This document shows, piece by piece, positions 1 to 64,000 of a stretch of DNA of 64,000 nt (within the stretch, counting starts at the first letter, position 1; every line of letters starts with the position of its first letter). The notes beneath the pieces are model-generated. The model searched no databases. It worked only from the letters and a program-made list of their open reading frames with translations, and was not told the DNA's origin. This stretch comes from Nonomuraea africana (GTDB lineage Bacteria; Actinomycetota; Actinomycetes; Streptosporangiales; Streptosporangiaceae): contig NZ_JADBEF010000001.1 of assembly GCF_014873535.1 (NCBI RefSeq), positions 8,122,001 to 8,186,000 of the forward strand, written 5' to 3'. Both the position numbers and the translations under genes were made by a program.

Positions 1-257
1 GTGAACGGGGCGTAGGCGAGGCCGTCGCTGGACAGTTCGACGCAGCCGCCGAACAGCACGTGCGCGCCGTCGGCCGCCGCGCGCTCGGCGAAGCTCTGCA
101 CCAGCCTGGTCTTGCCGACTCCCGCTTCGCCGCCCAGCAGGACGGCGGTGGCCGCGCCCTTGCGCGCCTCGTCGAAGGACTCCGTCAGGACCGACAGCTC
201 CGCTTCCCGTCCCACGAAGACGGGACTCACCGATCGACCCATCACATCCTCAAGCAT
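1..257 (-). CDS. LuxR/LAL-type ATP-binding regulator, N-terminal part only
   Basis: Reading leftward, the protein opens MLEDVMGRSVSPVFVGRE and reaches a Walker A loop (GGEAGVGKTRL) about 47 residues in, followed by FAERAAADGAHVLFGGC. An early FVGRE motif followed by a P-loop is typical of the large AAA/NTPase regulators of the LAL/MalT class, which usually end in a LuxR helix-turn-helix. That end lies outside the window, so the DNA-binding domain is inferred. Two in-frame ATGs (257 and 242) each have a purine-rich stretch upstream (aaggg, gagga), so the start is open. Confidence 0.75.
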   Translation of the reverse strand, partial: MLEDVMGRSVSPVFVGREAELSVLTESFDEARKGAATAVLLGGEAGVGKTRLVQSFAERAAADGAHVLFGGCVELSSDGLAYAPF

Positions 258-303
258 GGCATGCCCTTTAGTGAGGTTACGACCGTTTTAGGGGGGGTGT
301 GAG

Positions 304-333
304 GCCCGGCCGCGAGGGAGGATGCGGCCGGGC
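304..333 (-). terminator. GC-rich hairpin downstream of the 50-residue protein gene
   Basis: A perfect 10-bp stem (GCCCGGCCGC at 304-313, GCGGCCGGGC at 324-333) with a 10-nt loop lies just past the stop of the small leftward gene at 347. It has no T-tract. It probably separates that gene from the regulator gene further left. Confidence 0.55.
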
Positions 334-346
334 TCATGGGGGGCGC

Positions 347-499
347 TCACGACTTCCTGAACTTGCTGAAGAGCGAGCGGTGACGGCGCTCGGACTCGCC
401 CGACTTCTGCGCCTCGCGTACGCGGCGGTGCATGGCCGCCGCCTGACGAAGCTCCTTCGCGTGGGACTGCATGAGCTGGTACTCGATTTCCGGGTTCAT
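347..499 (-). CDS. small charged protein, 50 aa, function unknown
   Basis: The start is fixed by a good ribosome site (agaggagatccggcg then ATG). The product begins MNPEIEYQLMQSHAKELR and is mostly charged helix with a basic C-terminus (FSKFRKS). No signal peptide or membrane segment is visible. Length and composition resemble small soluble proteins of unknown role in related actinobacteria. It lies upstream of the LAL-type regulator on the same strand with a hairpin between them, so joint transcription is doubtful. Confidence 0.6.
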   Translation of the reverse strand: MNPEIEYQLMQSHAKELRQAAAMHRRVREAQKSGESERRHRSLFSKFRKS

Positions 500-663
500 C
501 GCCGGATCTCCTCTTTGGTGGTGCCACTTGCTGACATGTTCAAGAATCCGGCTAAGGCCCACCCCGCCACATCGGGCGGATGCCTTATCTCTGCCGAACC
601 ATCGGCTTACGACTACCTAGGACACGCCTGAGGGCTGCCTTAGACCGGCGACGATGGTGCGCC

Positions 664-1704
664 GTGAAGCTTTGGACGATCATCGCGGCGGCCTGCGCGC
701 TCCTCATCCCGGACGCTCCCGCCGCAGCTCACGGTCATGGGTGGCAGGTCTCGCTGGTCGGTGAGACCGGCATGTGGGGCGGCTTTCGCGAGGTCTCCTC
801 CGGCGGGCCAGGGGACGCGTGGGTGATGCGCGCGGGACTGCCACCGCTGCGGTGGAACGGCGCCGAGTGGCGCGGCGAGACGGGTAAGGCGGGGCCGTAC
901 CTGGTGAGGCAGGCGGGACAGGGCGTGATCTGGACCTTCACCGACGGCGCGGCGCGCGTGGACGTGCGGCGCCTGGCGGAGGGCCGGTGGAGCAGGCTGC
1001 CGATAGAGGCCGAGTCCGCGCACGTGACCGCGGCGGTGGCCACGGGGGCCGACGACTGCTGGGCGGCGGGGCTCAGGTTGTCGCGAGAGGGTATGACCGA
1101 CGGGCTCTGGCACTGGGAGGGACAGGCGTGGCGCACGATCGCCGCCCCGCTGCCGATCAGCGACCTCGCCGCGACTCCAGACGGGCAGGTCTGGGCGCTC
1201 AGCAGCCCGGGGGAGTCCAACCTCGGCTACGGGGGTGAGCGCACCGCCTCGATCCTGCGCTGGACGGGCGGGGAGTGGCTGCGCACGCCGATTCCCCCGA
1301 TCGCGCTGCCCGAGGAGGGCCACCTGGAGTTGAACGACATCGCCATGCCGTACGCCGGCCTCGGCTACGCGGTGGGGGCGATCACGGTGCGCGGCGTGCC
1401 GAGCGAGGCCGTGGTGCTGCGCTGGGACGGTGTCTCGTGGGAGCGGCTCCCTCATCGGCCGGCCGCGACCGCCTACACCCACGTGGCCACGGACGGCGGG
1501 AGCGGGCTGTGGCTGGCCGCCGCGCGGCGCGGCCGTCCCGACGCGCTGGTCCGGTTCGTGGACGGCGCGTGGTCGCAGGTCTCCGTCACCCCGGAGGGTG
1601 GCGCGGACGGCCACGTGCGGGGACTGGCCAACGTGCCCGGCACCCCACAGATGTGGGCCACGGTCGAGACCGGTGGGCGAAGCGCGGTGCTGAGTTACCG
1701 GTGA
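664..1704 (+). CDS. secreted protein with W-rich repeats, beta-propeller-like
   Basis: The GTG at 664 is chosen because it gives a clean Sec signal peptide (KLWTIIAAACALLIPDAPAAA) ahead of a 346-residue protein; an ATG at 580 in the same frame would bury the signal. A short motif recurs about every 40-60 residues: LRWNGAEW, LWHWEGQAW, ILRWTGGEW, VLRWDGVSW, LVRFVDGAW. This hydrophobic-W-[DN]G-x-W pattern, with DxWA/GLW turns between copies, suggests blades of a secreted beta-propeller. No catalytic motif is recognised, and no partner is evident among the neighbours. Confidence 0.7.
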   Translation: MKLWTIIAAACALLIPDAPAAAHGHGWQVSLVGETGMWGGFREVSSGGPGDAWVMRAGLPPLRWNGAEWRGETGKAGPYLVRQAGQGVIWTFTDGAARVDVRRLAEGRWSRLPIEAESAHVTAAVATGADDCWAAGLRLSREGMTDGLWHWEGQAWRTIAAPLPISDLAATPDGQVWALSSPGESNLGYGGERTASILRWTGGEWLRTPIPPIALPEEGHLELNDIAMPYAGLGYAVGAITVRGVPSEAVVLRWDGVSWERLPHRPAATAYTHVATDGGSGLWLAAARRGRPDALVRFVDGAWSQVSVTPEGGADGHVRGLANVPGTPQMWATVETGGRSAVLSYR

Positions 1705-1788
1705 AACGGATGATGCTGACGAAAAAGCAGCGAACATTCGGGCAGGTCCGGTTTGGAACTACCCATCTCGGTCGGCGATGCTGTGGTG

Positions 1789-2727
1789 GTGTCAACTGTG
1801 ACTACCTCGCTCGCGGACGTGGCCTCTTCGGACGCCACGCTGCGGGCCTTCCTGCACGGCCTTCCAGGTGTCGACCGGGTGGGCGCGGACCAGCGGGCGG
1901 CGATGCTCGGCACCCGCTCCATCAAGACGACCGCCAAGGCTCAGGCCATCGATCTGGCCATTTCGATGGTCGACCTCACCACCCTGGAGGGCGCCGACAC
2001 GACCGGCAAGGTCCGGGCGATGTGCGCCAAGGCGATGCACACCGCGGCGGGCGCGCCCAGGGTGGCGGCCGTCTGCGTCTATCCCGACCTGGTCTCCGTC
2101 GCCGTCTCCGCGCTGAAGGGCTCGGGGGTGAAGGTCGCCTCGGTGGCGACCGCCTTCCCCAGCGGCCGGTCCTCCCTCGAGGTCAAGGTGAGCGACACCG
2201 CGCTGGCCGTGGCGGCCGGCGCCGACGAGATCGACATGGTGATCGACAGGGGCGCCTTCCTGTCCGGCGACTACCTGAAGGTCTTCGAGGAGATCGTCGC
2301 GGTGAAGGCCGCCTGCGGCGAGGCGCACCTGAAGGTGATCCTCGAGACCGGCGAGCTGGCGACCTACGACAACGTACGGCGGGCGTCGTGGCTGGCGATG
2401 ATCGCCGGCGCCGACTTCATCAAGACCTCCACCGGCAAGGTGTCGCCCGCCGCGACGCTTCCGGTGACCCTGATCATGCTTGAGGCCGTGCGCGACTTCC
2501 GCGACGTCACGGGCCGCCAGGTCGGCGTGAAGCCCGCCGGGGGAATCCGCACGACCAAGGACGCCATCAAGAACCTGGTGCTGGTCAACGAGACGGTCGG
2601 CGACGACTGGCTGAGCCCCGACTGGTTCAGGCTCGGCGCCTCGTCCCTGCTGAACGACCTGCTGATGCAGCGACAGAAGCTCGCCACAGGCCGGTACGCC
2701 GGTCCCGACTACTTCACCCTGGACTGA
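1789..2727 (+). CDS. deoC: deoxyribose-phosphate aldolase
   Basis: Class I aldolase that cleaves 2-deoxyribose-5-phosphate to glyceraldehyde-3-phosphate and acetaldehyde in the cytoplasm. The Schiff-base lysine motif (ADFIKTSTGK) and the second active-site lysine motif (VGVKPAGGIRT) are intact. At about 312 residues this is the long actinobacterial form. The frame is open from a TTG at 1753, but family members start near STVTTSLADV, so the GTG at 1789 is preferred; GTGs at 1783 and 1798 remain possible. Five bases separate it from the aldehyde dehydrogenase, which could oxidise the acetaldehyde released. Confidence 0.95.
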   Translation: MSTVTTSLADVASSDATLRAFLHGLPGVDRVGADQRAAMLGTRSIKTTAKAQAIDLAISMVDLTTLEGADTTGKVRAMCAKAMHTAAGAPRVAAVCVYPDLVSVAVSALKGSGVKVASVATAFPSGRSSLEVKVSDTALAVAAGADEIDMVIDRGAFLSGDYLKVFEEIVAVKAACGEAHLKVILETGELATYDNVRRASWLAMIAGADFIKTSTGKVSPAATLPVTLIMLEAVRDFRDVTGRQVGVKPAGGIRTTKDAIKNLVLVNETVGDDWLSPDWFRLGASSLLNDLLMQRQKLATGRYAGPDYFTLD

Positions 2728-2732
2728 TCGAG

Positions 2733-4148
2733 ATGTTCGAGTACGCACCTGCGCCCGAGTCGCGCGATGTCGTCGACATCAAGCCGTCCTACGGGCTGTT
2801 CATCAACGGCGAGTTCGTCTCGGGCTCGTCGTCCTTCAAGACCGTCAACCCGGCCAACGAGGAGGTCCTGGCCGAGGTGGCCGTCGCCTCGTCCGACGAC
2901 GTGGACCGGGCGGTCCAGGCCGCGCGCAAGGCCTTCGGGGTCTGGTCGGCCATGCCGGGCGCCGAGCGGGCCAAGTATCTCTTCCGCATCGCCCGCATCA
3001 TCCAGGAGCGCGCCCGCGAGCTGGCCGTCCTTGAGTCGCTCGACAACGGCAAGCCCATCCGCGAGTCGCGGGACGTGGACGTGCCGCTGGTCGCCGCGCA
3101 CTTCTTCTACTACGCGGGCTGGGCCGACAAGCTCGCCTACGCGGGCTTCGGCGACCGGCCGCTCGGCGTGGCGGGGCAGGTCATCCCGTGGAACTTTCCG
3201 CTGCTGATGCTCGCGTGGAAGATCGCCCCCGCGCTGGCCTGCGGCAACACGGTCGTGCTCAAGCCGGCGGAGACCACGCCGCTGACCGCGCTGCTGTTCG
3301 CCGAGATCTGCCAGCAGGCCGACCTGCCGCCCGGCGTGGTCAACATCGTGACCGGCGCCGGCGAGACGGGCGCCGCGGTCGTCGCGCACCCCGACGTCAA
3401 CAAGGTGGCCTTCACCGGCTCCACCGAGGTCGGCAGGATCATCGCGAGGACCGTCGCGGGCACGTCCAAGAAGCTCACGCTGGAGCTGGGCGGCAAGGCG
3501 GCGAACATCGTCTTCGAGGACGCCGCCATCGACCAGGCGGTCGAGGGCATCGTCAACGGCATCTTCTTCAACCAGGGCCACGTGTGCTGCGCGGGCTCGC
3601 GCCTGCTGGTGCAGGAGTCGGTCCAAGACCAGCTCCTCGACTCCCTGCGCAGGCGCCTGAGCACCCTCAGGCTCGGCGACCCGCTGGACAAGAACACCGA
3701 CATCGGCGCCATCAACTCCGCCGACCAGCTGGCGAAGATCCGGCAGCTGTCGGACCTCGGCGAGGCGGAGGGCGCGGCGCGCTGGTCTCCCGCCTGCGAG
3801 CTGCCGGAGAAGGGCTTCTGGTTCCCGCCGACGATCTTCACCGGCGTCGCGCAGTCGCACAGCATCGCGCGCGAGGAGATCTTCGGCCCGGTGCTGTCGG
3901 TGCTGACCTTCCGCACCCCCGACGAGGCCGTGGAGAAGGCGAACAACACCCCGTACGGCCTGTCCGCGGGCGTCTGGACCGAGAAGGGGTCGCGCATCCT
4001 GTGGATGGCCGACCGGCTGCGCGCCGGGGTCGTCTGGGCGAACACCTTCAACAAGTTCGACCCCACCTCTCCCTTCGGCGGTTACAAGGAGTCCGGTTAC
4101 GGCCGGGAGGGCGGGCTCGCGGGGCTGGAGGCCTACCTTGACGTGTGA
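2733..4148 (+). CDS. NAD(P)-dependent aldehyde dehydrogenase
   Basis: Full-length ALDH (471 aa). It has the nucleotide-fold motif VIPWNFPLLM, the general-base motif LELGGKAANI and the nucleophile region NQGHVCCAGSR, where C285 aligns with the catalytic cysteine. The ending SPFGGYKESGYGREGG is typical of the family. It starts 5 bp after deoC, so it is almost certainly co-transcribed, and the likely substrate is the acetaldehyde made by DeoC. That substrate is inferred from the operon; residues alone do not settle it. Confidence 0.93.
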   Translation: MFEYAPAPESRDVVDIKPSYGLFINGEFVSGSSSFKTVNPANEEVLAEVAVASSDDVDRAVQAARKAFGVWSAMPGAERAKYLFRIARIIQERARELAVLESLDNGKPIRESRDVDVPLVAAHFFYYAGWADKLAYAGFGDRPLGVAGQVIPWNFPLLMLAWKIAPALACGNTVVLKPAETTPLTALLFAEICQQADLPPGVVNIVTGAGETGAAVVAHPDVNKVAFTGSTEVGRIIARTVAGTSKKLTLELGGKAANIVFEDAAIDQAVEGIVNGIFFNQGHVCCAGSRLLVQESVQDQLLDSLRRRLSTLRLGDPLDKNTDIGAINSADQLAKIRQLSDLGEAEGAARWSPACELPEKGFWFPPTIFTGVAQSHSIAREEIFGPVLSVLTFRTPDEAVEKANNTPYGLSAGVWTEKGSRILWMADRLRAGVVWANTFNKFDPTSPFGGYKESGYGREGGLAGLEAYLDV

Positions 4149-4310
4149 CCATCGCCTGACCAGGAGACGGGTCAGACGCGCCCAGGCCACCCGTGGCCAT
4201 GCCTACGCCCGTACCGGGCGCCCGACCAGGACCGGCTGGTTCGCCCACCGCTGCGGGGTGAGCCGCTGCGGCCAGATCTTCGTTACCGTACGGCCGGCGG
4301 AGGAGAAGCG

Positions 4311-5156
4311 ATGAGCAGGCTCAGCGTGCGCAAGACCTACAAGCTGTTCATCGGCGGGGCGTTCCCGCGCTCCGAGAGCGGAAGGTCGTACGTCGTGACG
4401 TCCCCGAAGGGCGACTTCCTGGCCAACGCCTCCAGGGCGTCGCGCAAGGACGCGCGTGACGCCGTGACGGCCGCGCGCAAGGCGTTCCCCGGGTGGTCGG
4501 GCGCCACGCCGTACAACAGGGGGCAGATCCTCTACCGGATCGCCGAGATGCTGGAGGGCCGGCGCGGCCAGTTCGCCGAGGAACTCGGCACCGGCAAGAA
4601 GGCCGCGCTGGAGCAGGTGGACGCGGCTGTCGACCGGCTGGTCTGGTACGCGGGCTGGTCCGACAAGATCGCTTCGGTGCGCGGGTCGGCCAATCCCGTG
4701 GCGGGGCCGTACTTCAACCTGTCGACGCCCGAGCCCTCGGGCGTGGTGGCGGTGATCGCGCCCTCGGATCCGCTCCTCGGGCTGGTCTCCGTCGTGGCTC
4801 CCGTCATCGTCACCGGCAACACCGCGGTCGTGGTGGCCTCGGAGAGCTCGCCGCTGGCCTCGATCACGCTGGCCGAGGTGCTGGCCACCTCCGACCTGCC
4901 GGGCGGGGTGGTCAACATCCTGACCGGGCACCAGGCGGAGCTGGCCCCGTGGCTGGCCGCGCACATGGACGTCAACGGGCTCGACCTCACCGGAGTCACC
5001 GACCCCGACCTGGCGCTCAGGTGTGAGCAGGAGGCGGCGGAGAACCTCAAGCGGGTCCTGCGCCCGAGCACGCCCGACTGGTCGGCCGATCCAGGCATCG
5101 GCAGGATGACGGCGTTCATGGAGACCAAGACCGTCTGGCACCCCGCCGGCGTCTGA
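4311..5156 (+). CDS. half-length aldehyde dehydrogenase-like protein without catalytic domain
   Basis: The 281-residue product aligns with the N-terminal NAD-binding half of ALDHs (TYKLFIGGAFPRSESGRSY, YNRGQILYRIAEMLEG, VVAVIAPSDPLLGLVS, SDLPGGVVNILTG). It then skips the whole catalytic domain: there is no ELGGK and no Cys loop. It closes with MTAFMETKTVWHPAG. The coding frame is clean, the start has a strong site (ggaggagaagcg then ATG) and a terminator follows, so it looks like a maintained gene. ALDH16 enzymes carry a second, non-catalytic ALDH domain, so this may be a split form working with the preceding enzyme; that is inference. Confidence 0.85.
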   Translation: MSRLSVRKTYKLFIGGAFPRSESGRSYVVTSPKGDFLANASRASRKDARDAVTAARKAFPGWSGATPYNRGQILYRIAEMLEGRRGQFAEELGTGKKAALEQVDAAVDRLVWYAGWSDKIASVRGSANPVAGPYFNLSTPEPSGVVAVIAPSDPLLGLVSVVAPVIVTGNTAVVVASESSPLASITLAEVLATSDLPGGVVNILTGHQAELAPWLAAHMDVNGLDLTGVTDPDLALRCEQEAAENLKRVLRPSTPDWSADPGIGRMTAFMETKTVWHPAGV

Positions 5157-5185
5157 CCGGCCCGGCGGCCGGAGAACCGCCGATC

Positions 5186-5231
5186 GCGCCGCCCACCAGG
5201 CCCGCTTCCCGCGTGGCCCGGTGGGCGGCGC
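5186..5231 (+). terminator. terminator hairpin closing the deoC/ALDH operon
   Basis: Perfect 12-bp inverted repeat (GCGCCGCCCACC at 5186-5197, GGTGGGCGGCGC at 5220-5231) with further pairing inside the 22-nt loop (GGCC/GGCC). It begins 29 bp after the stop of the half-ALDH gene. Confidence 0.75.
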
Positions 5232-5286
5232 TGTGCTGTCCGGGGAAAGCCGGCTGTGCGCGCCCGCCGCCGTCATGGGCTATCGT

Positions 5287-5298
5287 AGTGATATCACT
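5287..5298. promoter_or_regulatory. palindromic operator candidate before the SPFH gene
   Basis: A perfect 12-bp palindrome, AGTGATATCACT, ends 19 bp before the ATG of the SPFH gene. It stands out as AT-rich in very GC-rich DNA. It sits where a core promoter should be, so it probably binds a repressor. The candidate ribbon-helix-helix protein encoded at the end of the same operon is a possible ligand. Confidence 0.6.
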
Positions 5299-5317
5299 TC
5301 AATAGCAAGGGGATGCG

Positions 5318-6169
5318 ATGGAGAGAAGGGCTTTCCGGCTGAACGGGTTCCTCGTTCTCGCCGTGCTGATCGTGCTCGGCGGGGCCGCCGGTCTCGTGGG
5401 CGTGAACGCGGGCGCAGCCATGCTGCTGATCATGGGGGTGGCCTGGCTGGCGCTGGCCGTCGTGATCGCGACCGGGTTCACGGTGATCAACCCGAACGAG
5501 GCCAAGGTCGTGCAGTTCCTCGGCCGCTACGTCGGCTCGGTGGCCGACGCGGGCTTCCAGTGGGTGCTTCCCTTCACCAGCAAGCGGCGGATCACGCTGC
5601 GGGTGCGCAACTTCGAGACCACCAAGCTCAAGGTCAACGACGCCGACGGCAACCCGGTGGAGATCGCCGCGGTGGTCGTCTACAAGGTCGTGGAGACCGC
5701 GCGCGCCACGTTCTCCGTCGACGACTACGAGGAGTACGTCGCGATCCAGTCGGAGGCCGCGGTGCGCCACCTGGCCACCACCCACCCCTACGACTCGCAC
5801 GAGCCCGCCCGCACCAGCCTGCGTGACGGCGCCGAGGTCGCCACCGAGCTGACCAGCGAGCTGCGCGACCGCACGGAGCTGGCGGGGGTCGAGGTACTGG
5901 AGGCCCGCATCACGCACTTGGCCTATGCCCCCGAGATCGCCCAGGCTATGCTCGTGCGCCAGCAGGCCGCCCAGGTCGTCGCGGCCCGCACGAAGATCGT
6001 GGAGGGGGCCGTCGGCATGGTGCAGCTCGCGCTGGACAGGCTCGCCGCCGAGGGAGTCGTCGACCTCGACGAGGAGCGCAAGGCGCAGATGGTCTCCAAC
6101 CTCCTGGTCGTGCTCTGCGGCGACCGGGCGACCCAACCGGTGGTGAACGCCGGCAGCCTGTATGCCTGA
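5318..6169 (+). CDS. SPFH/band 7 domain membrane protein
   Basis: A 283-residue protein with two closely spaced membrane segments (residues about 9-28 and 31-51) followed by an SPFH/prohibitin domain: [28 protein letters not shown] and [20 protein letters not shown]. Family members oligomerise at membranes and organise microdomains or proteases. The coiled part after the domain is short, and no NfeD partner is seen. The start has aagggg seven bases upstream. The last eight bases overlap the next gene. Confidence 0.9.
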
Positions 6170-6317
6170 GAAGAAGAAGCTCCTGCTCCGCCTCGACCCC
6201 GCGGTCTACGAGGCGATCGCGAAGTGGGCCGCCGACGACCTGAGAAGCGTCAACGCGCAGATCGAGTTCGCGCTGCGCGCCGCCCTCAAGCAGGCGGGCA
6301 GGGAGCCGAGATCCTGA
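6162..6317 (+). CDS. ribbon-helix-helix-like small protein, 51 aa
   Basis: The ATG at 6162 overlaps the end of the SPFH gene in another frame, so the two are translationally coupled. The product begins [20 protein letters not shown] and continues [23 protein letters not shown] basic beta-strand (LLLRLD), a helix and a second helix with a V-N-A-Q-IE-F pattern match the Arc/CopG ribbon-helix-helix fold. Such proteins are DNA-binding dimers. It may regulate its own operon through the palindrome at 5287-5298; this is inference. Confidence 0.75.
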
Positions 6318-6336
6318 CCTCTCGTACGGCAGCCTG

Positions 6337-6349
6337 CACCTGACAGGTG
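6337..6349. promoter_or_regulatory. inverted-repeat operator candidate before the MFS exporter
   Basis: CACCTG-A-CAGGTG, a perfect 6-bp-arm inverted repeat, lies 53 bp upstream of the MFS start. This position suits an operator overlapping the promoter. No regulator gene is divergent here; the convergent MmyB-type regulator (7800-8633) is the nearest candidate. Confidence 0.45.
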
Positions 6350-6402
6350 TACCTCCAGCAGGGCGCTGGTTGGCCGATCGCACCCGCACCACGCTGGTCG
6401 GC

Positions 6403-7794
6403 ATGACGAACGACACCTCTTTGGGCGTCCGCGGCTGGCTGATCCTCATCACGCTCTGCGGCGCCACCTTCATGACGGGGCTCGACTACTCGATCATCAC
6501 GGTCGCGCTTCCGGCGATCGGCAGGGACCTCGGCTTCGCCACCGCGTCGGGGCTGCAGTGGGTGGTGACGGCCTGCCTGCTGCCCACGGCGGCGTTGATG
6601 CCGCTGTTCGGCAGGGCCTCCGACGTCGTGGGACGGCGGCGGTTGTTCATGGCCGGTGTGGTGGTCTTCACCGGCTTCTCCCTGGTGGCGGCGCTCGCCG
6701 CGATCCCCGGCGTGCTGGTGGCCGCGCGGGCGGGGCAGGGCGTGGCCGCGGCCATGATCGGCCCGACCGCGCTGGCGCTGATGACCTCCGCCTTTCCCGA
6801 GGGGCCGCGGCGGGCCAGGGCCATGGGCGTGAACGGCGCGCTGCTGTCGCTGGGCTTCGTGATCGGCACGATCGGCGGCGGGCTCATCACCTCAGGGCTG
6901 AACTGGCGGTGGACGATGCTGATCCTGGTGGCGATCGGCGCGCTCGTGCTGTTCGGCGCGGTGAGCGTGGTGCGGGAGAGCGAGGGCAGGACTCTCGCCA
7001 CGCTCGACGTGCCGGGCGCGGTGCTGGCGAGCGCCGGGCTGTTCGCGCTGGTCTACGGCATCTCGGCGGGCTCGTGGGTCTCCGTGGCGGCCTCGGCCGT
7101 GCTGCTCGGCCTCTTCCTGGTGGCCGAGGGCAGGCATGCCGCTCCGCTGGTGCCGCTCAGGCTGCTGCGCCGTACGACGGTGAAGTGGGGGATGGCGCTG
7201 GGACTCGTCACGTTCGGGATGTGCGGAGGGGCGACGCTGCTGCTCAGCGTCTACATGCAGAACGTCCTCGGGTACTCGGCGCTGCAGACCGGGCTCGGCT
7301 TCCTCGGCGAGGGCGTCGCGGCGCTGGCGGCGGGGACGGTCGCGGCCAGGCTCGTCTCCGCGAGCGGGACCGCGCGGGCGATCTCCATCGGGCTGGGCGT
7401 CCAGGCCCTGGGCACGGCCGCGATGGTGTTCCTGCCGGTCAGCGGTGGCATCGGGGTGCTGCTCGCGACGTCGGCCGCGATGGGCTTCGGGCACGTCCTG
7501 ACCGTGGTGGCCGCCATCACCACGATCACCTCGGGGCTCCCGGACGACGACCAGGGAGTGGCGGGGAGCCTGGCCCAGATGCCCACCTTCGTGGGGGCGA
7601 TCGGGGTGGCGGGGCTGACCGCGGTCGCCGCCGCCCGCTCGGCCGCGCTCGCGCCCGAGACGACGGCGTCGCTGGCGACGCTCGGCGGACTGCACGCGGC
7701 CTTCCTGGCGGCGGGCGCGGTCGCGCTGCTGGGCGCGGTCGCCGCTCCGCTGGTACTCAGGCGGCGACCCGCCGACCGGCTCGTCGCGGCCTGA
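6403..7794 (+). CDS. MFS multidrug exporter, EmrB/QacA-like (DHA2)
   Basis: A 463-residue integral membrane protein, long enough for the 14-helix DHA2 drug/proton antiporters. It shows motif A (GRASDVVGRRRLF) between helices 2 and 3, the helix-1 signature TGLDYSIITVALPAIGRDLG, and the helix-5 motif C region (LLSLGFVIGTIGGGLIT). The ATG at 6403 is preferred over an in-frame TTG at 6370 because family members start just before the first helix. It probably exports a toxic compound; the substrate is unknown. Confidence 0.9.
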   Translation: MTNDTSLGVRGWLILITLCGATFMTGLDYSIITVALPAIGRDLGFATASGLQWVVTACLLPTAALMPLFGRASDVVGRRRLFMAGVVVFTGFSLVAALAAIPGVLVAARAGQGVAAAMIGPTALALMTSAFPEGPRRARAMGVNGALLSLGFVIGTIGGGLITSGLNWRWTMLILVAIGALVLFGAVSVVRESEGRTLATLDVPGAVLASAGLFALVYGISAGSWVSVAASAVLLGLFLVAEGRHAAPLVPLRLLRRTTVKWGMALGLVTFGMCGGATLLLSVYMQNVLGYSALQTGLGFLGEGVAALAAGTVAARLVSASGTARAISIGLGVQALGTAAMVFLPVSGGIGVLLATSAAMGFGHVLTVVAAITTITSGLPDDDQGVAGSLAQMPTFVGAIGVAGLTAVAAARSAALAPETTASLATLGGLHAAFLAAGAVALLGAVAAPLVLRRRPADRLVAA

Positions 7795-7799
7795 GCGGG

Positions 7800-8633
7800 T
7801 CAGAGACCGGCGGCGAGGGCTCGGAGGCGGTCGGCGGTGGGAGAGCCGGGGACCGGCTGGAACAGCGTGACGCCCTGGCCCTCGTCATCGGGGGTGCGGA
7901 GAAACTCGGCGGTCAGCGACAGGACGCCGACCTCGGGATGCACGTAGTCGCGCGAGATGGAGGCGCAGTTGCTGACCGGGTGCTCGGGCCACAGTCGCGC
8001 GAAGTCGGGGCTGAGCTCCAGCAGCTCGTCGACCAGCGCGGTCAGGCCCTCGTCGCCGGGGAAGCGGCCGAGCGAGCCGTGCAGATAGGCGACGTCGTCG
8101 CGGGCCTTCTGCGTCCAGTCGGCGTAGAGACCGCGGGTGAACTCCTGGTCGAGGAAGTCCAGGCGGACGAAGTTCGGCAGTTCGGGGCCCTCGAACTCCC
8201 AGTGCGGGGCGAAGAGGGTGTGAGCGAGGCGGTTCCAGGCCAGGACGTCCCCGCGGCGGCCCACCGCCCACGCGGGCACCTCGGTCATGGACTCGACCAT
8301 CAGCCTGATCCCCTGCCGTAGCCGTTCGGGCGGGGCCGCGCCCGGGCGAGCGGCCGCCGCCCGGGCCAGGCGGTGCAGGTGGGCGAGCTCGTCGGCGTCG
8401 AGGCCGAGCACGCGGGCGATGGCGTCGAGCACCTCGGCCGACACGTTGGGACTCTGGCCCTGCTCGAGGCGGGTGTAGTAGCCGACGCTGACGCCCGCCA
8501 GCGGGGCCAGCTCCTCGCGGCGGAGTCCGGGGACCCTGCGGTGCCTGACGCCTCCCGGCAGGCCGAGCGCTTCGGGGGTCACTCTGGCGCGGCGGGAACG
8601 CAGGAACTCACCGAGGGCGGAACTGGGATACAT
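7800..8633 (-). CDS. XRE-family regulator with MmyB-like ligand-binding domain
   Basis: The 277-residue protein has an N-terminal helix-turn-helix (GLRREELAPLAGVSVGYYTR, then LEQGQSPNVSAEVLDAIARV) and a C-terminal MmyB/MLTR-type sensor domain (PAWAVGRRGDVLAWNRLA, FVRLDFLDQEF). These regulators are abundant in actinobacteria and often control a neighbouring oxidoreductase or transporter. Its stop codon is 5 bp from that of the MFS exporter, tail to tail. Regulation of that exporter is plausible but unproven. Confidence 0.9.
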   Translation of the reverse strand: MYPSSALGEFLRSRRARVTPEALGLPGGVRHRRVPGLRREELAPLAGVSVGYYTRLEQGQSPNVSAEVLDAIARVLGLDADELAHLHRLARAAAARPGAAPPERLRQGIRLMVESMTEVPAWAVGRRGDVLAWNRLAHTLFAPHWEFEGPELPNFVRLDFLDQEFTRGLYADWTQKARDDVAYLHGSLGRFPGDEGLTALVDELLELSPDFARLWPEHPVSNCASISRDYVHPEVGVLSLTAEFLRTPDDEGQGVTLFQPVPGSPTADRLRALAAGL

Positions 8634-8642
8634 AGGTCCTTT

Positions 8643-11243
8643 CTAGCCCTGGCGTGGTTTGGCACGGCGGGTCGGGGTCGCGGTGAGGGGATCTTCCGGC
8701 CACGGGTGCCTGGGATAGCGACCTCGCAGCTCGGCGCGGACCGAGCGGTAGCCCTCGCGCCAGAACGAGGCCAGATCCGCAGTCACGGCGGCGGGCCGTC
8801 CCGCTGGGGAGAGCAGGTGGATCAGCAGGGGGACGCCCGCGATGCGCGGCGCCTCCTGCCAGCCGAACAGCTCCTGCAGCTTGACGGCGAGCACCGGCTG
8901 CTCGCCCGAGTAGTCGACGCGGATCCGCGAGCCGCTCGGCACCTCCAGATGGGAGGGCGCGTCGTCCTCCAGGTGGCGGCTCCACGGGACGAGGCGCTTG
9001 AGCGCCCCGGCCACGTCGAGGCGTTCGAGGTCGGTACGGCGGCGGGCCCTGGACAGCTCGGGCTCGAGCCACCGGTCGGCCAGGCCGATCAGGTCGTCCA
9101 TCGGGGGCCACGGCTCGCCGATGGCGCGGTGGCAGAAGGCCATCCGGTCTCTGAGCGCGACGACCTCGCGCGTCCAGGTGAGGACCTCCTCGGTGCGTAG
9201 GCCCTCCAGCAGGGCCGCGCGGACGTCGGCGGTCTTGAGCGGGGTGGCCGACAGCTCGATGGCGCCCAGGCGCTCGATCACGCGGGCCGAGACGTCGCCG
9301 CGGCGCTCGCCGGGCGGCACCCGCCAGGCGACCTCCTCCTGTACGGTCACCGGCACGGCCAGCCTGGCGGTGTGCTCGTCGATGACGACGGCCTGCCTGA
9401 TCCTGGCCGAGGCGGCGCCGGTCGGACGGTCGGCGACGGCGACGGCCAGCCATTCGGCGGTGGCGAGCCTGGAGCCCTCGGGGAGCTGGGCCTGGGTGCC
9501 CGAGGCCATGAGGTAGCCGCCGCCCCGCCTGCGCGCCACGCGTTCGGGGAAGGCCATCGCGACGGCCAGCCCGGCGGCGGCGTCGTCGGGTCCCTTGACG
9601 GGCTCCTTGGTCAGGCGTCTGACCTCGCGGAGCCAGCGGGGGTCGCGGTCGCGCTTGGCCCTGCGCCAGATCTCGACGAGGTCGTCGCCCGCGTCTCGGG
9701 GGAGTTGCTCGGACAGGAGGGCGACGACCTCGGCGGCGCGGGGGCCGCCGTCGATGAGCGCTCGGGCCAGGCGCGGGTGCACGCCGGCGAGTGCCATCCG
9801 CCGCCCTCGGTCGGTCACCCGCACCGCCGCCACATCGTCGGGACGGCCTGCGGACGCGCCATCCTCGTCGGCGGCCCCGGTTCCCTCGGCCCCACGCCGG
9901 GCTCCCTCGGCCCCAGGTCCGGCTCCCTCGTCTGCGGGCCGCCCTTCCGAGGCGGGGGTCACGTTCTCCTGGGATGCCGGGAGGGCGGGGGTCCCGTCCT
10001 TCTGGGGTGTCGGGACGGCGGGGGTCCCGTGCTGCAGGGAGGTCGGGGTGGTGGAGGTTTCGTGGTTCCCGAGCGTCGGGGTGAGGGCGCCGAGGGTGAG
10101 GAGGGTGCGGGTGGCGGCGGACATCGCGGCCCGCGGGGGCGGGTCGAGGAGCGCGAGACCGGCGGCGCCGGGAGCGCCCCAGCAGGCCGCCTGCAGCGCG
10201 AACCCCGTCAGGTCCGCCAGCGCGATCTCCGGCGGCGCGTGCGGGGCCAGGCGCGCGTGGGCGGCGGCCGTCCAGCACCGGTAGACGGTGCCGGGGCCTT
10301 CACGCCCGGCCCGCCCGGCCCGCTGGTCGGCGGAGGCGCGCGAGACGTGCACGGTGGTCAGCGACCCCAGCCCCCTGGCGTGGTCCGTCCTCGGCTCCCT
10401 GGCCAGCCCGGAGTCCACCACCACGCGCACCCCTGGCACGGTGAGGCTCGACTCGGCGACCGAGGTGGCGAGCACGACCCTGCGCGTGGAAGAGGGCCTG
10501 AGCACGGCGTCCTGGACGTGGGCGGGGGCCTGGCCGTGCACCTGGAGGACGTTCAGGTCGCCCAGCATCCCCGCGACGCGGGAGATCTCGCCGACTCCGG
10601 GCAGGAAGCACAGCACGTCGCCCTCGTGGGCGCCCAGCGCCCGCCGTACGACCTCGGCCACGTGGGCCAGCAGCGCGGGATCGACGCGCAGGCCGTGCGG
10701 CGGCGCCACAGGGCGGGCGGGCGGCGCCCAGACGATCTCGACGGGGTGGGTGACACCGGAGGCGGCGACCACAGGGGCGCCGCCGAGCAGGCGCGACCAC
10801 GGCGCGGTGTCGGCGGTCGCGGAGGCGGCCACCAGGCGCAGGTCGGGCCGGAGCGTCTCACGGACGTCCAGCAGGAACGCCAGGGCGGTGTCGGCGTCGA
10901 GGTGCCGCTCGTGGCACTCGTCGATCATCACCACGTCGACGCCGGGGAGCTCCTGGTCGCGCTGGAGCCGCTGGAGGAGCACGCCCGTGGTCACGACCTC
11001 GACGCCCTTCCTGGCTCCGGACCGGCGCTCGCCCCTGATGGTGTAGGCGACGCCCATCCGGTGCGCGGCGGCCCGTACGGCCAGCCGCCTGGGCTCGGCG
11101 ACCACCACGCGCAGCCCCGCCTCCGCCAGCGCGAGCGGGACCACGGTCGTCTTGCCGGTGCCGGGCGGCGCGGTCAGGACGGCGCAGCCACCCTCCTCCA
11201 GGACGCCGATCAGTTCGGGCAGGGCCGCGTGGATGGGAAGCAT
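8643..11243 (-). CDS. hrpB: ATP-dependent helicase HrpB
   Basis: DExH-box helicase of 866 residues. Walker A is TAPPGTGKTT near residue 30, the DEAH-type box is MIDECHERHLDADT, and motif III is ASATAD. RecA2 motifs include VVLATSVAESSLTVPGVRVV and QRAGRAGREGPGTVYRCW. The HrpB C-terminal domain follows (HLEVPSGSRIRVDYSG, WPEDPLTA, TRRAKPR). The ATG at 11243 overlaps the ArsR stop by one base (TGATG), so the two are coupled. A low-complexity insert of about 80 residues (388-468) is unusual and has its own entry. The cellular role of HrpB is poorly defined. Confidence 0.95.
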   Translation of the reverse strand: MLPIHAALPELIGVLEEGGCAVLTAPPGTGKTTVVPLALAEAGLRVVVAEPRRLAVRAAAHRMGVAYTIRGERRSGARKGVEVVTTGVLLQRLQRDQELPGVDVVMIDECHERHLDADTALAFLLDVRETLRPDLRLVAASATADTAPWSRLLGGAPVVAASGVTHPVEIVWAPPARPVAPPHGLRVDPALLAHVAEVVRRALGAHEGDVLCFLPGVGEISRVAGMLGDLNVLQVHGQAPAHVQDAVLRPSSTRRVVLATSVAESSLTVPGVRVVVDSGLAREPRTDHARGLGSLTTVHVSRASADQRAGRAGREGPGTVYRCWTAAAHARLAPHAPPEIALADLTGFALQAACWGAPGAAGLALLDPPPRAAMSAATRTLLTLGALTPTLGNHETSTTPTSLQHGTPAVPTPQKDGTPALPASQENVTPASEGRPADEGAGPGAEGARRGAEGTGAADEDGASAGRPDDVAAVRVTDRGRRMALAGVHPRLARALIDGGPRAAEVVALLSEQLPRDAGDDLVEIWRRAKRDRDPRWLREVRRLTKEPVKGPDDAAAGLAVAMAFPERVARRRGGGYLMASGTQAQLPEGSRLATAEWLAVAVADRPTGAASARIRQAVVIDEHTARLAVPVTVQEEVAWRVPPGERRGDVSARVIERLGAIELSATPLKTADVRAALLEGLRTEEVLTWTREVVALRDRMAFCHRAIGEPWPPMDDLIGLADRWLEPELSRARRRTDLERLDVAGALKRLVPWSRHLEDDAPSHLEVPSGSRIRVDYSGEQPVLAVKLQELFGWQEAPRIAGVPLLIHLLSPAGRPAAVTADLASFWREGYRSVRAELRGRYPRHPWPEDPLTATPTRRAKPRQG
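9870..10080. repeat. low-complexity, imperfect repeats inside hrpB
   Basis: Short imperfect units repeat on the + strand: variants of ggttccctcggccccac/gggctccctcggcccca near 9878-9930, and cgggggtcccgt units near 9990-10060. In the protein they give a Pro/Thr/Gly/Ala/Glu-rich linker with near-copies such as QHGTPAVPTPQ and QKDGTPALPASQ. Slippage or local duplication is the likely origin. Confidence 0.6.
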
Positions 11244-11551
11244 CAGAGCGCGGCGCCGAGGATCGAGTCGAGCAGGCCGGGGAAGCGGGTGTCGAGGTCG
11301 GCCTTGCGCAGGGTCATGAACTTCTGCCTGCCCTCCTGCCGGGTCGACACGACTCCCGACTCGCGCAGCACCCGGTAGTGGTGGGACATCGTCGACTTGT
11401 GCAGCCCGATCTCCTCGCCCACCCCCCTGCACGTCAGCTCTCCGTCCTGGGCCAGGCGCGTGATCACCTCGAGCCGCGCCGGGTCCGACAGCGCGTGCAG
11501 CACCTCGGTGAGCTGGATGTCTTCGACCGCGGGTTGGGGGAACACACGCAT
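11243..11551 (-). CDS. ArsR-family winged-helix regulator
   Basis: The 102-residue protein has the classic ArsR fold: VLHALSDPARLEVITRLA, then a recognition helix region GLHKSTMSHHYRVLRESGVV and the wing TRQEGRQKFMTLRK. No metal-binding Cys cluster is visible, so it probably senses something other than a metal. The ATG at 11551 is chosen for its ctggagcc site; an ATG 12 codons upstream would place part of the intergenic promoter in the gene. It is divergent from the MFS exporter at 11617, which it probably represses, and overlaps hrpB by one base. Confidence 0.88.
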   Translation of the reverse strand: MRVFPQPAVEDIQLTEVLHALSDPARLEVITRLAQDGELTCRGVGEEIGLHKSTMSHHYRVLRESGVVSTRQEGRQKFMTLRKADLDTRFPGLLDSILGAAL

Positions 11552-11616
11552 GGCTCCAGCGTGCCTTTCACTTTGAAGGTTTGACAACTATCCAACAATA
11601 AGCGAACTTGGTCACC
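11552..11616. promoter_or_regulatory. divergent promoter region, arsR / MFS
   Basis: This 65-bp gap holds a rare AT-rich stretch. A consensus -35 (TTGACA, 11581-11586) points toward the MFS gene, and an imperfect inverted repeat CCTTTC-acttt-GAAGG (about 11564-11580) lies beside it. The MFS ATG has no clear ribosome site, so its mRNA may have a very short leader. The repeat is a candidate ArsR operator controlling both genes. Confidence 0.45.
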
Positions 11617-12762
11617 ATGACCTCCAAGCTCTACGCCTTGGCCCTGGGGAACTTCGCCGTGGGCACCGGCATGTTCGTCACGGCGGGACTCGTCCTGCCG
11701 ATCGCGGGCGACCTGGGCATCTCGCCCTCGGCGGCAGGCCAGCTCATGACCGTCTTCGCGCTGGCCTACGCGCTTCTCTCTCCTGTTCTCGCCGCGTTGA
11801 CCGCCAGGCTCTCCAAGAAACGGCTCCTGCTCATCGGGCTCGGCGTGCTGGCCGTGGGCAACGCGCTGACCGCGCTCGCGCCCACCTTCGCTCTCATGCT
11901 GACCACCAGGGTGCTCGCCGCCGCGGGGGCCGCCATGGTCACACCCGTCGCCTCCGCGGTGGCCACCGCCCTCGTCGGGCCGGAACGCAGGGGCCGCGCG
12001 CTCGCGGTCGTGATGGGCGGGCTGACCGTCGCCTCGGCGATCGGCGTGCCGCTCGGCACCTGGATGGGCGGCACGGCCGGCTGGCGGTCGGCGCTGTGGC
12101 TGGTGGTCGGGCTCGCGGCCGTCGGGTTCGCCGCCGTCGCTCTCGTGGTGCCCGACGTGCGCCTGCCGGCCTCCACCAGGATCAGGGATCGCTTCACCCC
12201 GCTGGCCGACCGCGGTGTGCTCGCCGTCCTGCTGACGCAGCTGCTGATCTTCGCCGGGGGCTTCAGCGCCTACACCTACCTCGGCTCGCTGATCGACCTG
12301 CCGCTGGCCGCGGTGCTGTGGGCCTGGGGTGTCGGCGGCGTGGTCGGCAACGCGGTCGGCGGACGCCTCACCGACGCCTACGGTCCTCGCCGCATGGTCT
12401 TCCTCGGCATCGCGGGGGCGACCGTCCTGATGGCCCTGCTCCCGGTGGCCAACCTCAACCTCGGCGTCGCCCTCGTGTGGGCCTTCGTCTGGGGTGCGCT
12501 CGGCTGGCTGATCGGCCCCTCGCAGCAGTACAGGACGGTCGCCGCGGTGCCCGGCAACGTGCCGGTCGGGCTCGGCCTGCTGGCCTCCAGCCAGTACCTG
12601 GGACTGTTCGTGGCGGGCATCGCCGGAGGTCTCGCGCTCGAGTGGTACGGCAGGACGGGCGTGATCGTGCTGGCCAGTGCCCTCGGCGTGGTGACGCTGC
12701 TGTTCACGATGGCGACCTACCCGGCCGTGACGCGTAGACCAAAGACGGATGTCGCCGTGTGA
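11617..12762 (+). CDS. MFS exporter, 12-helix DHA1 type
   Basis: The 381-residue product begins MTSKLYALALGNFAVGTGMF and continues LVLPIAGDLGISPSAAGQL, the opening of AraJ/YdhP-like DHA1 efflux proteins. Motif C-like glycines (GGLTVASAIGVPLGTWMGG) and a second-half motif A (GGRLTDAYGPRRM) are visible. It is divergent from the arsR gene, an arrangement seen when the regulator controls the pump. The substrate is unknown. Confidence 0.9.
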   Translation: MTSKLYALALGNFAVGTGMFVTAGLVLPIAGDLGISPSAAGQLMTVFALAYALLSPVLAALTARLSKKRLLLIGLGVLAVGNALTALAPTFALMLTTRVLAAAGAAMVTPVASAVATALVGPERRGRALAVVMGGLTVASAIGVPLGTWMGGTAGWRSALWLVVGLAAVGFAAVALVVPDVRLPASTRIRDRFTPLADRGVLAVLLTQLLIFAGGFSAYTYLGSLIDLPLAAVLWAWGVGGVVGNAVGGRLTDAYGPRRMVFLGIAGATVLMALLPVANLNLGVALVWAFVWGALGWLIGPSQQYRTVAAVPGNVPVGLGLLASSQYLGLFVAGIAGGLALEWYGRTGVIVLASALGVVTLLFTMATYPAVTRRPKTDVAV

Positions 12763-12784
12763 GGCCGCTGCCCAGACTGGAAGC

Positions 12785-13138
12785 GTGACCGATCCACGTG
12801 AGGAGCCCGCCCCCTTCGGCACAGTGGTGCTGCTGACCGCGCTGTCGGCGGTGGCGGTGATGGCGCTCGACTACGTCCTGCCCCAGCAGCTGAACACGAA
12901 GATGCTGCTGTTCGGGCCGATCGCCCTGGTGGCGTTCGAGGTCGTGGTGCACGAGGTGTGGTGGCGGCGCTGGTGGGGGGCGATCCCCGGCGCCGCGGCA
13001 GGGCTGGCCGTCTACTTCGAGGGGCGGCAGATGGTGGGGGAGCCGGTGGCCTACGTGGCCGCCTGGACCCTGTTCGCGGTGATCTTCTGCCTGGCCAGCA
13101 GGGTCACGCTGGGATCCAGCCCAGCGACACCGCGGTGA
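12785..13138 (+). CDS. small integral membrane protein, function unknown
   Basis: The GTG at 12785 follows ctggaagc and is preferred over an ATG at 12749. The 117-residue product has a short polar N-terminus (TDPREEPAPFG) and about four hydrophobic segments (VVLLTALSAVAVMALDYVL, MLLFGPIALVAFEVVVHEV, WGAIPGAAAGLAVYF, AYVAAWTLFAVIFCLA). No family is recognised. Its end overlaps the end of the convergent uppP by 35 bp. Confidence 0.6.
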   Translation: MTDPREEPAPFGTVVLLTALSAVAVMALDYVLPQQLNTKMLLFGPIALVAFEVVVHEVWWRRWWGAIPGAAAGLAVYFEGRQMVGEPVAYVAAWTLFAVIFCLASRVTLGSSPATPR

Positions 13139-13928
13139 TGACGAAGACGCCCAGCAGGATGCGGTAGATGACGAACCCGGTGAACCGGTGGGTGCTGATG
13201 TACTTCAGGAACCAGGCCACCGCCGCGTAGCCCACCACGAACGAGATGACCGTGGCCAGGATGGTCGGACCCCAGTCGGGCGCCCGGTCCCCGCCGATCT
13301 CGAACAGCTCGAGCACCCCCGACGAGAGCACCGCGGGGATGGCCAGCAGGAACGAGTACTTCGCCGCCTGCTCGCGCCGGTAGTCGAGCAGCAGCCCCGC
13401 GGTGATCGTGCCGCCCGAGCGCGAGACGCCAGGGATGAGGGCGAGCGACTGGGCCAGGCCGAAGAGCAGGGCGTGGGTGAAGGACAGGTGCTTCTCGAGC
13501 GTCAGCTTGGTGCGGGCGGTGCGGTCGGCGATCCAGAGGATCACGCCGAAGACGATCAGCGTGGTGCCGATCAGCCGCAGATCGCGGAAGACGGTCTCGA
13601 TCTGGTCCTTGAAGGTGAGGCCCAGGATGGCGATGGGCAGCGTGCCGACGATCACGTACCAGCCCATGCGGGCGGGGAAGGCGCCGCGCAGCGAGGGTGT
13701 CCACAGGGAGCGGGTCCAGGTGGAGATGATCTCCCAGAGCTCCTTGCGGAAGTAGATGAGGACCGCCGCCTCGGTGCCGAGCTGGATGACGGCGGTGAAG
13801 GCGGCCCCAGGGTCCTCCCAGCCGAAGAAGGCCGAGACGACCCTGATGTGCGCGCTTGAGGAGATCGGCAGGAACTCCGTGAGCCCTTGGAGCAATCCGA
13901 GGACCACCGCTTCGAACCAGCCGATCAC
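13104..13928 (-). CDS. uppP: undecaprenyl-diphosphatase
   Basis: BacA/UppP membrane phosphatase that recycles undecaprenyl pyrophosphate to the monophosphate carrier for peptidoglycan synthesis; high activity gives bacitracin tolerance. Both signature motifs are present: LTEFLPISSSAHIR near the N-terminus and ALIPGVSRSGGTI in the middle. The GTG at 13928 is chosen because GGAAGG lies eight bases upstream; another GTG nine bases earlier overlaps that site. The product has 274 residues with about eight membrane segments, normal for the family. Confidence 0.95.
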   Translation of the reverse strand: MIGWFEAVVLGLLQGLTEFLPISSSAHIRVVSAFFGWEDPGAAFTAVIQLGTEAAVLIYFRKELWEIISTWTRSLWTPSLRGAFPARMGWYVIVGTLPIAILGLTFKDQIETVFRDLRLIGTTLIVFGVILWIADRTARTKLTLEKHLSFTHALLFGLAQSLALIPGVSRSGGTITAGLLLDYRREQAAKYSFLLAIPAVLSSGVLELFEIGGDRAPDWGPTILATVISFVVGYAAVAWFLKYISTHRFTGFVIYRILLGVFVITAVSLGWIPA

Positions 13929-13965
13929 GAGACGCACCTTCCGTTGAAAAGACGACGAGGTGAGG

Positions 13966-14146
13966 CTACTGGACCTTACGTGGACCCAGGAGCTGCTCTC
14001 GTAGACCGGTCAACTGGTGCGAATACTCGACCGATCGGTTCTCGTCGAGGGACTCGATGGCCAGCAGCAGGGCGTCGGCCACGATCATGCCGGTCAGCGG
14101 CTCGGCGGTGATGCCGGTGGGGGTGTGGGGCGCCGACAGGACGCCA
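13966..14146 (-). pseudogene. C-terminal remnant of a SIS-domain-like protein
   Basis: About 60 codons read well: GVLSAPHTPTGITAEPLTG, then MIVADALLLAIESLDENRS and a tail GLREQLLGPR before TAG. The helix pattern resembles the end of SIS (sugar isomerase) domains in RpiR/MurR-like proteins. Upstream of about 14146 the frame turns into low-quality sequence, while the opposite strand becomes coding. The front of the gene is therefore missing. The family assignment is tentative. Confidence 0.4.
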
Positions 14147-14154
14147 CGGTGGTG

Positions 14155-14574
14155 ATGCCCGCCGGCCCGCCGCGACCGCCGACACTGGACGGCCTGCCCC
14201 TGGTACGGACCATCCAGGGGAAGGATTTCCACGTCGTCGTGACGCCGGTGGGCAAGCGGACGATCGTCACCGTCACGTGCGCCGACCCCCAGGCGTGGCT
14301 GATCAACCTGGTCGGGAAGACGGGCGGCGCGGGCGCCTGCGATCTTCAGAAATTCGAGCCCGGGGGCAGGATGGAGCTCTGGGTGCTGCCCACCGACACC
14401 CCCCTCCACACTGGCCCGTGCGGGAGGAAGCCCAGGTGTCAGGGGAAGCGCACGATGACCTCACTGCTCCGGCCCGGAGAGATCGAGAAGTTCGTCGCGG
14501 GGCTCGACCCCGCGAAGGCGCCGGAGTTCCACGTCAAGGTCTACGCGGACGCTCCCGCGACTCAGCGAGACTGA
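14155..14574 (+). CDS. uncharacterised protein, possibly an N-terminally truncated gene
   Basis: From an ATG at 14155 the frame gives 139 residues with convincing protein character (GKDFHVVVTPVGKRTIVTV, MELWVLPTDTPLHTG, EFHVKVYADAP). No family is recognised, and there is no signal peptide or good ribosome site. Four cysteines (TCADP, ACDLQ, PCGRK, RCQGK) suggest an exported or metal-binding ancestor. Coding quality begins just where the opposite-strand remnant stops, so this may also be a fragment left by a rearrangement. Confidence 0.4.
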   Translation: MPAGPPRPPTLDGLPLVRTIQGKDFHVVVTPVGKRTIVTVTCADPQAWLINLVGKTGGAGACDLQKFEPGGRMELWVLPTDTPLHTGPCGRKPRCQGKRTMTSLLRPGEIEKFVAGLDPAKAPEFHVKVYADAPATQRD

Positions 14575-15128
14575 AGGGCGTCGAGCGCGACCGCCATGGC
14601 GATCACCAGCCGCCGGTCGATCCTGGGATCGCGGATGTCGACGACGTAACGGTCGCGCAGCCCCCACTTCTTGACCACGGAGAACACCTCGCCGAAGTCG
14701 AAGTGGTAGGGCAGCCACGAGAGCGAGTCGACGAACCTGCGCAGCACGCTCACCAGCATGCTGCGCTCCTGCCCGGTGACCGTGGGCAGGCCCGGCTGGT
14801 CGAGGTGCCAGGTGGAGCGGAGCAGCGACTGGCCGAAGTCCTTGCGGAACAGCCCGATCGGCCGCCCCGCCCCGTCGAAGACGTCGTAGCCGCTGCCGAG
14901 GTCGATGACGTTGCGCGCCTTGAAGGCGGCGAGCACCTGGCTCCTGGACTCGTCCGTGTAGAGCGTGACCTGCTCTTTCAGCGTCATCCGCTTCTGCTCG
15001 GCGAAGGCGACCATCGGGCCCTCGGAGCCGTCGGGGTTCTCGAGACAGACGACATAGCGGTTCACCATCATGGTGACCTTCTGGCGGACCAGCAGACGTT
15101 GCTGGGCCTGGAGCGTGTGCAGATCCAT
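14562..15128 (-). CDS. LURP-one-related (Tubby/scramblase-like) protein
   Basis: A 188-residue protein starting MDLHTLQAQQRLLVRQKVT. The pattern MMVNRYVVC, AFAEQKRMTLKEQVTLYTD, YDVFDGAGRPIGLFRKDF and SVVKKWGLRDRYVVDI matches the LURP-one-related beta-barrel family, related to Tubby and phospholipid scramblases. Bacterial members have no agreed function and may bind lipids. It overlaps the convergent gene on the other strand by 13 bp and is divergent from the HAD gene. Confidence 0.85.
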   Translation of the reverse strand: MDLHTLQAQQRLLVRQKVTMMVNRYVVCLENPDGSEGPMVAFAEQKRMTLKEQVTLYTDESRSQVLAAFKARNVIDLGSGYDVFDGAGRPIGLFRKDFGQSLLRSTWHLDQPGLPTVTGQERSMLVSVLRRFVDSLSWLPYHFDFGEVFSVVKKWGLRDRYVVDIRDPRIDRRLVIAMAVALDALQSR

Positions 15129-15173
15129 GCAAAGCACCCTAGAGCCCACCGCGGTGCTCACTAGTCTGGGCGG

Positions 15174-15683
15174 GTGAAGCCACTCCTGCTGGTGGACGTC
15201 GACGGCGTGCTGAACCCGTTCGGGCGCGCCGGCCCCGACTTCAGACGTTACGAGTGCACGATCGGCCCCGACTCCTACACCGTCCACCTCAACCTCCGCC
15301 ACGGGGCCAGGCTGATGGAGCTGGCCCTGAAGACCAGGTCCGAGCTGGTCTGGGCGACCACCTGGGAGCACAGCGCGAACGAGTGGATCGGGCCTCGCCT
15401 CGGCCTGCCCCGGCTGCCCGTGGTGCCGATGACGCCGAGACGGCCGAGCGAACGCGGGGAGTCGTTCAAGACGCCCTGCGTCGCCGACTACGTGGACGGC
15501 AGGCCGTTCGTCTGGTTCGACGACCACCTGTGGGTCGCCGACGAGGAGTACCTCAGGGGCCATCAGGGTGTGGACGAGTTCCTGCTGGTCCCGGTGAACC
15601 CGAGAAGGGGCCTGACCCCGCGAGACCTGGCGCTGGCCGAGCGGTGGCTGACCCTGTCAGGGTTCAATCAGGGTCGCGGATAG
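15174..15683 (+). CDS. HAD-like protein
   Basis: The 169-residue product opens with a HAD motif I (LLLVDVDGVLNPFG), with the Asp pair D8/D10, and later has ELVWATTWEHSANEWIG (motif II-like T) and VWFDDHLW (motif IV acidic pair). This matches small single-domain HAD proteins found across actinobacteria. Phosphatase activity on a small substrate is likely but unidentified. The start is a GTG at 15174, divergent from the LURP-one gene. Confidence 0.8.
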   Translation: MKPLLLVDVDGVLNPFGRAGPDFRRYECTIGPDSYTVHLNLRHGARLMELALKTRSELVWATTWEHSANEWIGPRLGLPRLPVVPMTPRRPSERGESFKTPCVADYVDGRPFVWFDDHLWVADEEYLRGHQGVDEFLLVPVNPRRGLTPRDLALAERWLTLSGFNQGRG

Positions 15684-15744
15684 GAACGCCGATCCAGGGC
15701 AGAGCCGTTGAACAAGGTGAATCGACACCACACGGAGGAGCTCG

Positions 15745-15927
15745 ATGCACCGCTCGAGAGAACACCGAATCATCGCCGGCGTCTGCGGCGGGATCGCCGA
15801 CCGTCTGGGCCTGCCGCCCACCTTCGTCAGGATCGTGTGGCTGCTGCTCTCCCTGATCCCGGGCCCGCTCTGGATCCTCTACGTCGTCCTCTGGATCATC
15901 ATGCCGAACGGACCGCAGCGTCACTGA
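15745..15927 (+). CDS. PspC-domain small membrane protein
   Basis: Sixty residues beginning MHRSREHRIIAGVCGGIADR, followed by LGLPPTFVRIVWLLLSL and a second hydrophobic segment (GPLWILYVVLWIIMP). This is the PspC domain (GVCGGIA motif plus a membrane hairpin). It is preceded by acggaggagctcg, a strong ribosome site. Stand-alone PspC proteins are common in actinobacteria and are thought to sense or respond to membrane stress. Confidence 0.9.
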   Translation: MHRSREHRIIAGVCGGIADRLGLPPTFVRIVWLLLSLIPGPLWILYVVLWIIMPNGPQRH

Positions 15928-15946
15928 CGGGTTCTATGCTCGAAGC

Positions 15947-16582
15947 ATGAGGGAACGGTCGCTGACGCTCATCCAGGACGAACTCGTCGACTACGAGAAG
16001 GCCATGGACCGCATGGCCGAGCTGGTCGCCGAGCGCCAACGGGATGAGCGGCCCGACACACTGTGGCTGCTGAGCCACCCTTCGGTCTTCACCGTCGGCA
16101 GGCGCACACCGCTGCACCACCTGCCCGACCCCGCCCGCGGCATCCCCGTGGTGGAGACGGGCAGGGGCGGCCAGCTCACCTATCACGGACCAGGGCAGCT
16201 GGTCGGCTACCTCATCGTCAAGCTGGGGGAGGGCGAAGGGATCGTCGACTACGTCCGCGAGGTGGAGCTGCGCCTGGTCGACGCGCTGGCCGCGCTCGGG
16301 CTGCCCGCCGAGCGCCGCGACACCCCGCCCGGCTCCGAACTGCTCACCGGGGTGTGGACGGTGGAGACCGGCCGCAAGATCGTCTCCATCGGCATGCGCC
16401 AGTCGCGCGGCGTCACCAGCCACGGCTTCGCCCTCAACGTCGACGGCGACCTCGAGCCGTGGCGCTGGGCGATCCCGTGCGGCATGCCGGAGGCCGACAT
16501 GACCTCGCTGCTGCGCGAGCGCGGCTCGGCCGACATGAACGAGGTCCGCGCGGTCGTGGCGCAGGCCTTCCACGCCTCCTAG
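15947..16582 (+). CDS. lipB: octanoyl-[acyl-carrier-protein]:protein octanoyltransferase
   Basis: LipB transfers octanoate from ACP to lipoyl domains, the first step of lipoate assembly. The 211-residue protein has the signature GRGGQLTYHGPGQLVGY, the conserved lysine motif GRKIVSIGM and the catalytic cysteine in WAIPCGMPEADM. lipA, often nearby in actinobacteria, is not adjacent. The last four bases overlap the convergent vapC. Confidence 0.96.
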   Translation: MRERSLTLIQDELVDYEKAMDRMAELVAERQRDERPDTLWLLSHPSVFTVGRRTPLHHLPDPARGIPVVETGRGGQLTYHGPGQLVGYLIVKLGEGEGIVDYVREVELRLVDALAALGLPAERRDTPPGSELLTGVWTVETGRKIVSIGMRQSRGVTSHGFALNVDGDLEPWRWAIPCGMPEADMTSLLRERGSADMNEVRAVVAQAFHAS

Positions 16583-16965
16583 CGCGGAAACACCCGTACG
16601 TCGGCGTCGTGGGCGCTGCCTACGAGCTTTCCGTCGCACGTGATCAGTGGCGCTTCGAGGGCCTCGGCGAGCGCGAGATAGCAGGCGTCATAGGCCGTGT
16701 AGTTATGCCGCAACTCCCACACCCGCTCCGCGAGTCCCTTGATCTCGTAGCGGGAGATGTTCAGGGCGAGGTAGTCGATGCGAGCCTGTTCGGCAGAGGC
16801 TTGCGAGAGCTTTCCCCCCAGTGCGAGCCCCCGCAGCGTGGAGAGGACCTCGACGTCCAGAAGGTGAGGGGCGTGGATGCTGCCCTGAAGGGCGTCGAGG
16901 AGCTCAACGTCGGCTTCGCGGCCGGTGAGGGCCGCGACCATTGCCGACGCGCCGATGACGATCAT
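16579..16965 (-). CDS. vapC: VapC-like PIN-domain toxin with substituted active-site residue
   Basis: A 128-residue PIN-domain protein, normally an Mg-dependent RNase. The later acidic motifs are present: HLLDVEVLSTLRG, YTAYDACYLALAEALEAP and LITCDGKL. The first motif, usually VIDASA, reads VIGASA: the beta-1 aspartate is Gly (GGC where GAC is expected, a one-base difference). Activity is probably reduced or lost. It overlaps the antitoxin gene by ATGA, so the two are coupled. Confidence 0.88.
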   Translation of the reverse strand: MIVIGASAMVAALTGREADVELLDALQGSIHAPHLLDVEVLSTLRGLALGGKLSQASAEQARIDYLALNISRYEIKGLAERVWELRHNYTAYDACYLALAEALEAPLITCDGKLVGSAHDADVRVFPR

Positions 16966-17189
16966 CGCCTGCCCTCCGCGACGGCTTCGAGGATGTCGGC
17001 CGTCGAGGGGCCGTCGCTACGGTCTCGCGACTTCAAGCGGTTGACGATCTCGGCGTTGGTCGGCCGAGCGGCGAGATCGGCAAGCTCCCTCGCGACGTAG
17101 GCGGACAGGGACATTCCGGCTGCCGCCGCCCGTTCCTTGAGGGCTTCGGCAACGGCCTCGGGGACGTCGCGAATGTAGAGAGTGGCCAT
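16962..17189 (-). CDS. vapB: VapB/FitA-type antitoxin, ribbon-helix-helix
   Basis: A 75-residue protein starting MATLYIRDVPEAVAEALKER, then AAAAGMSLSAYVARELADLA: a ribbon-helix-helix DNA-binding half of the FitA type. The C-terminal tail (PSTADILEAVAEGRR) would thread into the toxin. The ATG at 17189 matches family starts; an in-frame ATG three codons upstream (17198) lies inside the operator palindrome and is also possible. It should neutralise VapC and repress the operon. Confidence 0.88.
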   Translation of the reverse strand: MATLYIRDVPEAVAEALKERAAAAGMSLSAYVARELADLAARPTNAEIVNRLKSRDRSDGPSTADILEAVAEGRR

Positions 17190-17196
17190 GTCCTCC

Positions 17197-17217
17197 ATGC
17201 TAGCAATCTGCAAGCAT
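17197..17217. promoter_or_regulatory. vapBC operator palindrome
   Basis: A 21-bp inverted repeat, ATGCTaGCA-atc-TGCaAGCAT, with eight of nine base pairs matching in each arm. It lies directly over the start of vapB. Position and symmetry fit binding of a VapBC complex with two ribbon-helix-helix dimers, so autoregulation is expected. Confidence 0.7.
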
Positions 17218-17218
17218 C

Positions 17219-17246
17219 GGGGGTACGGCACGCCTGCCGTACCCCC
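17219..17246 (-). terminator. terminator between the APC permease and vapBC
   Basis: Perfect 12-bp stem (GGGGGTACGGCA / TGCCGTACCCCC) with a 4-nt loop (cgcc), 5 bp past the permease stop codon. It isolates vapBC from upstream transcription. No T-tract is present. Confidence 0.8.
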
Positions 17247-17251
17247 GGGAA

Positions 17252-18766
17252 TCAGGAGACGGTCTCGTCGACGGTGCGGCGCGGGCCGGTGAACCACTTC
17301 CTGGCCGACAGCGTCCACCACAGGGCGATGCCGATCAGCACCCCGCCCACCGCGAGCGGCGCGTAGTTCACCGCCGTCCAGGTGAAGTCGGGGCTGCCGG
17401 GCACGCCCGCCGGAGACAGCGGCATGATGAAGTACACCGAGATGACCGCGATCTCGATGATGGCGATCCAGCACAGCACCTTGTACTTCGCGCCCAGCGT
17501 CCACGGGCCGGGCTCGAAGCGGTCGCCCATGCGCAGACGCAGCCAGATCGGGATGAGGAAGGCCAGGTAGAGGCCGATCACCGCGATCGACACCACGGCG
17601 TAGAACGCGATCGGCGTCCCGACGCCGGGAGGGGCGTAGAGCGCCGGCAGCGTGATCAGGCCCGCCACCGCGCACCCGGCCAGGATGGCGTTGACCGGGG
17701 TCCTGTTGCGGTCGACGCGTGACCACAGCCGCCAGCCCGGCACCGCGCCGTCGCGGGAGAAGGCGTAGGTCATGCGTGACATCGACGTCACGCAGCTCAT
17801 CCCGCAGAAGAACTGGCCGATCGTGGAGATGGCGAAGATCGCGGTGGCGAGGTTCGCGGGAAGTGCCGTGTCGAAGATCGCGCCGACGAAGCCGAACTGC
17901 TTGTTGATCTCATCGACGTTCGTGGCGGCGAACAGGAACGCCAGCAGCAGGATCCAGCCGCCGATGGCCGAGTAGAAGATCGAGCGCCACAGGCCCTTGG
18001 CCGCGGACGTCGCCGCGCCCTGCGTCTCCTCCGAGACGTGCGCGCAGGCGTCGAAGCCGGTGATCGTGTACTGCGTGAGCAGGAAGCCCAGCGGGAGCAC
18101 GTAGAACCAGAACGACGAGTCGGAGAAGCCCGAGTTGTTGATCGTCTCGGTGAACACGAAGCCGAGCGTCTGGTGCTCGCTCGGCGCGAAGACCAGGATG
18201 GCGACGACGATCGCCGCGCCCGCGACGTGCCACCAGACCGAGATGTTCTGCAGCAGCGAGATGAGCCGGTGGCTGAAGATGTTGATCAGCGCGTGCAGCA
18301 CGAGGATGATCAGGAAGAGCACGAACGCCTGGGTCAGCGTGCCCTCCCATGCTCCGCCCGTGAGGCGGCTGAGGGTGATGTTGAGGAAGGTCGCACAGCC
18401 GTAGTCGACGGAGGCGGTGACGGCGATGAGCCCGATGAGGTTCAGCCAGCCGGTGAACCAGCCGTGGATCGGCTTGCCCATCGTGGCGGCCCACCAGTAG
18501 ATGCCGCCGGCCGTGGGAAAGGCCGAGACCAGCTCCGACATGCAGAAGCCGATGATCAGGATGAAGGCGGAGATCAGCGGCCAGCCCCACGAGATGGCGA
18601 CCGGCCCGCCGTTGTTCCAGGCCTGGCCGAAGGTGGTGAAGCAGCCGGCCAGGATCGAGATGATGGAGAAGGAGATGGCGAAGTTGGAGAAGCCGCTCCA
18701 GGTCCTCGAGAGCTCCTGCTTGTAACCGAGCTCGGCGAGTCGCCTGGAATCCTCGTCTAAAGTCAT
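17252..18766 (-). CDS. APC-family amino acid/amine permease
   Basis: A 504-residue transporter. It starts MTLDEDSRRLAELGYKQELS and continues RTWSGFSNFAISFSIISILAG, the opening of the GABA/choline-type permeases of the APC superfamily. It shows PTAGGIYWWAATMG and QYTITGFDACAHVSEETQGA motifs and about 12 hydrophobic segments. It lies 18 bp downstream of the choline-kinase-like gene on the same strand, and a strong terminator follows. Import of choline, ethanolamine or a related amine for the adjacent enzymes is inferred. Confidence 0.9.
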   Translation of the reverse strand: MTLDEDSRRLAELGYKQELSRTWSGFSNFAISFSIISILAGCFTTFGQAWNNGGPVAISWGWPLISAFILIIGFCMSELVSAFPTAGGIYWWAATMGKPIHGWFTGWLNLIGLIAVTASVDYGCATFLNITLSRLTGGAWEGTLTQAFVLFLIILVLHALINIFSHRLISLLQNISVWWHVAGAAIVVAILVFAPSEHQTLGFVFTETINNSGFSDSSFWFYVLPLGFLLTQYTITGFDACAHVSEETQGAATSAAKGLWRSIFYSAIGGWILLLAFLFAATNVDEINKQFGFVGAIFDTALPANLATAIFAISTIGQFFCGMSCVTSMSRMTYAFSRDGAVPGWRLWSRVDRNRTPVNAILAGCAVAGLITLPALYAPPGVGTPIAFYAVVSIAVIGLYLAFLIPIWLRLRMGDRFEPGPWTLGAKYKVLCWIAIIEIAVISVYFIMPLSPAGVPGSPDFTWTAVNYAPLAVGGVLIGIALWWTLSARKWFTGPRRTVDETVS

Positions 18767-18784
18767 GGGTCTCCTTGGGGGGTG

Positions 18785-19669
18785 TCAGTGCCTCCGGACG
18801 TCGTCGATCAGCCGGCCGACGCCGTCCAGGTCTCGTACGGCCCGCGCGAACTTCCCCTCGGCCTCGGCCGCGTAGTCGAAGTCGGCCTGCCGGTCGAGCA
18901 GGCCGTGGTGGACGGAGAACCAGAGTGTCCACGTGACGTTCGACATGATGTGGAAGAGACGCACGCGCGAGTCGTGCTCGCCTGTGGTGAAGTAGGCCCT
19001 GGCCAGGCGGGCGGTCTGGTCGGGGTCCAGATCCGCCTCCGCGGCGATGTCGCCGAGCTCGAAGGCGGGGTCGTTGTTGCCGGAGAGCTGGTAGTCGATG
19101 ATGCGGATCACGTCGCCCTGGGCGATGAAGTTCTCGGCCAGCAGATCGTTGTGGCAGGGAACGGTCGCGATCTCGGGCATGGCCCGCTCGATGTCGGCCA
19201 CCGTGGGAAGGATGTCGTCATAGCCGGGCGGGGTGGCCAGCCCGTGCCTCTGGCAGAGGCGGCGGAAGTCGCGGAGCTTGTCGAAGATCGAGAAGTCGTT
19301 GACGAAGCGGGGGCCTGCGTGGAGCGTGCGGCAAGCCGTGGCGATCGCGCCCAGATGGTGCGGCACCTGCGCGGCGTTGAGCGTGACACCGTCCAGGTAC
19401 TCGATGAGCAGGGCGTGCACCTCGGGGAAGTGGTGGATCACCTTCGGCCCGACGCCGGTCTCCGCGGCGCGGATCGTGTTCTCGATCTCCTGCTCCAGCG
19501 GGATGCCCAGCCCCGCGGCGCACACGGCGGGGTCGAGGACGCGCAGCAGCCATCGCTCGCCGTCCCCGGTCTCGACTCTGGCGATCAGGTGGCTGAGGCC
19601 GCCCTTGATGGGCGTCTGGCTGACCGGCCGCCCGGCCCAGTCGGAGACCAACTCGATCACGTCTGGCAT
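18785..19669 (-). CDS. choline/ethanolamine kinase-like phosphotransferase
   Basis: A 294-residue member of the aminoglycoside/choline kinase fold. The Brenner motif TVPCHNDLLAENFI and the metal-binding IIDYQLSGNNDPAFELGDIA are intact. An N-terminal GGLSHLIARVE glycine loop and LLIEYLDGVTL hinge are also present. It would phosphorylate a small amino alcohol using ATP. The ATG at 19669 has gggag just upstream. It heads the two-gene operon with the permease and is divergent from the flavoprotein, suggesting one pathway for an amine nutrient. Confidence 0.88.
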   Translation of the reverse strand: MPDVIELVSDWAGRPVSQTPIKGGLSHLIARVETGDGERWLLRVLDPAVCAAGLGIPLEQEIENTIRAAETGVGPKVIHHFPEVHALLIEYLDGVTLNAAQVPHHLGAIATACRTLHAGPRFVNDFSIFDKLRDFRRLCQRHGLATPPGYDDILPTVADIERAMPEIATVPCHNDLLAENFIAQGDVIRIIDYQLSGNNDPAFELGDIAAEADLDPDQTARLARAYFTTGEHDSRVRLFHIMSNVTWTLWFSVHHGLLDRQADFDYAAEAEGKFARAVRDLDGVGRLIDDVRRH

Positions 19670-19726
19670 ACGCGACTCCCTTTGGCCTACATTTAGACCA
19701 TTCCGATCCTGCGGGCAAGGTGTTAC
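19670..19726. promoter_or_regulatory. divergent promoter region, kinase-permease / flavoprotein
   Basis: Only 57 bp separate the two starts. The centre is relatively AT-rich (ggcctacatttagaccattc), so two outward promoters probably overlap here and may share control. No perfect inverted repeat of six or more bases was noticed. Confidence 0.4.
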
Positions 19727-22186
19727 ATGACTGTTTCGATCATGGGAATACCCGATTCGGCTCAGGCGATAGTGATCGGCGGGGGTGTGGCGGGCTGCAG
19801 TGTGGCCTACCACCTGGCCCGTCTCGGCTGGCGAGACGTCGTGCTCGTCGAGCGGCACGAACTCACCGAGGGCACCACCTGGCATTCGGCGGGATTCGTC
19901 GGCCAGCTCCGCTCCACCGTGACCCAGACCCGCATGATCATGTACTCGGCGGGCCTCTACGCCGAGCTCGCGGAGCTGACCGGCCTCGACCCGGGCTGGC
20001 ACGGGGTGGGCGGGCTGCGCCTCGCCACCACCCCGGCCCGGGTGGAGGAGCTGGTACGGCAGGCGGGCGCGGCCGAGACGTACGGGCTGGAGATGTCGCT
20101 GCTGTCGGGGCGGCAGACCAACGACCTGATGCCGCTGCTGCACGACGAGGACATCCTGGCCTCGCTGTGGCTGCCCGGCGACGGCTGGCTGGACCCCGCG
20201 TCACTGGCCAGGGCGCTGGCGGAGGGCGCGGCGAAGCTCGGGGTGCGCGTCGTCACCGGCGTCAGGGTCACCGGGATCGACGTCGTCGACGGCTCCGTCC
20301 AGGGCGTCCGCCTCGCGGGGGCGACCTCGGAGGAGGAGTGGACGATCAGGGCCGAGACCGTGGTGAACTGCGCGGGCGCCGCGGCGGGCAGGGTGGGCGC
20401 GCTGGCGGGCGTGGACGTGCCGATCGTGCCCATCAAGCACCAGTACGTCGTGACCCATCCCGCCGACATCCCCGCGTCCACGCCGACCGTGCGCGACCCC
20501 GACAACATCGTCTACTTCCGCGAGCAGGACGGCGGGATCCTGGTCGGCGGGTACATCCGCAGCCCCGAGGTGTGGGAGGTGGCCGACCCGCTCGCCGAGT
20601 CCCGCCTGCTCTTCCCGCCCAACCTGCCGAAGTTCAGGGAGTCGTGGGCCTCCGCGCGGCATCGGCTGCCGAGCATCGCCAAGCGGACCTCGGACGACTT
20701 CGACGAGTCCCAGGTCGCGCGCATCGTGCACGGGCCCGAGGCGTTCACCCCCGACGGCGAGTTCCTGCTGGGCGAGACGGCGGTGCGCGGCTTCTGGGTG
20801 GCGGCCGGGTTCTGCGTGCACGGGCTCGCGGCGGCGGGCGGGGTCGGCAAGGTGATGGCCGAGTGGATCGTGACCGGCGTGCCCGAGTACGACCTGTTCG
20901 GCATGGACGTCCGGCGCTTCGGCGACTACGCGGGGTCGAGCCGGTGGGCCAGGGCGAAGGCGCTCGACGCCTACTCGAAGTACTACGACATCGTCTACCC
21001 GGGCGAGGAGCGCGCCGCCGCGCGGCCGCTGCGCCGCTCGCCCGCCTGGCCCAGGCACGCCGAACTGGGCGCCGCCTTCGGCGAGAAGGCCGGATGGGAA
21101 CGGGTGAACTGGTTCGACTCCGGCACCCTGGCCGAGGTCCGGGCGGGTGCGGGTGGCAGGCCGCTGGGCTGGGCCGGACGGGTGTGGTCGCCTGCCGTAC
21201 GGGAGGAGTGCCTGGCCACCCGTGACGCGGCCGGACTGTTCGACCAGACCTCGTTCGCCAAGCTGGAGGTCTCGGGACCGAAGGCGCTCGCGACCCTCCA
21301 GCACCTCTGCGCGGGTCAGCTCGACAGGAAGGTCGGCGCGGTCGTCTACACCCAGCTCCTCAACCACCGAGGCGGCATCGAGGCGGACCTCACCGTCACC
21401 CGCCTGGCCGAGGACAGGTTCCGCCTGGTCACCGGCACCGCCTACGGCACGCACGACGCCGCGTGGCTGCGCCGCCACGGTCTCGACGTCCAGGACGTCA
21501 CCTCCGCGTACGCCTGCTACTGCCTGTGGGGTCCGCAGGCCCACGCGATCCTGGAGCGGCTGTCGGACGACGACCTCGGCTTCCCCTACCTCCAGGCCAG
21601 GCAGATCACCGTCGCCCACGTGCCGGTGCTGGCACAGCGGGTGACCTTCGTGGGGGAGTACGGCTGGGAGCTCTACTGCCCGGCCGAGTACGGCCTCACG
21701 CTGTGGGACGCGCTCATGGAGGCGGGCCTGCCGTACGGCATGCGGCCGGGCGGCTACCGGGCGATCGACTCGATGCGACTGGAGAAGGGCTATCGGGTCT
21801 GGGGGCTGGACATCACCCCGGAGACCACGCCGTACGAGGCGGGGCTGGGCTTCGCCGTCCACGAGGGGAAGGAGTTCCTCGGCAAGGACGCGCTGACGCG
21901 GGAGCCCGAACGGACGTTGCGCTGCCTGGTGCTCGACGACCCGCGGCGGGTGTGCCTGGGCGGCGAGCCGGTCAGGGTGGACGGCGCGCCGGCGAGCAGG
22001 GTGACCAGCGGCGGCTACGGCCACCGGGTGGACGCCTCGATCGCCTACGCCTACCTGCGCGGCCGGCCCGAGAACGTGACGGTCGGGGTGGACGGCACGT
22101 GGGTGGCGGCCAGGGTGGTGGAGCGCACGCCGTACGACCCTGGCCACGAGCGCGTCAGGTCACGTCCAGCACGATCTTCCCGCTGA
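19727..22186 (+). CDS. FAD-dependent dimethylglycine/sarcosine dehydrogenase-like protein with GcvT domain
   Basis: An 819-residue, two-part enzyme. The N-terminal DAO-type FAD domain opens AIVIGGGVAGCSVAYHL and has GTTWHSAGF, whose His corresponds to the covalent flavin site of DMGDH and sarcosine dehydrogenase. The C-terminal half is a folate-binding GcvT/aminomethyltransferase domain (LFDQTSFAKLEVSGP, GYRAIDSMRLEKGYR, GKEFLGKDAL). Such enzymes demethylate N-methylated glycines and pass the one-carbon unit to tetrahydrofolate. With the divergent kinase and permease it suggests use of methylated amines; the substrate is inferred. Its end overlaps the convergent oxidoreductase gene by 32 bp. 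Confidence 0.92.
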   Translation: MTVSIMGIPDSAQAIVIGGGVAGCSVAYHLARLGWRDVVLVERHELTEGTTWHSAGFVGQLRSTVTQTRMIMYSAGLYAELAELTGLDPGWHGVGGLRLATTPARVEELVRQAGAAETYGLEMSLLSGRQTNDLMPLLHDEDILASLWLPGDGWLDPASLARALAEGAAKLGVRVVTGVRVTGIDVVDGSVQGVRLAGATSEEEWTIRAETVVNCAGAAAGRVGALAGVDVPIVPIKHQYVVTHPADIPASTPTVRDPDNIVYFREQDGGILVGGYIRSPEVWEVADPLAESRLLFPPNLPKFRESWASARHRLPSIAKRTSDDFDESQVARIVHGPEAFTPDGEFLLGETAVRGFWVAAGFCVHGLAAAGGVGKVMAEWIVTGVPEYDLFGMDVRRFGDYAGSSRWARAKALDAYSKYYDIVYPGEERAAARPLRRSPAWPRHAELGAAFGEKAGWERVNWFDSGTLAEVRAGAGGRPLGWAGRVWSPAVREECLATRDAAGLFDQTSFAKLEVSGPKALATLQHLCAGQLDRKVGAVVYTQLLNHRGGIEADLTVTRLAEDRFRLVTGTAYGTHDAAWLRRHGLDVQDVTSAYACYCLWGPQAHAILERLSDDDLGFPYLQARQITVAHVPVLAQRVTFVGEYGWELYCPAEYGLTLWDALMEAGLPYGMRPGGYRAIDSMRLEKGYRVWGLDITPETTPYEAGLGFAVHEGKEFLGKDALTREPERTLRCLVLDDPRRVCLGGEPVRVDGAPASRVTSGGYGHRVDASIAYAYLRGRPENVTVGVDGTWVAARVVERTPYDPGHERVRSRPARSSR

Positions 22187-22982
22187 CCCGTCCGGCGAAG
22201 AGCGCGTCGGCGGCCTCGCCGACGCGCTCCCACGAGCCGCGCCACCCGACGGACGGCGACAGCAGCCCGCTGGCCGCGAGATCGACGAGCACCGCCAGGT
22301 CGGGCCCGGGTTCGCTGACGTCGCCGAAGGAGTGGATCGACCTGGCGGCGCCGAGCGCGAACAGCGAGGTGAACGCCGCCGGCTCCCCCGAGGCCCAGCC
22401 GATGCTCTGCACGGTGCCTCCGGGCGTGAGCAGCTCCCACGCTCTGACCAGGTAGGGGCCGCCCAGCAGGTCGAGCACCACGTCCACGGGCGCGACGCCG
22501 TCCAGCGAGGAGACCACCTCGTCGGCGCCCAGCTCGCGCAGGCCGGCGCCGCGGCGCGCCTGGGCGATCACGTGCGCGCCTGCCAGGCGGGCCAGCTGGA
22601 CGGCCAGCCTGCCGACGCCGCCCGACGCCCCGGTGACCAGCACCCGCCTGCCGAGCACCGGCCCCGCCGCTCTGAGCGTGCGCAGCGCGGTGAGCCCCGC
22701 CATGGGCAGTGCCGCCGCCTCGGCGAGGTCCAGGCCGTCGGGAACTTCGGCGACGGACGACGCGGGGAAGACCGCACGTTCGGCCCAGGCCCCTGGCCCG
22801 AACGCCACCACTCTGCGGCCCTTCCCCGGTCCCCCCAGCACGATCCCGGCGGCGTCGTGCCCGCCGATCCGGGGGTGCCGCAGCTCACCGTGGTTGGCCG
22901 AGATGTGGCGCACCTCCACCAGGACCTCGCCGGGCTCCGGCTCGGGCACGTCCACGATCCGATGCTCCTTCAGCGCACGCAT
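22155..22982 (-). CDS. MDR-family quinone oxidoreductase / zinc-free alcohol dehydrogenase-like
   Basis: A 275-residue medium-chain reductase, shorter than the usual 310-330. The GroES-like part is present (VDVPEPEPGEVLVEV, IGGHDAAGIV) and the Rossmann part carries VLVTGASGGVGRLAVQLARL. No catalytic zinc ligands are evident, so it is probably an NADPH:quinone reductase-type enzyme. The ATG at 22982 has ggaagggg upstream; an ATG five codons earlier overlaps that site. It is divergent from the TetR gene and shares its operator region. Confidence 0.87.
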   Translation of the reverse strand: MRALKEHRIVDVPEPEPGEVLVEVRHISANHGELRHPRIGGHDAAGIVLGGPGKGRRVVAFGPGAWAERAVFPASSVAEVPDGLDLAEAAALPMAGLTALRTLRAAGPVLGRRVLVTGASGGVGRLAVQLARLAGAHVIAQARRGAGLRELGADEVVSSLDGVAPVDVVLDLLGGPYLVRAWELLTPGGTVQSIGWASGEPAAFTSLFALGAARSIHSFGDVSEPGPDLAVLVDLAASGLLSPSVGWRGSWERVGEAADALFAGRVSGKIVLDVT

Positions 22983-23000
22983 TTGCGCCCCTTCCATTGA

Positions 23001-23043
23001 ACCGGACTGACGGTCCGGTTGATAATAGGAGGACCGGCAGTCC
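23001..23043. promoter_or_regulatory. pair of TetR operators between oxidoreductase and tetR
   Basis: Two similar palindromes: ACCGGAC-tgacg-GTCCGGT (23001-23019) and GGAC-cggca-GTCC (23031-23043), both fitting GGACYGNCRGTCC. They flank ttgataatagg, a plausible promoter core. They lie between the two divergent starts, so the TetR protein probably represses both itself and the oxidoreductase. Confidence 0.75.
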
Positions 23044-23060
23044 GCTTACAAGGGAGAGAC

Positions 23061-23582
23061 GTGCGATCCGACGCGAGCAGGAACCGTGAGGCGATCCTGA
23101 GGGCCACCGAGGAGCTGCTCGCCGCGGGCGAGAGCGTGTCGCTCGACCGGGTGGCGGAGGCGGCTGGGGTGGGCAAGGGCACCGTGTTCCGCAGGTTCGG
23201 CAGCCGCACGGGGCTGTTCCAGGAACTGCTCGCCGAGCGGGCCGAACGGCTGGCGGCCAGGATCGCGACCGAGGATCCCGCGGTCCCCGCGAAGGAGCGC
23301 CTGCTGGGCTTCCTCGACGAGCTGGCCGAGCTGGCGGGGCGCAACATCGCGCTGTTCGCCGCGCACGAGCGGGCCTGTGCGGAGGACAAGTACGCCGATC
23401 CCACCTACCTGCGCTGGCACGCCCACGTCAGCGCGCTGATCGCCGAGGCCAGGCCGGGCCGCGACGCGGACTTCCTGGCCCACGCCATCCTCGGCTCGTT
23501 CGACGGAGAGCTGGTCCGCCATCTGGGAGTCGAGCGGCTGAAGGGCTCGGTCAGGGAACTGGCGTCCGACTTGACTTCGTGA
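23061..23582 (+). CDS. TetR-family repressor
   Basis: A 173-residue regulator with an N-terminal helix-turn-helix (REAILRATEELLAAG, then VSLDRVAEAAGVGKGTVFRR) and a ligand-binding C-terminal domain. The GTG at 23061 follows aagggagag and is preferred over an upstream ATG at 23019 that would lie inside the operator. It probably controls the divergent quinone oxidoreductase, perhaps in response to an electrophile or quinone; the ligand is unknown. Confidence 0.9.
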   Translation: MRSDASRNREAILRATEELLAAGESVSLDRVAEAAGVGKGTVFRRFGSRTGLFQELLAERAERLAARIATEDPAVPAKERLLGFLDELAELAGRNIALFAAHERACAEDKYADPTYLRWHAHVSALIAEARPGRDADFLAHAILGSFDGELVRHLGVERLKGSVRELASDLTS

Positions 23583-23587
23583 TCCAA

Positions 23588-23619
23588 CACCCTTTCACTA
23601 CTCCAATAGTGAAAGGGTG
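23588..23619. promoter_or_regulatory. long palindrome covering the gntR ribosome site
   Basis: A perfect 13-bp inverted repeat (CACCCTTTCACTA at 23588-23600, TAGTGAAAGGGTG at 23607-23619) with a 6-nt spacer. It starts 5 bp after the tetR stop and ends 5 bp before the gntR GTG. The right arm contains the gaaaggg ribosome site. It could be a YtrA-type GntR operator, the tetR terminator, or an RNA hairpin limiting gntR translation; these are not exclusive. Confidence 0.8.
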
Positions 23620-23624
23620 AAATT

Positions 23625-24017
23625 GTGATCGACTTCTATCTCGACAGAGGGTCGGGGGTGTCCACGTACCTCCAGCTCGTCCACCAGGTCAAGCAGGCCC
23701 TCCGCCTCGGCACGCTGCAGCCGGGCGACCAGCTGCCCACCGCGAAGGAGGTCGTCGAGCGCCTCGCGATCAATCCGAACACCGTGCTCAAGGCCTATCG
23801 CGAGCTCGAACGCGAGGGCCTGGTCATCGGCCGTCCCGGCATGGGCACCTTCGTGGAGCGCTCGATCGGCGGCGCGGGCCTGGCCGACCACGCGCGGCTG
23901 CGCAGGGGGCTGACGTCCTGGATCGCCCAGGCCCGCGCGGCGGGACTGGACCAGGAGGACATGCACGCGCTGTTCGGCGCCGTGGTCGCCGACTCCTTCC
24001 GCGAGGAGATCGCATGA
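23625..24017 (+). CDS. GntR-family regulator, YtrA subfamily
   Basis: At 130 residues this is only the winged-helix domain plus a short dimerisation tail, as in YtrA regulators. Motifs: GVSTYLQLVHQVKQALRLG, LPTAKEVVERLAINPNTVLK and YRELEREGLVIGRPGMGTFV. YtrA members usually head operons for ABC exporters and repress them until an antibiotic or cell-envelope signal appears. Here the next two genes are exactly such an ATPase and permease, with ATGA-type overlaps. Confidence 0.92.
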   Translation: MIDFYLDRGSGVSTYLQLVHQVKQALRLGTLQPGDQLPTAKEVVERLAINPNTVLKAYRELEREGLVIGRPGMGTFVERSIGGAGLADHARLRRGLTSWIAQARAAGLDQEDMHALFGAVVADSFREEIA

Positions 24018-24838
24018 TCGAGGCGACCGGGTTGAAGGTCGGGAACCGGCTGCGCGACTGCTCCGCCCGCGTGCCGGACGGCAGGGTGGTCGCGCTGGTC
24101 GGGCCGAACGGCGCGGGCAAGACGACCTTCCTGCACGCGGTCGTCGGCCTGCTGACCCCGGAGCGCGGCACGGTCAGGACGGCCGGCGAGGTCGCCTTCG
24201 TGGCGCAGGACAAGCCGCTCTACGACGGCTTCAGGGTCCGCGAGATGCTGACGCTGGGCCGCAGGCTCAACACCCGGTGGGACGAGTCGTACGCGCGCGA
24301 ACGTCTGGCCGGGCTCGGCATCCCGCTCGACCGCAAGGTCGGCAGGCTGTCCGGCGGGCAGCAGGCGCAGGTGGCGCTCACGATCGCGCTGGCCCGGCGG
24401 CCCGACCTGCTCGTGCTGGACGAACCGCTCGCCAACCTCGACCCGCTGGCCAGGCACGAGGTCATGCGCTCGCTCATGGGCGCGGTCGCGGAGACGGGGA
24501 TGAGCGTGGTGATCTCCTCGCACGTGATGTCTGACCTGGTCGACACGTGCGACTGGCTGATCGTGCTCAACGAGGGGCGGGTGCAGGTCAGCGGCGACAT
24601 CGAGGAACTGCTGTCGGAGCACAGGGTGATGACGGGGCCGCTCGGGCTCTCGCCGAACGCCCGGGTGGTCGGCGGCAGCCGTACCGAGAAGGAGCAGACG
24701 GTGCTGGTGCGCGGCGCGCCCGTGGTGGCCGATCCGCGCTGGCGGGTGCGGGCGGTGGGTCTGGAGGACCTGGTGATGGCGTATCTGCGCAGCCCCGAGG
24801 CGGCCGCGCTGCCGAGGCTGGAGGGGGTGCGGGCGTGA
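24014..24838 (+). CDS. ABC transporter ATP-binding protein
   Basis: A 274-residue ATPase: Walker A GPNGAGKTTF, signature LSGGQQAQVALTIALA, Walker B LLVLDEPLANLDP and the His switch VISSHV. The C-terminal extra region (about residues 215-274) is typical of ABC-2 exporter ATPases. It overlaps gntR and the permease by four bases each, so the three are translated together. Confidence 0.93.
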   Translation: MIEATGLKVGNRLRDCSARVPDGRVVALVGPNGAGKTTFLHAVVGLLTPERGTVRTAGEVAFVAQDKPLYDGFRVREMLTLGRRLNTRWDESYARERLAGLGIPLDRKVGRLSGGQQAQVALTIALARRPDLLVLDEPLANLDPLARHEVMRSLMGAVAETGMSVVISSHVMSDLVDTCDWLIVLNEGRVQVSGDIEELLSEHRVMTGPLGLSPNARVVGGSRTEKEQTVLVRGAPVVADPRWRVRAVGLEDLVMAYLRSPEAAALPRLEGVRA

Positions 24839-25764
24839 TCTGGCTGACCTGGAGACAGCACAGGGGGCAGCTGCTGGTGACGTTCGGGCTGCTGGCGGCG
24901 CTCGGCGTGATGTTCCTGGTGTCGGGGCTCGAGGCGGCGGCGTTCGTCGCCGCCAACGGGAGCCTGGCGCCCGGTGACCTCGCCGCGGCGCTGGGCAAGC
25001 GCTACGACGCCGTCTACACCGTCTTCGGCTGGCTGCCGATCGTGGCTCCCGCGCTGATCGGGGCGTTCTGGGGCGCGCCGCTGCTGGGCAAGGAGTTCGA
25101 GCGAGGCACGCACCGGCTGGTCTGGACGCAGGCGGTGCCGGCGCGGCGCTGGCTCGCGGTCAAGCTGGCCGTGCTGGGCGGCCTGGTGGCGCTGGGCGGC
25201 CTGGCCATGGCGGCGATGGTGTCGGTGTGGCGGCCGAGGTTCCGCACCGACACGTTCGGCAACGTCGGCGTCTTCAACATGCTCGGGGTGGAGCCCGCGG
25301 CGTGGTGGCTGTTCGCGTTCCTGCTGGGCACGGCCGCGGGCGCGGTGCTGCGCCGCACCCTGGCCGCGATGGCGGTGGTCGTCGGGGTGCTCGCGGTGAT
25401 GACGTTCGGGCTGTTCACCCTGAGCGACCACTACGCGACGCCGTCCCGCGTGGTGACGGCCGACCAGAACACGGTGACCGGCCAGGACGTGCGGCTGGTG
25501 GAGCACGCGTGGCTCGATCCGGCGGGGCGGGAGGTCGCCGAGCCGCCCGCGGGCGCGTGTCCGCGCGGTGTCGACACCGCGAGGGGTGACAGCGCCCGCT
25601 CGGCGTACGAGGAGTGCCTGATCGGCAAGGGCTACCGGCACGTGGTCTACTTCCACGGGCGCGATCGGTTCTGGCGCTTCCAGCTCATCGACGCGGCGAT
25701 CCTGCTCACCGCCGCGTCCGCGCTGGGGCTGGTCACCGTCCGCGCCGTCCGCAGGGCCTCCTGA
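24835..25764 (+). CDS. ABC-2-type permease
   Basis: A 309-residue membrane protein starting at a GTG that overlaps the ATPase stop. About six hydrophobic segments are visible, with an early MFLVSGLEAAAF region, GAPLLGKEFERGTHRLVWTQ (the conserved cytoplasmic loop of ABC-2 permeases) and a last segment AAILLTAASALGLVTV. A large external loop lies between the last two segments and carries two Cys (GACPRGV, YEECLIG). With the ATPase it forms a GntR-controlled exporter of unknown substrate. Confidence 0.88.
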   Translation: MIWLTWRQHRGQLLVTFGLLAALGVMFLVSGLEAAAFVAANGSLAPGDLAAALGKRYDAVYTVFGWLPIVAPALIGAFWGAPLLGKEFERGTHRLVWTQAVPARRWLAVKLAVLGGLVALGGLAMAAMVSVWRPRFRTDTFGNVGVFNMLGVEPAAWWLFAFLLGTAAGAVLRRTLAAMAVVVGVLAVMTFGLFTLSDHYATPSRVVTADQNTVTGQDVRLVEHAWLDPAGREVAEPPAGACPRGVDTARGDSARSAYEECLIGKGYRHVVYFHGRDRFWRFQLIDAAILLTAASALGLVTVRAVRRAS

Positions 25765-25795
25765 AGGGTTCCGCCGGCGTCCAGGGGACGCCCGG

Positions 25796-25822
25796 GTACG
25801 GCTGGCGGTCGGCCAGCCGTAC
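25796..25822 (+). terminator. terminator of the gntR-ABC operon
   Basis: Perfect 10-bp stem (GTACGGCTGG / CCAGCCGTAC) with a 7-nt loop, 31 bp after the permease stop. Confidence 0.75.
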
Positions 25823-25922
25823 GAGGTGGGTTACCGGGGGCGATGGGCCACCGGTCAGGTCCAGGAGACGCCGCGTTGCACGGTGCCACCCCCTTCCCCT
25901 TGGACGCGGGGCGCGAATCGTC

Positions 25923-25948
25923 ATTTATCGCTCATTATGGTGATAAAT
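25923..25948. promoter_or_regulatory. AT-rich inverted repeat upstream of the MFS gene
   Basis: The 306-bp gap from 25765 to 26070 holds the preceding terminator and then an AT-rich tract (about 25918-26035), rare in this DNA. Within it, ATTTATC-(12 nt)-GATAAAT forms a perfect 7-bp inverted repeat. No gene is seen. The tract most likely holds the promoter and an operator for the MFS gene at 26071. Confidence 0.45.
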
Positions 25949-26070
25949 TGATCTACGCCGCGTTCGTAATGATCTGAAATTGTTTGCGGTATTTCAAGCC
26001 TTGATCTCACCAGTGGATCTTGTTACGTTGCAACCGTTTTGCGATCTATGTACGCGGATGGCGAGGATCC

Positions 26071-27291
26071 ATGACGGTGAAGCACCCGGAGGGCACCGAC
26101 CGGTCCGTGGGCTTCCGTGAGGTCTTCTCCGTCGCGGAATACCGCCGCCTGTGGAGCGCCACCGTCATTTCCGAGCTGGGCGACCAGCTGGCCAGGGTGG
26201 CCGTCGTCATCCTCGTCTACCAGCGCACATCCTCCGCCTGGCTCACCGCGCTCTCCTATGCCATCAGCTACCTGCCCGCGATTATGGGCGGCTCGCTGCT
26301 GGCCGTTCTCGCCGATCGTTATCCGCGCAGAAACCTGATGGTCTCCGCGGACCTGCTGCGCGCGATTCTCGTCCTTCTCATCGCGATTCCCGCGATGCCA
26401 CTCCTCGTGCTTTACCTGTTACTTTTCGCTGTTCAGACGCTCGAGTCACCCGCCCGCGCGGCCCGGGCGGCCATCCTGCCCCAGATGCTGACCGGCGAGC
26501 GCTACACCGTCGGCGTCGCCGCCTACCACGTGACCAACCAGTTCACCTATGTGGCGGGCTTCCTGGTGGGCGGTCTCGTCGTGGTGGCCACGGGACCGAG
26601 GCTCGCCTTCGTGATCGACGCCGTCACCTTCGTCGTCTCGGCGCTCATCGTCTCGCGCCTGGCCGCGTACGCTCCGGCCGAGCCGGATCGGGCGACCAAG
26701 GCTCGCCTGCGCGACAGGGTCAGGACCGTCACCGGCCGGCCCCGCCTGCGCTGGCTGGCCATGCTCGCCCTGCTGGCGGCCTTCTCGATGACGCCGCTGG
26801 CGCTGGCCGTGCCGTACGGCAGGCAGATCGGCCTGGACGAGGACCTGTCGAGCCTGCTCATGGCCGCCATCCCGGCCGGATACGTGGCGGGGACGTTCGT
26901 GCTGACCAGACGGGTCAGGCCGCAGGCGAGGTCGCGCCTGCTCGGGCCGCTGGCGCTGGCGAGCTTCCTGCCGCTCATGGGTGTGGCTCTCGTGCCGCCG
27001 CTGCCGGTGATGCTGGTGCTGCTCGTGGTCTGCGGCGCGCTCACCGCCTACCAGGTCGTGGCCAACGCCGAGTTCGTCGGCCTGGTCCCCGACGAGCAGC
27101 GGGGTGGCGCGATCGGTGTCGTCGCCGCCACCCTGACGGCCGCGCAGGGCCTGGCGATGGTGGTCGCGGGGGTGGTGGCCGAGTTCGCGGGCGCGGGCGG
27201 CGCCATCGCCCTCTTCGGTACGGCAGGCGCCATCGCGGCCCTGCTCCTGCTCAGGGCCCCGGGCTCCCGCGTGGAGGCCACGGCGGGCTGA
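26071..27291 (+). CDS. MFS transporter, MFS_3/EntS-like
   Basis: A 406-residue transporter starting at an ATG preceded by gcgaggatcc. FREVFSVAEYRRLWSATVIS and ELGDQLARVAVVILVYQRT are characteristic of the MFS_3 group that includes siderophore and macrolide exporters (EntS/MefA-like). Motif A-like LADRYPRRNLMV follows helix 2. About 12 membrane segments. No regulator or biosynthetic gene is adjacent, so the substrate cannot be inferred. Confidence 0.88.
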   Translation: MTVKHPEGTDRSVGFREVFSVAEYRRLWSATVISELGDQLARVAVVILVYQRTSSAWLTALSYAISYLPAIMGGSLLAVLADRYPRRNLMVSADLLRAILVLLIAIPAMPLLVLYLLLFAVQTLESPARAARAAILPQMLTGERYTVGVAAYHVTNQFTYVAGFLVGGLVVVATGPRLAFVIDAVTFVVSALIVSRLAAYAPAEPDRATKARLRDRVRTVTGRPRLRWLAMLALLAAFSMTPLALAVPYGRQIGLDEDLSSLLMAAIPAGYVAGTFVLTRRVRPQARSRLLGPLALASFLPLMGVALVPPLPVMLVLLVVCGALTAYQVVANAEFVGLVPDEQRGGAIGVVAATLTAAQGLAMVVAGVVAEFAGAGGAIALFGTAGAIAALLLLRAPGSRVEATAG

Positions 27292-27299
27292 GGGCGCGC

Positions 27300-27833
27300 T
27301 CAGCCGAAGGCGTCGACGGCCGCCTGGCAGAAGGCCTTGAGGTCGTCCGGCTTGCGGCTGGTGACCAGTTTGTTCGGTCCGGCGGTGCAGACCAGGACCT
27401 CCTTGTCCTCCCAGGTGGCTCCCGCGTTGCGCAGGTCGGTCTGAAGGCTGGGCCAGGAGGTGAGCGTGCGCCCGCGCACCACGTCGGCCTCGATGAGCGT
27501 CCACGGCGCGTGGCAGATGGCGGCCACCGGCTTGCCCGCGTCGAAGAAGTCGCGCACGAAGCGGACGGCGGCCGGCTCGGTACGCAGGAAGTCGGGGTTC
27601 GCGACGCCGCCGGGCAGCACGAGCCCGTCGAAGTCGGCGACGGAGACGTCGGAGACGGTGCCGTCCACCGAGAACCGGTCCCCCTTGTCGAGATGGTTGA
27701 AGGTCTGGATCTGTCCAGGTGCGGTGGAGATCAGCCGTGGAGTGCCACCGGCCTGCGTGACGGCCTTCCACGGCTCGGTCAGTTCGATCTGCTCGACGCC
27801 CTCGGGGGCGACGAGGAAGGCGATGTTCGTCAT
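27300..27833 (-). CDS. DJ-1/PfpI-family protein (type 1 glutamine amidotransferase-like)
   Basis: A 177-residue PfpI/YhbO-like protein. The nucleophilic-elbow cysteine and its partner His are in VAAICHAPW, and the conserved acidic residue is in LVAPEGVEQIELTEPW. FDGLVLPGGVANPDFLR is also typical. Family members act as deglycases, glyoxalases or chaperones in stress protection; which applies here is not visible. It ends 9 bp from the convergent MFS gene. Confidence 0.93.
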   Translation of the reverse strand: MTNIAFLVAPEGVEQIELTEPWKAVTQAGGTPRLISTAPGQIQTFNHLDKGDRFSVDGTVSDVSVADFDGLVLPGGVANPDFLRTEPAAVRFVRDFFDAGKPVAAICHAPWTLIEADVVRGRTLTSWPSLQTDLRNAGATWEDKEVLVCTAGPNKLVTSRKPDDLKAFCQAAVDAFG

Positions 27834-27874
27834 GCCCTCCGCCGTGCCCCGAGAGGGGCGATCTATGCGAACAA

Positions 27875-27894
27875 ACCCCCAGGGGGTATATAGT
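27875..27894 (+). promoter_or_regulatory. copper-responsive (CsoR-type) operator and promoter of copZ
   Basis: ACCCCC-A-GGGGGT (27875-27887) runs into tatatagt, a good -10 (TATAGT at 27889-27894). A C-tract/G-tract palindrome ending in GTATA resembles CsoR operators of copper genes. CsoR would block this promoter without Cu(I). No csoR lies in the window, so it would act from elsewhere. Confidence 0.65.
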
Positions 27895-27930
27895 GGCGGC
27901 TACGAGCTTCCGAGTTGTGAGGAGAGATCG

Positions 27931-28200
27931 ATGACCGTCACCACGTACCAGGTCGAAGGCATGACCTGTGGCCACTGCGTCAGCTCGGTGACCGCCGAGG
28001 TCGGCAAGGTGGCAGGCGTCAGCGAGGTCCAGGTGGACCTGGCGAGCAAGGCCGTCACCGTGACCAGCGCCGCCCCGCTGGACGACGCGTTGGTGCTGGC
28101 CGCTGTCACCGAGGCGGGCTACGAGCTCGCCGGCCGTACCGACAGGGTCATGCTGGCGCAGGCGGGCGGGTCGTGCTGCGGCTCGGGCGGCTGCCACTGA
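27931..28200 (+). CDS. copZ: CopZ-like copper chaperone with Cys-rich tail
   Basis: A heavy-metal-associated domain of the usual ~68 residues (VEGMTCGHCVSSVTAEVGKV), binding Cu(I) through the CxxC. The total is 89 residues because of a tail ending GGSCCGSGGCH, which adds three Cys and a His and could be a second metal site. The ribosome site is gaggagagatcg before ATG. The P-type ATPase that would receive copper is not nearby. Confidence 0.92.
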   Translation: MTVTTYQVEGMTCGHCVSSVTAEVGKVAGVSEVQVDLASKAVTVTSAAPLDDALVLAAVTEAGYELAGRTDRVMLAQAGGSCCGSGGCH

Positions 28201-28238
28201 TCGCCGCGTGGTCCGCTTCGCCGCCGTCGTCAGCGGGG

Positions 28239-28586
28239 TCAGGGCCGCGGCTTGACCCCTGACCTCCTGCGCAGGGTGAGGTCCAGCGCCAGGATCCCCG
28301 CCGCGCCCACCGTGTACCAGAACAGATCCGGCGGGTTGAACGTGCTCCCGAGCACCGGCGCCAGGACCCTGGGGAGGCCGAGGAGCTGGGCGAACTCGAT
28401 CGCCCAGCTCGCCCCCAGCGCGATCAGCGCCGCCACCACCGGCCGCAGCCCGGGCGCGACGAAAAGCACGATCAAATAGATGAGCACCGTGTAGAACGCG
28501 TCCCCCGCGTACTGGAACAGCGGCCTGGTCGCCAGCCCCAGGATGATCGTTACGACGGCGAAAATCGTGATGCGGGAGCGCGGCAT
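28239..28586 (-). CDS. DUF2809 (VanZ-like) membrane protein
   Basis: A 115-residue protein with about four hydrophobic segments. The pattern ITIFAVVTIILGLATR, YAGDAFYTVLIYLIV, ASWAIEFAQLL and STFNPPDLFWYTVGAA matches DUF2809, distantly related to VanZ. No biochemical role is known. A 7-bp hairpin (GGGGTCA/TGACCCC, 28235-28259) covers its end and may terminate copZ transcription. Confidence 0.82.
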   Translation of the reverse strand: MPRSRITIFAVVTIILGLATRPLFQYAGDAFYTVLIYLIVLFVAPGLRPVVAALIALGASWAIEFAQLLGLPRVLAPVLGSTFNPPDLFWYTVGAAGILALDLTLRRRSGVKPRP

Positions 28587-28607
28587 GCGATTACGCTAGC
28601 GGTTGAT

Positions 28608-30245
<1,638 letters not shown>

Positions 30246-30250
30246 AAAAT

Positions 30251-30310
30251 AACATCGCGGATGGAAACGAGAGTGAAACAATTTTCCGTCACTCGTTGAC
30301 ACGCGATGTT
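30251..30310. other. nested inverted repeats between the ABC-F gene and the importer operon
   Basis: Outer arms AACATCGCG (30251-30259) and CGCGATGTT (30302-30310) enclose inner arms AACGAG (30266-30271) and CTCGTT (30292-30297), with an A-rich centre (aaacaattttcc). It begins 5 bp after the ABC-F stop. It could form one extended hairpin, serving as terminator or as a regulatory leader for the importer. A TTGACA hexamer (30296-30301) overlaps its right side. Confidence 0.6.
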
Positions 30311-30371
30311 GGGATGGTGTGCCTTTCTCTATTAACAGGTCTCCCCCTGCCTGAGAGTGAGGCAACCAACA

Positions 30372-32201
30372 ATGGGTAAATGGCTCGCGCGCCTGACGGC
30401 GCTCGGGGTGGCTCTAGTCCTGGCGGCACCCGTCACCGCCGCCCAGGCCGCAGACCCTGCGACGACGGGCAAGAAGACCGTCAGGATCGGCTCGATCCAG
30501 TCGGTCGACTCGATGAACCCGTTCCTGGCAGTACGGCTGATCGCGGGCCAGCTCCAGCGATGGACGTACATGTTCCTCACCGCGCCCGACCCCAAGACCC
30601 TGCAGCCCGGCCCCGACCTGGCCGAGTCGTGGGAGTCGTCGGAGGACGGGCTGACCTGGACCTTCAAGATCCGGCAGGCCAAGTGGTCGGACGGCCAGCC
30701 GGTCACCGCGCACGACGCGGCGTGGACGTTCAACAAGATCATGACGGATGACGCGGCCAAGACCGGCAACGGCCCCGCCGTGGAGAACTTCGAGTCGGTC
30801 ACCGCGACCGACGACCGCACGCTGGTCATCAAGACCAAGGCGCCGCAGGCGTCGATGCTGTCGAACCCGATCCCGATCGTGCCCAAGCACGTCTGGGAGA
30901 AGGTCGGCGACATGGCCACGTTCGAGAACGAGACGTACCCGGCGGTCACCAACGGCGCGTACATCCCGATCGAGCACAAGAAGGACAACTACGTCAAGCT
31001 CAAGGCCAACCCTGACTACTGGCAGGGCAAGCCCAAGATCGACGAGCTGCAGGTCATCTTCTACGAGAACCCCGAGGCCGCCATCGCGGGCCTGAAGAAG
31101 GGCGACATCGACCTGATCGGCCGCCTGGCCGCGCCGCAGTTCGAGGCGGGCGCCGGCGACCCGAACATCGTGCAGTGGAACACCCCCGGCCGCCGGGCCG
31201 CGTACCTGCAGATCAACCACGGCGTCACCACCTCCGACGACAAGCCGATCGGTGACGGCCATCCGGCGCTGAAGGACCTGAAGGTCCGCCAGGCCATCCA
31301 TCACGCGATCGACAAGCAGGCCCTCGTCGACCAGGTCCAGAACGGCCTGGCGGTCCCGGCCAACGGCTCGATCGTGCCGCCGATGTACACCGACTTCTTC
31401 TGGGAGGCCACCGGCGAGGACAAGATCTCCTTCGACCTCGCCAAGGCCAACCAGATCCTCGACGAGGCCGGGTACAAGAAGGGCGACGACGGCGTCCGCA
31501 CCATGCCCGACGGCAAGCGGAAGCTCGAGATGCGCTTCAGCATCCACACCGACACCCCCCACGAGGACAAGCTGGCCCAGTTCCTCACCGGGTGGTTCAA
31601 GGAGATCGGCATCACGCTGACCACGCGGAAGCTCGACTCCAACAAGTTCGCCGAGGAGACCGGCAGCACCGCCCTGTTCGACATCGCGATCAGCGGCTGG
31701 TCGGTCAACCCCGACCCGGAAGAGGTCCTGGCCACGCACCTGTGCAGCCGCAGGCCGACCCCGAGCGGTGAGGGCGGCGGCACCGAGTCCTTCTACTGCG
31801 ACAAGCAGTACGAGGACCTCTACCAGGCGCAGCTCAAGGAGCTCGACCCGACCAAGCGGGCCGACCTGATCAAGCAGATGCAGCAGCGCCTGTACACCGA
31901 CGCGCCGGTCATCGCGATCTACTACCCGAACAACCTGGAGCTGTACCGCAAGGACCGGATCACCAGCATCACCCCGATCCCCTCGGGCAAGCAGGGCGAG
32001 GGCATCCTGTACGGCGGCGCCAGCGGCTACCCGATGATCACCTTGGACGCCCCCGCCGTCGCCACCGGCGGCTCCGCACAGGGTGGCGGCTCCAACACGG
32101 GCATGATCATCGGCATCGTGGCGGCGGCGGTCGTCGTGCTCGGCGCCGGCGGCTTCCTCCTGTCCAGGCGGCGCAAGACCACCTCGGACGAACGCGAATA
32201 A
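30372..32201 (+). CDS. peptide/nickel-type ABC substrate-binding protein, C-terminally anchored
   Basis: A 609-residue family 5 solute-binding protein (SVDSMNPFLAVRL, LAESWESSEDGLTWTFKIR, MPDGKRKLEMRFSIHTDTP). The signal peptide (WLARLTALGVALVLAAPVTAAQA) ends in AQA with no lipobox cysteine. Instead the C-terminus has a membrane segment (GMIIGIVAAAVVVLGAGGFL) followed by SRRRK. It therefore seems to be tethered at the C-terminus and not as a lipoprotein. The ATG at 30372 gives the normal signal length. First gene of a five-gene importer operon. Confidence 0.93.
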   Translation: MGKWLARLTALGVALVLAAPVTAAQAADPATTGKKTVRIGSIQSVDSMNPFLAVRLIAGQLQRWTYMFLTAPDPKTLQPGPDLAESWESSEDGLTWTFKIRQAKWSDGQPVTAHDAAWTFNKIMTDDAAKTGNGPAVENFESVTATDDRTLVIKTKAPQASMLSNPIPIVPKHVWEKVGDMATFENETYPAVTNGAYIPIEHKKDNYVKLKANPDYWQGKPKIDELQVIFYENPEAAIAGLKKGDIDLIGRLAAPQFEAGAGDPNIVQWNTPGRRAAYLQINHGVTTSDDKPIGDGHPALKDLKVRQAIHHAIDKQALVDQVQNGLAVPANGSIVPPMYTDFFWEATGEDKISFDLAKANQILDEAGYKKGDDGVRTMPDGKRKLEMRFSIHTDTPHEDKLAQFLTGWFKEIGITLTTRKLDSNKFAEETGSTALFDIAISGWSVNPDPEEVLATHLCSRRPTPSGEGGGTESFYCDKQYEDLYQAQLKELDPTKRADLIKQMQQRLYTDAPVIAIYYPNNLELYRKDRITSITPIPSGKQGEGILYGGASGYPMITLDAPAVATGGSAQGGGSNTGMIIGIVAAAVVVLGAGGFLLSRRRKTTSDERE

Positions 32202-33256
32202 TGGCCACTCCGCTCGAAACCGAGCCCGCCGCCGTCCAGACGGCGGCGGGTTCCGGCGATGACCGGCCCGCCTACCGGGGCACGCTCCGCTACGCCGTCA
32301 CCAAGCTCGGCGGGGCGCTGCTCAGCATCGGCATGGTCATCGTCGCGACGTTCTTCCTGTTCCGCCTGATCCCCGGCGACCCGGTGATCGCCTACACGCG
32401 TGACGTGCCGCTCAGTCCTGACCAGATCGACCTGCTGCGCAAGCAGATGGGCCTGGACAAGCCGCTCATGCAGCAGTTCGCCGACTTCGTGCTGCGGACC
32501 CTGCAGTTCGACCTCGGCACCTCCTACGAGTACAAGCGGCCCGTCGCCGACCTCATCGGCGAGCGCTTCGGCCCCACGCTGCTGCTCGCGGGCGTCGGCC
32601 TGGTCATCGCGGTCAGCCTGGGCCTGTGGCAGGGCACCAGGGCGGCCTGGCACCACGGCGGCCGTCTCGACCGCTTCTCCACGGGCGTCTCGCTCGTGCT
32701 GTGGTCGGTGCCGACGTTCTGGCTCGGCCTGCTGCTGCTCATGGTGCTGGGCGCAGGCATCGGCCCGATCCCCGGGCTGTTCCCGACCAGGGGGATGGAG
32801 AGCGTCGACGCGCCCGACGGTTTCGGCTACGTGCTCGACGTCGCCCACCACATGGTGCTGCCCTGTCTCACGCTCGTGGCGGTGGTCTACGCGCAGTACC
32901 TGCTGGTCATGCGCTCGTCGCTGCTCGACGAGATCGGCCAGGACTACGTCACCACCGCGCGGGCCAAGGGCCTGCGCGACGACATGGTACGGCGGCGCCA
33001 CGCCATCCCCAACGCCCTGCTGCCCACCGTGACGCTCGTCTTCATCCACATCGGCTTCGTGGTCGGCGGCGCGGTCTCGGTCGAGACGGTCTACTCCTGG
33101 CCGGGCCTCGGCCTGCTGTTCTACGAGGCGATCAAGGGACCCGACTTCGCGGTCATGCAGGGCACGTTCATGGTCGTCTGTGTCGCGGTGATCATCATGA
33201 ACACGCTGGCCGACGTGGCCTACCACGTCCTTGACCCGAGGGTGAGGTCGGCATGA
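32201..33256 (+). CDS. ABC importer permease, DppB type
   Basis: A 351-residue permease. The ATG shares one base with the preceding TAA. After a 40-residue polar N-terminus comes the DppB pattern: AVTKLGGALLSIGMVIVAT, FRLIPGDPVIAY, and the coupling helix YVTTARAKGLRDDMVRRRHA followed by IPNALLPTVTLV. About six membrane segments. With the next gene it forms the channel of a dipeptide/oligopeptide/nickel importer. Confidence 0.94.
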   Translation: MATPLETEPAAVQTAAGSGDDRPAYRGTLRYAVTKLGGALLSIGMVIVATFFLFRLIPGDPVIAYTRDVPLSPDQIDLLRKQMGLDKPLMQQFADFVLRTLQFDLGTSYEYKRPVADLIGERFGPTLLLAGVGLVIAVSLGLWQGTRAAWHHGGRLDRFSTGVSLVLWSVPTFWLGLLLLMVLGAGIGPIPGLFPTRGMESVDAPDGFGYVLDVAHHMVLPCLTLVAVVYAQYLLVMRSSLLDEIGQDYVTTARAKGLRDDMVRRRHAIPNALLPTVTLVFIHIGFVVGGAVSVETVYSWPGLGLLFYEAIKGPDFAVMQGTFMVVCVAVIIMNTLADVAYHVLDPRVRSA

Positions 33257-34137
33257 GCACCGTGACCTGGGCGCGCAGGCGCTCCGCGCTCGCCAGGTTC
33301 TGGCAGCAGTACCGCCGCCAGCGGGCGGGGATGATCGGGGCCGCGGTCCTGGTGATCTTCGTCGTGCTCGCGCTGATCACCCCGGTGATCACCGACCCGA
33401 CCGGCATGGACGTCACGAAGGCGACGGGCGCCAAGATGGCCCCGCCGAGCATGGAGTTCCTGCTGGGCACCGACGAGTCGGGCCGCTCGATCCTGCTCAT
33501 GATCCTGTGGGGTTCGCGTGTCTCGCTGCTCATCGGGTTCATGTCCGCGCTGCTCAGCATGGTGATCGGCACCGCGGTCGGCATCGCGGCAGGGCACTTC
33601 AGAGGCTGGATGTCGGCGACGCTCATGCGCATCACCGACTGGTTCCTGGTGCTGCCCTCGCTGGTGCTCGCGCTGGTGCTCTCGGCGATCCTCGGCGGCA
33701 GCACCTCCACGATCATCCTGGCGATCGGCATCACGTCCTGGGCCTCCACGGCCAGGCTGATCAGGGCCCAGACGCTGGCGGTCGAGGCGAGGCCGTACAT
33801 CGAGAGGTCTCGTGCGCTGGGCGCCGGGCACTGGCACGTGATGACCCGCCACGTGCTGCCGAACGTCGCGCCGCTCGTCCTCGCCAACACCACCCTGCAG
33901 GTGGCCAGCGCGATCGTCGCCGAGTCGACGCTCGCCTTCCTCGGCGCCGACTCGGGTCAGGCGTCGTGGGGTCAGCTGCTGCGCGGATCCTACGACTGGG
34001 GCGCGGCCACGGCCGGCGCCTGGTGGTACATCCTCGCCCCCGGTCTCTGCATCGTCGCGGTCGTGCTGGCGTTCACGCTGTGCGGGCGGGCGATGGAGGC
34101 CGTGCTCAACCCACGCCTTCGGGGAGTCAGCCGATGA
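33253..34137 (+). CDS. ABC importer permease, DppC type
   Basis: A 294-residue permease overlapping dppB-like and dppD-like genes by four bases each. The DppC signature is clear: FLLGTDESGRSILLMILWG, SRVSLLIGFMSALLS, and the coupling helix YIERSRALGAGHWHVMTRHV before LPNVAPLVLA. It ends with the typical GRAMEAVLNPRLRG. Confidence 0.95.
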   Translation: MSTVTWARRRSALARFWQQYRRQRAGMIGAAVLVIFVVLALITPVITDPTGMDVTKATGAKMAPPSMEFLLGTDESGRSILLMILWGSRVSLLIGFMSALLSMVIGTAVGIAAGHFRGWMSATLMRITDWFLVLPSLVLALVLSAILGGSTSTIILAIGITSWASTARLIRAQTLAVEARPYIERSRALGAGHWHVMTRHVLPNVAPLVLANTTLQVASAIVAESTLAFLGADSGQASWGQLLRGSYDWGAATAGAWWYILAPGLCIVAVVLAFTLCGRAMEAVLNPRLRGVSR

Positions 34138-35258
34138 ACCTGTTGTCACTCGAAGACGTCTCCGTGACCTACACCATCGCCTCGGGCGAGGTGCCCGCCG
34201 TGCGCGGCGTCTCGCTGGAGCTGGCTCCCGGCGAGGCCCTGGGAATCGCGGGGGAGTCGGGCTCGGGCAAGTCGACGCTGGCCATGGCGCTGCTGCGGCT
34301 GCTGCCGCGCGACGCCCGCGTCGAGGGCCGCATCCTGCTCGACGGCGAGGACGTGCTGGCCATGAAGTGGGGACGGCTGCGCGCGGTGCGCTGGGCCGAG
34401 GCCTCCATCGTGTTCCAGGGCGCGCAGCACGGCCTCAACCCGGTGCGGCGCATCGGCGAGCAGATCGCCGAGCCGTTGCTCGTCCACGGGCTCGCCCAGC
34501 CCGCGCAGGCGCGCACGCGCGTGGCCGAGCTGCTGGAGCAGGTCGGGCTGCCGGCCTGGCGGGCGCGGAGCTACCCGCACGAGCTGTCGGGCGGGCAGCG
34601 GCAGCGAGTGATGATCGCGATGGCGCTGGCCTGCTCGCCCCGCCTGATCATCGCCGACGAGCCGACGACGGCGCTGGACGTCATGGTCCAGGCCCAGGTC
34701 CTGACCCTGATCAAGGATTTGATCGCCTCCCACGGCATCTCCCTGATCACGATTTCTCACGATTTGTCCGTCCTGGCGGATATGTGTGACCGGCTGGCCG
34801 TCATGTACGCGGGAAGGGTCGTCGAGAACGGGCCCTCGCACGAGGTGTTCCACGAGGCACGGCACCCCTACAGCCGGGCCCTCGCCGCCGCCTTCCCGAC
34901 GGTGGGCGACCCCGTCTCCAGGATGGCGCCCAAGGGGCTCGGCGGCGATCCGCCCGACCCGATGGACCTGCCGACGGGGTGCTCGTTCCATCCGCGCTGT
35001 CCCGTGGCGCTGGACGTCTGCTCGTCCCTGGACGTGGAGCTGTGGCCGGCCGGCCGTCCTGACGAGGGGCCGCACACCGCCGCCTGCGTCCACGTCCGCC
35101 CCGACCTCAAGACCGGATCCGCCGCCCCGGAGTCGTCTTCCCAGGAAAGCGGTGCCGATGATCTCGGGGGACCTGCTCGCGGGGCCCGGGGTGAGGTGGT
35201 CGCGGCCGCCTCGCTGGAGACCGCGACACGTGACGAGCGCGCCAAGGAGACCTCATGA
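34134..35258 (+). CDS. ABC importer ATPase, DppD type, with C-terminal tail
   Basis: Walker A GESGSGKSTLAMALL, signature LSGGQRQRVMIAMALA, Walker B LIIADEPTTALDV, then the oligopeptide C-terminal domain with its iron-sulfur-type cysteines (GCSFHPRCPVALDVC ... AACVHV). The family normally ends here, but this protein continues for some 50 residues of Gly/Ser/Ala/Glu-rich sequence (SSSQESGADDLGG) up to the overlapping start of the next ATPase. The tail probably has no defined fold. Confidence 0.93.
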   Translation: MNLLSLEDVSVTYTIASGEVPAVRGVSLELAPGEALGIAGESGSGKSTLAMALLRLLPRDARVEGRILLDGEDVLAMKWGRLRAVRWAEASIVFQGAQHGLNPVRRIGEQIAEPLLVHGLAQPAQARTRVAELLEQVGLPAWRARSYPHELSGGQRQRVMIAMALACSPRLIIADEPTTALDVMVQAQVLTLIKDLIASHGISLITISHDLSVLADMCDRLAVMYAGRVVENGPSHEVFHEARHPYSRALAAAFPTVGDPVSRMAPKGLGGDPPDPMDLPTGCSFHPRCPVALDVCSSLDVELWPAGRPDEGPHTAACVHVRPDLKTGSAAPESSSQESGADDLGGPARGARGEVVAAASLETATRDERAKETS

Positions 35259-36241
35259 CCACCCCCCTCCTGCAAGCGCAGGACCTGCACGTGGAGTTCA
35301 CCTCCAGGGGCAGGCGCGCCCGAGCCGTCGACGGGGTCAACCTGGCCCTCGGCGCGGGCGAGATCGTGGCCCTGGTCGGCGAGTCCGGCTGCGGCAAGAC
35401 CACGCTCGCGCGCACGTTGCTCGGCCTGGAGCGCCCCACCAGCGGCACCGTCCTGTACGGCGGGCAGCCCCTGACCTACACCAGCAAGGCGCTCAAGGCC
35501 TACCGCAGGGAGGCCCAGCTCGTCCTGCAGGATCCGACGGGTTCGCTGAACCCCAGGCACACCGTCTACGAGGCGGTCGCCGAGGGGCCGCGCATCCACG
35601 GCCTGGCCAACGAGGAGCAGGTCGTCGCCGAGGCGCTGACCAGGGCGGGGCTCAGGCCCGCCGAGCGGTTCTTCCTGCGCTACCCGCACGAGCTGTCGGG
35701 CGGGCAGCGCCAGCGCGTGGTCATCGCGGGGGCGCTCGCGCTCAACCCGCGCCTGCTCGTCGCCGACGAGCCGGTGGCCTCGCTGGACGCGAGCGTTCGC
35801 GGCGAGATCCTGGCCCTGCTGCTGAAGCTCCGTGCGGAGCTCGGCCTGTCGGCCCTGGTCGTCACCCACGACCTCGGCCTGGCCTGGAACATCGCCGACC
35901 GGGTGGCGGTGATGTACCTCGGCAGGATCGTGGAGTCGGGCCCGGTCGAGGAGGTGCTGAAGGAGCCGCGGCACCCCTACACGCAGGCGCTGCTGTCGGT
36001 GCTCCCCGAGTCGCCCGAACGGGTGGTGCTGAGCGGCGAGCCGCCGGACCCGACGCGCATCCCCGGTGGCTGCCGCTTCCACGCGCGGTGCCAGGTGCTG
36101 GCCTCGGGCGCGGCCGCCGTGGCGGGGGTGGACGCCCGGTGCCGGTCGGAGCTGCTCCAGGTGCTGCCCGCGGTACCCGAGGCGCAGGCGGCCTGCTACT
36201 ACGCCGACACGATGACGGCGGACGAGGCCCCCGTGGGCTGA
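35255..36241 (+). CDS. ABC importer ATPase, DppF type
   Basis: A 328-residue ATPase with Walker A GESGCGKTTLARTLLG, the DppF-type QLVLQDPTGSLNPRHTV, signature LSGGQRQRVVIAGALA and Walker B LLVADEPVASLDA. The oligopeptide-domain cysteines (CRFHARCQVLA, ARCRSEL, AACYYAD) end the protein. It starts in an ATGA overlap and completes the importer. The substrate (peptide, nickel or other) cannot be told from these genes. Confidence 0.94.
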   Translation: MTTPLLQAQDLHVEFTSRGRRARAVDGVNLALGAGEIVALVGESGCGKTTLARTLLGLERPTSGTVLYGGQPLTYTSKALKAYRREAQLVLQDPTGSLNPRHTVYEAVAEGPRIHGLANEEQVVAEALTRAGLRPAERFFLRYPHELSGGQRQRVVIAGALALNPRLLVADEPVASLDASVRGEILALLLKLRAELGLSALVVTHDLGLAWNIADRVAVMYLGRIVESGPVEEVLKEPRHPYTQALLSVLPESPERVVLSGEPPDPTRIPGGCRFHARCQVLASGAAAVAGVDARCRSELLQVLPAVPEAQAACYYADTMTADEAPVG

Positions 36242-36282
36242 GGCCCGCGCGGAAGGTGGGCGTGATCGAGTAAATCCAACGG

Positions 36283-37179
36283 ATGACGTCCACCTGGTCC
36301 TCCCGCAGGAGGCGCGAAGGCGAAATTCCGGCGATCATCACCATCATGTCGAGAAGCAGCATCATGACCGGCGTGGGGCTGGCGGTGTTCGTCCTGGCCT
36401 ACGCGTCGCTGGTCCTCACCGGCAACACGGTGATCCGGCAGTCGGCCGACCCCGGGGCCACGGGTGTCACCCTCTGGGCCACGCTGCTCCCGCCGCTCGC
36501 CGCGATCGTTCTGGCTCGCCTGGTGCCGCCGCGCGTGCCGCCGCCACAGCCACTGGCCGGCCTGCCGGGGGCCAGGCTGGCCAGGGAGACCTGGCTGCTC
36601 CTGGCGGCGGCCGTTATCTTCCCCCTCGCCGTCCTGGTCGTGGGCCGCGGCCTGCTCTATCCGGTGGCCAAGGTCGCCATCCTGCTGGTGGTGCCGCTGG
36701 TGGGGTTCTGGCTGATCAGGAAGGACGGCCCGGCCGCCAGGTCCATCCCGGCGCCGGTGACCTGGCTGGCGCCGCTGCCCGCCGTCCTGGCCTGGTTCCT
36801 GCTGGCCGAGGTCAGCCCGCTCTCGCCGCCGCTCACCCAGCAACTGCCCGATCCCGTCACGCTCGCGGTGGGCTCCCTGATCACGCTGCTGACCGCGAGC
36901 GTGCTGGAGGAGATCTTCTACCGGGGGTGGCTGCAGACCCGCCTGGAGGCCCGCTACGGCACCTGGCCCGGCATCCTCGCCTCCTCGCTGCTGTTCGCCC
37001 TGATGCACGTCAGCCACATCCGTCCCGACGCCATCGGCGTCGGCCTGGCCTCGGTCGTGGCGGCGCAGGGCCTGTTCGGCCTGATGCAGGGCTACCTGTG
37101 GGCCCGCTACCGCAACATCTGGGTGATCATCCTGATCCACGTCGTCGTCAACCTGGTCTACGTGGACCTGCTGATCTAG
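36283..37179 (+). CDS. CPBP intramembrane metalloprotease (CAAX/Abi type)
   Basis: A membrane protein with about eight hydrophobic segments and the three CPBP motifs: ASVLEEIFYRGWLQTRLE (EExxxR), FALMHVSHI (FxxxH) and ILIHVVVNLVY (HxxxN). These are the zinc ligands of Rce1-like proteases. Substrates in bacteria are mostly unknown; some give bacteriocin self-immunity. The start is uncertain: ATGs at 36283, 36346 and 36364 are in frame, none with a good ribosome site, and the later ones sit closer to the first membrane segment. Confidence 0.85.
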   Translation: MTSTWSSRRRREGEIPAIITIMSRSSIMTGVGLAVFVLAYASLVLTGNTVIRQSADPGATGVTLWATLLPPLAAIVLARLVPPRVPPPQPLAGLPGARLARETWLLLAAAVIFPLAVLVVGRGLLYPVAKVAILLVVPLVGFWLIRKDGPAARSIPAPVTWLAPLPAVLAWFLLAEVSPLSPPLTQQLPDPVTLAVGSLITLLTASVLEEIFYRGWLQTRLEARYGTWPGILASSLLFALMHVSHIRPDAIGVGLASVVAAQGLFGLMQGYLWARYRNIWVIILIHVVVNLVYVDLLI

Positions 37180-37199
37180 CGGTCGCGCATGATGGAGCC

Positions 37200-37802
37200 A
37201 TGCTGCTCGAACATCAGGGCCAGAGCCCGACCGTCGACCCCACCGCCTACATCGCCCCCACGGCCACGCTCTGCGGCGACGTGCGGGTGGGGCCGGGCTG
37301 CCGCGTGCTGTTCGGCGCGGTCCTCACCGCGGAGGGCGGGCCCGTGGAGCTGGGCGAGGGCTGCGTCGTCATGGAGAACGCGGTGCTGCGCGGCACCCGG
37401 CAGGACCCGCTGACGCTGGGCAGGCACGTCCTGGTGGGTCCCGGCGCCTACCTCACGGGGTGCGCGGTCGGCGACGACGCCTTCCTCGCGACGGGGAGCA
37501 GGGTGTTCAACGGCGCCCGGATCGGCCCGCGGGCGGAGGTGCGGATCAACGCCGTCGTCCACCTGCGCACCACCGTGGCCGACGACACGACGGTGCCGAT
37601 CGGCTGGGTGGCCGTGGGCGACCCCGCCGAGCTGTTCCCGCCCGACCAGCACGACCGGATCTGGGAGGTGCAGCGGGAGCTCGACTTCCCCGGGTACGTC
37701 TTCGGGCTGCCGCGCGCCCCCGACGGCGAGTCGATCATGCCCGAGGTCTCCCGCCGGTACGGCAGGGCCCTCGACCGCCACCGCACCGACCGGATCCTCT
37801 GA
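37200..37802 (+). CDS. hexapeptide-repeat (gamma carbonic anhydrase-fold) protein
   Basis: A 200-residue left-handed beta-helix protein: YIAPTATLCGDVRVGPGCRV, VELGEGCVVMENAVLRG and RVFNGARIGPRAEVRINAVV. A C-terminal helix (IWEVQRELDFPGYVFGL) closes the coil. Active gamma carbonic anhydrases have a GHGA..HG pattern supplying two zinc histidines; here the equivalent reads VGPGAYLTGC, so that activity is unlikely. The start (ggagcc before ATG) is 21 bp after the protease gene. Confidence 0.85.
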   Translation: MLLEHQGQSPTVDPTAYIAPTATLCGDVRVGPGCRVLFGAVLTAEGGPVELGEGCVVMENAVLRGTRQDPLTLGRHVLVGPGAYLTGCAVGDDAFLATGSRVFNGARIGPRAEVRINAVVHLRTTVADDTTVPIGWVAVGDPAELFPPDQHDRIWEVQRELDFPGYVFGLPRAPDGESIMPEVSRRYGRALDRHRTDRIL

Positions 37803-37829
37803 CCCCGCCTTTCAGTCGGACGCCACCCT

Positions 37830-39404
37830 TCAGAAGGTACGCTCGCCGGCCAGCCAGGTGCCGAGCACCGTGATGTGCCTGAGTTTCCGCGGGTCCTCCG
37901 CGCGCGGGTCGGCCGACAGCCACACCAGGTCGGCGGCCTTGCCGGTGTCGAGGGCGCCGCGGTCGGACTCGGCGAAGGCCTGGTAGGCCACTCCCGAGGT
38001 GTACGCCGTGAGCGCGTCCGCCACCGAGAGCCGTTCACCGGGCGTCCACGCGTCGCCGGAGCCGTCCAGGGTCTGCCTGGTCGTCGCGACCTGGATGCCG
38101 AGCAGCGGTTCGTGCGAGCTGACCGGCCAGTCGCTGCCGAACGAGAGCGGGGCGCCGAGCGCGCGCAGCGTCTCCATCGGGTACTGCAGGTCGGCCCTGG
38201 AGGGCCCGAGCCTGGGGACGGTCAGCTCGGTCTGCAGCGGGTCGAGCTGCGCCCAGAGCGGCTCGAAGTTGGCGATCACTCCCAGCTCGGCGAAGCGGGG
38301 CAGGTCGGCGGGGTCGACGAGCTGGGTGTGCGCGATGACGGGGCGGCGATCCCACGCGGGGTTCTCCCGCACGGCTCTCTCGACGGCGTCCAGCGCGGCC
38401 CTGACCCCGCCGTCGCCGATCGCGTGGATGTGCACCTGGAATCCGTCGGCGTCGAACGCGGTCACGGCCTCCGACAGCGCGTCCGGCTCCCAGACGGGCA
38501 TGCCGCAGGAGTGCGGCACATCCACGTACGGCTCCAGCATGGCCGCCGTGCCGCCCTCGATGACGCCGTCGGCGAAGAACTTGACGGTGGCGGCGGTGAC
38601 GAGCGCCGTCCGCGCCTCGGCCACCTGGGTGCGCAGCGCGGAGAAGGGGGCCCGCTGGGCCCGCCAGGTGTCGGGGTCGGCGCGGAAGGCGAGGTTGGCG
38701 CGGAAGCGCAGCGCGCCCCGCCGCGCCGCCTCCAGGTAGGCCGCCACCATGGGCGGCTCGACCCAGGCGTCCTGCACCCAGGTGATGCCCGCGGCCGCCA
38801 TGGTCCTGCTCGCCTCGGCCAGGCCCTCGACCAGTTCGTCGAGCGACTTGGCGGGCACCAGGTCGAGGACGAGGTCGCAGGCGTGCCATTCCCTGAGCGT
38901 GCCGAGCGGGCTGCCGTCGGGCCTGCGGAGGATCCAGCCCAGCCGGGGATCGGGCGTCGAAGGGCCGATCCCGGCCCGCTCGAGGGCCGGGGTGTTGCAC
39001 CAGACGGTGTGGTAGTCGTAGGCGCGCAGCACCACGGGCCGGTCGGGGACCGCCTCGTCCAGCCAGCGCGCGTCGAACTCGCCGAGGGGGGCGAGGGAGG
39101 GGTCGTAGCTGCCGCCGACGATCCACTCCAGCGAGGGATTCTCGGCCGCGTAGCGCCCGACCTCCGCGACGATCTCGGCCACCGTGGTCAGGCCCTTGAT
39201 CTGTGGTCCCTGTGCCTCAAGGCCGCCGAACAGCGGGTGCGCGTGCCCGTCGCCGAAGGACGGCATGAGGAAGCCGCCCTCCAGGTCCACCACGGTGGCG
39301 CCGGCGGACGGTCGTGGGACGATCCTTCCGCCAGAGACGGCCAGCGAGGCGGTCGTCTCCGTTCCCGTCCAGATGGTTCCGTTGGTGAAGAGCAGGTCAG
39401 GCAC
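37830..39404 (-). CDS. amidohydrolase, YtcJ-like (amidohydrolase_3)
   Basis: A 524-residue metal-dependent hydrolase. It starts MPDLLFTNGTIWTGTETT and has the HxH metal motif SFGDGHAHPLFGG, later FQVHIHAIGDGGVRAALDA and a C-terminal SFGSDWPVSSHEPLLGI. These are the YtcJ/exoenzyme-regulatory-like features. The natural substrate is unknown; relatives cleave N-acyl or formamide bonds. It overlaps the upstream APC permease gene by 8 bp, so imported compound and hydrolase are probably linked. Confidence 0.9.
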   Translation of the reverse strand: MPDLLFTNGTIWTGTETTASLAVSGGRIVPRPSAGATVVDLEGGFLMPSFGDGHAHPLFGGLEAQGPQIKGLTTVAEIVAEVGRYAAENPSLEWIVGGSYDPSLAPLGEFDARWLDEAVPDRPVVLRAYDYHTVWCNTPALERAGIGPSTPDPRLGWILRRPDGSPLGTLREWHACDLVLDLVPAKSLDELVEGLAEASRTMAAAGITWVQDAWVEPPMVAAYLEAARRGALRFRANLAFRADPDTWRAQRAPFSALRTQVAEARTALVTAATVKFFADGVIEGGTAAMLEPYVDVPHSCGMPVWEPDALSEAVTAFDADGFQVHIHAIGDGGVRAALDAVERAVRENPAWDRRPVIAHTQLVDPADLPRFAELGVIANFEPLWAQLDPLQTELTVPRLGPSRADLQYPMETLRALGAPLSFGSDWPVSSHEPLLGIQVATTRQTLDGSGDAWTPGERLSVADALTAYTSGVAYQAFAESDRGALDTGKAADLVWLSADPRAEDPRKLRHITVLGTWLAGERTF

Positions 39405-40809
39405 GGGTGGCTTCCTCCGTGGTGAGCTGGGCGTAACGGGCGGGTTCGCGGCGGCGGATGCGCAGGGCGAGCAGCGCGCCGAGCGCGAAGACGAGGGGGA
39501 CGGGCAGGATGAGCAGCGCGTTGACGGTCCCCGTCGCCCCCGTGATGAGCTCGAAGTTGGCCACGACGAGGACGATGATCACCGCGAGCAGGACGAAGGC
39601 CGAGAAGGGCGCGACGAGCACGCGTCCGGCGCCGAAGCCCCTGCGGTCCTTCCTGAAGAAGGCGACCACCGACAGGGCGGCCAGCGCCTGCAGGGCCATC
39701 ACGCCGATGATGCCGGTGCCGTTCGTCCACAGGAAGATCACGGTGTAGGGGTCGGATCCGGCGAGGATGCCCGCCACGACGACGAGCACGGAGAGCACGA
39801 CCTGCGTGACCACCGCGACGTACGGCGAGCCGTTGTGCGCGGAGATCCTGGCGAGCGGCCTGGGCAGCACGCCTTCGCGGCCGAGGGCGAAGAAGTAGCG
39901 GGTGGAGGCGTTGTGGAAGGCCAGTGCGGCGGCGAAGCAGCTCGTCACGATCAGCAGGTGCATCGCGTCCGCCGCCCACTTGCCGGCGAAGGAGGCGGTC
40001 GCGGTGAAGACCATGTCCGCGCCGCCCTCGCCGTTCGCCACCTCGACGGCCTTGTCCACGCCGTAGGCGTTGATGATCATCCAGACCGTGAAGGTGTAGA
40101 AGAGCGCGAGGAAGGCCACCGCGGCGTAGGTCGCCTTCGGGACCGTCCGCTGGGGGTCGCGGGCCTCCTCCGCGTAGATCGCGGTCGCCTCGAAGCCGAT
40201 GAAGGCGCCGATCGACAGCACGAACATGCCGCCCGCGCCGCCGGAGAACAGCTCGGCGGGGTTGAACGGCCGCAGCGACACCCCGCCGCCGTTGACCAGC
40301 ACCGCCACCTCGAAGACCAGCAGGATCAGCACTTCGAGCGCGAGTGCGACACCCAGCACCTTCGCGCTGAGCGTGATCTTCAGGTAGCCGAGCACACCCA
40401 CGGCCGCCACGCACAGCAGCGTCCACGCCTGCCACGGCACGTCGATCCCGAAAACGTCGGACATCGTCGAGGCGGCGAACACCCCGAAGGCGGCCATCAG
40501 CCCGATGCCGATCAGGTTGTAGGAGATGACCGCGACGTACGCCGAGCCGAGGCCCGTCGCCTTGCCCAGGCCCCTGCCGATGTAGGCGTAGAAGGCGCCC
40601 GCGTTGCGCACGTGCCCGCTCATCGCCGTGAACCCGGCCGCGAACAGGCCGACGACCACGCCCGACAGCAGGTAGCCGAGCGGGGCGGCGACGCCGCCGA
40701 TGCCGATCGCCAGCGGCGCCACCCCTGCCATGACGGTGAGGGGAGCGGCCGCGGCCACGACGAAGAAGACCAGGTCAGCGGTGCCGATGGCATTGCGTGA
40801 CAGAGACAT
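39397..40809 (-). CDS. APC-family amino acid permease
   Basis: A 470-residue transporter with about 12 hydrophobic segments, starting MSLSRNAIGTADLVFFVVAA. Typical motifs are SGHVRNAGAFYAYIGRGLG and SIGAFIGFEATAIYAEEAR. It is divergent from a TetR gene with a clear operator between them, and overlaps the amidohydrolase gene. The pair probably imports and hydrolyses an amino-acid-like or amide compound that is the TetR ligand. Confidence 0.92.
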   Translation of the reverse strand: MSLSRNAIGTADLVFFVVAAAAPLTVMAGVAPLAIGIGGVAAPLGYLLSGVVVGLFAAGFTAMSGHVRNAGAFYAYIGRGLGKATGLGSAYVAVISYNLIGIGLMAAFGVFAASTMSDVFGIDVPWQAWTLLCVAAVGVLGYLKITLSAKVLGVALALEVLILLVFEVAVLVNGGGVSLRPFNPAELFSGGAGGMFVLSIGAFIGFEATAIYAEEARDPQRTVPKATYAAVAFLALFYTFTVWMIINAYGVDKAVEVANGEGGADMVFTATASFAGKWAADAMHLLIVTSCFAAALAFHNASTRYFFALGREGVLPRPLARISAHNGSPYVAVVTQVVLSVLVVVAGILAGSDPYTVIFLWTNGTGIIGVMALQALAALSVVAFFRKDRRGFGAGRVLVAPFSAFVLLAVIIVLVVANFELITGATGTVNALLILPVPLVFALGALLALRIRRREPARYAQLTTEEATRA

Positions 40810-40820
40810 GGCCGGCTCCG

Positions 40821-40839
40821 AAACTAAAGGCGTTAGTTT
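40821..40839. promoter_or_regulatory. TetR operator between permease and tetR
   Basis: AAACTAA-aggcg-TTAGTTT, a perfect 7-bp-arm palindrome, 11 bp upstream of the permease start and 32 bp upstream of the tetR ATG. The size and spacing are typical of a TetR site blocking both divergent promoters. Confidence 0.8.
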
Positions 40840-40871
40840 GTTGGTGGGACGGTACTCGAAGGGGGCACGTG

Positions 40872-41489
40872 ATGGGAAGACCGCGGCGGCCGATCCTGAG
40901 CAGGGAGGGCATCTTCGCCGCTGCTCTGGCGCTCGTGGACGAGGAGGGTTCCGAGGCGCTGACCGTGACGCGCCTGGCCAGGAGGCTCGGTGTCCAGGCC
41001 GCTTCGCTCTACAACCACGTCTCGGGCCGCGAGGAGATCGTGGAGGGGGTCCGCGACCTGGTCGTGGCGGAGATGGACGTGGCCGCGCTGGACGGGGAGC
41101 CGTGGCAGGAGGCGCTCGCCGTCTGGGCCAGGTCGTATCTGGCCGCCTTCGCCCGCCATCCGAACACCGCGAAGCTGCTGTCCACGACCACGATCAGGTC
41201 GCCGGGAACGCTGGCGATGTACGAGCGCGCGGTCGCGCTGCTGGAGCGGGCCGGCTGGCCGAGCGATCAGGTGGTGGCGGTGTTCACCGCGATCGAGTCG
41301 TTCGCGATCGGGTCCGCGCTCGACCTGGCGGCGCCCAGCGTCATGATCGATCCTTCGTCGCAGGAGTTGCCCCTGCTGTCGGTGGCGCTGAAGGGCACGC
41401 CGCCCGAGCGCGCGATGAGCGCCTTCGAGCTGGGGCTCGCGGCGCTCATCAGCGGGCTGGACGAACGTCTGAGACGCTCGCGCCAGTGA
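40872..41489 (+). CDS. TetR-family repressor
   Basis: A 205-residue regulator. The helix-turn-helix (ALTVTRLARRLGVQAASLYN) resembles the TetR class with an HVSGREEIVEGV continuation, and the C-terminal domain is of the larger TetR_C type. The start is the ATG at 40872 (gaagggggcacgtg upstream); a GTG one codon before is possible. It should repress the divergent permease-amidohydrolase operon. Confidence 0.9.
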   Translation: MGRPRRPILSREGIFAAALALVDEEGSEALTVTRLARRLGVQAASLYNHVSGREEIVEGVRDLVVAEMDVAALDGEPWQEALAVWARSYLAAFARHPNTAKLLSTTTIRSPGTLAMYERAVALLERAGWPSDQVVAVFTAIESFAIGSALDLAAPSVMIDPSSQELPLLSVALKGTPPERAMSAFELGLAALISGLDERLRRSRQ

Positions 41490-41498
41490 ATGGAGGGC

Positions 41499-42152
41499 TC
41501 AGAAGGCGCTTATCGTCGCGGGCGCGCGCTCGGCCCTGCTCAGCGCGCGGATCACCGCCGTCGGCCCGTGCCGGTGGACGGCCAGGCGGGCCAGCAGGTC
41601 GACCACCGGGTCGATGACGTCCTGCGGCAGGTCGGGTGTCGGGATGCCCACGCTCGCGGCCAGGTCGTCGGAGTGGACGACGATCTCCATGAGCCTGGTG
41701 AGCAGGAAGTCGTCGAGCGTCAGCGACCACTGCGCCCACGGCAGGCCGACCACCCTGTCGGCGGGCTCGGCGCGCAGGGCGGGCGCGAGCGCGTCGAGGT
41801 CGGCCTGCGCGCGTGTCACCAGCGGGTCCGGCCCCTCGGCCGCGGCGTCCTCGCCGCCGCGCCTGATGCTCACGTTGGACTCGTGCCCGAGACCCGCCGT
41901 GACCCAGGCGGAGCGGGCGTAGTGCTCCCTGAGCGGGAGGGCGGGGCCGTTCGGCTCGGTGGCGAGAGTGGGGCCGACCCTGAAGATCTGCTGAGCGAGG
42001 TGGCCGGCCAGGCCCGCCACGCTGAACTCGGTGAGCGCGCTGGGCTTGGCCCAGGCCGCCGCCACCGCCTGGTCGCGAAGCAGCGTCACCGCTGAGGCCG
42101 CCGCCGTCAGATACAGCTCCCTGATTTCAGCCACGACCGCGATCCTACTCAC
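41499..42152 (-). CDS. maleylpyruvate isomerase N-terminal (MDMPI/DinB-like) domain protein
   Basis: A 217-residue protein with a DinB-like four-helix bundle (ALTEFSVAGLAGHLAQQIFR, LDDFLLTRLMEIVVHSDDLA). The two conserved His in AGHLAQ and VVHSDD fit the metal site of mycothiol-dependent MDMPI enzymes. It would be a mycothiol S-transferase-like or isomerase enzyme of unknown substrate. It ends 9 bp from the convergent tetR stop. The GTG at 42152 gives a normal N-terminus. Confidence 0.8.
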   Translation of the reverse strand: MSRIAVVAEIRELYLTAAASAVTLLRDQAVAAAWAKPSALTEFSVAGLAGHLAQQIFRVGPTLATEPNGPALPLREHYARSAWVTAGLGHESNVSIRRGGEDAAAEGPDPLVTRAQADLDALAPALRAEPADRVVGLPWAQWSLTLDDFLLTRLMEIVVHSDDLAASVGIPTPDLPQDVIDPVVDLLARLAVHRHGPTAVIRALSRAERAPATISAF

Positions 42153-42179
42153 GAGCCGGAAATGCCGCCCTTCGGGTGG

Positions 42180-42494
42180 TCAGGCGGTGACCCTGGCCAG
42201 GACGACGCCGCCCACGATCAGCGTCAGCGCGGCCATGCGGCCCACGCTGACCGGGTCGTCGTTGAGCACGATGCCCAGCGTGATCGCGCCCACCGCGCCG
42301 ATCCCGGTGAAGACGGCGTACGCGGTGCCGACGGGCAGCGTGTCCATCGCCTTCGACAGCAGCCAGACGGCCGCCGCCATCAGCACCAGGCAGATCGCCG
42401 TCGGCACCGGCCTGGTGAAGTTCTGGGTCGGCTTGATGCTCTGCGACCAGGCGACCTCGACCAGGCCGGCCATCGCGAGATAGGCCCAGTTCAC
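42180..42494 (-). CDS. small multidrug resistance (SMR) efflux protein
   Basis: A 104-residue protein with four membrane helices, beginning NWAYLAMAGLVEVAWSQSIK. The invariant Glu is in GLVEVAW, and AMDTLPVGTAYAVFTGIGA and GIVLNDDPVSVGRM are the EmrE/SugE-type signatures. It pumps cations such as quaternary amines or guanidinium in exchange for protons. The GTG start overlaps the azoreductase stop (GTGA), so both are under the same control. Confidence 0.93.
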   Translation of the reverse strand: MNWAYLAMAGLVEVAWSQSIKPTQNFTRPVPTAICLVLMAAAVWLLSKAMDTLPVGTAYAVFTGIGAVGAITLGIVLNDDPVSVGRMAALTLIVGGVVLARVTA

Positions 42495-43120
42495 CGTCCC
42501 GCCTCCTTCCTCGCCCTGGCCACCGACTCCAGGTGCCTGTCGCGCAGGTGCGCCAGCCCCGGGTCGATCAGCGAGTTCACCAGTTCGGCGGTGATGAAGG
42601 TCACGTCGGACACGGCGAAGTGGCCGGCGAAGAAGTCGCGCAGGTACCGCTCCTGGTGGTCGACGGCCTCCTTGGGGGTCCCGGGACCGTAGGCGCCGCC
42701 CCGCGCGCCGGTCACCACGAACGAGCGCCCCTCGAGCGACATCTTGGGGAAGGTGATCTGGTCGAGCCAGGCCTTCAGCGCCGAGGGGATCGAGTAGTTG
42801 TACATGGGCGTGCCGATCAGGATCACGTCGGCCGCGACCACCTCGGCGAGCAGCGGCTCGAGGATCGCCCACGCCCGCTCCTGCGCCGGGGTGCGCACCG
42901 CCTCGCGGTAGCGGTCGATCTCGATAATCCCGTGCGCCAGCACGTGGTCGCACAGCTCCGTCCAGGCCTCATCGATGTGCGGGACGGGCGCGGCGGCCAG
43001 GTCCCGGTAGGTGTAGCCGCCGTCGGGGTGGGCGGCGCGCCAGCTGTCGGCGTAGATCCGGGACAGCTCGCGGGAGAAGGACGCACGCCGGGCGCTGGAG
43101 TCGAGATGCAACAGGTTCAT
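42491..43120 (-). CDS. azoR: FMN-dependent NADH-azoreductase/quinone reductase
   Basis: A 209-residue flavodoxin-fold enzyme. MNLLHLDSSARRASFSRELS binds the FMN phosphate, and IGTPMYNYSIPSALKAWLDQ followed by VVTGARGGAYGPGTP are AzoR signatures. It reduces quinones and azo compounds with two electrons. A strong site (aaggagctgtcc) precedes the ATG. It is co-transcribed with the SMR pump and divergent from a TetR regulator: reduce and export a toxic compound. Confidence 0.93.
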   Translation of the reverse strand: MNLLHLDSSARRASFSRELSRIYADSWRAAHPDGGYTYRDLAAAPVPHIDEAWTELCDHVLAHGIIEIDRYREAVRTPAQERAWAILEPLLAEVVAADVILIGTPMYNYSIPSALKAWLDQITFPKMSLEGRSFVVTGARGGAYGPGTPKEAVDHQERYLRDFFAGHFAVSDVTFITAELVNSLIDPGLAHLRDRHLESVARARKEAGR

Positions 43121-43135
43121 GGACAGCTCCTTAAT

Positions 43136-43188
43136 AACCGGACACAATGTCCACTTGCACGCTACCCGACAACCGGACACCATGTCCA
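43136..43188. promoter_or_regulatory. two direct copies of a palindromic TetR operator
   Basis: The 18-bp unit AACCGGACACnATGTCCA occurs at 43136-43153 and 43171-43188, 35 bp apart and identical except for one base. Each contains the palindrome GGACA-nna-TGTCC-type core (GGACACAATGTCC; GGACACCATGTCC). The second copy ends 1 bp before the tetR ATG. They should control azoR-SMR and the regulator itself. Confidence 0.85.
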
Positions 43189-43189
43189 T

Positions 43190-43735
43190 ATGGAGAGAGC
43201 CGACGCCGCCCGCAACCGCGCCAGGATCCTCGAGGCCGCCGCGGGCCTCTTCAGAACCAAGGGCGCGCCGAACGTCACCATGGACGACATCGCGAAGGCG
43301 GCGGGCGTCGGCAGGGGCACCCTCTACCGGCGCTTCCCCGACCGGGCCTCGATCGCCATGGCCCTGCTCGACGAGCACGAACGGGTGCTGCAGGAGAAGC
43401 TGATCCGCGGCGAGCCGCCGCTCGGCCCGGGCGCGCCCCCCGCCGAGCGCCTGGCCGCCTTCTACGCGGCCATGGTCGAGCTGCTGGAGGAGCACGCCCA
43501 CCTGGTGCTCGGCTCTGAGGTGGGCCGCTCCCGCTTCGAGACGGGGGCGTACGGATTCTGGCGCGTCCACGTCAGAGCGCTGCTGGACGGCGTGCGGGAC
43601 GCCGACGCGCTGGTCGACACGCTGCTGGCGCCCCTGGCCCCGGACGTCTACAGCTACCAGCGCGAGGTGCGGGGCCTGACGCCGTCACAGATCACGGCGG
43701 CGCTGGGACGTCTGGCCTGCGTCGCGCTCACGTGA
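43190..43735 (+). CDS. TetR-family repressor
   Basis: A 181-residue regulator starting MERADAARNRARILEAAAGL, with recognition region VTMDDIAKAAGVGRGTLYRR. The ATG at 43190 is the only start compatible with family length. There is almost no room for a ribosome site because an operator copy ends at 43188, so the mRNA may be near-leaderless. It probably senses a quinone- or dye-like compound dealt with by the divergent azoreductase/SMR pair. Confidence 0.9.
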   Translation: MERADAARNRARILEAAAGLFRTKGAPNVTMDDIAKAAGVGRGTLYRRFPDRASIAMALLDEHERVLQEKLIRGEPPLGPGAPPAERLAAFYAAMVELLEEHAHLVLGSEVGRSRFETGAYGFWRVHVRALLDGVRDADALVDTLLAPLAPDVYSYQREVRGLTPSQITAALGRLACVALT

Positions 43736-43779
43736 CGGCGGGCGGCGAAGTCCTGCTGGAGCACGCGTGAGGGACGGGC

Positions 43780-43803
43780 GGCCACCGGTGACGGACGGTG
43801 GCC
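43780..43803. terminator. terminator between tetR and prs
   Basis: Perfect 8-bp stem (GGCCACCG / CGGTGGCC) with an 8-nt loop in the gap between two converging genes. It could serve both directions. Confidence 0.6.
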
Positions 43804-43835
43804 TTGACCCGGGCTTGCCGTACGGGAAAAGAGGA

Positions 43836-44774
43836 TCAGCCGAACAGGGCGGAGACGGACTCGCCCTCGTGGATGCGGCGCATGGCCTCGGCCAGGGCAG
43901 GGGCCACCGACAGCACGTGCAGCTTGGCGTCGGGCTTCGGCTCGGGGATCGGAACGGTGTTGGTGCAGACGATCTCCAGCACCTCGTCGAGCTCGCTGAG
44001 CCGCTCCACCGCACCCGCGGCGAACAGCCCGTGCGTGCAGGCGATCCTGATCGAGTTGACCTCGCGCTCGCGCAGCCGGTCGAGGAGCTCGATGACGGTG
44101 GTGCCGCGGGCGATCTCGTCGTCGAGGACGATGACGTCCTTGCCCCTGACCTCGCCGATCACCGAGCTGATCGTCACCTTGTCGTCGCTGAGGCGCTGCT
44201 TGGCGCCCATGGCGACCTCGGCACCGAGGAGCCTGGCGAAGGCGGCGGCCTCCTTGGCGTTGCCGAGGTCGGGGGAGACGACGACGGTGTTGGACAGGTC
44301 GTACTGGCGGAAGTGGGCGGCCAGCTCGCGCAGCGCGTGCAGGTGGTCGACGGGGACGCTGAAGAAGCCGTGCACCTGCGGCGAGTGCAGGGTCATCGCG
44401 AGCACCCTGTCGGCGCCGGCGGCGACCATGAGGTCGGCGACCAGTCGGCCGCCGATGGAGATGCGCGGGGCGTCTTTCTTGTCCGAGCGGGCGTAGGCGT
44501 AGTGCGGCATCACGACCGTGGTGCGGGCGGCCGAGGCGCCGCGCGCCGCGTCGATCATGAGCAGCAGCTCGACCAGGTGCTCCTGCACGGGCGGCACGAG
44601 CGGCTGGATGAGGAAGACGTCACGTTCGCGGCAGTTGGCCTGCAGCTGGACTTCCAGGCAGTCGTTGGCGAACCGGTGGAGGCGGACGGGATGCAGGGGA
44701 GTGCCGAGGTGGGCGCAGATCTCCGCGGCCAGCTGGGGGTGGGCGCTGCCGCTGAAAACAGTGATGTCTCGCAC
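43836..44774 (-). CDS. prs: ribose-phosphate pyrophosphokinase, divergent paralogue
   Basis: PRPP synthetase fold, 312 residues: AARTTVVMPHYAYARSDKKD, MTLHSPQVHGFFSVPVDHL and the PRPP loop VIVLDDEIARGTT. Residues in the PRPP loop differ from the housekeeping form (usually VDDMIDTGGT), and the flexible loop is KQRLSDDKVTIS. It is therefore probably a second, specialised PRPP synthetase; the main copy would be elsewhere. The GTG at 44774 is chosen since MRDITVFSG is the family start. It lies 11 bp after an acetyltransferase gene on the same strand. Confidence 0.85.
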   Translation of the reverse strand: MRDITVFSGSAHPQLAAEICAHLGTPLHPVRLHRFANDCLEVQLQANCRERDVFLIQPLVPPVQEHLVELLLMIDAARGASAARTTVVMPHYAYARSDKKDAPRISIGGRLVADLMVAAGADRVLAMTLHSPQVHGFFSVPVDHLHALRELAAHFRQYDLSNTVVVSPDLGNAKEAAAFARLLGAEVAMGAKQRLSDDKVTISSVIGEVRGKDVIVLDDEIARGTTVIELLDRLREREVNSIRIACTHGLFAAGAVERLSELDEVLEIVCTNTVPIPEPKPDAKLHVLSVAPALAEAMRRIHEGESVSALFG

Positions 44775-44785
44775 GTCAGGCCACC

Positions 44786-45253
44786 CTACAGAGGCAGCCT
44801 CCGCAACGGCTCGTCGGTCAGCCGGTGGACGGTCCACTCGTCCATCGGGACCGCCCCGATCGACTTGTAGAAGTCGATGGAGGGCTCGTTCCAGTCGAGG
44901 ACGGACCACTCCAGCCGGTCGTAGCCGCGCTCCACGCAGATCCTGGCCAGCTCCTTCATCAGGGCCTTGCCGTGACCGCCGCCCCTGGCCTCCGGGCGGA
45001 CGTAGAGGTCCTCCATGTAGATGCCGTGGGTGCCGCGCCAGGTGGAGTAGTTGAGGAACCAGAGCGTGTAGCCGACCACGCCCCCCTCGTGCTCGGCGAC
45101 GAGCCCGTACAGGGCGGGACTGGGGCCGAAGAGGGCGGTCTCGAGCTGCTCCCTGGTGACACGCACCTCGTGCAGGGCCTTCTCGTAGTCGGCGAGCTCG
45201 CGGATCATGGCGATGATCTCGGGGACGTCCTGGACAGTCGCTGTACGAATCAC
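44786..45253 (-). CDS. GNAT acetyltransferase, diamine/thialysine (SSAT-like) type
   Basis: A 155-residue GNAT protein. YEKALHEVRVTREQLETALF, LWFLNYSTWRGTHGIYMEDL and ARGGGHGKALMKELA (acetyl-CoA loop) followed by LEWSVLDWNEPSIDFYKSIG closely follow the spermidine/spermine acetyltransferase pattern. A polyamine, diamine or thialysine is the likely acceptor. It is the first gene of a probable two-gene operon with prs. Confidence 0.88.
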   Translation of the reverse strand: MIRTATVQDVPEIIAMIRELADYEKALHEVRVTREQLETALFGPSPALYGLVAEHEGGVVGYTLWFLNYSTWRGTHGIYMEDLYVRPEARGGGHGKALMKELARICVERGYDRLEWSVLDWNEPSIDFYKSIGAVPMDEWTVHRLTDEPLRRLPL

Positions 45254-45288
45254 GCGCGCAGCCTACCCGCGTGTTAACGTCACCCTTC

Positions 45289-45651
45289 GTGACGGAGAGC
45301 ATCTACGTCGGCCACGCGGCGGCCGACGCCCTCGGCGACAGGGGCTGGCTGCTGGGACACTTCAAGCCTGAGGACGATGTACGGCACAGCCAGGACGTCG
45401 AGATCAAATGGGGCGTCCATCCCAAGGGTGACGAACGCGCCCAGTGGGTGCGCGGCGAGAAACGGACCGCCCTGCTCGTGCTGATCAGCGGCCGGTTCCG
45501 GATGGAGTTCCCCGGCCGCAGCGTGGTGCTCGACCGGCAGGGCGACTACATCATCTGGGGCGTGGGAGTCGACCACTCCTGGGTGGCGGAGGAGGAGTCG
45601 GTGGTGATGACCGTCCGCTGGCCCTCGGTGGCCGGCTACGCCGTCCCTTAG
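45289..45651 (+). CDS. cupin-like protein, 120 aa
   Basis: The GTG at 45289 starts TESIYVGHAAADALGDRGWL. The core (EIKWGVHPKGDERAQWVRGE, TALLVLISGRFRMEFPGRSV, GDYIIWGVGVDHSW) has the strand and glycine pattern of a small cupin barrel. The His usually binding metal are only partly present. Homologues are sometimes mislabelled as signal peptidase, but there is no membrane segment or Ser/Lys dyad. Its role is unknown. It is divergent from the acetyltransferase gene. Confidence 0.7.
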   Translation: MTESIYVGHAAADALGDRGWLLGHFKPEDDVRHSQDVEIKWGVHPKGDERAQWVRGEKRTALLVLISGRFRMEFPGRSVVLDRQGDYIIWGVGVDHSWVAEEESVVMTVRWPSVAGYAVP

Positions 45652-45706
45652 ATCTCACACACGTTCATGCGATGCGCTTGACCCTGGACTGGGCAATTAT
45701 CGGCAC

Positions 45707-46306
45707 ATGGGGATCATTTCGCGTGGCTTCCGCGGCAGGCAGCGGGACGGCGACGGCCGCCTGCCGCCAGGCCAGTACCAGGTACACGACTTTCCCGTGC
45801 TCTCCGCGGGACCCACGCCCAGGATCGAGCGGGACCAGTGGGAGTTCACCATCGACACCGAGGCCGAGCAGACCCACCGCTGGTCGTGGCAGGAGCTGAT
45901 GGCGCTGCCGCAGGAGAGCCCGACGGTCGACATCCACTGCGTGACCAAGTGGTCGAAGTTCGACACCACCTGGCAGGGCGTCTCGCTCGACGTGCTCTTC
46001 GAGGACGTCGAGACCTCGGCGGAGTACGCGCTCGTCCACTCCTACGGCGGCTACACCACCAACCTGCCGCTGGAGGACCTGCTCGACGGCAAGGCGTGGA
46101 TCTGCCACCGCTTCGACGGCGAGGAGCTCGAGCCCCAGCACGGCGGCCCCGCCAGGCTGGTCGTGCCGCATCTCTACTTCTGGAAGTCGGCCAAGTGGGT
46201 GCGCGGCATCAGGCTGCTGAACGAGGACTGGCCCGGTTTCTGGGAGACCGCGGGCTACCACCACTACGGCGACCCGTGGCGCGAGCAGCGCTACGAGGGT
46301 GATTAG
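45707..46306 (+). CDS. molybdopterin-dependent sulfite oxidase-like oxidoreductase
   Basis: A 199-residue protein holding just the molybdopterin domain of the sulfite oxidase family. The Mo-coordinating cysteine is C78 in VDIHCVTKWSKFD, and WICHRFDGEEL, GGPARLVVPHLYFWKSAKW and the ending W follow the YedY-like pattern. No heme, no dimerisation domain and no Tat signal are present, so it is probably cytoplasmic. It overlaps the next gene, a flavin reductase, which is the likely electron partner. Confidence 0.9.
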   Translation: MGIISRGFRGRQRDGDGRLPPGQYQVHDFPVLSAGPTPRIERDQWEFTIDTEAEQTHRWSWQELMALPQESPTVDIHCVTKWSKFDTTWQGVSLDVLFEDVETSAEYALVHSYGGYTTNLPLEDLLDGKAWICHRFDGEELEPQHGGPARLVVPHLYFWKSAKWVRGIRLLNEDWPGFWETAGYHHYGDPWREQRYEGD

Positions 46307-46964
46307 GTGGCGGCGCGCGCGGCTGACCGCCGCGCGCGAGGAGACCCCGACCGCGCGCACGCTGGTCTTCGAAGTGGCCGACTGGCCAGGTCACCTGGCA
46401 GGTCAGCACGTCGACGTACGGCTGACCGCGCCCGACGGCTACACGGCGCAGCGCAGCTACTCCCTGGCCGCCCCCGAGGGCGTCGAGCTGACCGTCGAGG
46501 GACTGCCCGATGGCGAGGTCTCGCCGTACCTCGTCGACGAGCTGACGGTGGGCGACGAGATCGAGCTGCGCGGGCCGGTCGGCGGCTGGTTCGTGTGGCG
46601 GCCCGCCGTCACGACGCCGGTGCTGCTGGTGGCGGGCGGCTCGGGGATCGTGCCACTCATGGCGATGATCAGGGCCAGGCGGCTGATGGGCGGCGAGACG
46701 CCGTTCCATCTGGTCTACTCGCTGGGCGAGCCCGCCCGCCGGTACTACGCCGCCGAGCTGGACACGCCCGAGCCGTGGCTGACCATCACCTGGGTCCACA
46801 CCAGGGTCGCGCCGCACCGCAGGATCACCAAGGACGACCTGCCGGGCCCTGGACCCGACGTGTTCGTGTGCGGGCCGACCGGCTTCGTCGAGGCCGCCGC
46901 CGACCTGCTGCTCGACCTCGGCCACGACCCCGGGCAGGTCAGGACCGAGCGTTTTGGAGGCTGA
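46299..46964 (+). CDS. FAD-dependent ferredoxin reductase-type oxidoreductase
   Basis: A 221-residue FNR-family protein: FAD motif QRSYSLAAPEG (RxYS), NAD(P) motif LLVAGGSGIVPLMAMIR and the C-terminal VFVCGPTGFVEAAADLLL. It has no [2Fe-2S] domain. The GTG start overlaps the molybdoenzyme by 8 bp. It would pass electrons between NAD(P)H and the molybdenum centre. Confidence 0.92.
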   Translation: MIRWRRARLTAAREETPTARTLVFEVADWPGHLAGQHVDVRLTAPDGYTAQRSYSLAAPEGVELTVEGLPDGEVSPYLVDELTVGDEIELRGPVGGWFVWRPAVTTPVLLVAGGSGIVPLMAMIRARRLMGGETPFHLVYSLGEPARRYYAAELDTPEPWLTITWVHTRVAPHRRITKDDLPGPGPDVFVCGPTGFVEAAADLLLDLGHDPGQVRTERFGG

Positions 46965-46965
46965 C

Positions 46966-47220
46966 ATGCACCTGGACGGCAACGCACTCGCGGGACCGCT
47001 GAGCGAGATCTTCGCCGTGGACCTCACCTCGGCGGTCGGCACCTGCGCCGCCTGCGGCCTGAAGGGCCCCATCGCGGCGCTGATGGTCTACGACGCGGGC
47101 CCCGGGCTCGTGGCCCGCTGCCCGGGCTGCGAGGAGGTGGTGATGCGCCTGGTCAGAGGGCCTCAGGAGGCCTGGCTCGACCTGCGGGGAACGGTGTCGC
47201 TGCGCATTCCGCTCCAGTAG
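46966..47220 (+). CDS. DUF6510 zinc-ribbon protein
   Basis: An 84-residue protein with ggagg just upstream of ATG, one base after the reductase stop. Two CxxC pairs (GTCAACGLKG and ARCPGCEEV) form a probable zinc ribbon; MHLDGNALAGPLSEIFAVDL is the conserved start of DUF6510. In this arrangement it always follows the reductase as far as I recall, so it probably assists the molybdoenzyme. Function unknown. Confidence 0.85.
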   Translation: MHLDGNALAGPLSEIFAVDLTSAVGTCAACGLKGPIAALMVYDAGPGLVARCPGCEEVVMRLVRGPQEAWLDLRGTVSLRIPLQ

Positions 47221-47684
47221 TACTCCAGCACGTCCACTTCGAAGCCCTCGGGGAAGCGCTCGACGAACTCCCTGGCCCTGGTGCCGCCGTGGCGCTCGTA
47301 GAAGGCGACGGCGGGCCTGTTCTCCTTGAGCACTTCCAGGTAGAGCTCCTGGCCCGCCGCCCTGTCGAGGGCGTGACGCAGTAGCACGCCGCCGATCCCC
47401 GACCGCTTGAGCCGGGGATCGACGTGCAGGTTGTCCAGCAGGACCCGCCCGTCCTCGGGGATGAGATAGGCGAACCCCGCGATGGCCGTGCCGTCGTCGG
47501 CGACCAGCAGCTCGCCCTTGGCGCCGTTGACCAGCCTCTCGTGCCACATGGCCGCCTGCTGCGCCTCGACGGGCCCGTCGAGGTAGTCGGCGGGGAAGAT
47601 CTCCGCGTAGGCCGTGCGCCAGCTCCTGGTGTGCAGCGCGGCGATCCGCTCCGTGTCGGCGGCGGTGCCCTCTCTGATGTCCAC
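47163..47684 (-). CDS. GNAT-family N-acetyltransferase
   Basis: A 173-residue GNAT protein, starting MDIREGTAADTERIAALHTR. The acetyl-CoA loop is RLKRSGIGGVLLRHALD, followed by LEVLKENRPAVAFYERHGG. It fits the RimI/YjaB-like group; the acceptor is unknown. Its end overlaps the convergent DUF6510 gene by 58 bp, which may mean the last residues (RRSSQAS) are an extension. Confidence 0.88.
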   Translation of the reverse strand: MDIREGTAADTERIAALHTRSWRTAYAEIFPADYLDGPVEAQQAAMWHERLVNGAKGELLVADDGTAIAGFAYLIPEDGRVLLDNLHVDPRLKRSGIGGVLLRHALDRAAGQELYLEVLKENRPAVAFYERHGGTRAREFVERFPEGFEVDVLEYYWSGMRSDTVPRRSSQAS

Positions 47685-47729
47685 TCATGAATTGTCGGGG
47701 CTTGTCCCTGTGGTCACGACCATGACGCC

Positions 47730-49898
47730 TCAGGCCTGGGAGCGATCCGGTCGGCACACCGTTCCCCGAGGGGGCAAGCGCAGGTCGATGAGGTAACGGT
47801 TGGCGTGGGCGATCGTGCACGCGTCGCCGGTGAGGTACAGCCCGTGCCCGTGCCCCTCGAAGCGGACCGTCGACGACCCCGGCACCCGCGTCGCCAGGTC
47901 GGCGGTGTCGGCGTAGTCGGTCCACGTGCCCGCGCCGAGGAACGGCGGCAGTCCCGCCGTGGGCAGCGGCGCGGCCGGGTTCTGCACCGGCAGCGGCCAG
48001 CCCACGCAGCCGAGCCGGTGCCAGACCACGTTGCCGGCCAGGTTCGGCGACAGGCGCTCGCCGAGCTTCCTGACGCTCCGGTAGTCGGCGTAATCGCGGA
48101 AGCGGTAGCCGTCCAGGCAGTGGGTCATGTTCATCCCGACGAAGGCCATGGGCTTCGGGCTGCCGATCCCGGCCCCGACGTACCCGGCGAAGCCCGAGGC
48201 GTCCCCCCGCTCGGCCCTTTCGATGCTCTCGGACAGCTCCTTCCACCTCGCGTGGTCGGCGCCCGGTGAGATCAGGTGCGGAGCGGCGGCGATCTGCAGG
48301 TCGAACCCGCTGTAGGCGATCTCGCGCGCCGGGATCGGCGAGCGGTCGGCGGCGGCGAGCAGCGCGCGCCACGCCGCACCCGCGTCGCGTCCGTGCAACG
48401 CGCACGCGGTGCTGGACGCGCACCAGGTGACGAAGCGGCCGAACTGCGCCTCCATGACCGTGTGGCGGTCGTTCCTGCCGACCTGGTTCACGATGCCGTC
48501 CAGGTACATCGCCCTGATCCTGCGGGGGAAGAGCCTGGCGTAGGCGTAGGCGGGCACGCCGCCGTAGGAGGTGGCGACGAAGCTGAGCCGTTCCTCGCCG
48601 AGCGCGGCGCGGACGGCGTCGATGTCCCTGGCGACGGAGGCCGAGTCGAGGTGGCCGAACAGCTCGGGGTCACGGGCCGCGCACCGCAGCGCGGCGGCGC
48701 GGTTCGCCCTGCCCAGCTGGTCGTACGCGCGCTCGTCGCGGGGCAGCGTCAGCCACGGACCCTTCTCCAGGCACTCGGAGGAGAAGATCTCCAGCGCGGG
48801 CGAGTTGCGCGGCGTGAAGCTGACCACGTCGAACCGCCTGCGCAGGTGCGCGAAGCTGCCTCCCGACTTCTCCAGGTCGTCGACGCCCGAAGCGCCGGGG
48901 CCGCCGGGGATGGAGAAGACGGTGCCGATCCTGCGGCCCGTGCCCGTCGTGGCGAGCCTGGCCACAGGCAGGCTGATCTTCCGGCCGCCGGGCTCGTCCC
49001 AGTCCACCGGCACCTGGACCGAGCCGCACTCCATGTCCTCGCGGCACGGCTTCCAGTCGATGGCGGACGCCGCGCCGGCGGGCTGGGCGACGACCACCGT
49101 CGCCACCAGCACGCCGGTGGCCGCCAGCCCCGCGACCAGCGGCCTGGCCCTGCGCCCGCGCACGACGATGGCCACCGCGCCGGCCATCATCGCAACGACC
49201 GGATAGGCGACCAGCACCGCGGCCGCGGCCAGTGGGGGCAGCAGGTCGCCGCCTCCGACGATCAGGTACGCGCCGATCCGCGAGCCCCACGGGCTCGGCA
49301 GCGTCATTGCGGCGGTCGGCAGCACGAACACCAGCATGATCAGCACCACCAGCGAGCCCGCCGTGGAGCGCAGCACCGTGCCCACGCCGAGCCCGACCAG
49401 CGCCACCAGCGGCACCGACGCGCCCGCGAGCGCCACCTCGGCCAGCACGCCGGGCTCGGACAGCGAGGCCCCCAGCGTCTGCCCGCTCAGCAGCACCCGG
49501 CCTGCCCGGTCGCCCAGGACGGCCTGGGTGGCGACGTGCATCCCGAAGGCCAGCACCTCACCGGAGACCAGCCCCACCACCAGCAGCATCGGCACCTTGG
49601 CGCACAGCAGCACGAGCCGCCTGGGCACCGCCACCAGGCTCGTGTCGTGCTCGGCCGTCATGGCCAGCGCCCCGAGCGCGCCGAGCACGAAGTACGCCAC
49701 GGGCAGCCCGGTGCCCAGCCCGGCGCCGAGGTTGTCGAAGCGCAGCTGGTCGGCTCCCGTCTGGTTGTCGAAGCCGCGCGTGACCATGAAGGCCGCCCCC
49801 GCGCTCAGGAACACCGCGAGCAGCGACGAGGCGAGCAGGTAGAAGTTGGAGCGCAGCGACCTGAACTTCAGCCACTCCGCCAGCACCGCGTCGATCAT
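47730..49898 (-). CDS. fusion: ABC-2-type permease plus secreted-type alpha/beta hydrolase
   Basis: One open frame of 722 residues. Residues 1-250 are an ABC-2 permease (MIDAVLAEWLKFRSLRSNFY, LGALGALAMTAEHDTSLVAV) with about six membrane segments. Residues about 247-279 (RGRRARPLVAGLAATGVLV ... PAGAASA) look like a complete Sec signal peptide with an A-x-A cleavage site. Residues 280-722 are a tripeptidyl-aminopeptidase-like hydrolase: oxyanion loop SIPGGPGASG, nucleophile S444 in ATSYGGVP, His in FEGHGHGLYL, and paired cysteines. The start overlaps the ATPase stop (ATGA). An internal GTG at 49163 could also start a separate hydrolase. Frame and codon use show no break. Confidence 0.85.
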   Translation of the reverse strand: MIDAVLAEWLKFRSLRSNFYLLASSLLAVFLSAGAAFMVTRGFDNQTGADQLRFDNLGAGLGTGLPVAYFVLGALGALAMTAEHDTSLVAVPRRLVLLCAKVPMLLVVGLVSGEVLAFGMHVATQAVLGDRAGRVLLSGQTLGASLSEPGVLAEVALAGASVPLVALVGLGVGTVLRSTAGSLVVLIMLVFVLPTAAMTLPSPWGSRIGAYLIVGGGDLLPPLAAAAVLVAYPVVAMMAGAVAIVVRGRRARPLVAGLAATGVLVATVVVAQPAGAASAIDWKPCREDMECGSVQVPVDWDEPGGRKISLPVARLATTGTGRRIGTVFSIPGGPGASGVDDLEKSGGSFAHLRRRFDVVSFTPRNSPALEIFSSECLEKGPWLTLPRDERAYDQLGRANRAAALRCAARDPELFGHLDSASVARDIDAVRAALGEERLSFVATSYGGVPAYAYARLFPRRIRAMYLDGIVNQVGRNDRHTVMEAQFGRFVTWCASSTACALHGRDAGAAWRALLAAADRSPIPAREIAYSGFDLQIAAAPHLISPGADHARWKELSESIERAERGDASGFAGYVGAGIGSPKPMAFVGMNMTHCLDGYRFRDYADYRSVRKLGERLSPNLAGNVVWHRLGCVGWPLPVQNPAAPLPTAGLPPFLGAGTWTDYADTADLATRVPGSSTVRFEGHGHGLYLTGDACTIAHANRYLIDLRLPPRGTVCRPDRSQA

Positions 49899-50785
49899 CG
49901 GAACTCCACGCTTCCCTCGGTCAACTCCATGAACGCCTCCTCGAGCGACGCCCCGCGCGGGGTCAGCTCCCGCAGCGCGATCCCCTGGGCCAGCGCCACC
50001 TCGCCGATCCGTGCGGGGTCGAGCTCCGCCACGTCGAGCGCGTCGTTCTCCCGCGCGACGGTCGCCCCGGCGGCCCGCAACGCGCGCGCCAGCCGTTCGG
50101 GCTCGGCGGCCCGGACGAGCACGCCCCGCTGGAAGCGCTCCACCAACGCGGTCATCGTGGTGTCCGCGATCAACCTGCCTCTGCCGACCACCACCACGTG
50201 GTCGGCCGTGACCGCCATCTCGCCCATGAGGTGGCTGGAGACCAGGACCGTGCGTCCCTCGGCGGCCTGCGCGCGCATCAGCTCGCGGATCCACCGCACC
50301 CCCTCGGGGTCGAGCCCGTTGACCGGCTCGTCGAACATCAGCACGGGCGGGTCGCCCAGCAGCGCCACCGCGATGCCGAGCCGCTGTTTCATACCGAGCG
50401 AGAACCCGGCGATCCGCTTGCTCCCCACCCCCGCGAGTCCCGCGAGCTCCAGCACCTCGGTCACCCTCCTGCTCCCGATGCCGTTGCTGCGCGCGACGCA
50501 GGCCACGTGCGCCCGCGCGCTGCGCCCTCCGTGGACGGCTCCCGCGTCCAGCAGGGCGCCCACCTGGCGGAGCGGCCGGGGATAGGCGGTGTAGGGGCGG
50601 CCGTCGATCAGCGCGGTGCCGCCGTGTGGGGTCTCCAGCCCGAGGACCGCGCGCATGGTGGAGGACTTGCCCGCCCCGTTCGGTCCGAGGAAGCCGGTGA
50701 CCTTCCCCGGCTTCACGGTGAACGTCAGGTCGTCGACCGCGACGGCTCGGCCGTACCTGATGGTCAGCGCGTTTATTTCGATCAC
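49895..50785 (-). CDS. ABC-2 exporter ATP-binding protein
   Basis: A 296-residue ATPase: Walker A GPNGAGKSSTMRAVLG, signature FSLGMKQRLGIAVALL, Walker B LMFDEPVNGLDP, switch His in LVSSHLMGE. The C-terminal extension (residues about 215-296) is usual for drug or lantibiotic exporters. The GTG at 50785 is divergent from the sensor kinase by 60 bp. It overlaps the permease-hydrolase gene by four bases. Confidence 0.93.
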   Translation of the reverse strand: MIEINALTIRYGRAVAVDDLTFTVKPGKVTGFLGPNGAGKSSTMRAVLGLETPHGGTALIDGRPYTAYPRPLRQVGALLDAGAVHGGRSARAHVACVARSNGIGSRRVTEVLELAGLAGVGSKRIAGFSLGMKQRLGIAVALLGDPPVLMFDEPVNGLDPEGVRWIRELMRAQAAEGRTVLVSSHLMGEMAVTADHVVVVGRGRLIADTTMTALVERFQRGVLVRAAEPERLARALRAAGATVARENDALDVAELDPARIGEVALAQGIALRELTPRGASLEEAFMELTEGSVEFR

Positions 50786-50845
50786 CCCTCCAGGCTTTCG
50801 CGCGCTCGCGCGCCGCACAGTGGGGCTGGACCTACTCTTCAAGAT

Positions 50846-51841
50846 GTGAGGCTGTTGGTGAACGCGGTGACCGGCGTGGCCGCTCTGGCCCTGCTGCTCG
50901 CGCTGCCGTTCGCGCGGCGCAGGGTGCTGGCGGCGGCCCGCAGGCTCGCCGGGTCGGACCCCGGTGACCTGCGGCTGGTCGCCTGGCTGTTCGTGCACGG
51001 CGTGACGGGCCCGGCCGCGCTCTTAGGGGTCGCGGTGGTGCTCTCGGCGGTCGGAGTGATCTGGACCCTGCGCACGGCCGAGGCCTCGATGGCCGTGACG
51101 TTCACCCTGTCGCTGTCGATGCTGGCCATCGTGGTGTTCGCCGCCGGCTTCGGCTACCTCGCCACCAGGGCCCAGGCCCGCCTCGCCGACCTGCTCCTGC
51201 GCCCCGACCCCCGCGTCAGGGAGCTGGCCGACGCGCAGGCCGCCGAGCTGCGCAGGATCGAACGCGACCTGCACGACGGCGCGCAGGCCAGGCTGATCTC
51301 CATCAGGATGACCCTCGGTCTCGCCAGGTCCGCGCGGGATCCGAGGGAGCTGATCGAGGAGGCGTGGGAGTCGGCCGGCCAGGCCCTCACCGACCTGCGT
51401 GACCTCGTGCGCGGCATCCACCCGCCGGTCCTCGCCGACCGGGGGCTCGTCGGCGCCATCCAGGCCGCCGCGCTGCTGTGCCCCGTTCCGGTACGGCTCG
51501 ACCTGGAGCTGGACGGCAGGCCCGAGGCGCCGGTGGAGTCCGCCCTCTACTTCGCCGTCACGGAGGCGCTGTCCAACGTGGCGAAACACAGCGGGGCGCG
51601 CTCCGCCTGGGTGCGCCTGGCGCACTCCGGCGGCGTCCTGCGCCTGACCGTCGGCGACGACGGCCGCGGTGGCGCCGATCCTCGCGCGGGCACCGGCCTG
51701 CGCGGCATCTCCCGCAGGCTGTCCGCCTTCGAGGGCACACTGACCGTCCACAGCCCCCCAGGCGGGCCGAGCGAACTCACCATGGAGCTGCCGTGCGCGT
51801 TGTCATCGCCGAAGATCTCGCCCTCCTCAGGGACGGGCTGA
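50846..51841 (+). CDS. sensor histidine kinase (HisKA_3/NarL-type partner)
   Basis: A 331-residue membrane kinase. Two or three membrane segments (VNAVTGVAALALLLALPFA; TGPAALLGVAVVLSAVGVI; TLSLSMLAIVVFAAGFGYLA) precede the phosphoacceptor helix ELRRIERDLHDGAQARLISI, with the His in LHDGAQ, and the ATPase domain (ALSNVAKHSGA, VGDDGRGGADP, GLRGISRRL). The starting GTG is 60 bp from the divergent exporter gene. The last 49 bases are shared with the response-regulator gene in another frame. Confidence 0.92.
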   Translation: MRLLVNAVTGVAALALLLALPFARRRVLAAARRLAGSDPGDLRLVAWLFVHGVTGPAALLGVAVVLSAVGVIWTLRTAEASMAVTFTLSLSMLAIVVFAAGFGYLATRAQARLADLLLRPDPRVRELADAQAAELRRIERDLHDGAQARLISIRMTLGLARSARDPRELIEEAWESAGQALTDLRDLVRGIHPPVLADRGLVGAIQAAALLCPVPVRLDLELDGRPEAPVESALYFAVTEALSNVAKHSGARSAWVRLAHSGGVLRLTVGDDGRGGADPRAGTGLRGISRRLSAFEGTLTVHSPPGGPSELTMELPCALSSPKISPSSGTG

Positions 51842-52431
51842 TCCGCCTGCTGACGACGCACGGCTTCGAGGTGGCTGCGGCGGTCGACAACGGCCCGATG
51901 CTGCTGGCCGCGCTGCTGCGGCACCGCCCCGACGTGGCGGTCATCGATGTACGGCTGCCGCCCACCCACACCGACGAGGGCCTGCGCGTCGCGTTGGAGG
52001 CCCGCCGCAGGATGCCTGGGCTGCCGGTGCTGATCCTCTCCCAGTACGTCGAGCAGCTCTACGCCAGGGAACTGCTGTCCGACCGGTCGGGCGGGATCGG
52101 CTATCTGCTGAAGGACAGGGTGGGTGACGTCGAGCAGTTCGTCGACTCCGTGAGGAGCGTCGCCGCCGGTGGCACCGCGCTCGACGCGGAGGTCGTCAGC
52201 CAGCTCCTGACCCGCCGCGACGACCGCCTGGCCGCGCTGACGCCGAGGGAGCGCGAGGTGCTGGCGATGATGGCCGAGGGCCTGTCCAACCAGGCCATCG
52301 CCGGCCGGTTGGTCGTCACGGACAAGGCGATCGGCAAGCACACCTCGAACATCTTCGCCAAGCTCGGACTGCCGCCCGACGACGACCTGAACCGCCGGGT
52401 CATGGCCGTCCTGGCGTACCTGGAGGCCTGA
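51793..52431 (+). CDS. NarL/FixJ-family response regulator
   Basis: A 212-residue regulator starting at a GTG inside the kinase gene (RVVIAEDLALLRDGLIRL). The phosphoacceptor Asp is in VAVIDVRLPP, the conserved Thr/Lys region is VLILSQY ... GIGYLLKDRV, and the C-terminal LuxR helix-turn-helix is LTPREREVLAMMAEGLSNQA, then KHTSNIFAKL. With the kinase it probably controls the divergent exporter in response to a membrane signal. Confidence 0.94.
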   Translation: MRVVIAEDLALLRDGLIRLLTTHGFEVAAAVDNGPMLLAALLRHRPDVAVIDVRLPPTHTDEGLRVALEARRRMPGLPVLILSQYVEQLYARELLSDRSGGIGYLLKDRVGDVEQFVDSVRSVAAGGTALDAEVVSQLLTRRDDRLAALTPREREVLAMMAEGLSNQAIAGRLVVTDKAIGKHTSNIFAKLGLPPDDDLNRRVMAVLAYLEA

Positions 52432-52571
52432 TGGACCTGGGGGCACTCGGCGGAGGAGCTTGAGGCGCGGTTCCGTTCGGGATGGCGCGGCACCACGGTG
52501 TCGACCTCGTGGACGAGGTCGAGCGCAAGTGGCCGGTGTGGAATCCCGAGTGGAAGGGCCGGTATGCGTAA
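52432..52571 (+). other. possible gene remnant between the response regulator and its terminator
   Basis: Two short stretches read like protein in different frames: WGHSAEELEARFRSG, and from an ATG at 52482, ARHHGVDLVDEVERKWPVWN ending at TAA 52571. They may be one frameshifted small gene or the tail of a lost one. No family is recognised. Confidence 0.25.
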
Positions 52572-52603
52572 GGGGCTCATGCCGGTGGCAGGAGCCCCTT
52601 ACG
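52567..52603 (+). terminator. terminator after the two-component system
   Basis: A 12-bp stem (CGTAAGGGGCTC / GAGCCCCTTACG) topped by a further 4-bp stem (TGCC-ggt-GGCA). The strongest hairpin seen in this part of the window. Confidence 0.85.
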
Positions 52604-52679
52604 TCGACGTCGTGGCGTCGTTCAGTGCTGGCTGATGAAGGTCACGATGCGACATGCCGGTCGGCTGGCAAACGTGATC

Positions 52680-52907
52680 TCAGAGCCGGAAAAGCTTGGG
52701 GTACGGCGCGCTGATGCGCAGTTTCTCGGTGCCGAAGTCGACAAGGACCGCGACGTCTTCTTCGACGCCGATGACCAGGCCAAGGCCGTATTTGTCGTGG
52801 CTCACCCGGTCCTGCAGCGCGAACTGCTCGACGGGAGGCAGGGGTGCGGCAGGTCGGTTGAAGGGACTGCCAGGCAAGGGGCGACGGGCTGCTCTCGTGG
52901 GCTTCAT
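52680..52907 (-). CDS. small tudor-like (UvrD/PcrA C-terminal-like) protein, 75 aa
   Basis: A basic, Pro-rich N-terminus (PTRAARRPLPGSPFNRPAAP) is followed by a compact beta domain: QDRVSHDKYGLGLVIGVEED, then VAVLVDFGTEKLRISAPY. The HxxxGxGxV pattern and strand spacing resemble the tudor-like C-terminal domain by which UvrD/PcrA helicases bind RNA polymerase. Stand-alone copies exist in actinobacteria, without known role. The gene is alone between two terminated units. Confidence 0.75.
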   Translation of the reverse strand: MKPTRAARRPLPGSPFNRPAAPLPPVEQFALQDRVSHDKYGLGLVIGVEEDVAVLVDFGTEKLRISAPYPKLFRL

Positions 52908-53106
52908 CCTTACCAGTATGCGCCTGCTCAGCCGATAAAGGCGAACTTCCGGCGAGTCAATCTCGGCGATCGGGTTGGTTCGGCCCGTGCGGGGCAGGTC
53001 AGAGGGTTCGGCTGCTCCTGCCGTACCGGTCTTTTTGCTTCCGCGGGGGCGCGGGTAGATCTATTGCCGCGACCGCGGGCGGCAGCCGGGCTTCGATGGC
53101 AGGCGA

Positions 53107-54165
53107 ATGCGGAAGATCCCTGATATGGCACGCTACGGAACTCAGTTCGGTCCTGACCTCACCTTCCTCGGCGTGGAGCGGTGTGACTGGCAGGATCCCT
53201 CGACGTACGCCGACGCCGACGTGGTCATTCTCGGCGCGCCGTTCGACGGGGGCACCTCCCACCGGCCCGGCACCCGGTTCGGCCCGCAGTTCATCCGGCA
53301 GAGCTGCTATCTGCCGCAGGACGGGTCGCGGCCGTCGCTGGCGATGCGGGTCGACGGGCTGCGCGATCTGAAGGTGTACGACGCGGGCGACGTCGAGATG
53401 TACTCGGGCGACGCCGAGCGCTCGGTGCGCGACCTCCAGCACGCGGTCCACACCGTGACGTCGAACGGGGCGATCCCGCTGACCCTCGGCGGCGACCACA
53501 CCATCGCGTGGCCCGACGCCGCGGGGGTGGCCCAGCATCTCGGGCAGGGCCGCGTGTCGATGATCCACTTCGACGCGCACGCCGACACAGGGAACATCAC
53601 GTTCGGCTCCCTGATCGGGCACGGCCAGCCGATGCGGCGGCTGATCGAGTCGGGCGCGCTCCGCGGTGACCGGTTCCTGCAGATCGGGCTGCGCGGGTAC
53701 TGGCCCGAGCCCGACACGCTGAACTGGATGGCCGAGCAGGGGATGCGCTCCTACGAGATGAGCGAGATCGTCGCGAGAGGGCTCGAGGAGTGCCTGACCG
53801 AGGCCTTCGCCATCGCCACCGACGAGTGCGACGGAGTCTTCCTGTCCGTGGACATCGACGTGTGCGACCCGGGACACGCCCCGGGCACCGGCACCCCCGA
53901 GCCCGGTGGGCTGACCGCCCGTCAGCTGCTGGACTCCGTCCGTCGCATCGCCTACGAGCTGCCCGTGGTCGGCGCCGACGTGGTCGAGGTGTCCCCGCCG
54001 TACGACCAGGCCGACATCACGTCCTTCCTGGCCAACAGGGTCGTGCTGGAGACGCTGACGGGCATCGCGCGGCGCCGCCGTGACCTGGCGGACGGCACCC
54101 GCTGGGACCCGAGGCTTCCCCTGCTCGCGGACCGGCCCGACCACAGGCCCGCGAGCGGCGACTGA
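53107..54165 (+). CDS. speB: agmatinase/guanidino-acid hydrolase, ureohydrolase family
   Basis: A manganese-dependent ureohydrolase of 352 residues. The metal motifs are complete: LTLGGDHTIAWP, IHFDAHADTG and LSVDIDVCDPGHAPGTGTPE. GAPFDGGTSHRPGTRFGP is the conserved substrate-side loop. It would release urea from agmatine or a related guanidino compound (guanidinobutyrate, guanidinopropionate); residues do not separate these. An ATG at 53125 (MARYGTQFGPDL) matches family starts and is an alternative. The gap from 52908 to 53106 shows no gene. Confidence 0.92.
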   Translation: MRKIPDMARYGTQFGPDLTFLGVERCDWQDPSTYADADVVILGAPFDGGTSHRPGTRFGPQFIRQSCYLPQDGSRPSLAMRVDGLRDLKVYDAGDVEMYSGDAERSVRDLQHAVHTVTSNGAIPLTLGGDHTIAWPDAAGVAQHLGQGRVSMIHFDAHADTGNITFGSLIGHGQPMRRLIESGALRGDRFLQIGLRGYWPEPDTLNWMAEQGMRSYEMSEIVARGLEECLTEAFAIATDECDGVFLSVDIDVCDPGHAPGTGTPEPGGLTARQLLDSVRRIAYELPVVGADVVEVSPPYDQADITSFLANRVVLETLTGIARRRRDLADGTRWDPRLPLLADRPDHRPASGD

Positions 54166-54342
54166 CCCGAGAACCGGCCGGTCCCGCTGCCGAGCTTTCT
54201 CGAACAGTCTCCTGGCGTTCTGACCGCGGCGTGGTGCTTCCCCCGGGGGTGGTGTCGGGGGGCGCGCTCCCCACCGAGCTGAAGGTGACAGATCGGGCGC
54301 TGCCATGGAGGATGAGCGGCCAAAGAATCTAGGAGGTTGTGA

Positions 54343-54549
54343 ATGGCGCTGTCTCCGCCCGACGTCGACGCCATTTTCCGGTCCGGTTCGAGGTACGGCT
54401 GGCCGAACGGCGCCACAGCAGAGATCGAGGTCTTGGACATCGGCACGGTGAACCTGCCCACCGGCCGACTCGTCGCCCGGGACAACGACGGCTGGATTCC
54501 CGATCCAGAAAGCGCGGACGAAACCCCTAGGGAAGGGGAGGGCGCCTGA
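54343..54549 (+). CDS. small protein, N-terminal DUF4241-like, 68 aa
   Basis: A very good ribosome site (taggaggttgtga) precedes the ATG. The core (IEVLDIGTVNLPTGRLVARD) resembles the first strands of DUF4241 proteins, which are normally 200 or more residues. Here the protein ends after an acidic tail (PDPESADETPREGEGA). It may be a stand-alone short form or a truncated gene. A terminator overlaps its stop codon. Confidence 0.5.
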   Translation: MALSPPDVDAIFRSGSRYGWPNGATAEIEVLDIGTVNLPTGRLVARDNDGWIPDPESADETPREGEGA

Positions 54550-54567
54550 CCTCGGTGCCCTCCCCTT
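54533..54567. terminator. bidirectional terminator
   Basis: An 11-bp perfect stem (AAGGGGAGGGC / GCCCTCCCCTT) extended by three more pairs, with a 7-nt loop. It covers the stop of the small gene at 54549 and ends 3 bp before the stop of the convergent gene at 54570. A/T-rich ends on both sides suit termination in both directions. Confidence 0.8.
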
Positions 54568-54569
54568 GC

Positions 54570-55532
54570 TCATGGGCGGTGGCCGGGCTTGTCGACGATC
54601 TGGGTCTCCAGCTGGGCGGTCCATGTGAGGGGCGTGCCTGCCCTGACCGTGCCGACCTTGTCGCTGGGGAAGGTTCTGTCGGCGATGGCCTCGCCGTACG
54701 TTCCCAGGAACCGGTAGTCGTCCGAGCTGACGACGATCTCCGAGCGCTGCCACTGGCCGGTGTAGGCGAACGCCACGCCGTGGCGGCCGGCCGCGTCGAC
54801 GGCGTCCTGCTTGACCGTGACGCCGTCGATCATCGGGAGCGCGCGGAACAGCGCGGCCCGTACCTCAGGCGGGAGCGCCTGCTCGCTCATGAGCTGGGAG
54901 ATCGCCTGGAAGACCCGCTGTTGCCTGCTCGCGCCCTCGTCGAACGGCGACGCGGGGGTGGCGTCGACGACCGCCTCGATCCTGGCCAGCGACCCCTCCG
55001 GAGTGACGGGGCTCTTGGCCAGGTCGGCGGCGGTGATGCCGGGGCCGGCCTCGTGAATGACGAGCTTGCCCTCCCCGTCGTCCAGCGCGGTCTGCTTGCC
55101 GTCCAGGCTGTGCCACGTCTCGAGGGTCATGCGGCTGTCGCGATCGACCTCCGGGTGCGGCTCGTTGAGCAGCGGAGCGATCGTCCCCTTCACGTACAGC
55201 CATTGACCGGGCGAAGGGGTGACGTCGTAGGCGGCGTAGGGGTCCGTCTCGGCGCTCTGGGCGGCTCGTTCTCCCAGCTCTTGGGCGTTGGCGACGGTGA
55301 CCGTGTCCGGCCGGCCGGCACCCTGGACCACCTCCAGGCCCGCGACGAGTGCCAGGGCCGCCGCGGCGGCGACCACGAGCCGCCACGCGAGGCGCGGCAC
55401 ACGTGGCGCGCGCCGCCGTACCGGCTCGGGAGTGGGCTCGTGCATCGCCAGCAGCAGGCGGGCGCGGGCCGCGTCCGCCGCCTCGCGAGTGATCACCGGG
55501 GTGGCGGAGCGGAACTGCTTGATCTCGTTCAT
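54570..55532 (-). CDS. CU044_5270-family membrane-anchored protein (copy 1)
   Basis: A 320-residue protein: cytoplasmic N-terminus (AADAARARLLLAMHEPTPEP, RRRAPRVPRLAW), one membrane segment (RLVVAAAAALALVAGLEVV) and a large outer domain starting AQELGERAAQSAETDPYAAY. This is the CU044_5270 architecture, regularly found next to sigma factors. It resembles an anti-sigma factor in layout (short inner part, one helix, outer sensor), but no known anti-sigma domain is visible. It overlaps its sigma gene by one base. Confidence 0.85.
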   Translation of the reverse strand: MNEIKQFRSATPVITREAADAARARLLLAMHEPTPEPVRRRAPRVPRLAWRLVVAAAAALALVAGLEVVQGAGRPDTVTVANAQELGERAAQSAETDPYAAYDVTPSPGQWLYVKGTIAPLLNEPHPEVDRDSRMTLETWHSLDGKQTALDDGEGKLVIHEAGPGITAADLAKSPVTPEGSLARIEAVVDATPASPFDEGASRQQRVFQAISQLMSEQALPPEVRAALFRALPMIDGVTVKQDAVDAAGRHGVAFAYTGQWQRSEIVVSSDDYRFLGTYGEAIADRTFPSDKVGTVRAGTPLTWTAQLETQIVDKPGHRP

Positions 55533-56122
55533 CAGGAGGCCTCTCTCGTCGGATCGTCGCCGCCGAGGGCGGCCCTGGCCTTCTTGCGCGCCCGGTGCAG
55601 GCGGGAGCGGACGGTTCCGATCGGCACGCCGAGCGCCGACGCCACCTCCTCGTAGGCCAGCTCGCCCCAGGCCACCAGCAGCAGCACGTCACGGTCGCCT
55701 TTCGACAGGCCCGCCAGCGCCCCCGCGAGACGGCGGTCCTCCTCCTGCGCCGCGACGCGGCCGACCACCGCGTCGGCCATCGGCTCGGGCAGCGGGTCCG
55801 TGCCGGTACGGCTCAGCGCGCGCAGGAACCGCTCCTCGTCGTGCCGGTGCCTGGCGATGAGGGTGGTCGCGATGCCGTACAGCCATGGCCTTGCCAGCCG
55901 CCGCGTGAGGTCGTAGGACGCGCGGCGGCGGAAGGCGGTCAGGAACGTCTCAGCGGCGATGTCGTCGGCCGCCTGGGTGCCGAGCCGTCTGGCCACATAG
56001 CGGTGGATCTGCTGGATGTAGCGGTCGAACAACCCCGCGAACTGCTCGGGGTCGTCGTGTGACCGGCGGATGAGCTCGGCGTCGTCCGCCTCTAGCGTCT
56101 CCACCGGTTGCGGTTGTGTCAT
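55532..56122 (-). CDS. ECF-like RNA polymerase sigma factor (copy 1)
   Basis: A 196-residue sigma-70 family protein with only regions 2 and 4. Region 2: FAGLFDRYIQQIHRYVARRL, then DDIAAETFLTAFRRRASYD. Region 4: ALAGLSKGDRDVLLLVAWGE and YEEVASALGVPIGTVRSRLH. An N-terminal acidic leader precedes region 2. The gene overlaps the CU044_5270 gene (TGATG), so the two are coupled. Confidence 0.93.
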   Translation of the reverse strand: MTQPQPVETLEADDAELIRRSHDDPEQFAGLFDRYIQQIHRYVARRLGTQAADDIAAETFLTAFRRRASYDLTRRLARPWLYGIATTLIARHRHDEERFLRALSRTGTDPLPEPMADAVVGRVAAQEEDRRLAGALAGLSKGDRDVLLLVAWGELAYEEVASALGVPIGTVRSRLHRARKKARAALGGDDPTREAS

Positions 56123-56173
56123 GCCTGCTGTCTCCCGATGGCGGCGTTCGGGTTCTCACCGCGCGCACAGGGC

Positions 56174-57346
56174 TCACGGGATCGGTTGGTCGCTGAGCCG
56201 GCAGCCGCGGGGTCGCTCGGGGCGCTCGTCGGTCCAGCCGGCCTCGGGCGCCCATGCCTGGTAGTGAAAGACCGTCCCCTTGGCCAGCCCCTCGGTGCTC
56301 TCGGCCGCGGTGGCGACGTGGGAGGCCAGGACGGTGCCGGTGCGCGGGTGAAGGATGGTGGTGTACCGCTCCGCCACCTCGTCGTCGGCGCCGAACTCGG
56401 CAGAGTATCCCTCGCTCTTCACGAAGGTGACCTCGAGGCCCTGACGGCCCAGGGGGTCGGAGATGGAGCCGCGCACCTTGGTCGTCGGCAGCCCGGCGAG
56501 CAGGCGCAGGGCGGCTGCCCTGACCGAGGGGCTGACCGGCAGCTCCAGCAGGACCGCGGCTCTGGGGAGGAACTCCTCGAAGCTTTCCCGCGCCCGGGCG
56601 CTCTCGCGGGCCTTCCAGTAGGCGCGCAGTCTCTCCCGCAGCAGGACGGCGTCGGCGGGCAGCGTCTCGAGGTCGGCGAGGGTCAGCTCGCCCAGCCGGC
56701 GGTCGCCGAGCACGCCGCCGGGTTCGGCCGCGCGGGTGTAGAGGCAGCCCGAAGGCTTGGATCGCAGCCGCAGCTTGACGCAGTCGGCCGCGCGGGTGCC
56801 CGGCGGGCACACCCGCTGGACGGTGGCCGGAGCGCCGGCCGCCCGCCACGCGCGCTCGTCGGCAGGGGTGGCGGGACGGACGAACGGGTCCCACCGCTCC
56901 ACCTGGACGGGATCGCGGGGGTCGCGTGGCTGCCAGAGGTCGATCCGACCCGAGGAGAGCACGTTGAACGTCTGGTCACCCGCTCTGACCCGGGTCAGCC
57001 CGTTGTTGAGCAGCGGCCTGCGCCAGTAGGCGCCGCGGTCGTCCGGCAGCTTCGCCACCTCGTCGGCCAGCCTGAGCAGGGACTCGTTGCCCCCTGCGGG
57101 CACGAGCGCGGGCGCGGGCACGGGGGCCAGGCTCGACACCAGCGTGACGACGGCCATGACGACGGCGATCGTGGCCGCGGCCGTGCCCAGGGTCCATGCC
57201 CAGACGAGGCCGCGCCGTCCCGACCGGCGTGGCCGTACCGGCTCCTGGCGGGCGGCGGCCAGCCGGGCGCGGGCCCGCTCGACCACCTCCGCCGACGGCG
57301 GGGGAGCGTCGGGCAGTGCCCGGGCCAGGAGGGTCAGCTCATCCAT
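56174..57346 (-). CDS. CU044_5270-family membrane-anchored protein (copy 2)
   Basis: A 390-residue second copy of the same layout. N-terminus MDELTLLARALPDAPPPSAE, then a basic stretch (RRSGRRG), one membrane segment (WTLGTAAATIAVVMAVVTLV) and a long outer domain with GRIDLWQPRDPRDP, a Cys pair (RVCPPGTRAADC) and GRQGLEVTFVKS ... YTTILHPRTGTVLASH. The outer domain is diverged from copy 1, suggesting different signals. It overlaps the upstream sigma gene by 8 bp. Confidence 0.85.
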   Translation of the reverse strand: MDELTLLARALPDAPPPSAEVVERARARLAAARQEPVRPRRSGRRGLVWAWTLGTAAATIAVVMAVVTLVSSLAPVPAPALVPAGGNESLLRLADEVAKLPDDRGAYWRRPLLNNGLTRVRAGDQTFNVLSSGRIDLWQPRDPRDPVQVERWDPFVRPATPADERAWRAAGAPATVQRVCPPGTRAADCVKLRLRSKPSGCLYTRAAEPGGVLGDRRLGELTLADLETLPADAVLLRERLRAYWKARESARARESFEEFLPRAAVLLELPVSPSVRAAALRLLAGLPTTKVRGSISDPLGRQGLEVTFVKSEGYSAEFGADDEVAERYTTILHPRTGTVLASHVATAAESTEGLAKGTVFHYQAWAPEAGWTDERPERPRGCRLSDQPIP

Positions 57347-57890
57347 GGGTCTCCTCCAGGGGGTTCACGTCGCCGAGTGCCTTGCGGAGCTGCTTGCGGG
57401 CCCGGTTGAGCCTGGAGGCGACCGTCCCCGCGGGGATCTTCAGGGCGGCGGCGACCTCGGCGTGGCTGAGGCCGCCGAGGACGCTCAGCAGCACCACGTC
57501 CCGGTCCCCGCGGTTGAGCGCGGCCAGCGCCCCCGCCAGCGGGCCGACCAGCTCGCCCGCCGCCACGCGGGCCAGCGCGGCGTCCTCGTGGCTGTGCTCC
57601 GAGCGCTCGGCCGTCCGGCTGAGCGCCTTCCACCTGCGGATCTCGGTACGGCGGTGCCGCGAAATGAGGTGGGTGGCGATGCCGAACAGCCACGGCCGGA
57701 CCCCGCCGCGCGAGGCGTCGTACCCGCCCCGGTAGGCCGCCAGGAACACCTCGGCGGCCAGGTCGTCGGCGGTGTCGTCGGACAGCCGCCTGGCGATGTA
57801 GCGGTGGATCTCGGCGAAGTGCGCGTTGAAGATCTCCTCGAAGTGGACCCGGAGGTCGGGCGGGTCGGCCAGGTCAGGTGGAACGGCCAT
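57339..57890 (-). CDS. ECF-like RNA polymerase sigma factor (copy 2)
   Basis: A 183-residue sigma factor with region 2 (FEEIFNAHFAEIHRYIARRL, TADDLAAEVFLAAYRGGYD) and region 4 (LAALNRGDRDVVLLSVLGGL, SHAEVAAALKIPAGTVASRL). It is similar in arrangement to copy 1, and GVRPWLFGIATHLISRHRR matches ARPWLYGIATTLIARHRH there. The first gene of the four-gene run. The gap upstream (57891-58032) probably carries its promoter. Confidence 0.93.
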   Translation of the reverse strand: MAVPPDLADPPDLRVHFEEIFNAHFAEIHRYIARRLSDDTADDLAAEVFLAAYRGGYDASRGGVRPWLFGIATHLISRHRRTEIRRWKALSRTAERSEHSHEDAALARVAAGELVGPLAGALAALNRGDRDVVLLSVLGGLSHAEVAAALKIPAGTVASRLNRARKQLRKALGDVNPLEETHG

Positions 57891-58032
57891 GCAGGCATCT
57901 CCGCTAGGTCAGGTGACGATGGTCGCCCCTACTTGCCCGAAGGGCCGAAATGCTTTCACGCCTGCCGAAGGAACGAGGGCACCGGCGGGCTATGCCACCG
58001 CTGCTCCAGTCCCCGGAGGCTATCCTGCGCGC

Positions 58033-58917
58033 ATGTCGATCAGGAGCGCAGGAAGCGATGCGGAATTGGCCGTGACCGCAGCGCAGGCGGGAGCCGCCGT
58101 GGTGCGCGGCATGTACGGGGCGCCGCTGATGCGGTTCGAGAAGTCCGCCGGTGACTTCGCCACAGCCGCTGATCTCGAAGCGGAGAAGGTCATCCTTGAT
58201 GTCATTCGAACCGCACGGCCAGATGATGCGGTGACGGGCGAGGAGAGCGGACGCGCGGGCGCGGACGGCGCGGAGCGCATGTGGCTGGTCGATCCCTTGT
58301 GCGGCACGCTGAACTACGCCGTACGGAACATGCTGGTCGCCGTGAACGTCGCGCTGCGTGTGGGGTCTGACATCACGGCGGCGGCATCAGCCGACCCGTT
58401 CACCGCAGAGGTGTTCTGGACGGACGGTGAACGCGCCTATGTCCGGAGCGACGGCGTGGACGAGGAACTCATGCCGTCGCCCGACTCGCGGCTGGTGGAT
58501 GTCAACCTGGATCCACCGTTCCCCAGCGAACCGGGCTTCCGGGCGGTTCGCCTGCTCGCCGACACCGAATTCGTCCAGCGGTTCCGGCCACGTGTCGTCT
58601 CCACCACCCTGGCCGTGGCCTGGGTCGCCGCCGGCCGTCGAGCCGCATACGTCACCGATGGCCATCTCCGCGACAGCGTGCACTTCGCCAGCGGAATCGC
58701 CCTGTGCCAAGCCGCCGGCTGCCTGGTGACCGGCCTCGACGGCCGACCACTGCACACCGGTGGAGGCGGGCTGGTCGTGGCGGCCGACGAGGAGACGCAC
58801 ACGGCATTGCTGCAGATGATCAGCAGGCAGGTGACACTGGTGGAGCTCACGGCAAGCTCGACGGCTGAGGGTCGGCCTTCACGCGTGGTTGGCGCGGCAG
58901 GCGAGGCCAGTGGATGA
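58033..58917 (+). CDS. inositol monophosphatase-family protein with altered metal site
   Basis: A 294-residue IMPase-fold protein. FEKSAGDFATAADLEAEKVI and VTGEESGR are typical first motifs. The key WxVDPIDGT motif reads MWLVDPLCGTLNYA, so the second metal-binding Asp is Cys (C90; D87 is kept). The third motif, normally WDxAAG, reads LRDSVHFASG. Phosphatase activity may be altered or lost. The protein's last 30 residues read poorly, next to a truncated gene on the other strand. Confidence 0.82.
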   Translation: MSIRSAGSDAELAVTAAQAGAAVVRGMYGAPLMRFEKSAGDFATAADLEAEKVILDVIRTARPDDAVTGEESGRAGADGAERMWLVDPLCGTLNYAVRNMLVAVNVALRVGSDITAAASADPFTAEVFWTDGERAYVRSDGVDEELMPSPDSRLVDVNLDPPFPSEPGFRAVRLLADTEFVQRFRPRVVSTTLAVAWVAAGRRAAYVTDGHLRDSVHFASGIALCQAAGCLVTGLDGRPLHTGGGGLVVAADEETHTALLQMISRQVTLVELTASSTAEGRPSRVVGAAGEASG

Positions 58918-59363
58918 TCAGGGGACACGCTGTCCTCCAGGATCGCCATGGCGCGGCGGTAGAGCGCCGCGGCCTCCGCGCTGTCGCCCTGATCCTTCCT
59001 GAGCAGCGCCAGGTTGTTCAATGTCGGAGCCAGCTCGGCGTGCGCGGCGCCGCGCACGCGCAGCGCGGCCTGGATGCTCCGCAGCGGCCGGACGCGCTCG
59101 GTCGTGGCCCGGCCCCGTCCGGCCAGGGTGAGCGCCTCGTTCAGGACGCGGACGGCCCGCGCCAGGTCGCCGAGGTGCCGGCGCAGACCGCCCTCCATGA
59201 GCAGGATCCCGGCCAGCGCCTCCGGCATGCTCGCGGCCATGCCGCTCTCGATCAGCAGCGTGCGGGCCCTGACGGCGCGCCGCAGGGAGGTGGCGTATCC
59301 CTCGGCGTCGCGGTGATGTGCCGCTTCGGTGCGGAACCGGACGAGGTCCTGCTCGGTGGCCAT
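58918..59363 (-). pseudogene. truncated tetratricopeptide-repeat protein
   Basis: About 148 codons of good TPR sequence: EALAGILLMEGGLRRHLGD, LARAVRVLNEALTLAGRG and APTLNNLALLRKDQGDSAEA, then LYRRAMAILEDSV. It stops being protein-like at the point where it meets the end of the convergent IMPase gene. The frame stays open to 58437, but only as antisense of that gene. No ribosome site precedes its first ATG (59363). It looks like a piece of a larger TPR protein with both ends lost. Confidence 0.5.
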
Positions 59364-59470
59364 CTGTGCCGGGGCTTTCAGGCGGGGACCAGGACGGTCC
59401 CGCGGTGGTTCCCGGTGAGCGCCGGTGCCGGCGGTGTGCGCATGTGCTTCCCCCGATGCCTGTGGTTCTC

Positions 59471-59509
59471 AGCTGCGGGGGGACGGCGACGCCGTCCCTC
59501 TCCGCAGCT
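59471..59509 (-). terminator. terminator downstream of the M28 peptidase gene
   Basis: Two-part hairpin: AGCTGCGG / CCGCAGCT outside and GGACGGC-gac-GCCGTCC inside, with a small internal loop (gg/ctct). It lies 63 bp after the peptidase stop at 59572. The rest of 59364-59571 shows no gene. Confidence 0.75.
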
Positions 59510-59571
59510 GTTTGTAGGCGAATTGGGTTGCTAGTCCCTTTCGTCAGGCTTGCAGGAGCGGGTCGCGGGGT

Positions 59572-61167
<1,596 letters not shown>

Positions 61168-62670
61168 TCAGCTCGCGGCGCTGCCCGTGGCCGCCCGTAC
61201 GGCGGCGCGGGCCGTCGCCTCGGCCGTCCTGTCGGGCAGGTCGCCCGTGTCGAAGGAGTAGCGGGCGACGGAGTCGGCGATCGCGTCGGCGTTGACGTCC
61301 AGCGCGGTCGCGTTGACGTTGGCGATGGTGTCGCAGGCCTGGTGGTAGCAGACGTCGTAGGCGACGCCGGCCGTACCGCCGAACAGGGCCGCCTCCTCGG
61401 CGGTCTTGGGCTGCTCGGCGCCGGTGAAGATGCCGCCCGAGGGGATGCCGATCGCGATGAACGGGCCGTAGTCGGAGCGGCCGTCGAAGTCGGTGCCGAC
61501 GGTGGGCAGGCTACGGCTGGTGAAGAAGGCCTTCAGCTGCCGCTCGATCTCGGCCGATCCGGGCGGCCCTTCAGGGGCGCCGGTGTTGTCGGAGTCGTCG
61601 CCGTCGTACAGCTTGTAGGCGTAGTTGGGCGAGGCCACCATGTCGAAGTTCAGGTAGAGCTTGATCCGGTCGCGCTCGGCCTGGGACAGCTTCTCGACGT
61701 ACTGGTCCGAGCCGAGCAGGCCGATCTCCTCCGCGGCCCAGAAGGCGAAGCGCACCTTGTTGCGCACCGGGAAGACCTTCATCTGCAGGGCCGTCTCCAG
61801 GATGGCGGCGGTTCCCGAGCCGTTGTCGTTGATGCCGGGGCCCTCGGGCACGCTGTCGAGGTGCGCGCCGACCATCACGACGTTGTCCGGGTCGCCGAAC
61901 CGGCTCTCGGCGATCACGTTCTCATCGGTGCCGAGCACGAGGTTGGCGTCGACCTTGAGCCGGATGGTGGCGCCGGGCGTGGCGGCCAGCGCGTTGCCGA
62001 CGGCGAAGTCGGCGAAGACCATCGGGACCCCCGCGCGCCACTCGCCGATGTCGAGCGGGAACGCCTCGGTCCTGCCGGGCTGCCCCTCGTTGAAGACGAT
62101 GATCCCGGACGCGCCCGCGAAGCCCGCGTTGCGGACCTTGGTGGCGAACGGGCAGGTACCGCGCTGGATGAGCGCGATCCGCCCCGCCACGAAGCCCGAG
62201 AAGTCGGACATCTCGCAGCCACTGGTCGAGCTCGGCGTCGGCGCGGGCGGCAGCGTCAGGTCCACGCCCTGCACCTGGGCGGTGACGTCGCCCGCGGGGG
62301 AGGGCTGGAAGGTGAAGAAGTCCTCGTTCGGCACGTAGGAGCCCAGCACCGGCGGGGAGTTCTCGGCCCAGCTCTCGACGAAGTTGATCGGCTGGAGCGT
62401 GACCTTGTATCCGGCCTTGCGCAGCTTGTCCGCCACGTAGTCGCGGGAGGCGTCGTAGCCGGACGTCCCGGCTGCGCGGTTGCCGCCGTTGGCGGTGGCG
62501 ATGGACTGGAACGCGTCCAGATGTTTCTTGACGTTCGCGCCCTTGACCTGCTTGACCAGCAGCTGGGCGAAGACGTCGTCGACGGGGGTGGCGTCGGCGG
62601 GGGCGGCGGCCGAGAGGGGTAAGGCGAGGACCGCGGCCATGGCGACGGCCTTACGGAAGGACAGACGCAT
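61168..62670 (-). CDS. secreted M28 aminopeptidase with PA domain
   Basis: A 500-residue second M28 enzyme, 87 bp upstream of the first. Signal peptide RKAVAMAAVLALPLSAAAPA ... ADA. A protease-associated (PA) insert sits between the first part and the peptidase core (FVAGRIALIQRGTCPFATKV, ASGIIVFNEG). The zinc motifs are [40 protein letters not shown] and CYHQACDTIANV. No C-terminal beta-sandwich. The ATG follows ttggaggagcctc. Confidence 0.94.
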   Translation of the reverse strand: MRLSFRKAVAMAAVLALPLSAAAPADATPVDDVFAQLLVKQVKGANVKKHLDAFQSIATANGGNRAAGTSGYDASRDYVADKLRKAGYKVTLQPINFVESWAENSPPVLGSYVPNEDFFTFQPSPAGDVTAQVQGVDLTLPPAPTPSSTSGCEMSDFSGFVAGRIALIQRGTCPFATKVRNAGFAGASGIIVFNEGQPGRTEAFPLDIGEWRAGVPMVFADFAVGNALAATPGATIRLKVDANLVLGTDENVIAESRFGDPDNVVMVGAHLDSVPEGPGINDNGSGTAAILETALQMKVFPVRNKVRFAFWAAEEIGLLGSDQYVEKLSQAERDRIKLYLNFDMVASPNYAYKLYDGDDSDNTGAPEGPPGSAEIERQLKAFFTSRSLPTVGTDFDGRSDYGPFIAIGIPSGGIFTGAEQPKTAEEAALFGGTAGVAYDVCYHQACDTIANVNATALDVNADAIADSVARYSFDTGDLPDRTAEATARAAVRAATGSAAS

Positions 62671-62783
62671 GAGGCTCCTCCAAGGGACCGGTGGCGTGCA
62701 AGATCCCCCGAGATCACGCCTCCTGGAACGTACCTCTTTTGCCCAATCGCGCCTAGAGCCGCCGACCGCCCGGCGGCTCCGGC

Positions 62784-64000
62784 TCAGCCGACGTGGACGA
62801 CGGGGCGGCGGTCGGCGTCTGGTTCGGCCTGGCGGAGCACCTCGCGGGTGAGGGGCGGGATGTCGCCGCCGCCGAAGACCAGGTAGCGCAGCAGCGCCCC
62901 GATGGGGTTGCCCTCGGCCGCCCAGTGGAAGTAGACGTGCGGTGTCTTGCCGGTCTGGTCGCGCAGGTACAGCAGCAGGGCGGCGATGGCGTTGGCGACC
63001 GTGGTGCTCTCCATGCGCAGGACGCGGAAGCCGTGGCGGTCCTCGCCCACGACGCGCAGCTCGCCGGCGAACTCGGAGGCGTCGGGAACGCTCACCTCCA
63101 GGAAGAGCAGCCCTTCGCCGGTGCGCAGGCGGTGCAGTTCGAAGGCCTCGCGGGCCTTGTCGACGTACTCCTTGTGGTCGCGCGCGTGCGGCTCGTTGGC
63201 GATGAGACGGAGGTCGCCGCACTGGTTGATGTACTGGCGGGCCAGGTCGTCCAGGGAGATGCGGGTGACGCGCAGCTCGGTGGAGCGGGTGGCGCGGGAG
63301 ATCAGCGAGGTGATCACGATGGCCAGGACGAACAGCAGGGCGATGACCAGTCCGTCGGGGCGTTCGATGATGTTGGCGATGGTGGCGTACGCGAAGATCA
63401 GCGTGATGACGCCGAAGGAGAGCGCGGCGCGGGTGCGGCCGCCGTTCCACGCCGACAGGGTGACCGCGACGGCCGCCGACAGGATCAGGGTCAGGACGCC
63501 GGTGGCGTAGGCGCCGCCCTGGGACTCCACCTCCGCGCCGAAGAAGACGGTGATGACGAAGGAGATGGCGGTGAAGACCAGGACCATCGGCCGGACGGCG
63601 CGCGACCAGTCCGGCGCCATGCCGTACCTCGGCAGATAGCGGGGCACGATGTTGAGCAGGCCCGCCAGCGCGGAGGCGCCGGCGAACCACAGGATGGCGA
63701 TGGTGGACAGGTCGTAGGCGGTGCCGAACCAGTCGCCCAGGTAGGCGTGGGCGAGGTAGGCCAGCGCGCGGCCGTTGGCCGCGCCGCCCTCGGCGAACTC
63801 CGCGGGTGGGATGAGGACGGCGGTGGCGAAGCTGGAGGTGATCAGGAAGACGCTCATGATGAGCGCGGCGGTGGTCAGCAGCTTGCGCGCGCCGGTGATC
63901 CGCTCGGTGAGGTCGCCCTTGACCAGGGGCATCACCGCCACGCCCGTCTCGAAACCGGACAGGCCGAGGGCGAGCTTGGGCATCACGTACAGCGAGACGG
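62784..64000 (-). CDS. APC-superfamily permease with cytoplasmic C-terminal domain, 5' end missing
   Basis: The visible 405 codons hold the later membrane part ([60 protein letters not shown] and three or four more segments). After about residue 230 comes a soluble tail of some 170 residues ([58 protein letters not shown]). The permease family is APC-like; the tail may be regulatory. The gene continues beyond the window edge. Confidence 0.82.

Follow-up and report, generated by a model that had tools for sequence, protein, structure and literature searches.

A conserved fusion of an ABC-2 permease with a Hip1/TAP-like alpha/beta hydrolase in the Streptosporangiaceae

INTRODUCTION

Can an ABC-2 exporter carry, on the same polypeptide chain as its membrane domain, a hydrolase that works at the outer face of the cell and, if so, what might such an arrangement be for? 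This question is raised by a gene within a stretch of 64,000 nucleotides from Nonomuraea africana, hereafter the window, whose genome measures 9.69 Mb and is close to that of Nonomuraea dietziae. A preliminary description, based on the letters of the window, had proposed that an ABC-2 permease and a hydrolase of the secreted type share a single reading frame at this locus, and the proposal is followed up here by comparison with homologous genes and their surroundings. The fusion is real and conserved in its family of soil bacteria. This joining of an ABC-2 exporter and an external hydrolase in one chain is apparently undescribed, and no account of it was found in the open-licence literature on fusions between ABC-2 permeases and hydrolases.

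THE FUSION GENE AND ITS CONSERVATION

The features discussed below are listed with their coordinates in the window.

47730..49898, minus strand: fusion gene, 722 aa (ATG at 49898, stop at 47732-47730), with 34 distinct homologous frames
49161..49898, minus strand: ABC-2 permease part, residues 1-246, with six hydrophobic segments (from hydropathy averaged over 34 homologues, PF12730 in relatives and the permease tree)
49647..49652, minus strand: E-H, residues 83-84, place of a five-residue gap in the cytoplasmic loop that joins segments 2 and 3 and presumably couples to the ATPase
49083..49139, minus strand: seventh hydrophobic segment, residues 254-272, preceded by the basic cluster RGRRARP (247-253); either an internal signal sequence or an anchor in the membrane
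47751..49055, minus strand: Hip1/TAP-like alpha/beta hydrolase, residues 282-716, with Ser444, Asp661, His685 and ten cysteines
49895..50785, minus strand: ABC ATPase, 296 aa, GTG start, with Walker A, signature, Walker B and H-loop
50786..50848: divergent promoter region, ~63 bp, with a repeat copy bearing two mismatches at ~50819-50836 (computed from its offset)
50849..51841, plus strand: histidine kinase (HisKA_3, HATPase_c), ~330 aa, start codon approximate
51793..52431, plus strand: NarL/LuxR-type response regulator, 212 aa
47163..47684, minus strand: GNAT acetyltransferase, 45 bp downstream of the fusion, beside it in the window and in N. dietziae only

The frame runs without interruption from 49898 to 47730 and its product is laid out as a six-helix ABC-2 permease (residues ~1-246), a hydrophobic stretch (254-272) and a Hip1/TAP-like alpha/beta hydrolase (~282-716). 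The proposed single frame is thus borne out, on the minus strand, the strand having been left unstated at first. A stop codon between the two domains in relatives had been named as the observation that would overturn the fusion, and the 34 distinct homologous frames are all open across the join. An artefact of assembly or annotation, in which a missed stop or a frameshift joins two separate genes, was accordingly rejected: all 34 distinct homologues read in frame and the N. dietziae copy is 89% identical to the fusion of the window, which makes such an error vanishingly improbable.

Full-length fusions are present in 29 of 54 Nonomuraea genomes, that of the window included; 27 of these are covered by one match over residues ~1-716, to which are added G008, with a frame of 772 aa, and G009, where one open stretch of 1301 aa contains residues 1-715. 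Nonomuraea gerenzanensis is a carrier and its copy is identical to that of genome G017. Among 200 genomes sampled from the family, full-length copies were found in six further genera (G064, G077, G113, G116, G171 and G233), and one more carrier, G870, is of the same genus as G233. Searches of the class (394 genomes, best two candidates per genome, E <= 1e-100) and of the order (best five candidates per genome, E <= 1e-60) listed matches from Streptosporangiaceae only and, as in a search of 246 genomes of the phylum with a permease profile (best ten candidates per genome), so few candidates were scored per genome that a similar but unrelated fusion might have gone unnoticed elsewhere.

MEMBRANE TOPOLOGY OF THE PERMEASE HALF

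Hydropathy averaged over the 34 homologues delineates hydrophobic segments at residues 21-39, 64-82, 102-120, 151-169, 182-200, 228-246 and 254-272; the hydrolase part is free of them, the highest 19-residue mean beyond residue 300 being 0.68. Mean counts of K+R against D+E, taken loop by loop over the same 34 homologues, are 3.2/1.9, 2.6/3.6, 3.5/1.1, 1.8/2.9, 1.0/0, 1.4/1.2 and 3.4/0, with 1.7/3.6 after the seventh segment. Basic residues therefore exceed acidic ones in the loops presumed to lie inside, and in those presumed outside acidic residues are higher or near even, the sixth loop being nearly even. This is the charge pattern for a protein that begins inside, crosses the membrane in six helices, has its RGRRARP cluster on the inner side and bears the hydrolase on the outer, and it lends support to the earlier suggestion that the hydrolase sits on the outer face.

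A six-helix ABC-2 membrane domain is indicated by the six segments together with PF12730 (ABC2_membrane_4), which matches 10 of 15 aligned fusion permeases (best E 2.6e-6). The permease half of the window copy itself matched no Pfam model at E <= 1, and the permease profile matched no PDB sequence at E <= 1. AlphaFold2 models of six fusions had a mean pLDDT of 33.9 and were set aside.

THE HYDROLASE DOMAIN

The hydrolase is matched in Pfam by PF08386 (34.2 bits, cut-off 21) and PF00561 (33.1 bits, cut-off 25.8). The closest solved structures to the domain are entries of Hip1/CaeA, and a profile of nine relatives matches Hip1 over the whole domain length (E 6.7e-54). Across the 34 homologues, Ser444 and His685 are invariant (34/34 each), whilst position 661 is Asp in 32 and Glu in two. 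As Asp661 lies in a loop four residues shorter than that of Hip1, it is the presumptive third member of a Ser-Asp-His triad of the S33 type, in which the serine and histidine are in place. All ten cysteines are kept in 34/34 homologues, which suits an oxidising location. On the strength of these residues the hydrolase is likely to be active.

The family of Hip1/TAP-like hydrolases also covers non-peptidase chemistry, such as that of TnmK2, and TnmK2 is itself among the PDB matches of the domain. Since the family spans peptidases and other chemistries, the substrate is not readable from the sequence. PADLOC assigned the hydrolase to its candidate model 'TAP-like protein' (E 2.7e-53); this was taken as family likeness, and a meaning in phage defence was set aside.

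THE LINKER AND THE FATE OF THE HYDROLASE

Between the two halves, a basic cluster, a hydrophobic run free of charges and at least one -3/-1 site are common to all 34 linkers, and in 34/34 the first 18 residues past the last basic residue are devoid of D, E, K and R. In the window the motif AGAASA occupies residues 274-279. As evidence of cleavage, the -3/-1 count is worthless, because sites of any kind, found in 34/34 linkers, are also found in 32.3/34 shuffled tails; the stricter A-x-A occurs in 27/34 linkers against 21.3 (sd 2.6) in shuffles, of which 40 in 2000 reach 27. The linker is more variable than the domains in most of the compared pairs; among the seven, its Ka/Ks is 0.55-1.08 for four, 0.72 for one more and 0.19-0.20 for the other two. 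The segment looks like a signal sequence by its anatomy, and cleavage of the fusion by signal peptidase is possible.

If signal peptidase does cut after the seventh segment, the gene would encode a polyprotein that is split into an ordinary permease and a freely secreted hydrolase, and the fusion would couple no more than their dosage. The signal-peptide anatomy of the linkers, including the 18 residues clear of charge, speaks for this, as do seven free hydrolases near the fused ones (L035, L036, L037, L042, L051, L052 and L053), which start with short N-termini resembling signal peptides at the place of the linker and which nest within the fused clade in a first tree (87/97). However, A-x-A exceeds the shuffles only mildly, and the nesting is not firm, as the AU test allows for all fused rows in a single clade (p 0.142). 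In a second tree, with seven distant rows left out, the groups are arranged differently and the L002 group even falls within the fused rows, and fission of the seven from the fusion is not claimed. Possible lipoprotein signals seen by eye in split relatives, LAAGC in L117 and LAGC/LAAC in L118/L119, also weigh against release, since such N-termini, if real, would point to tethering of the hydrolase. We would place the polyprotein at slightly under an even chance.

Release by another route, an internal start at the GTG at 49163 (residue 246), had also been put forward. It was rejected as unsupported: a scan found no Shine-Dalgarno-like stretch at that GTG and no start codon is kept there in relatives.

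A CONSERVED FOUR-GENE MODULE

An adjacent ATPase and a divergent kinase/regulator had been noted beside the fusion, and both are confirmed. The ATPase gene lies on the minus strand and its stop overlaps the fusion ATG by 4 bp; kinase and regulator are on the plus strand. In its Walker A, Walker B, signature and H-loop motifs the window ATPase is consistent with 31 other ATPases, as is fitting for the cognate ATPase of an ABC-2 exporter. By tblastn, an ATPase gene is found upstream of the fusion in 32 of 34 distinct loci, the match stopping at residue 218 in L013 and L032, and most of these genes end 1 or 4 bp inside the fusion start.

Proteins of at least 90 aa were clustered across 38 stretches around genes of the fusion clade, L041 and L148 being one locus and L121 lacking the hydrolase. 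Gene calls came from a home-made finder whose errors include missed ATPase genes that tblastn finds. With it, the fusion is counted in 38 stretches, the regulator in 35, the kinase and the ATPase in 34 each and the next cluster in only four; a small precursor peptide would be missed at this size threshold. The conserved module consists of four genes: fusion, ATPase, kinase and regulator. The GNAT acetyltransferase is probably not part of it, as it stands beside the fusion in only 2 of the 38 stretches. Further along in the window, at 45707-46964, are two adjacent frames that by eye resemble a sulfite-oxidase-type molybdopterin protein and a flavin/ferredoxin reductase; they are also beside the module in N. 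dietziae.

The divergent promoter regions share an inverted repeat, GGTRGG-N6-CCYACC, which within 250 bp is exact in 32 of 37 regions and has one mismatch in three and two in two, shuffles giving an expected 0.01 exact repeats per 37 regions. The pattern was picked by eye from the same upstream sequences in which it was later counted, and the loci are related, so that the count of 32/37 overstates its significance. Of the 38 stretches, that of N. dietziae, lacking an ATPase start, was left out; the 37 include L121, without hydrolase, and L140 and L168, which are one locus by exact match of the fusion, leaving 36 distinct. The window copy is among those with two mismatches, and the window yields no match to the repeat at one mismatch or fewer. 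The repeat is not enriched genome-wide, with 18 matches against 39 for a control read backwards, and at one mismatch or fewer it is absent from L118, L119, L038 and the seven free-hydrolase loci; in L120 there is one site, far from the gene. Four exact sites occur elsewhere in the genome, one of which (L170:1501-1518, GGTAGG-N6-CCTACC) lies between two divergent genes, one of them possibly a membrane sensor. We take the repeat to be a putative site of the module's regulator.

ORIGIN OF THE FUSION

In the permease tree, the 34 fused permeases and that of L064 form one clade (99/98), to which the pair L067/L070 is sister (98/90). Among 52 unfused permease loci, no others have such a hydrolase in their 1.5-kb flanks. 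The wider stretches L118 (G061) and L119 (G121) have hydrolase, ATPase and permease genes in that order with 4-bp overlaps and a divergent kinase/regulator, and in the window's own genome L117 (L007; 6170-9432) has separate genes, in this order, for an ATPase, an ABC-2 permease and a hydrolase with a lipoprotein-like start. As the nearest unfused permeases adjoin a separate hydrolase gene in operons, the fusion appears to have grown out of an existing partnership. Among 12 free hydrolases like that of L118, eight have a kinase/regulator within 1.5 kb and two, those of L118 and L119, an ABC transporter. The likely order of events, judging from these arrangements, is that a hydrolase with its sensor pair was joined by an exporter and that hydrolase and exporter then became one chain.

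The hydrolases of L118 and L119 are ~31-32% identical to the fused one and are not the closest relatives of the fused hydrolases, which points either to an exchange of the hydrolase or to thin sampling. A free hydrolase 48% identical to the fused one is found in L120 (7427-10979), where no ABC genes accompany it and a kinase/regulator pair sharing 48-57% identity with the window pair is divergently transcribed.

APPARENT EROSION OF THE MODULE IN THE WINDOW LINEAGE

The copy in the window looks partly eroded. In ABC-2 exporters, the loop between segments 2 and 3 presumably contacts the ATPase, and it is in this loop, at residues 83/84, that the window and N. dietziae rows have a gap of five residues (2/34), absent from the other 32. 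In N. dietziae nearly all of the ATPase gene is gone between kinase and fusion (L038:5880-6000), leaving a C-terminal remnant beside an intact fusion of 720 aa, and in genome G039 (L031/L144) the ATPase gene is in fragments beside one of two fusion copies. Losses have also befallen the other half: in L121 (7436-8374) of genome G114, which contains the L064 permease of the fusion clade, a frame of 312 aa ends just past the linker and the hydrolase is lost. Hydrolase loss in G114, the ATPase losses and the erosion on the exporter side show that the two halves can be lost apart.

It could be, then, that the window lineage is losing its capacity for export and that the main use of the permease is now to deliver the hydrolase and anchor it in the membrane. 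The gap in the presumed coupling loop and the ATPase deletion in N. dietziae would both be accounted for, as would the two mismatches in the window repeat and the failure of PF12730-type models, which fit 10 of 15 relatives, to fit the window permease. Against this, the window ATPase keeps its motifs, and Ka/Ks between the window and N. dietziae is lower in the permease part (0.144) than in the hydrolase part (0.317), so that the permease half is either still constrained or its loss is recent. Moreover, N. dietziae and G039 each possess a second fusion copy with a complete ATPase gene adjoining (L154 and L155, the latter in G039), and an ATPase could therefore be shared. Loss of export strikes us as rather unlikely. 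The state of the window copy may reflect either a recent loss, a shared ATPase or a permease kept as an anchor.

A PROPOSED FUNCTION

The explanation we favour, which as a whole stands at about even chances, is that the four genes specify an exporter with an outer hydrolase, tethered or freed, that is induced by its own sensor pair and is protective at the surface. It draws on the conserved fusion, the topology pattern, the catalytic residues, the four-gene module, the shared repeat and the descent from separate-gene operons, all of which were computed. The C-terminus of the ABC-2 permease would lie in the cytoplasm, and the seventh hydrophobic segment would act as an internal signal sequence that threads the Hip1/TAP-like serine hydrolase to the outer face. 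Translational coupling of ATPase and fusion would provide exporter and external hydrolase in fixed proportion, whilst the divergent histidine kinase and response regulator would switch the operon on through the shared promoter. Provided that the exporter works, which we infer, a harmful and perhaps peptidic compound would be cleared from the membrane and hydrolysed at the cell surface. A narrower version, in which an intact exporter bears its own external serine hydrolase, acts with it on each molecule leaving the pump and is induced by its own sensor pair, is held more tentatively and is somewhat doubtful; such a protein would mirror, on the outer side, the peptidase-containing ABC transporters (PCATs).

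By analogy, a role in inducible detoxification or processing at the cell surface is likely, and we would rank protection first and maturation second. The case for protection derives from analogy and from the absence of biosynthetic neighbours; patchy occurrence, changing neighbours and possession of a sensor of its own also fit protection better than a biosynthetic module. Maturation would follow a prodrug-style scheme, whereby the cell makes a protected compound, exports it and has it unmasked outside by the fused hydrolase. N-acetylpuromycin N-acetylhydrolase (NapH), which we take to be of the same hydrolase family as the fused domain, makes such a role conceivable, and downstream of the fusion, in the window as well as in N. 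dietziae, there is a co-oriented gene for a GNAT acetyltransferase. The puromycin scheme offers a precedent (PMC11641026). Nevertheless, an acetyltransferase at this place in only two of 38 stretches, and the lack of any other neighbour cluster of proteins of at least 90 aa in more than four of the 38, make maturation distinctly unlikely. The initial idea that the system might export something and process it thus survives as one of two readings, the lack of a conserved biosynthetic neighbour in the 38 stretches tilting the balance towards the protective role that we prefer.

Within a single antibiotic-producing family, an evolutionary series extends from a free hydrolase with a sensor, through an operon with an exporter and the fusion, to the loss of either half. 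With this series, the idea that ABC-2 exporter and external hydrolase are functionally linked can be put to the test, a defined promoter element is at hand for induction tests, and natural variants without ATPase, without hydrolase or with a shortened coupling loop could separate transport from hydrolysis.

COMPARISON WITH KNOWN SYSTEMS

The enzymes closest to the fused domain are Hip1/CaeA of Mycobacterium tuberculosis (PDB 5ugq, 7sfm) and the Streptomyces tripeptidyl aminopeptidase, whose triad serine and histidine align with those of the fusion; in contrast, both are stand-alone enzymes, and the loop of the catalytic aspartate is the one shortened by four residues in the fusion. The operons L118/G061, L119/G121 and L117 have hydrolase, ATPase and ABC-2 permease side by side, as in the module, but as three genes, that of the hydrolase being first in L118 and L119 and last, and lipoprotein-like, in L117.

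Hydrolase and exporter also share one chain in the PCATs, where a cytosolic N-terminal C39 cysteine peptidase trims the cargo before export. In the fusion, the hydrolase is instead C-terminal, of the serine type and outside, and a Pfam scan of the fusion gave no match to a C39 peptidase. A polytopic protein, an internal signal sequence and an external domain are likewise combined in the cytochrome b-c1 polyprotein (FbcH) of Bradyrhizobium, a respiratory protein unrelated to the fusion. In the puromycin system, N-acetylpuromycin N-acetylhydrolase acts outside after export of N-acetylpuromycin (PMC11641026); the genes are separate members of a biosynthetic cluster, whereas no such cluster is conserved around the fusion.

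A parallel in overall make-up is provided by nisin-resistance loci, where a two-component system, an ABC transporter and an external peptidase occur together (PMC8003753). NSR/NsrFP/NsrRK of Streptococcus agalactiae and like operons of Corynebacterium have the same combination of extracytoplasmic peptidase, ABC transporter and two-component system, which is matched here by a regulator in 35/38 and a kinase in 34/38 stretches beside the fusion. The NSR systems employ a ten-helix permease of the FtsX/BceB type and an S41 peptidase encoded by separate genes, in contrast to the ABC-2-type permease and alpha/beta hydrolase fused here. The Pfam scan of the fusion gave only alpha/beta hydrolase models and no S41 tail-specific peptidase, and the families listed for 15 members include ABC2_membrane models and no FtsX, so that BceB/FtsX-type permeases are absent from that list. 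As the peptidase and permease families differ, the fusion module is not of the NSR kind; by analogy, it is likely to work like the NSR-type lantibiotic-resistance modules without belonging to them.
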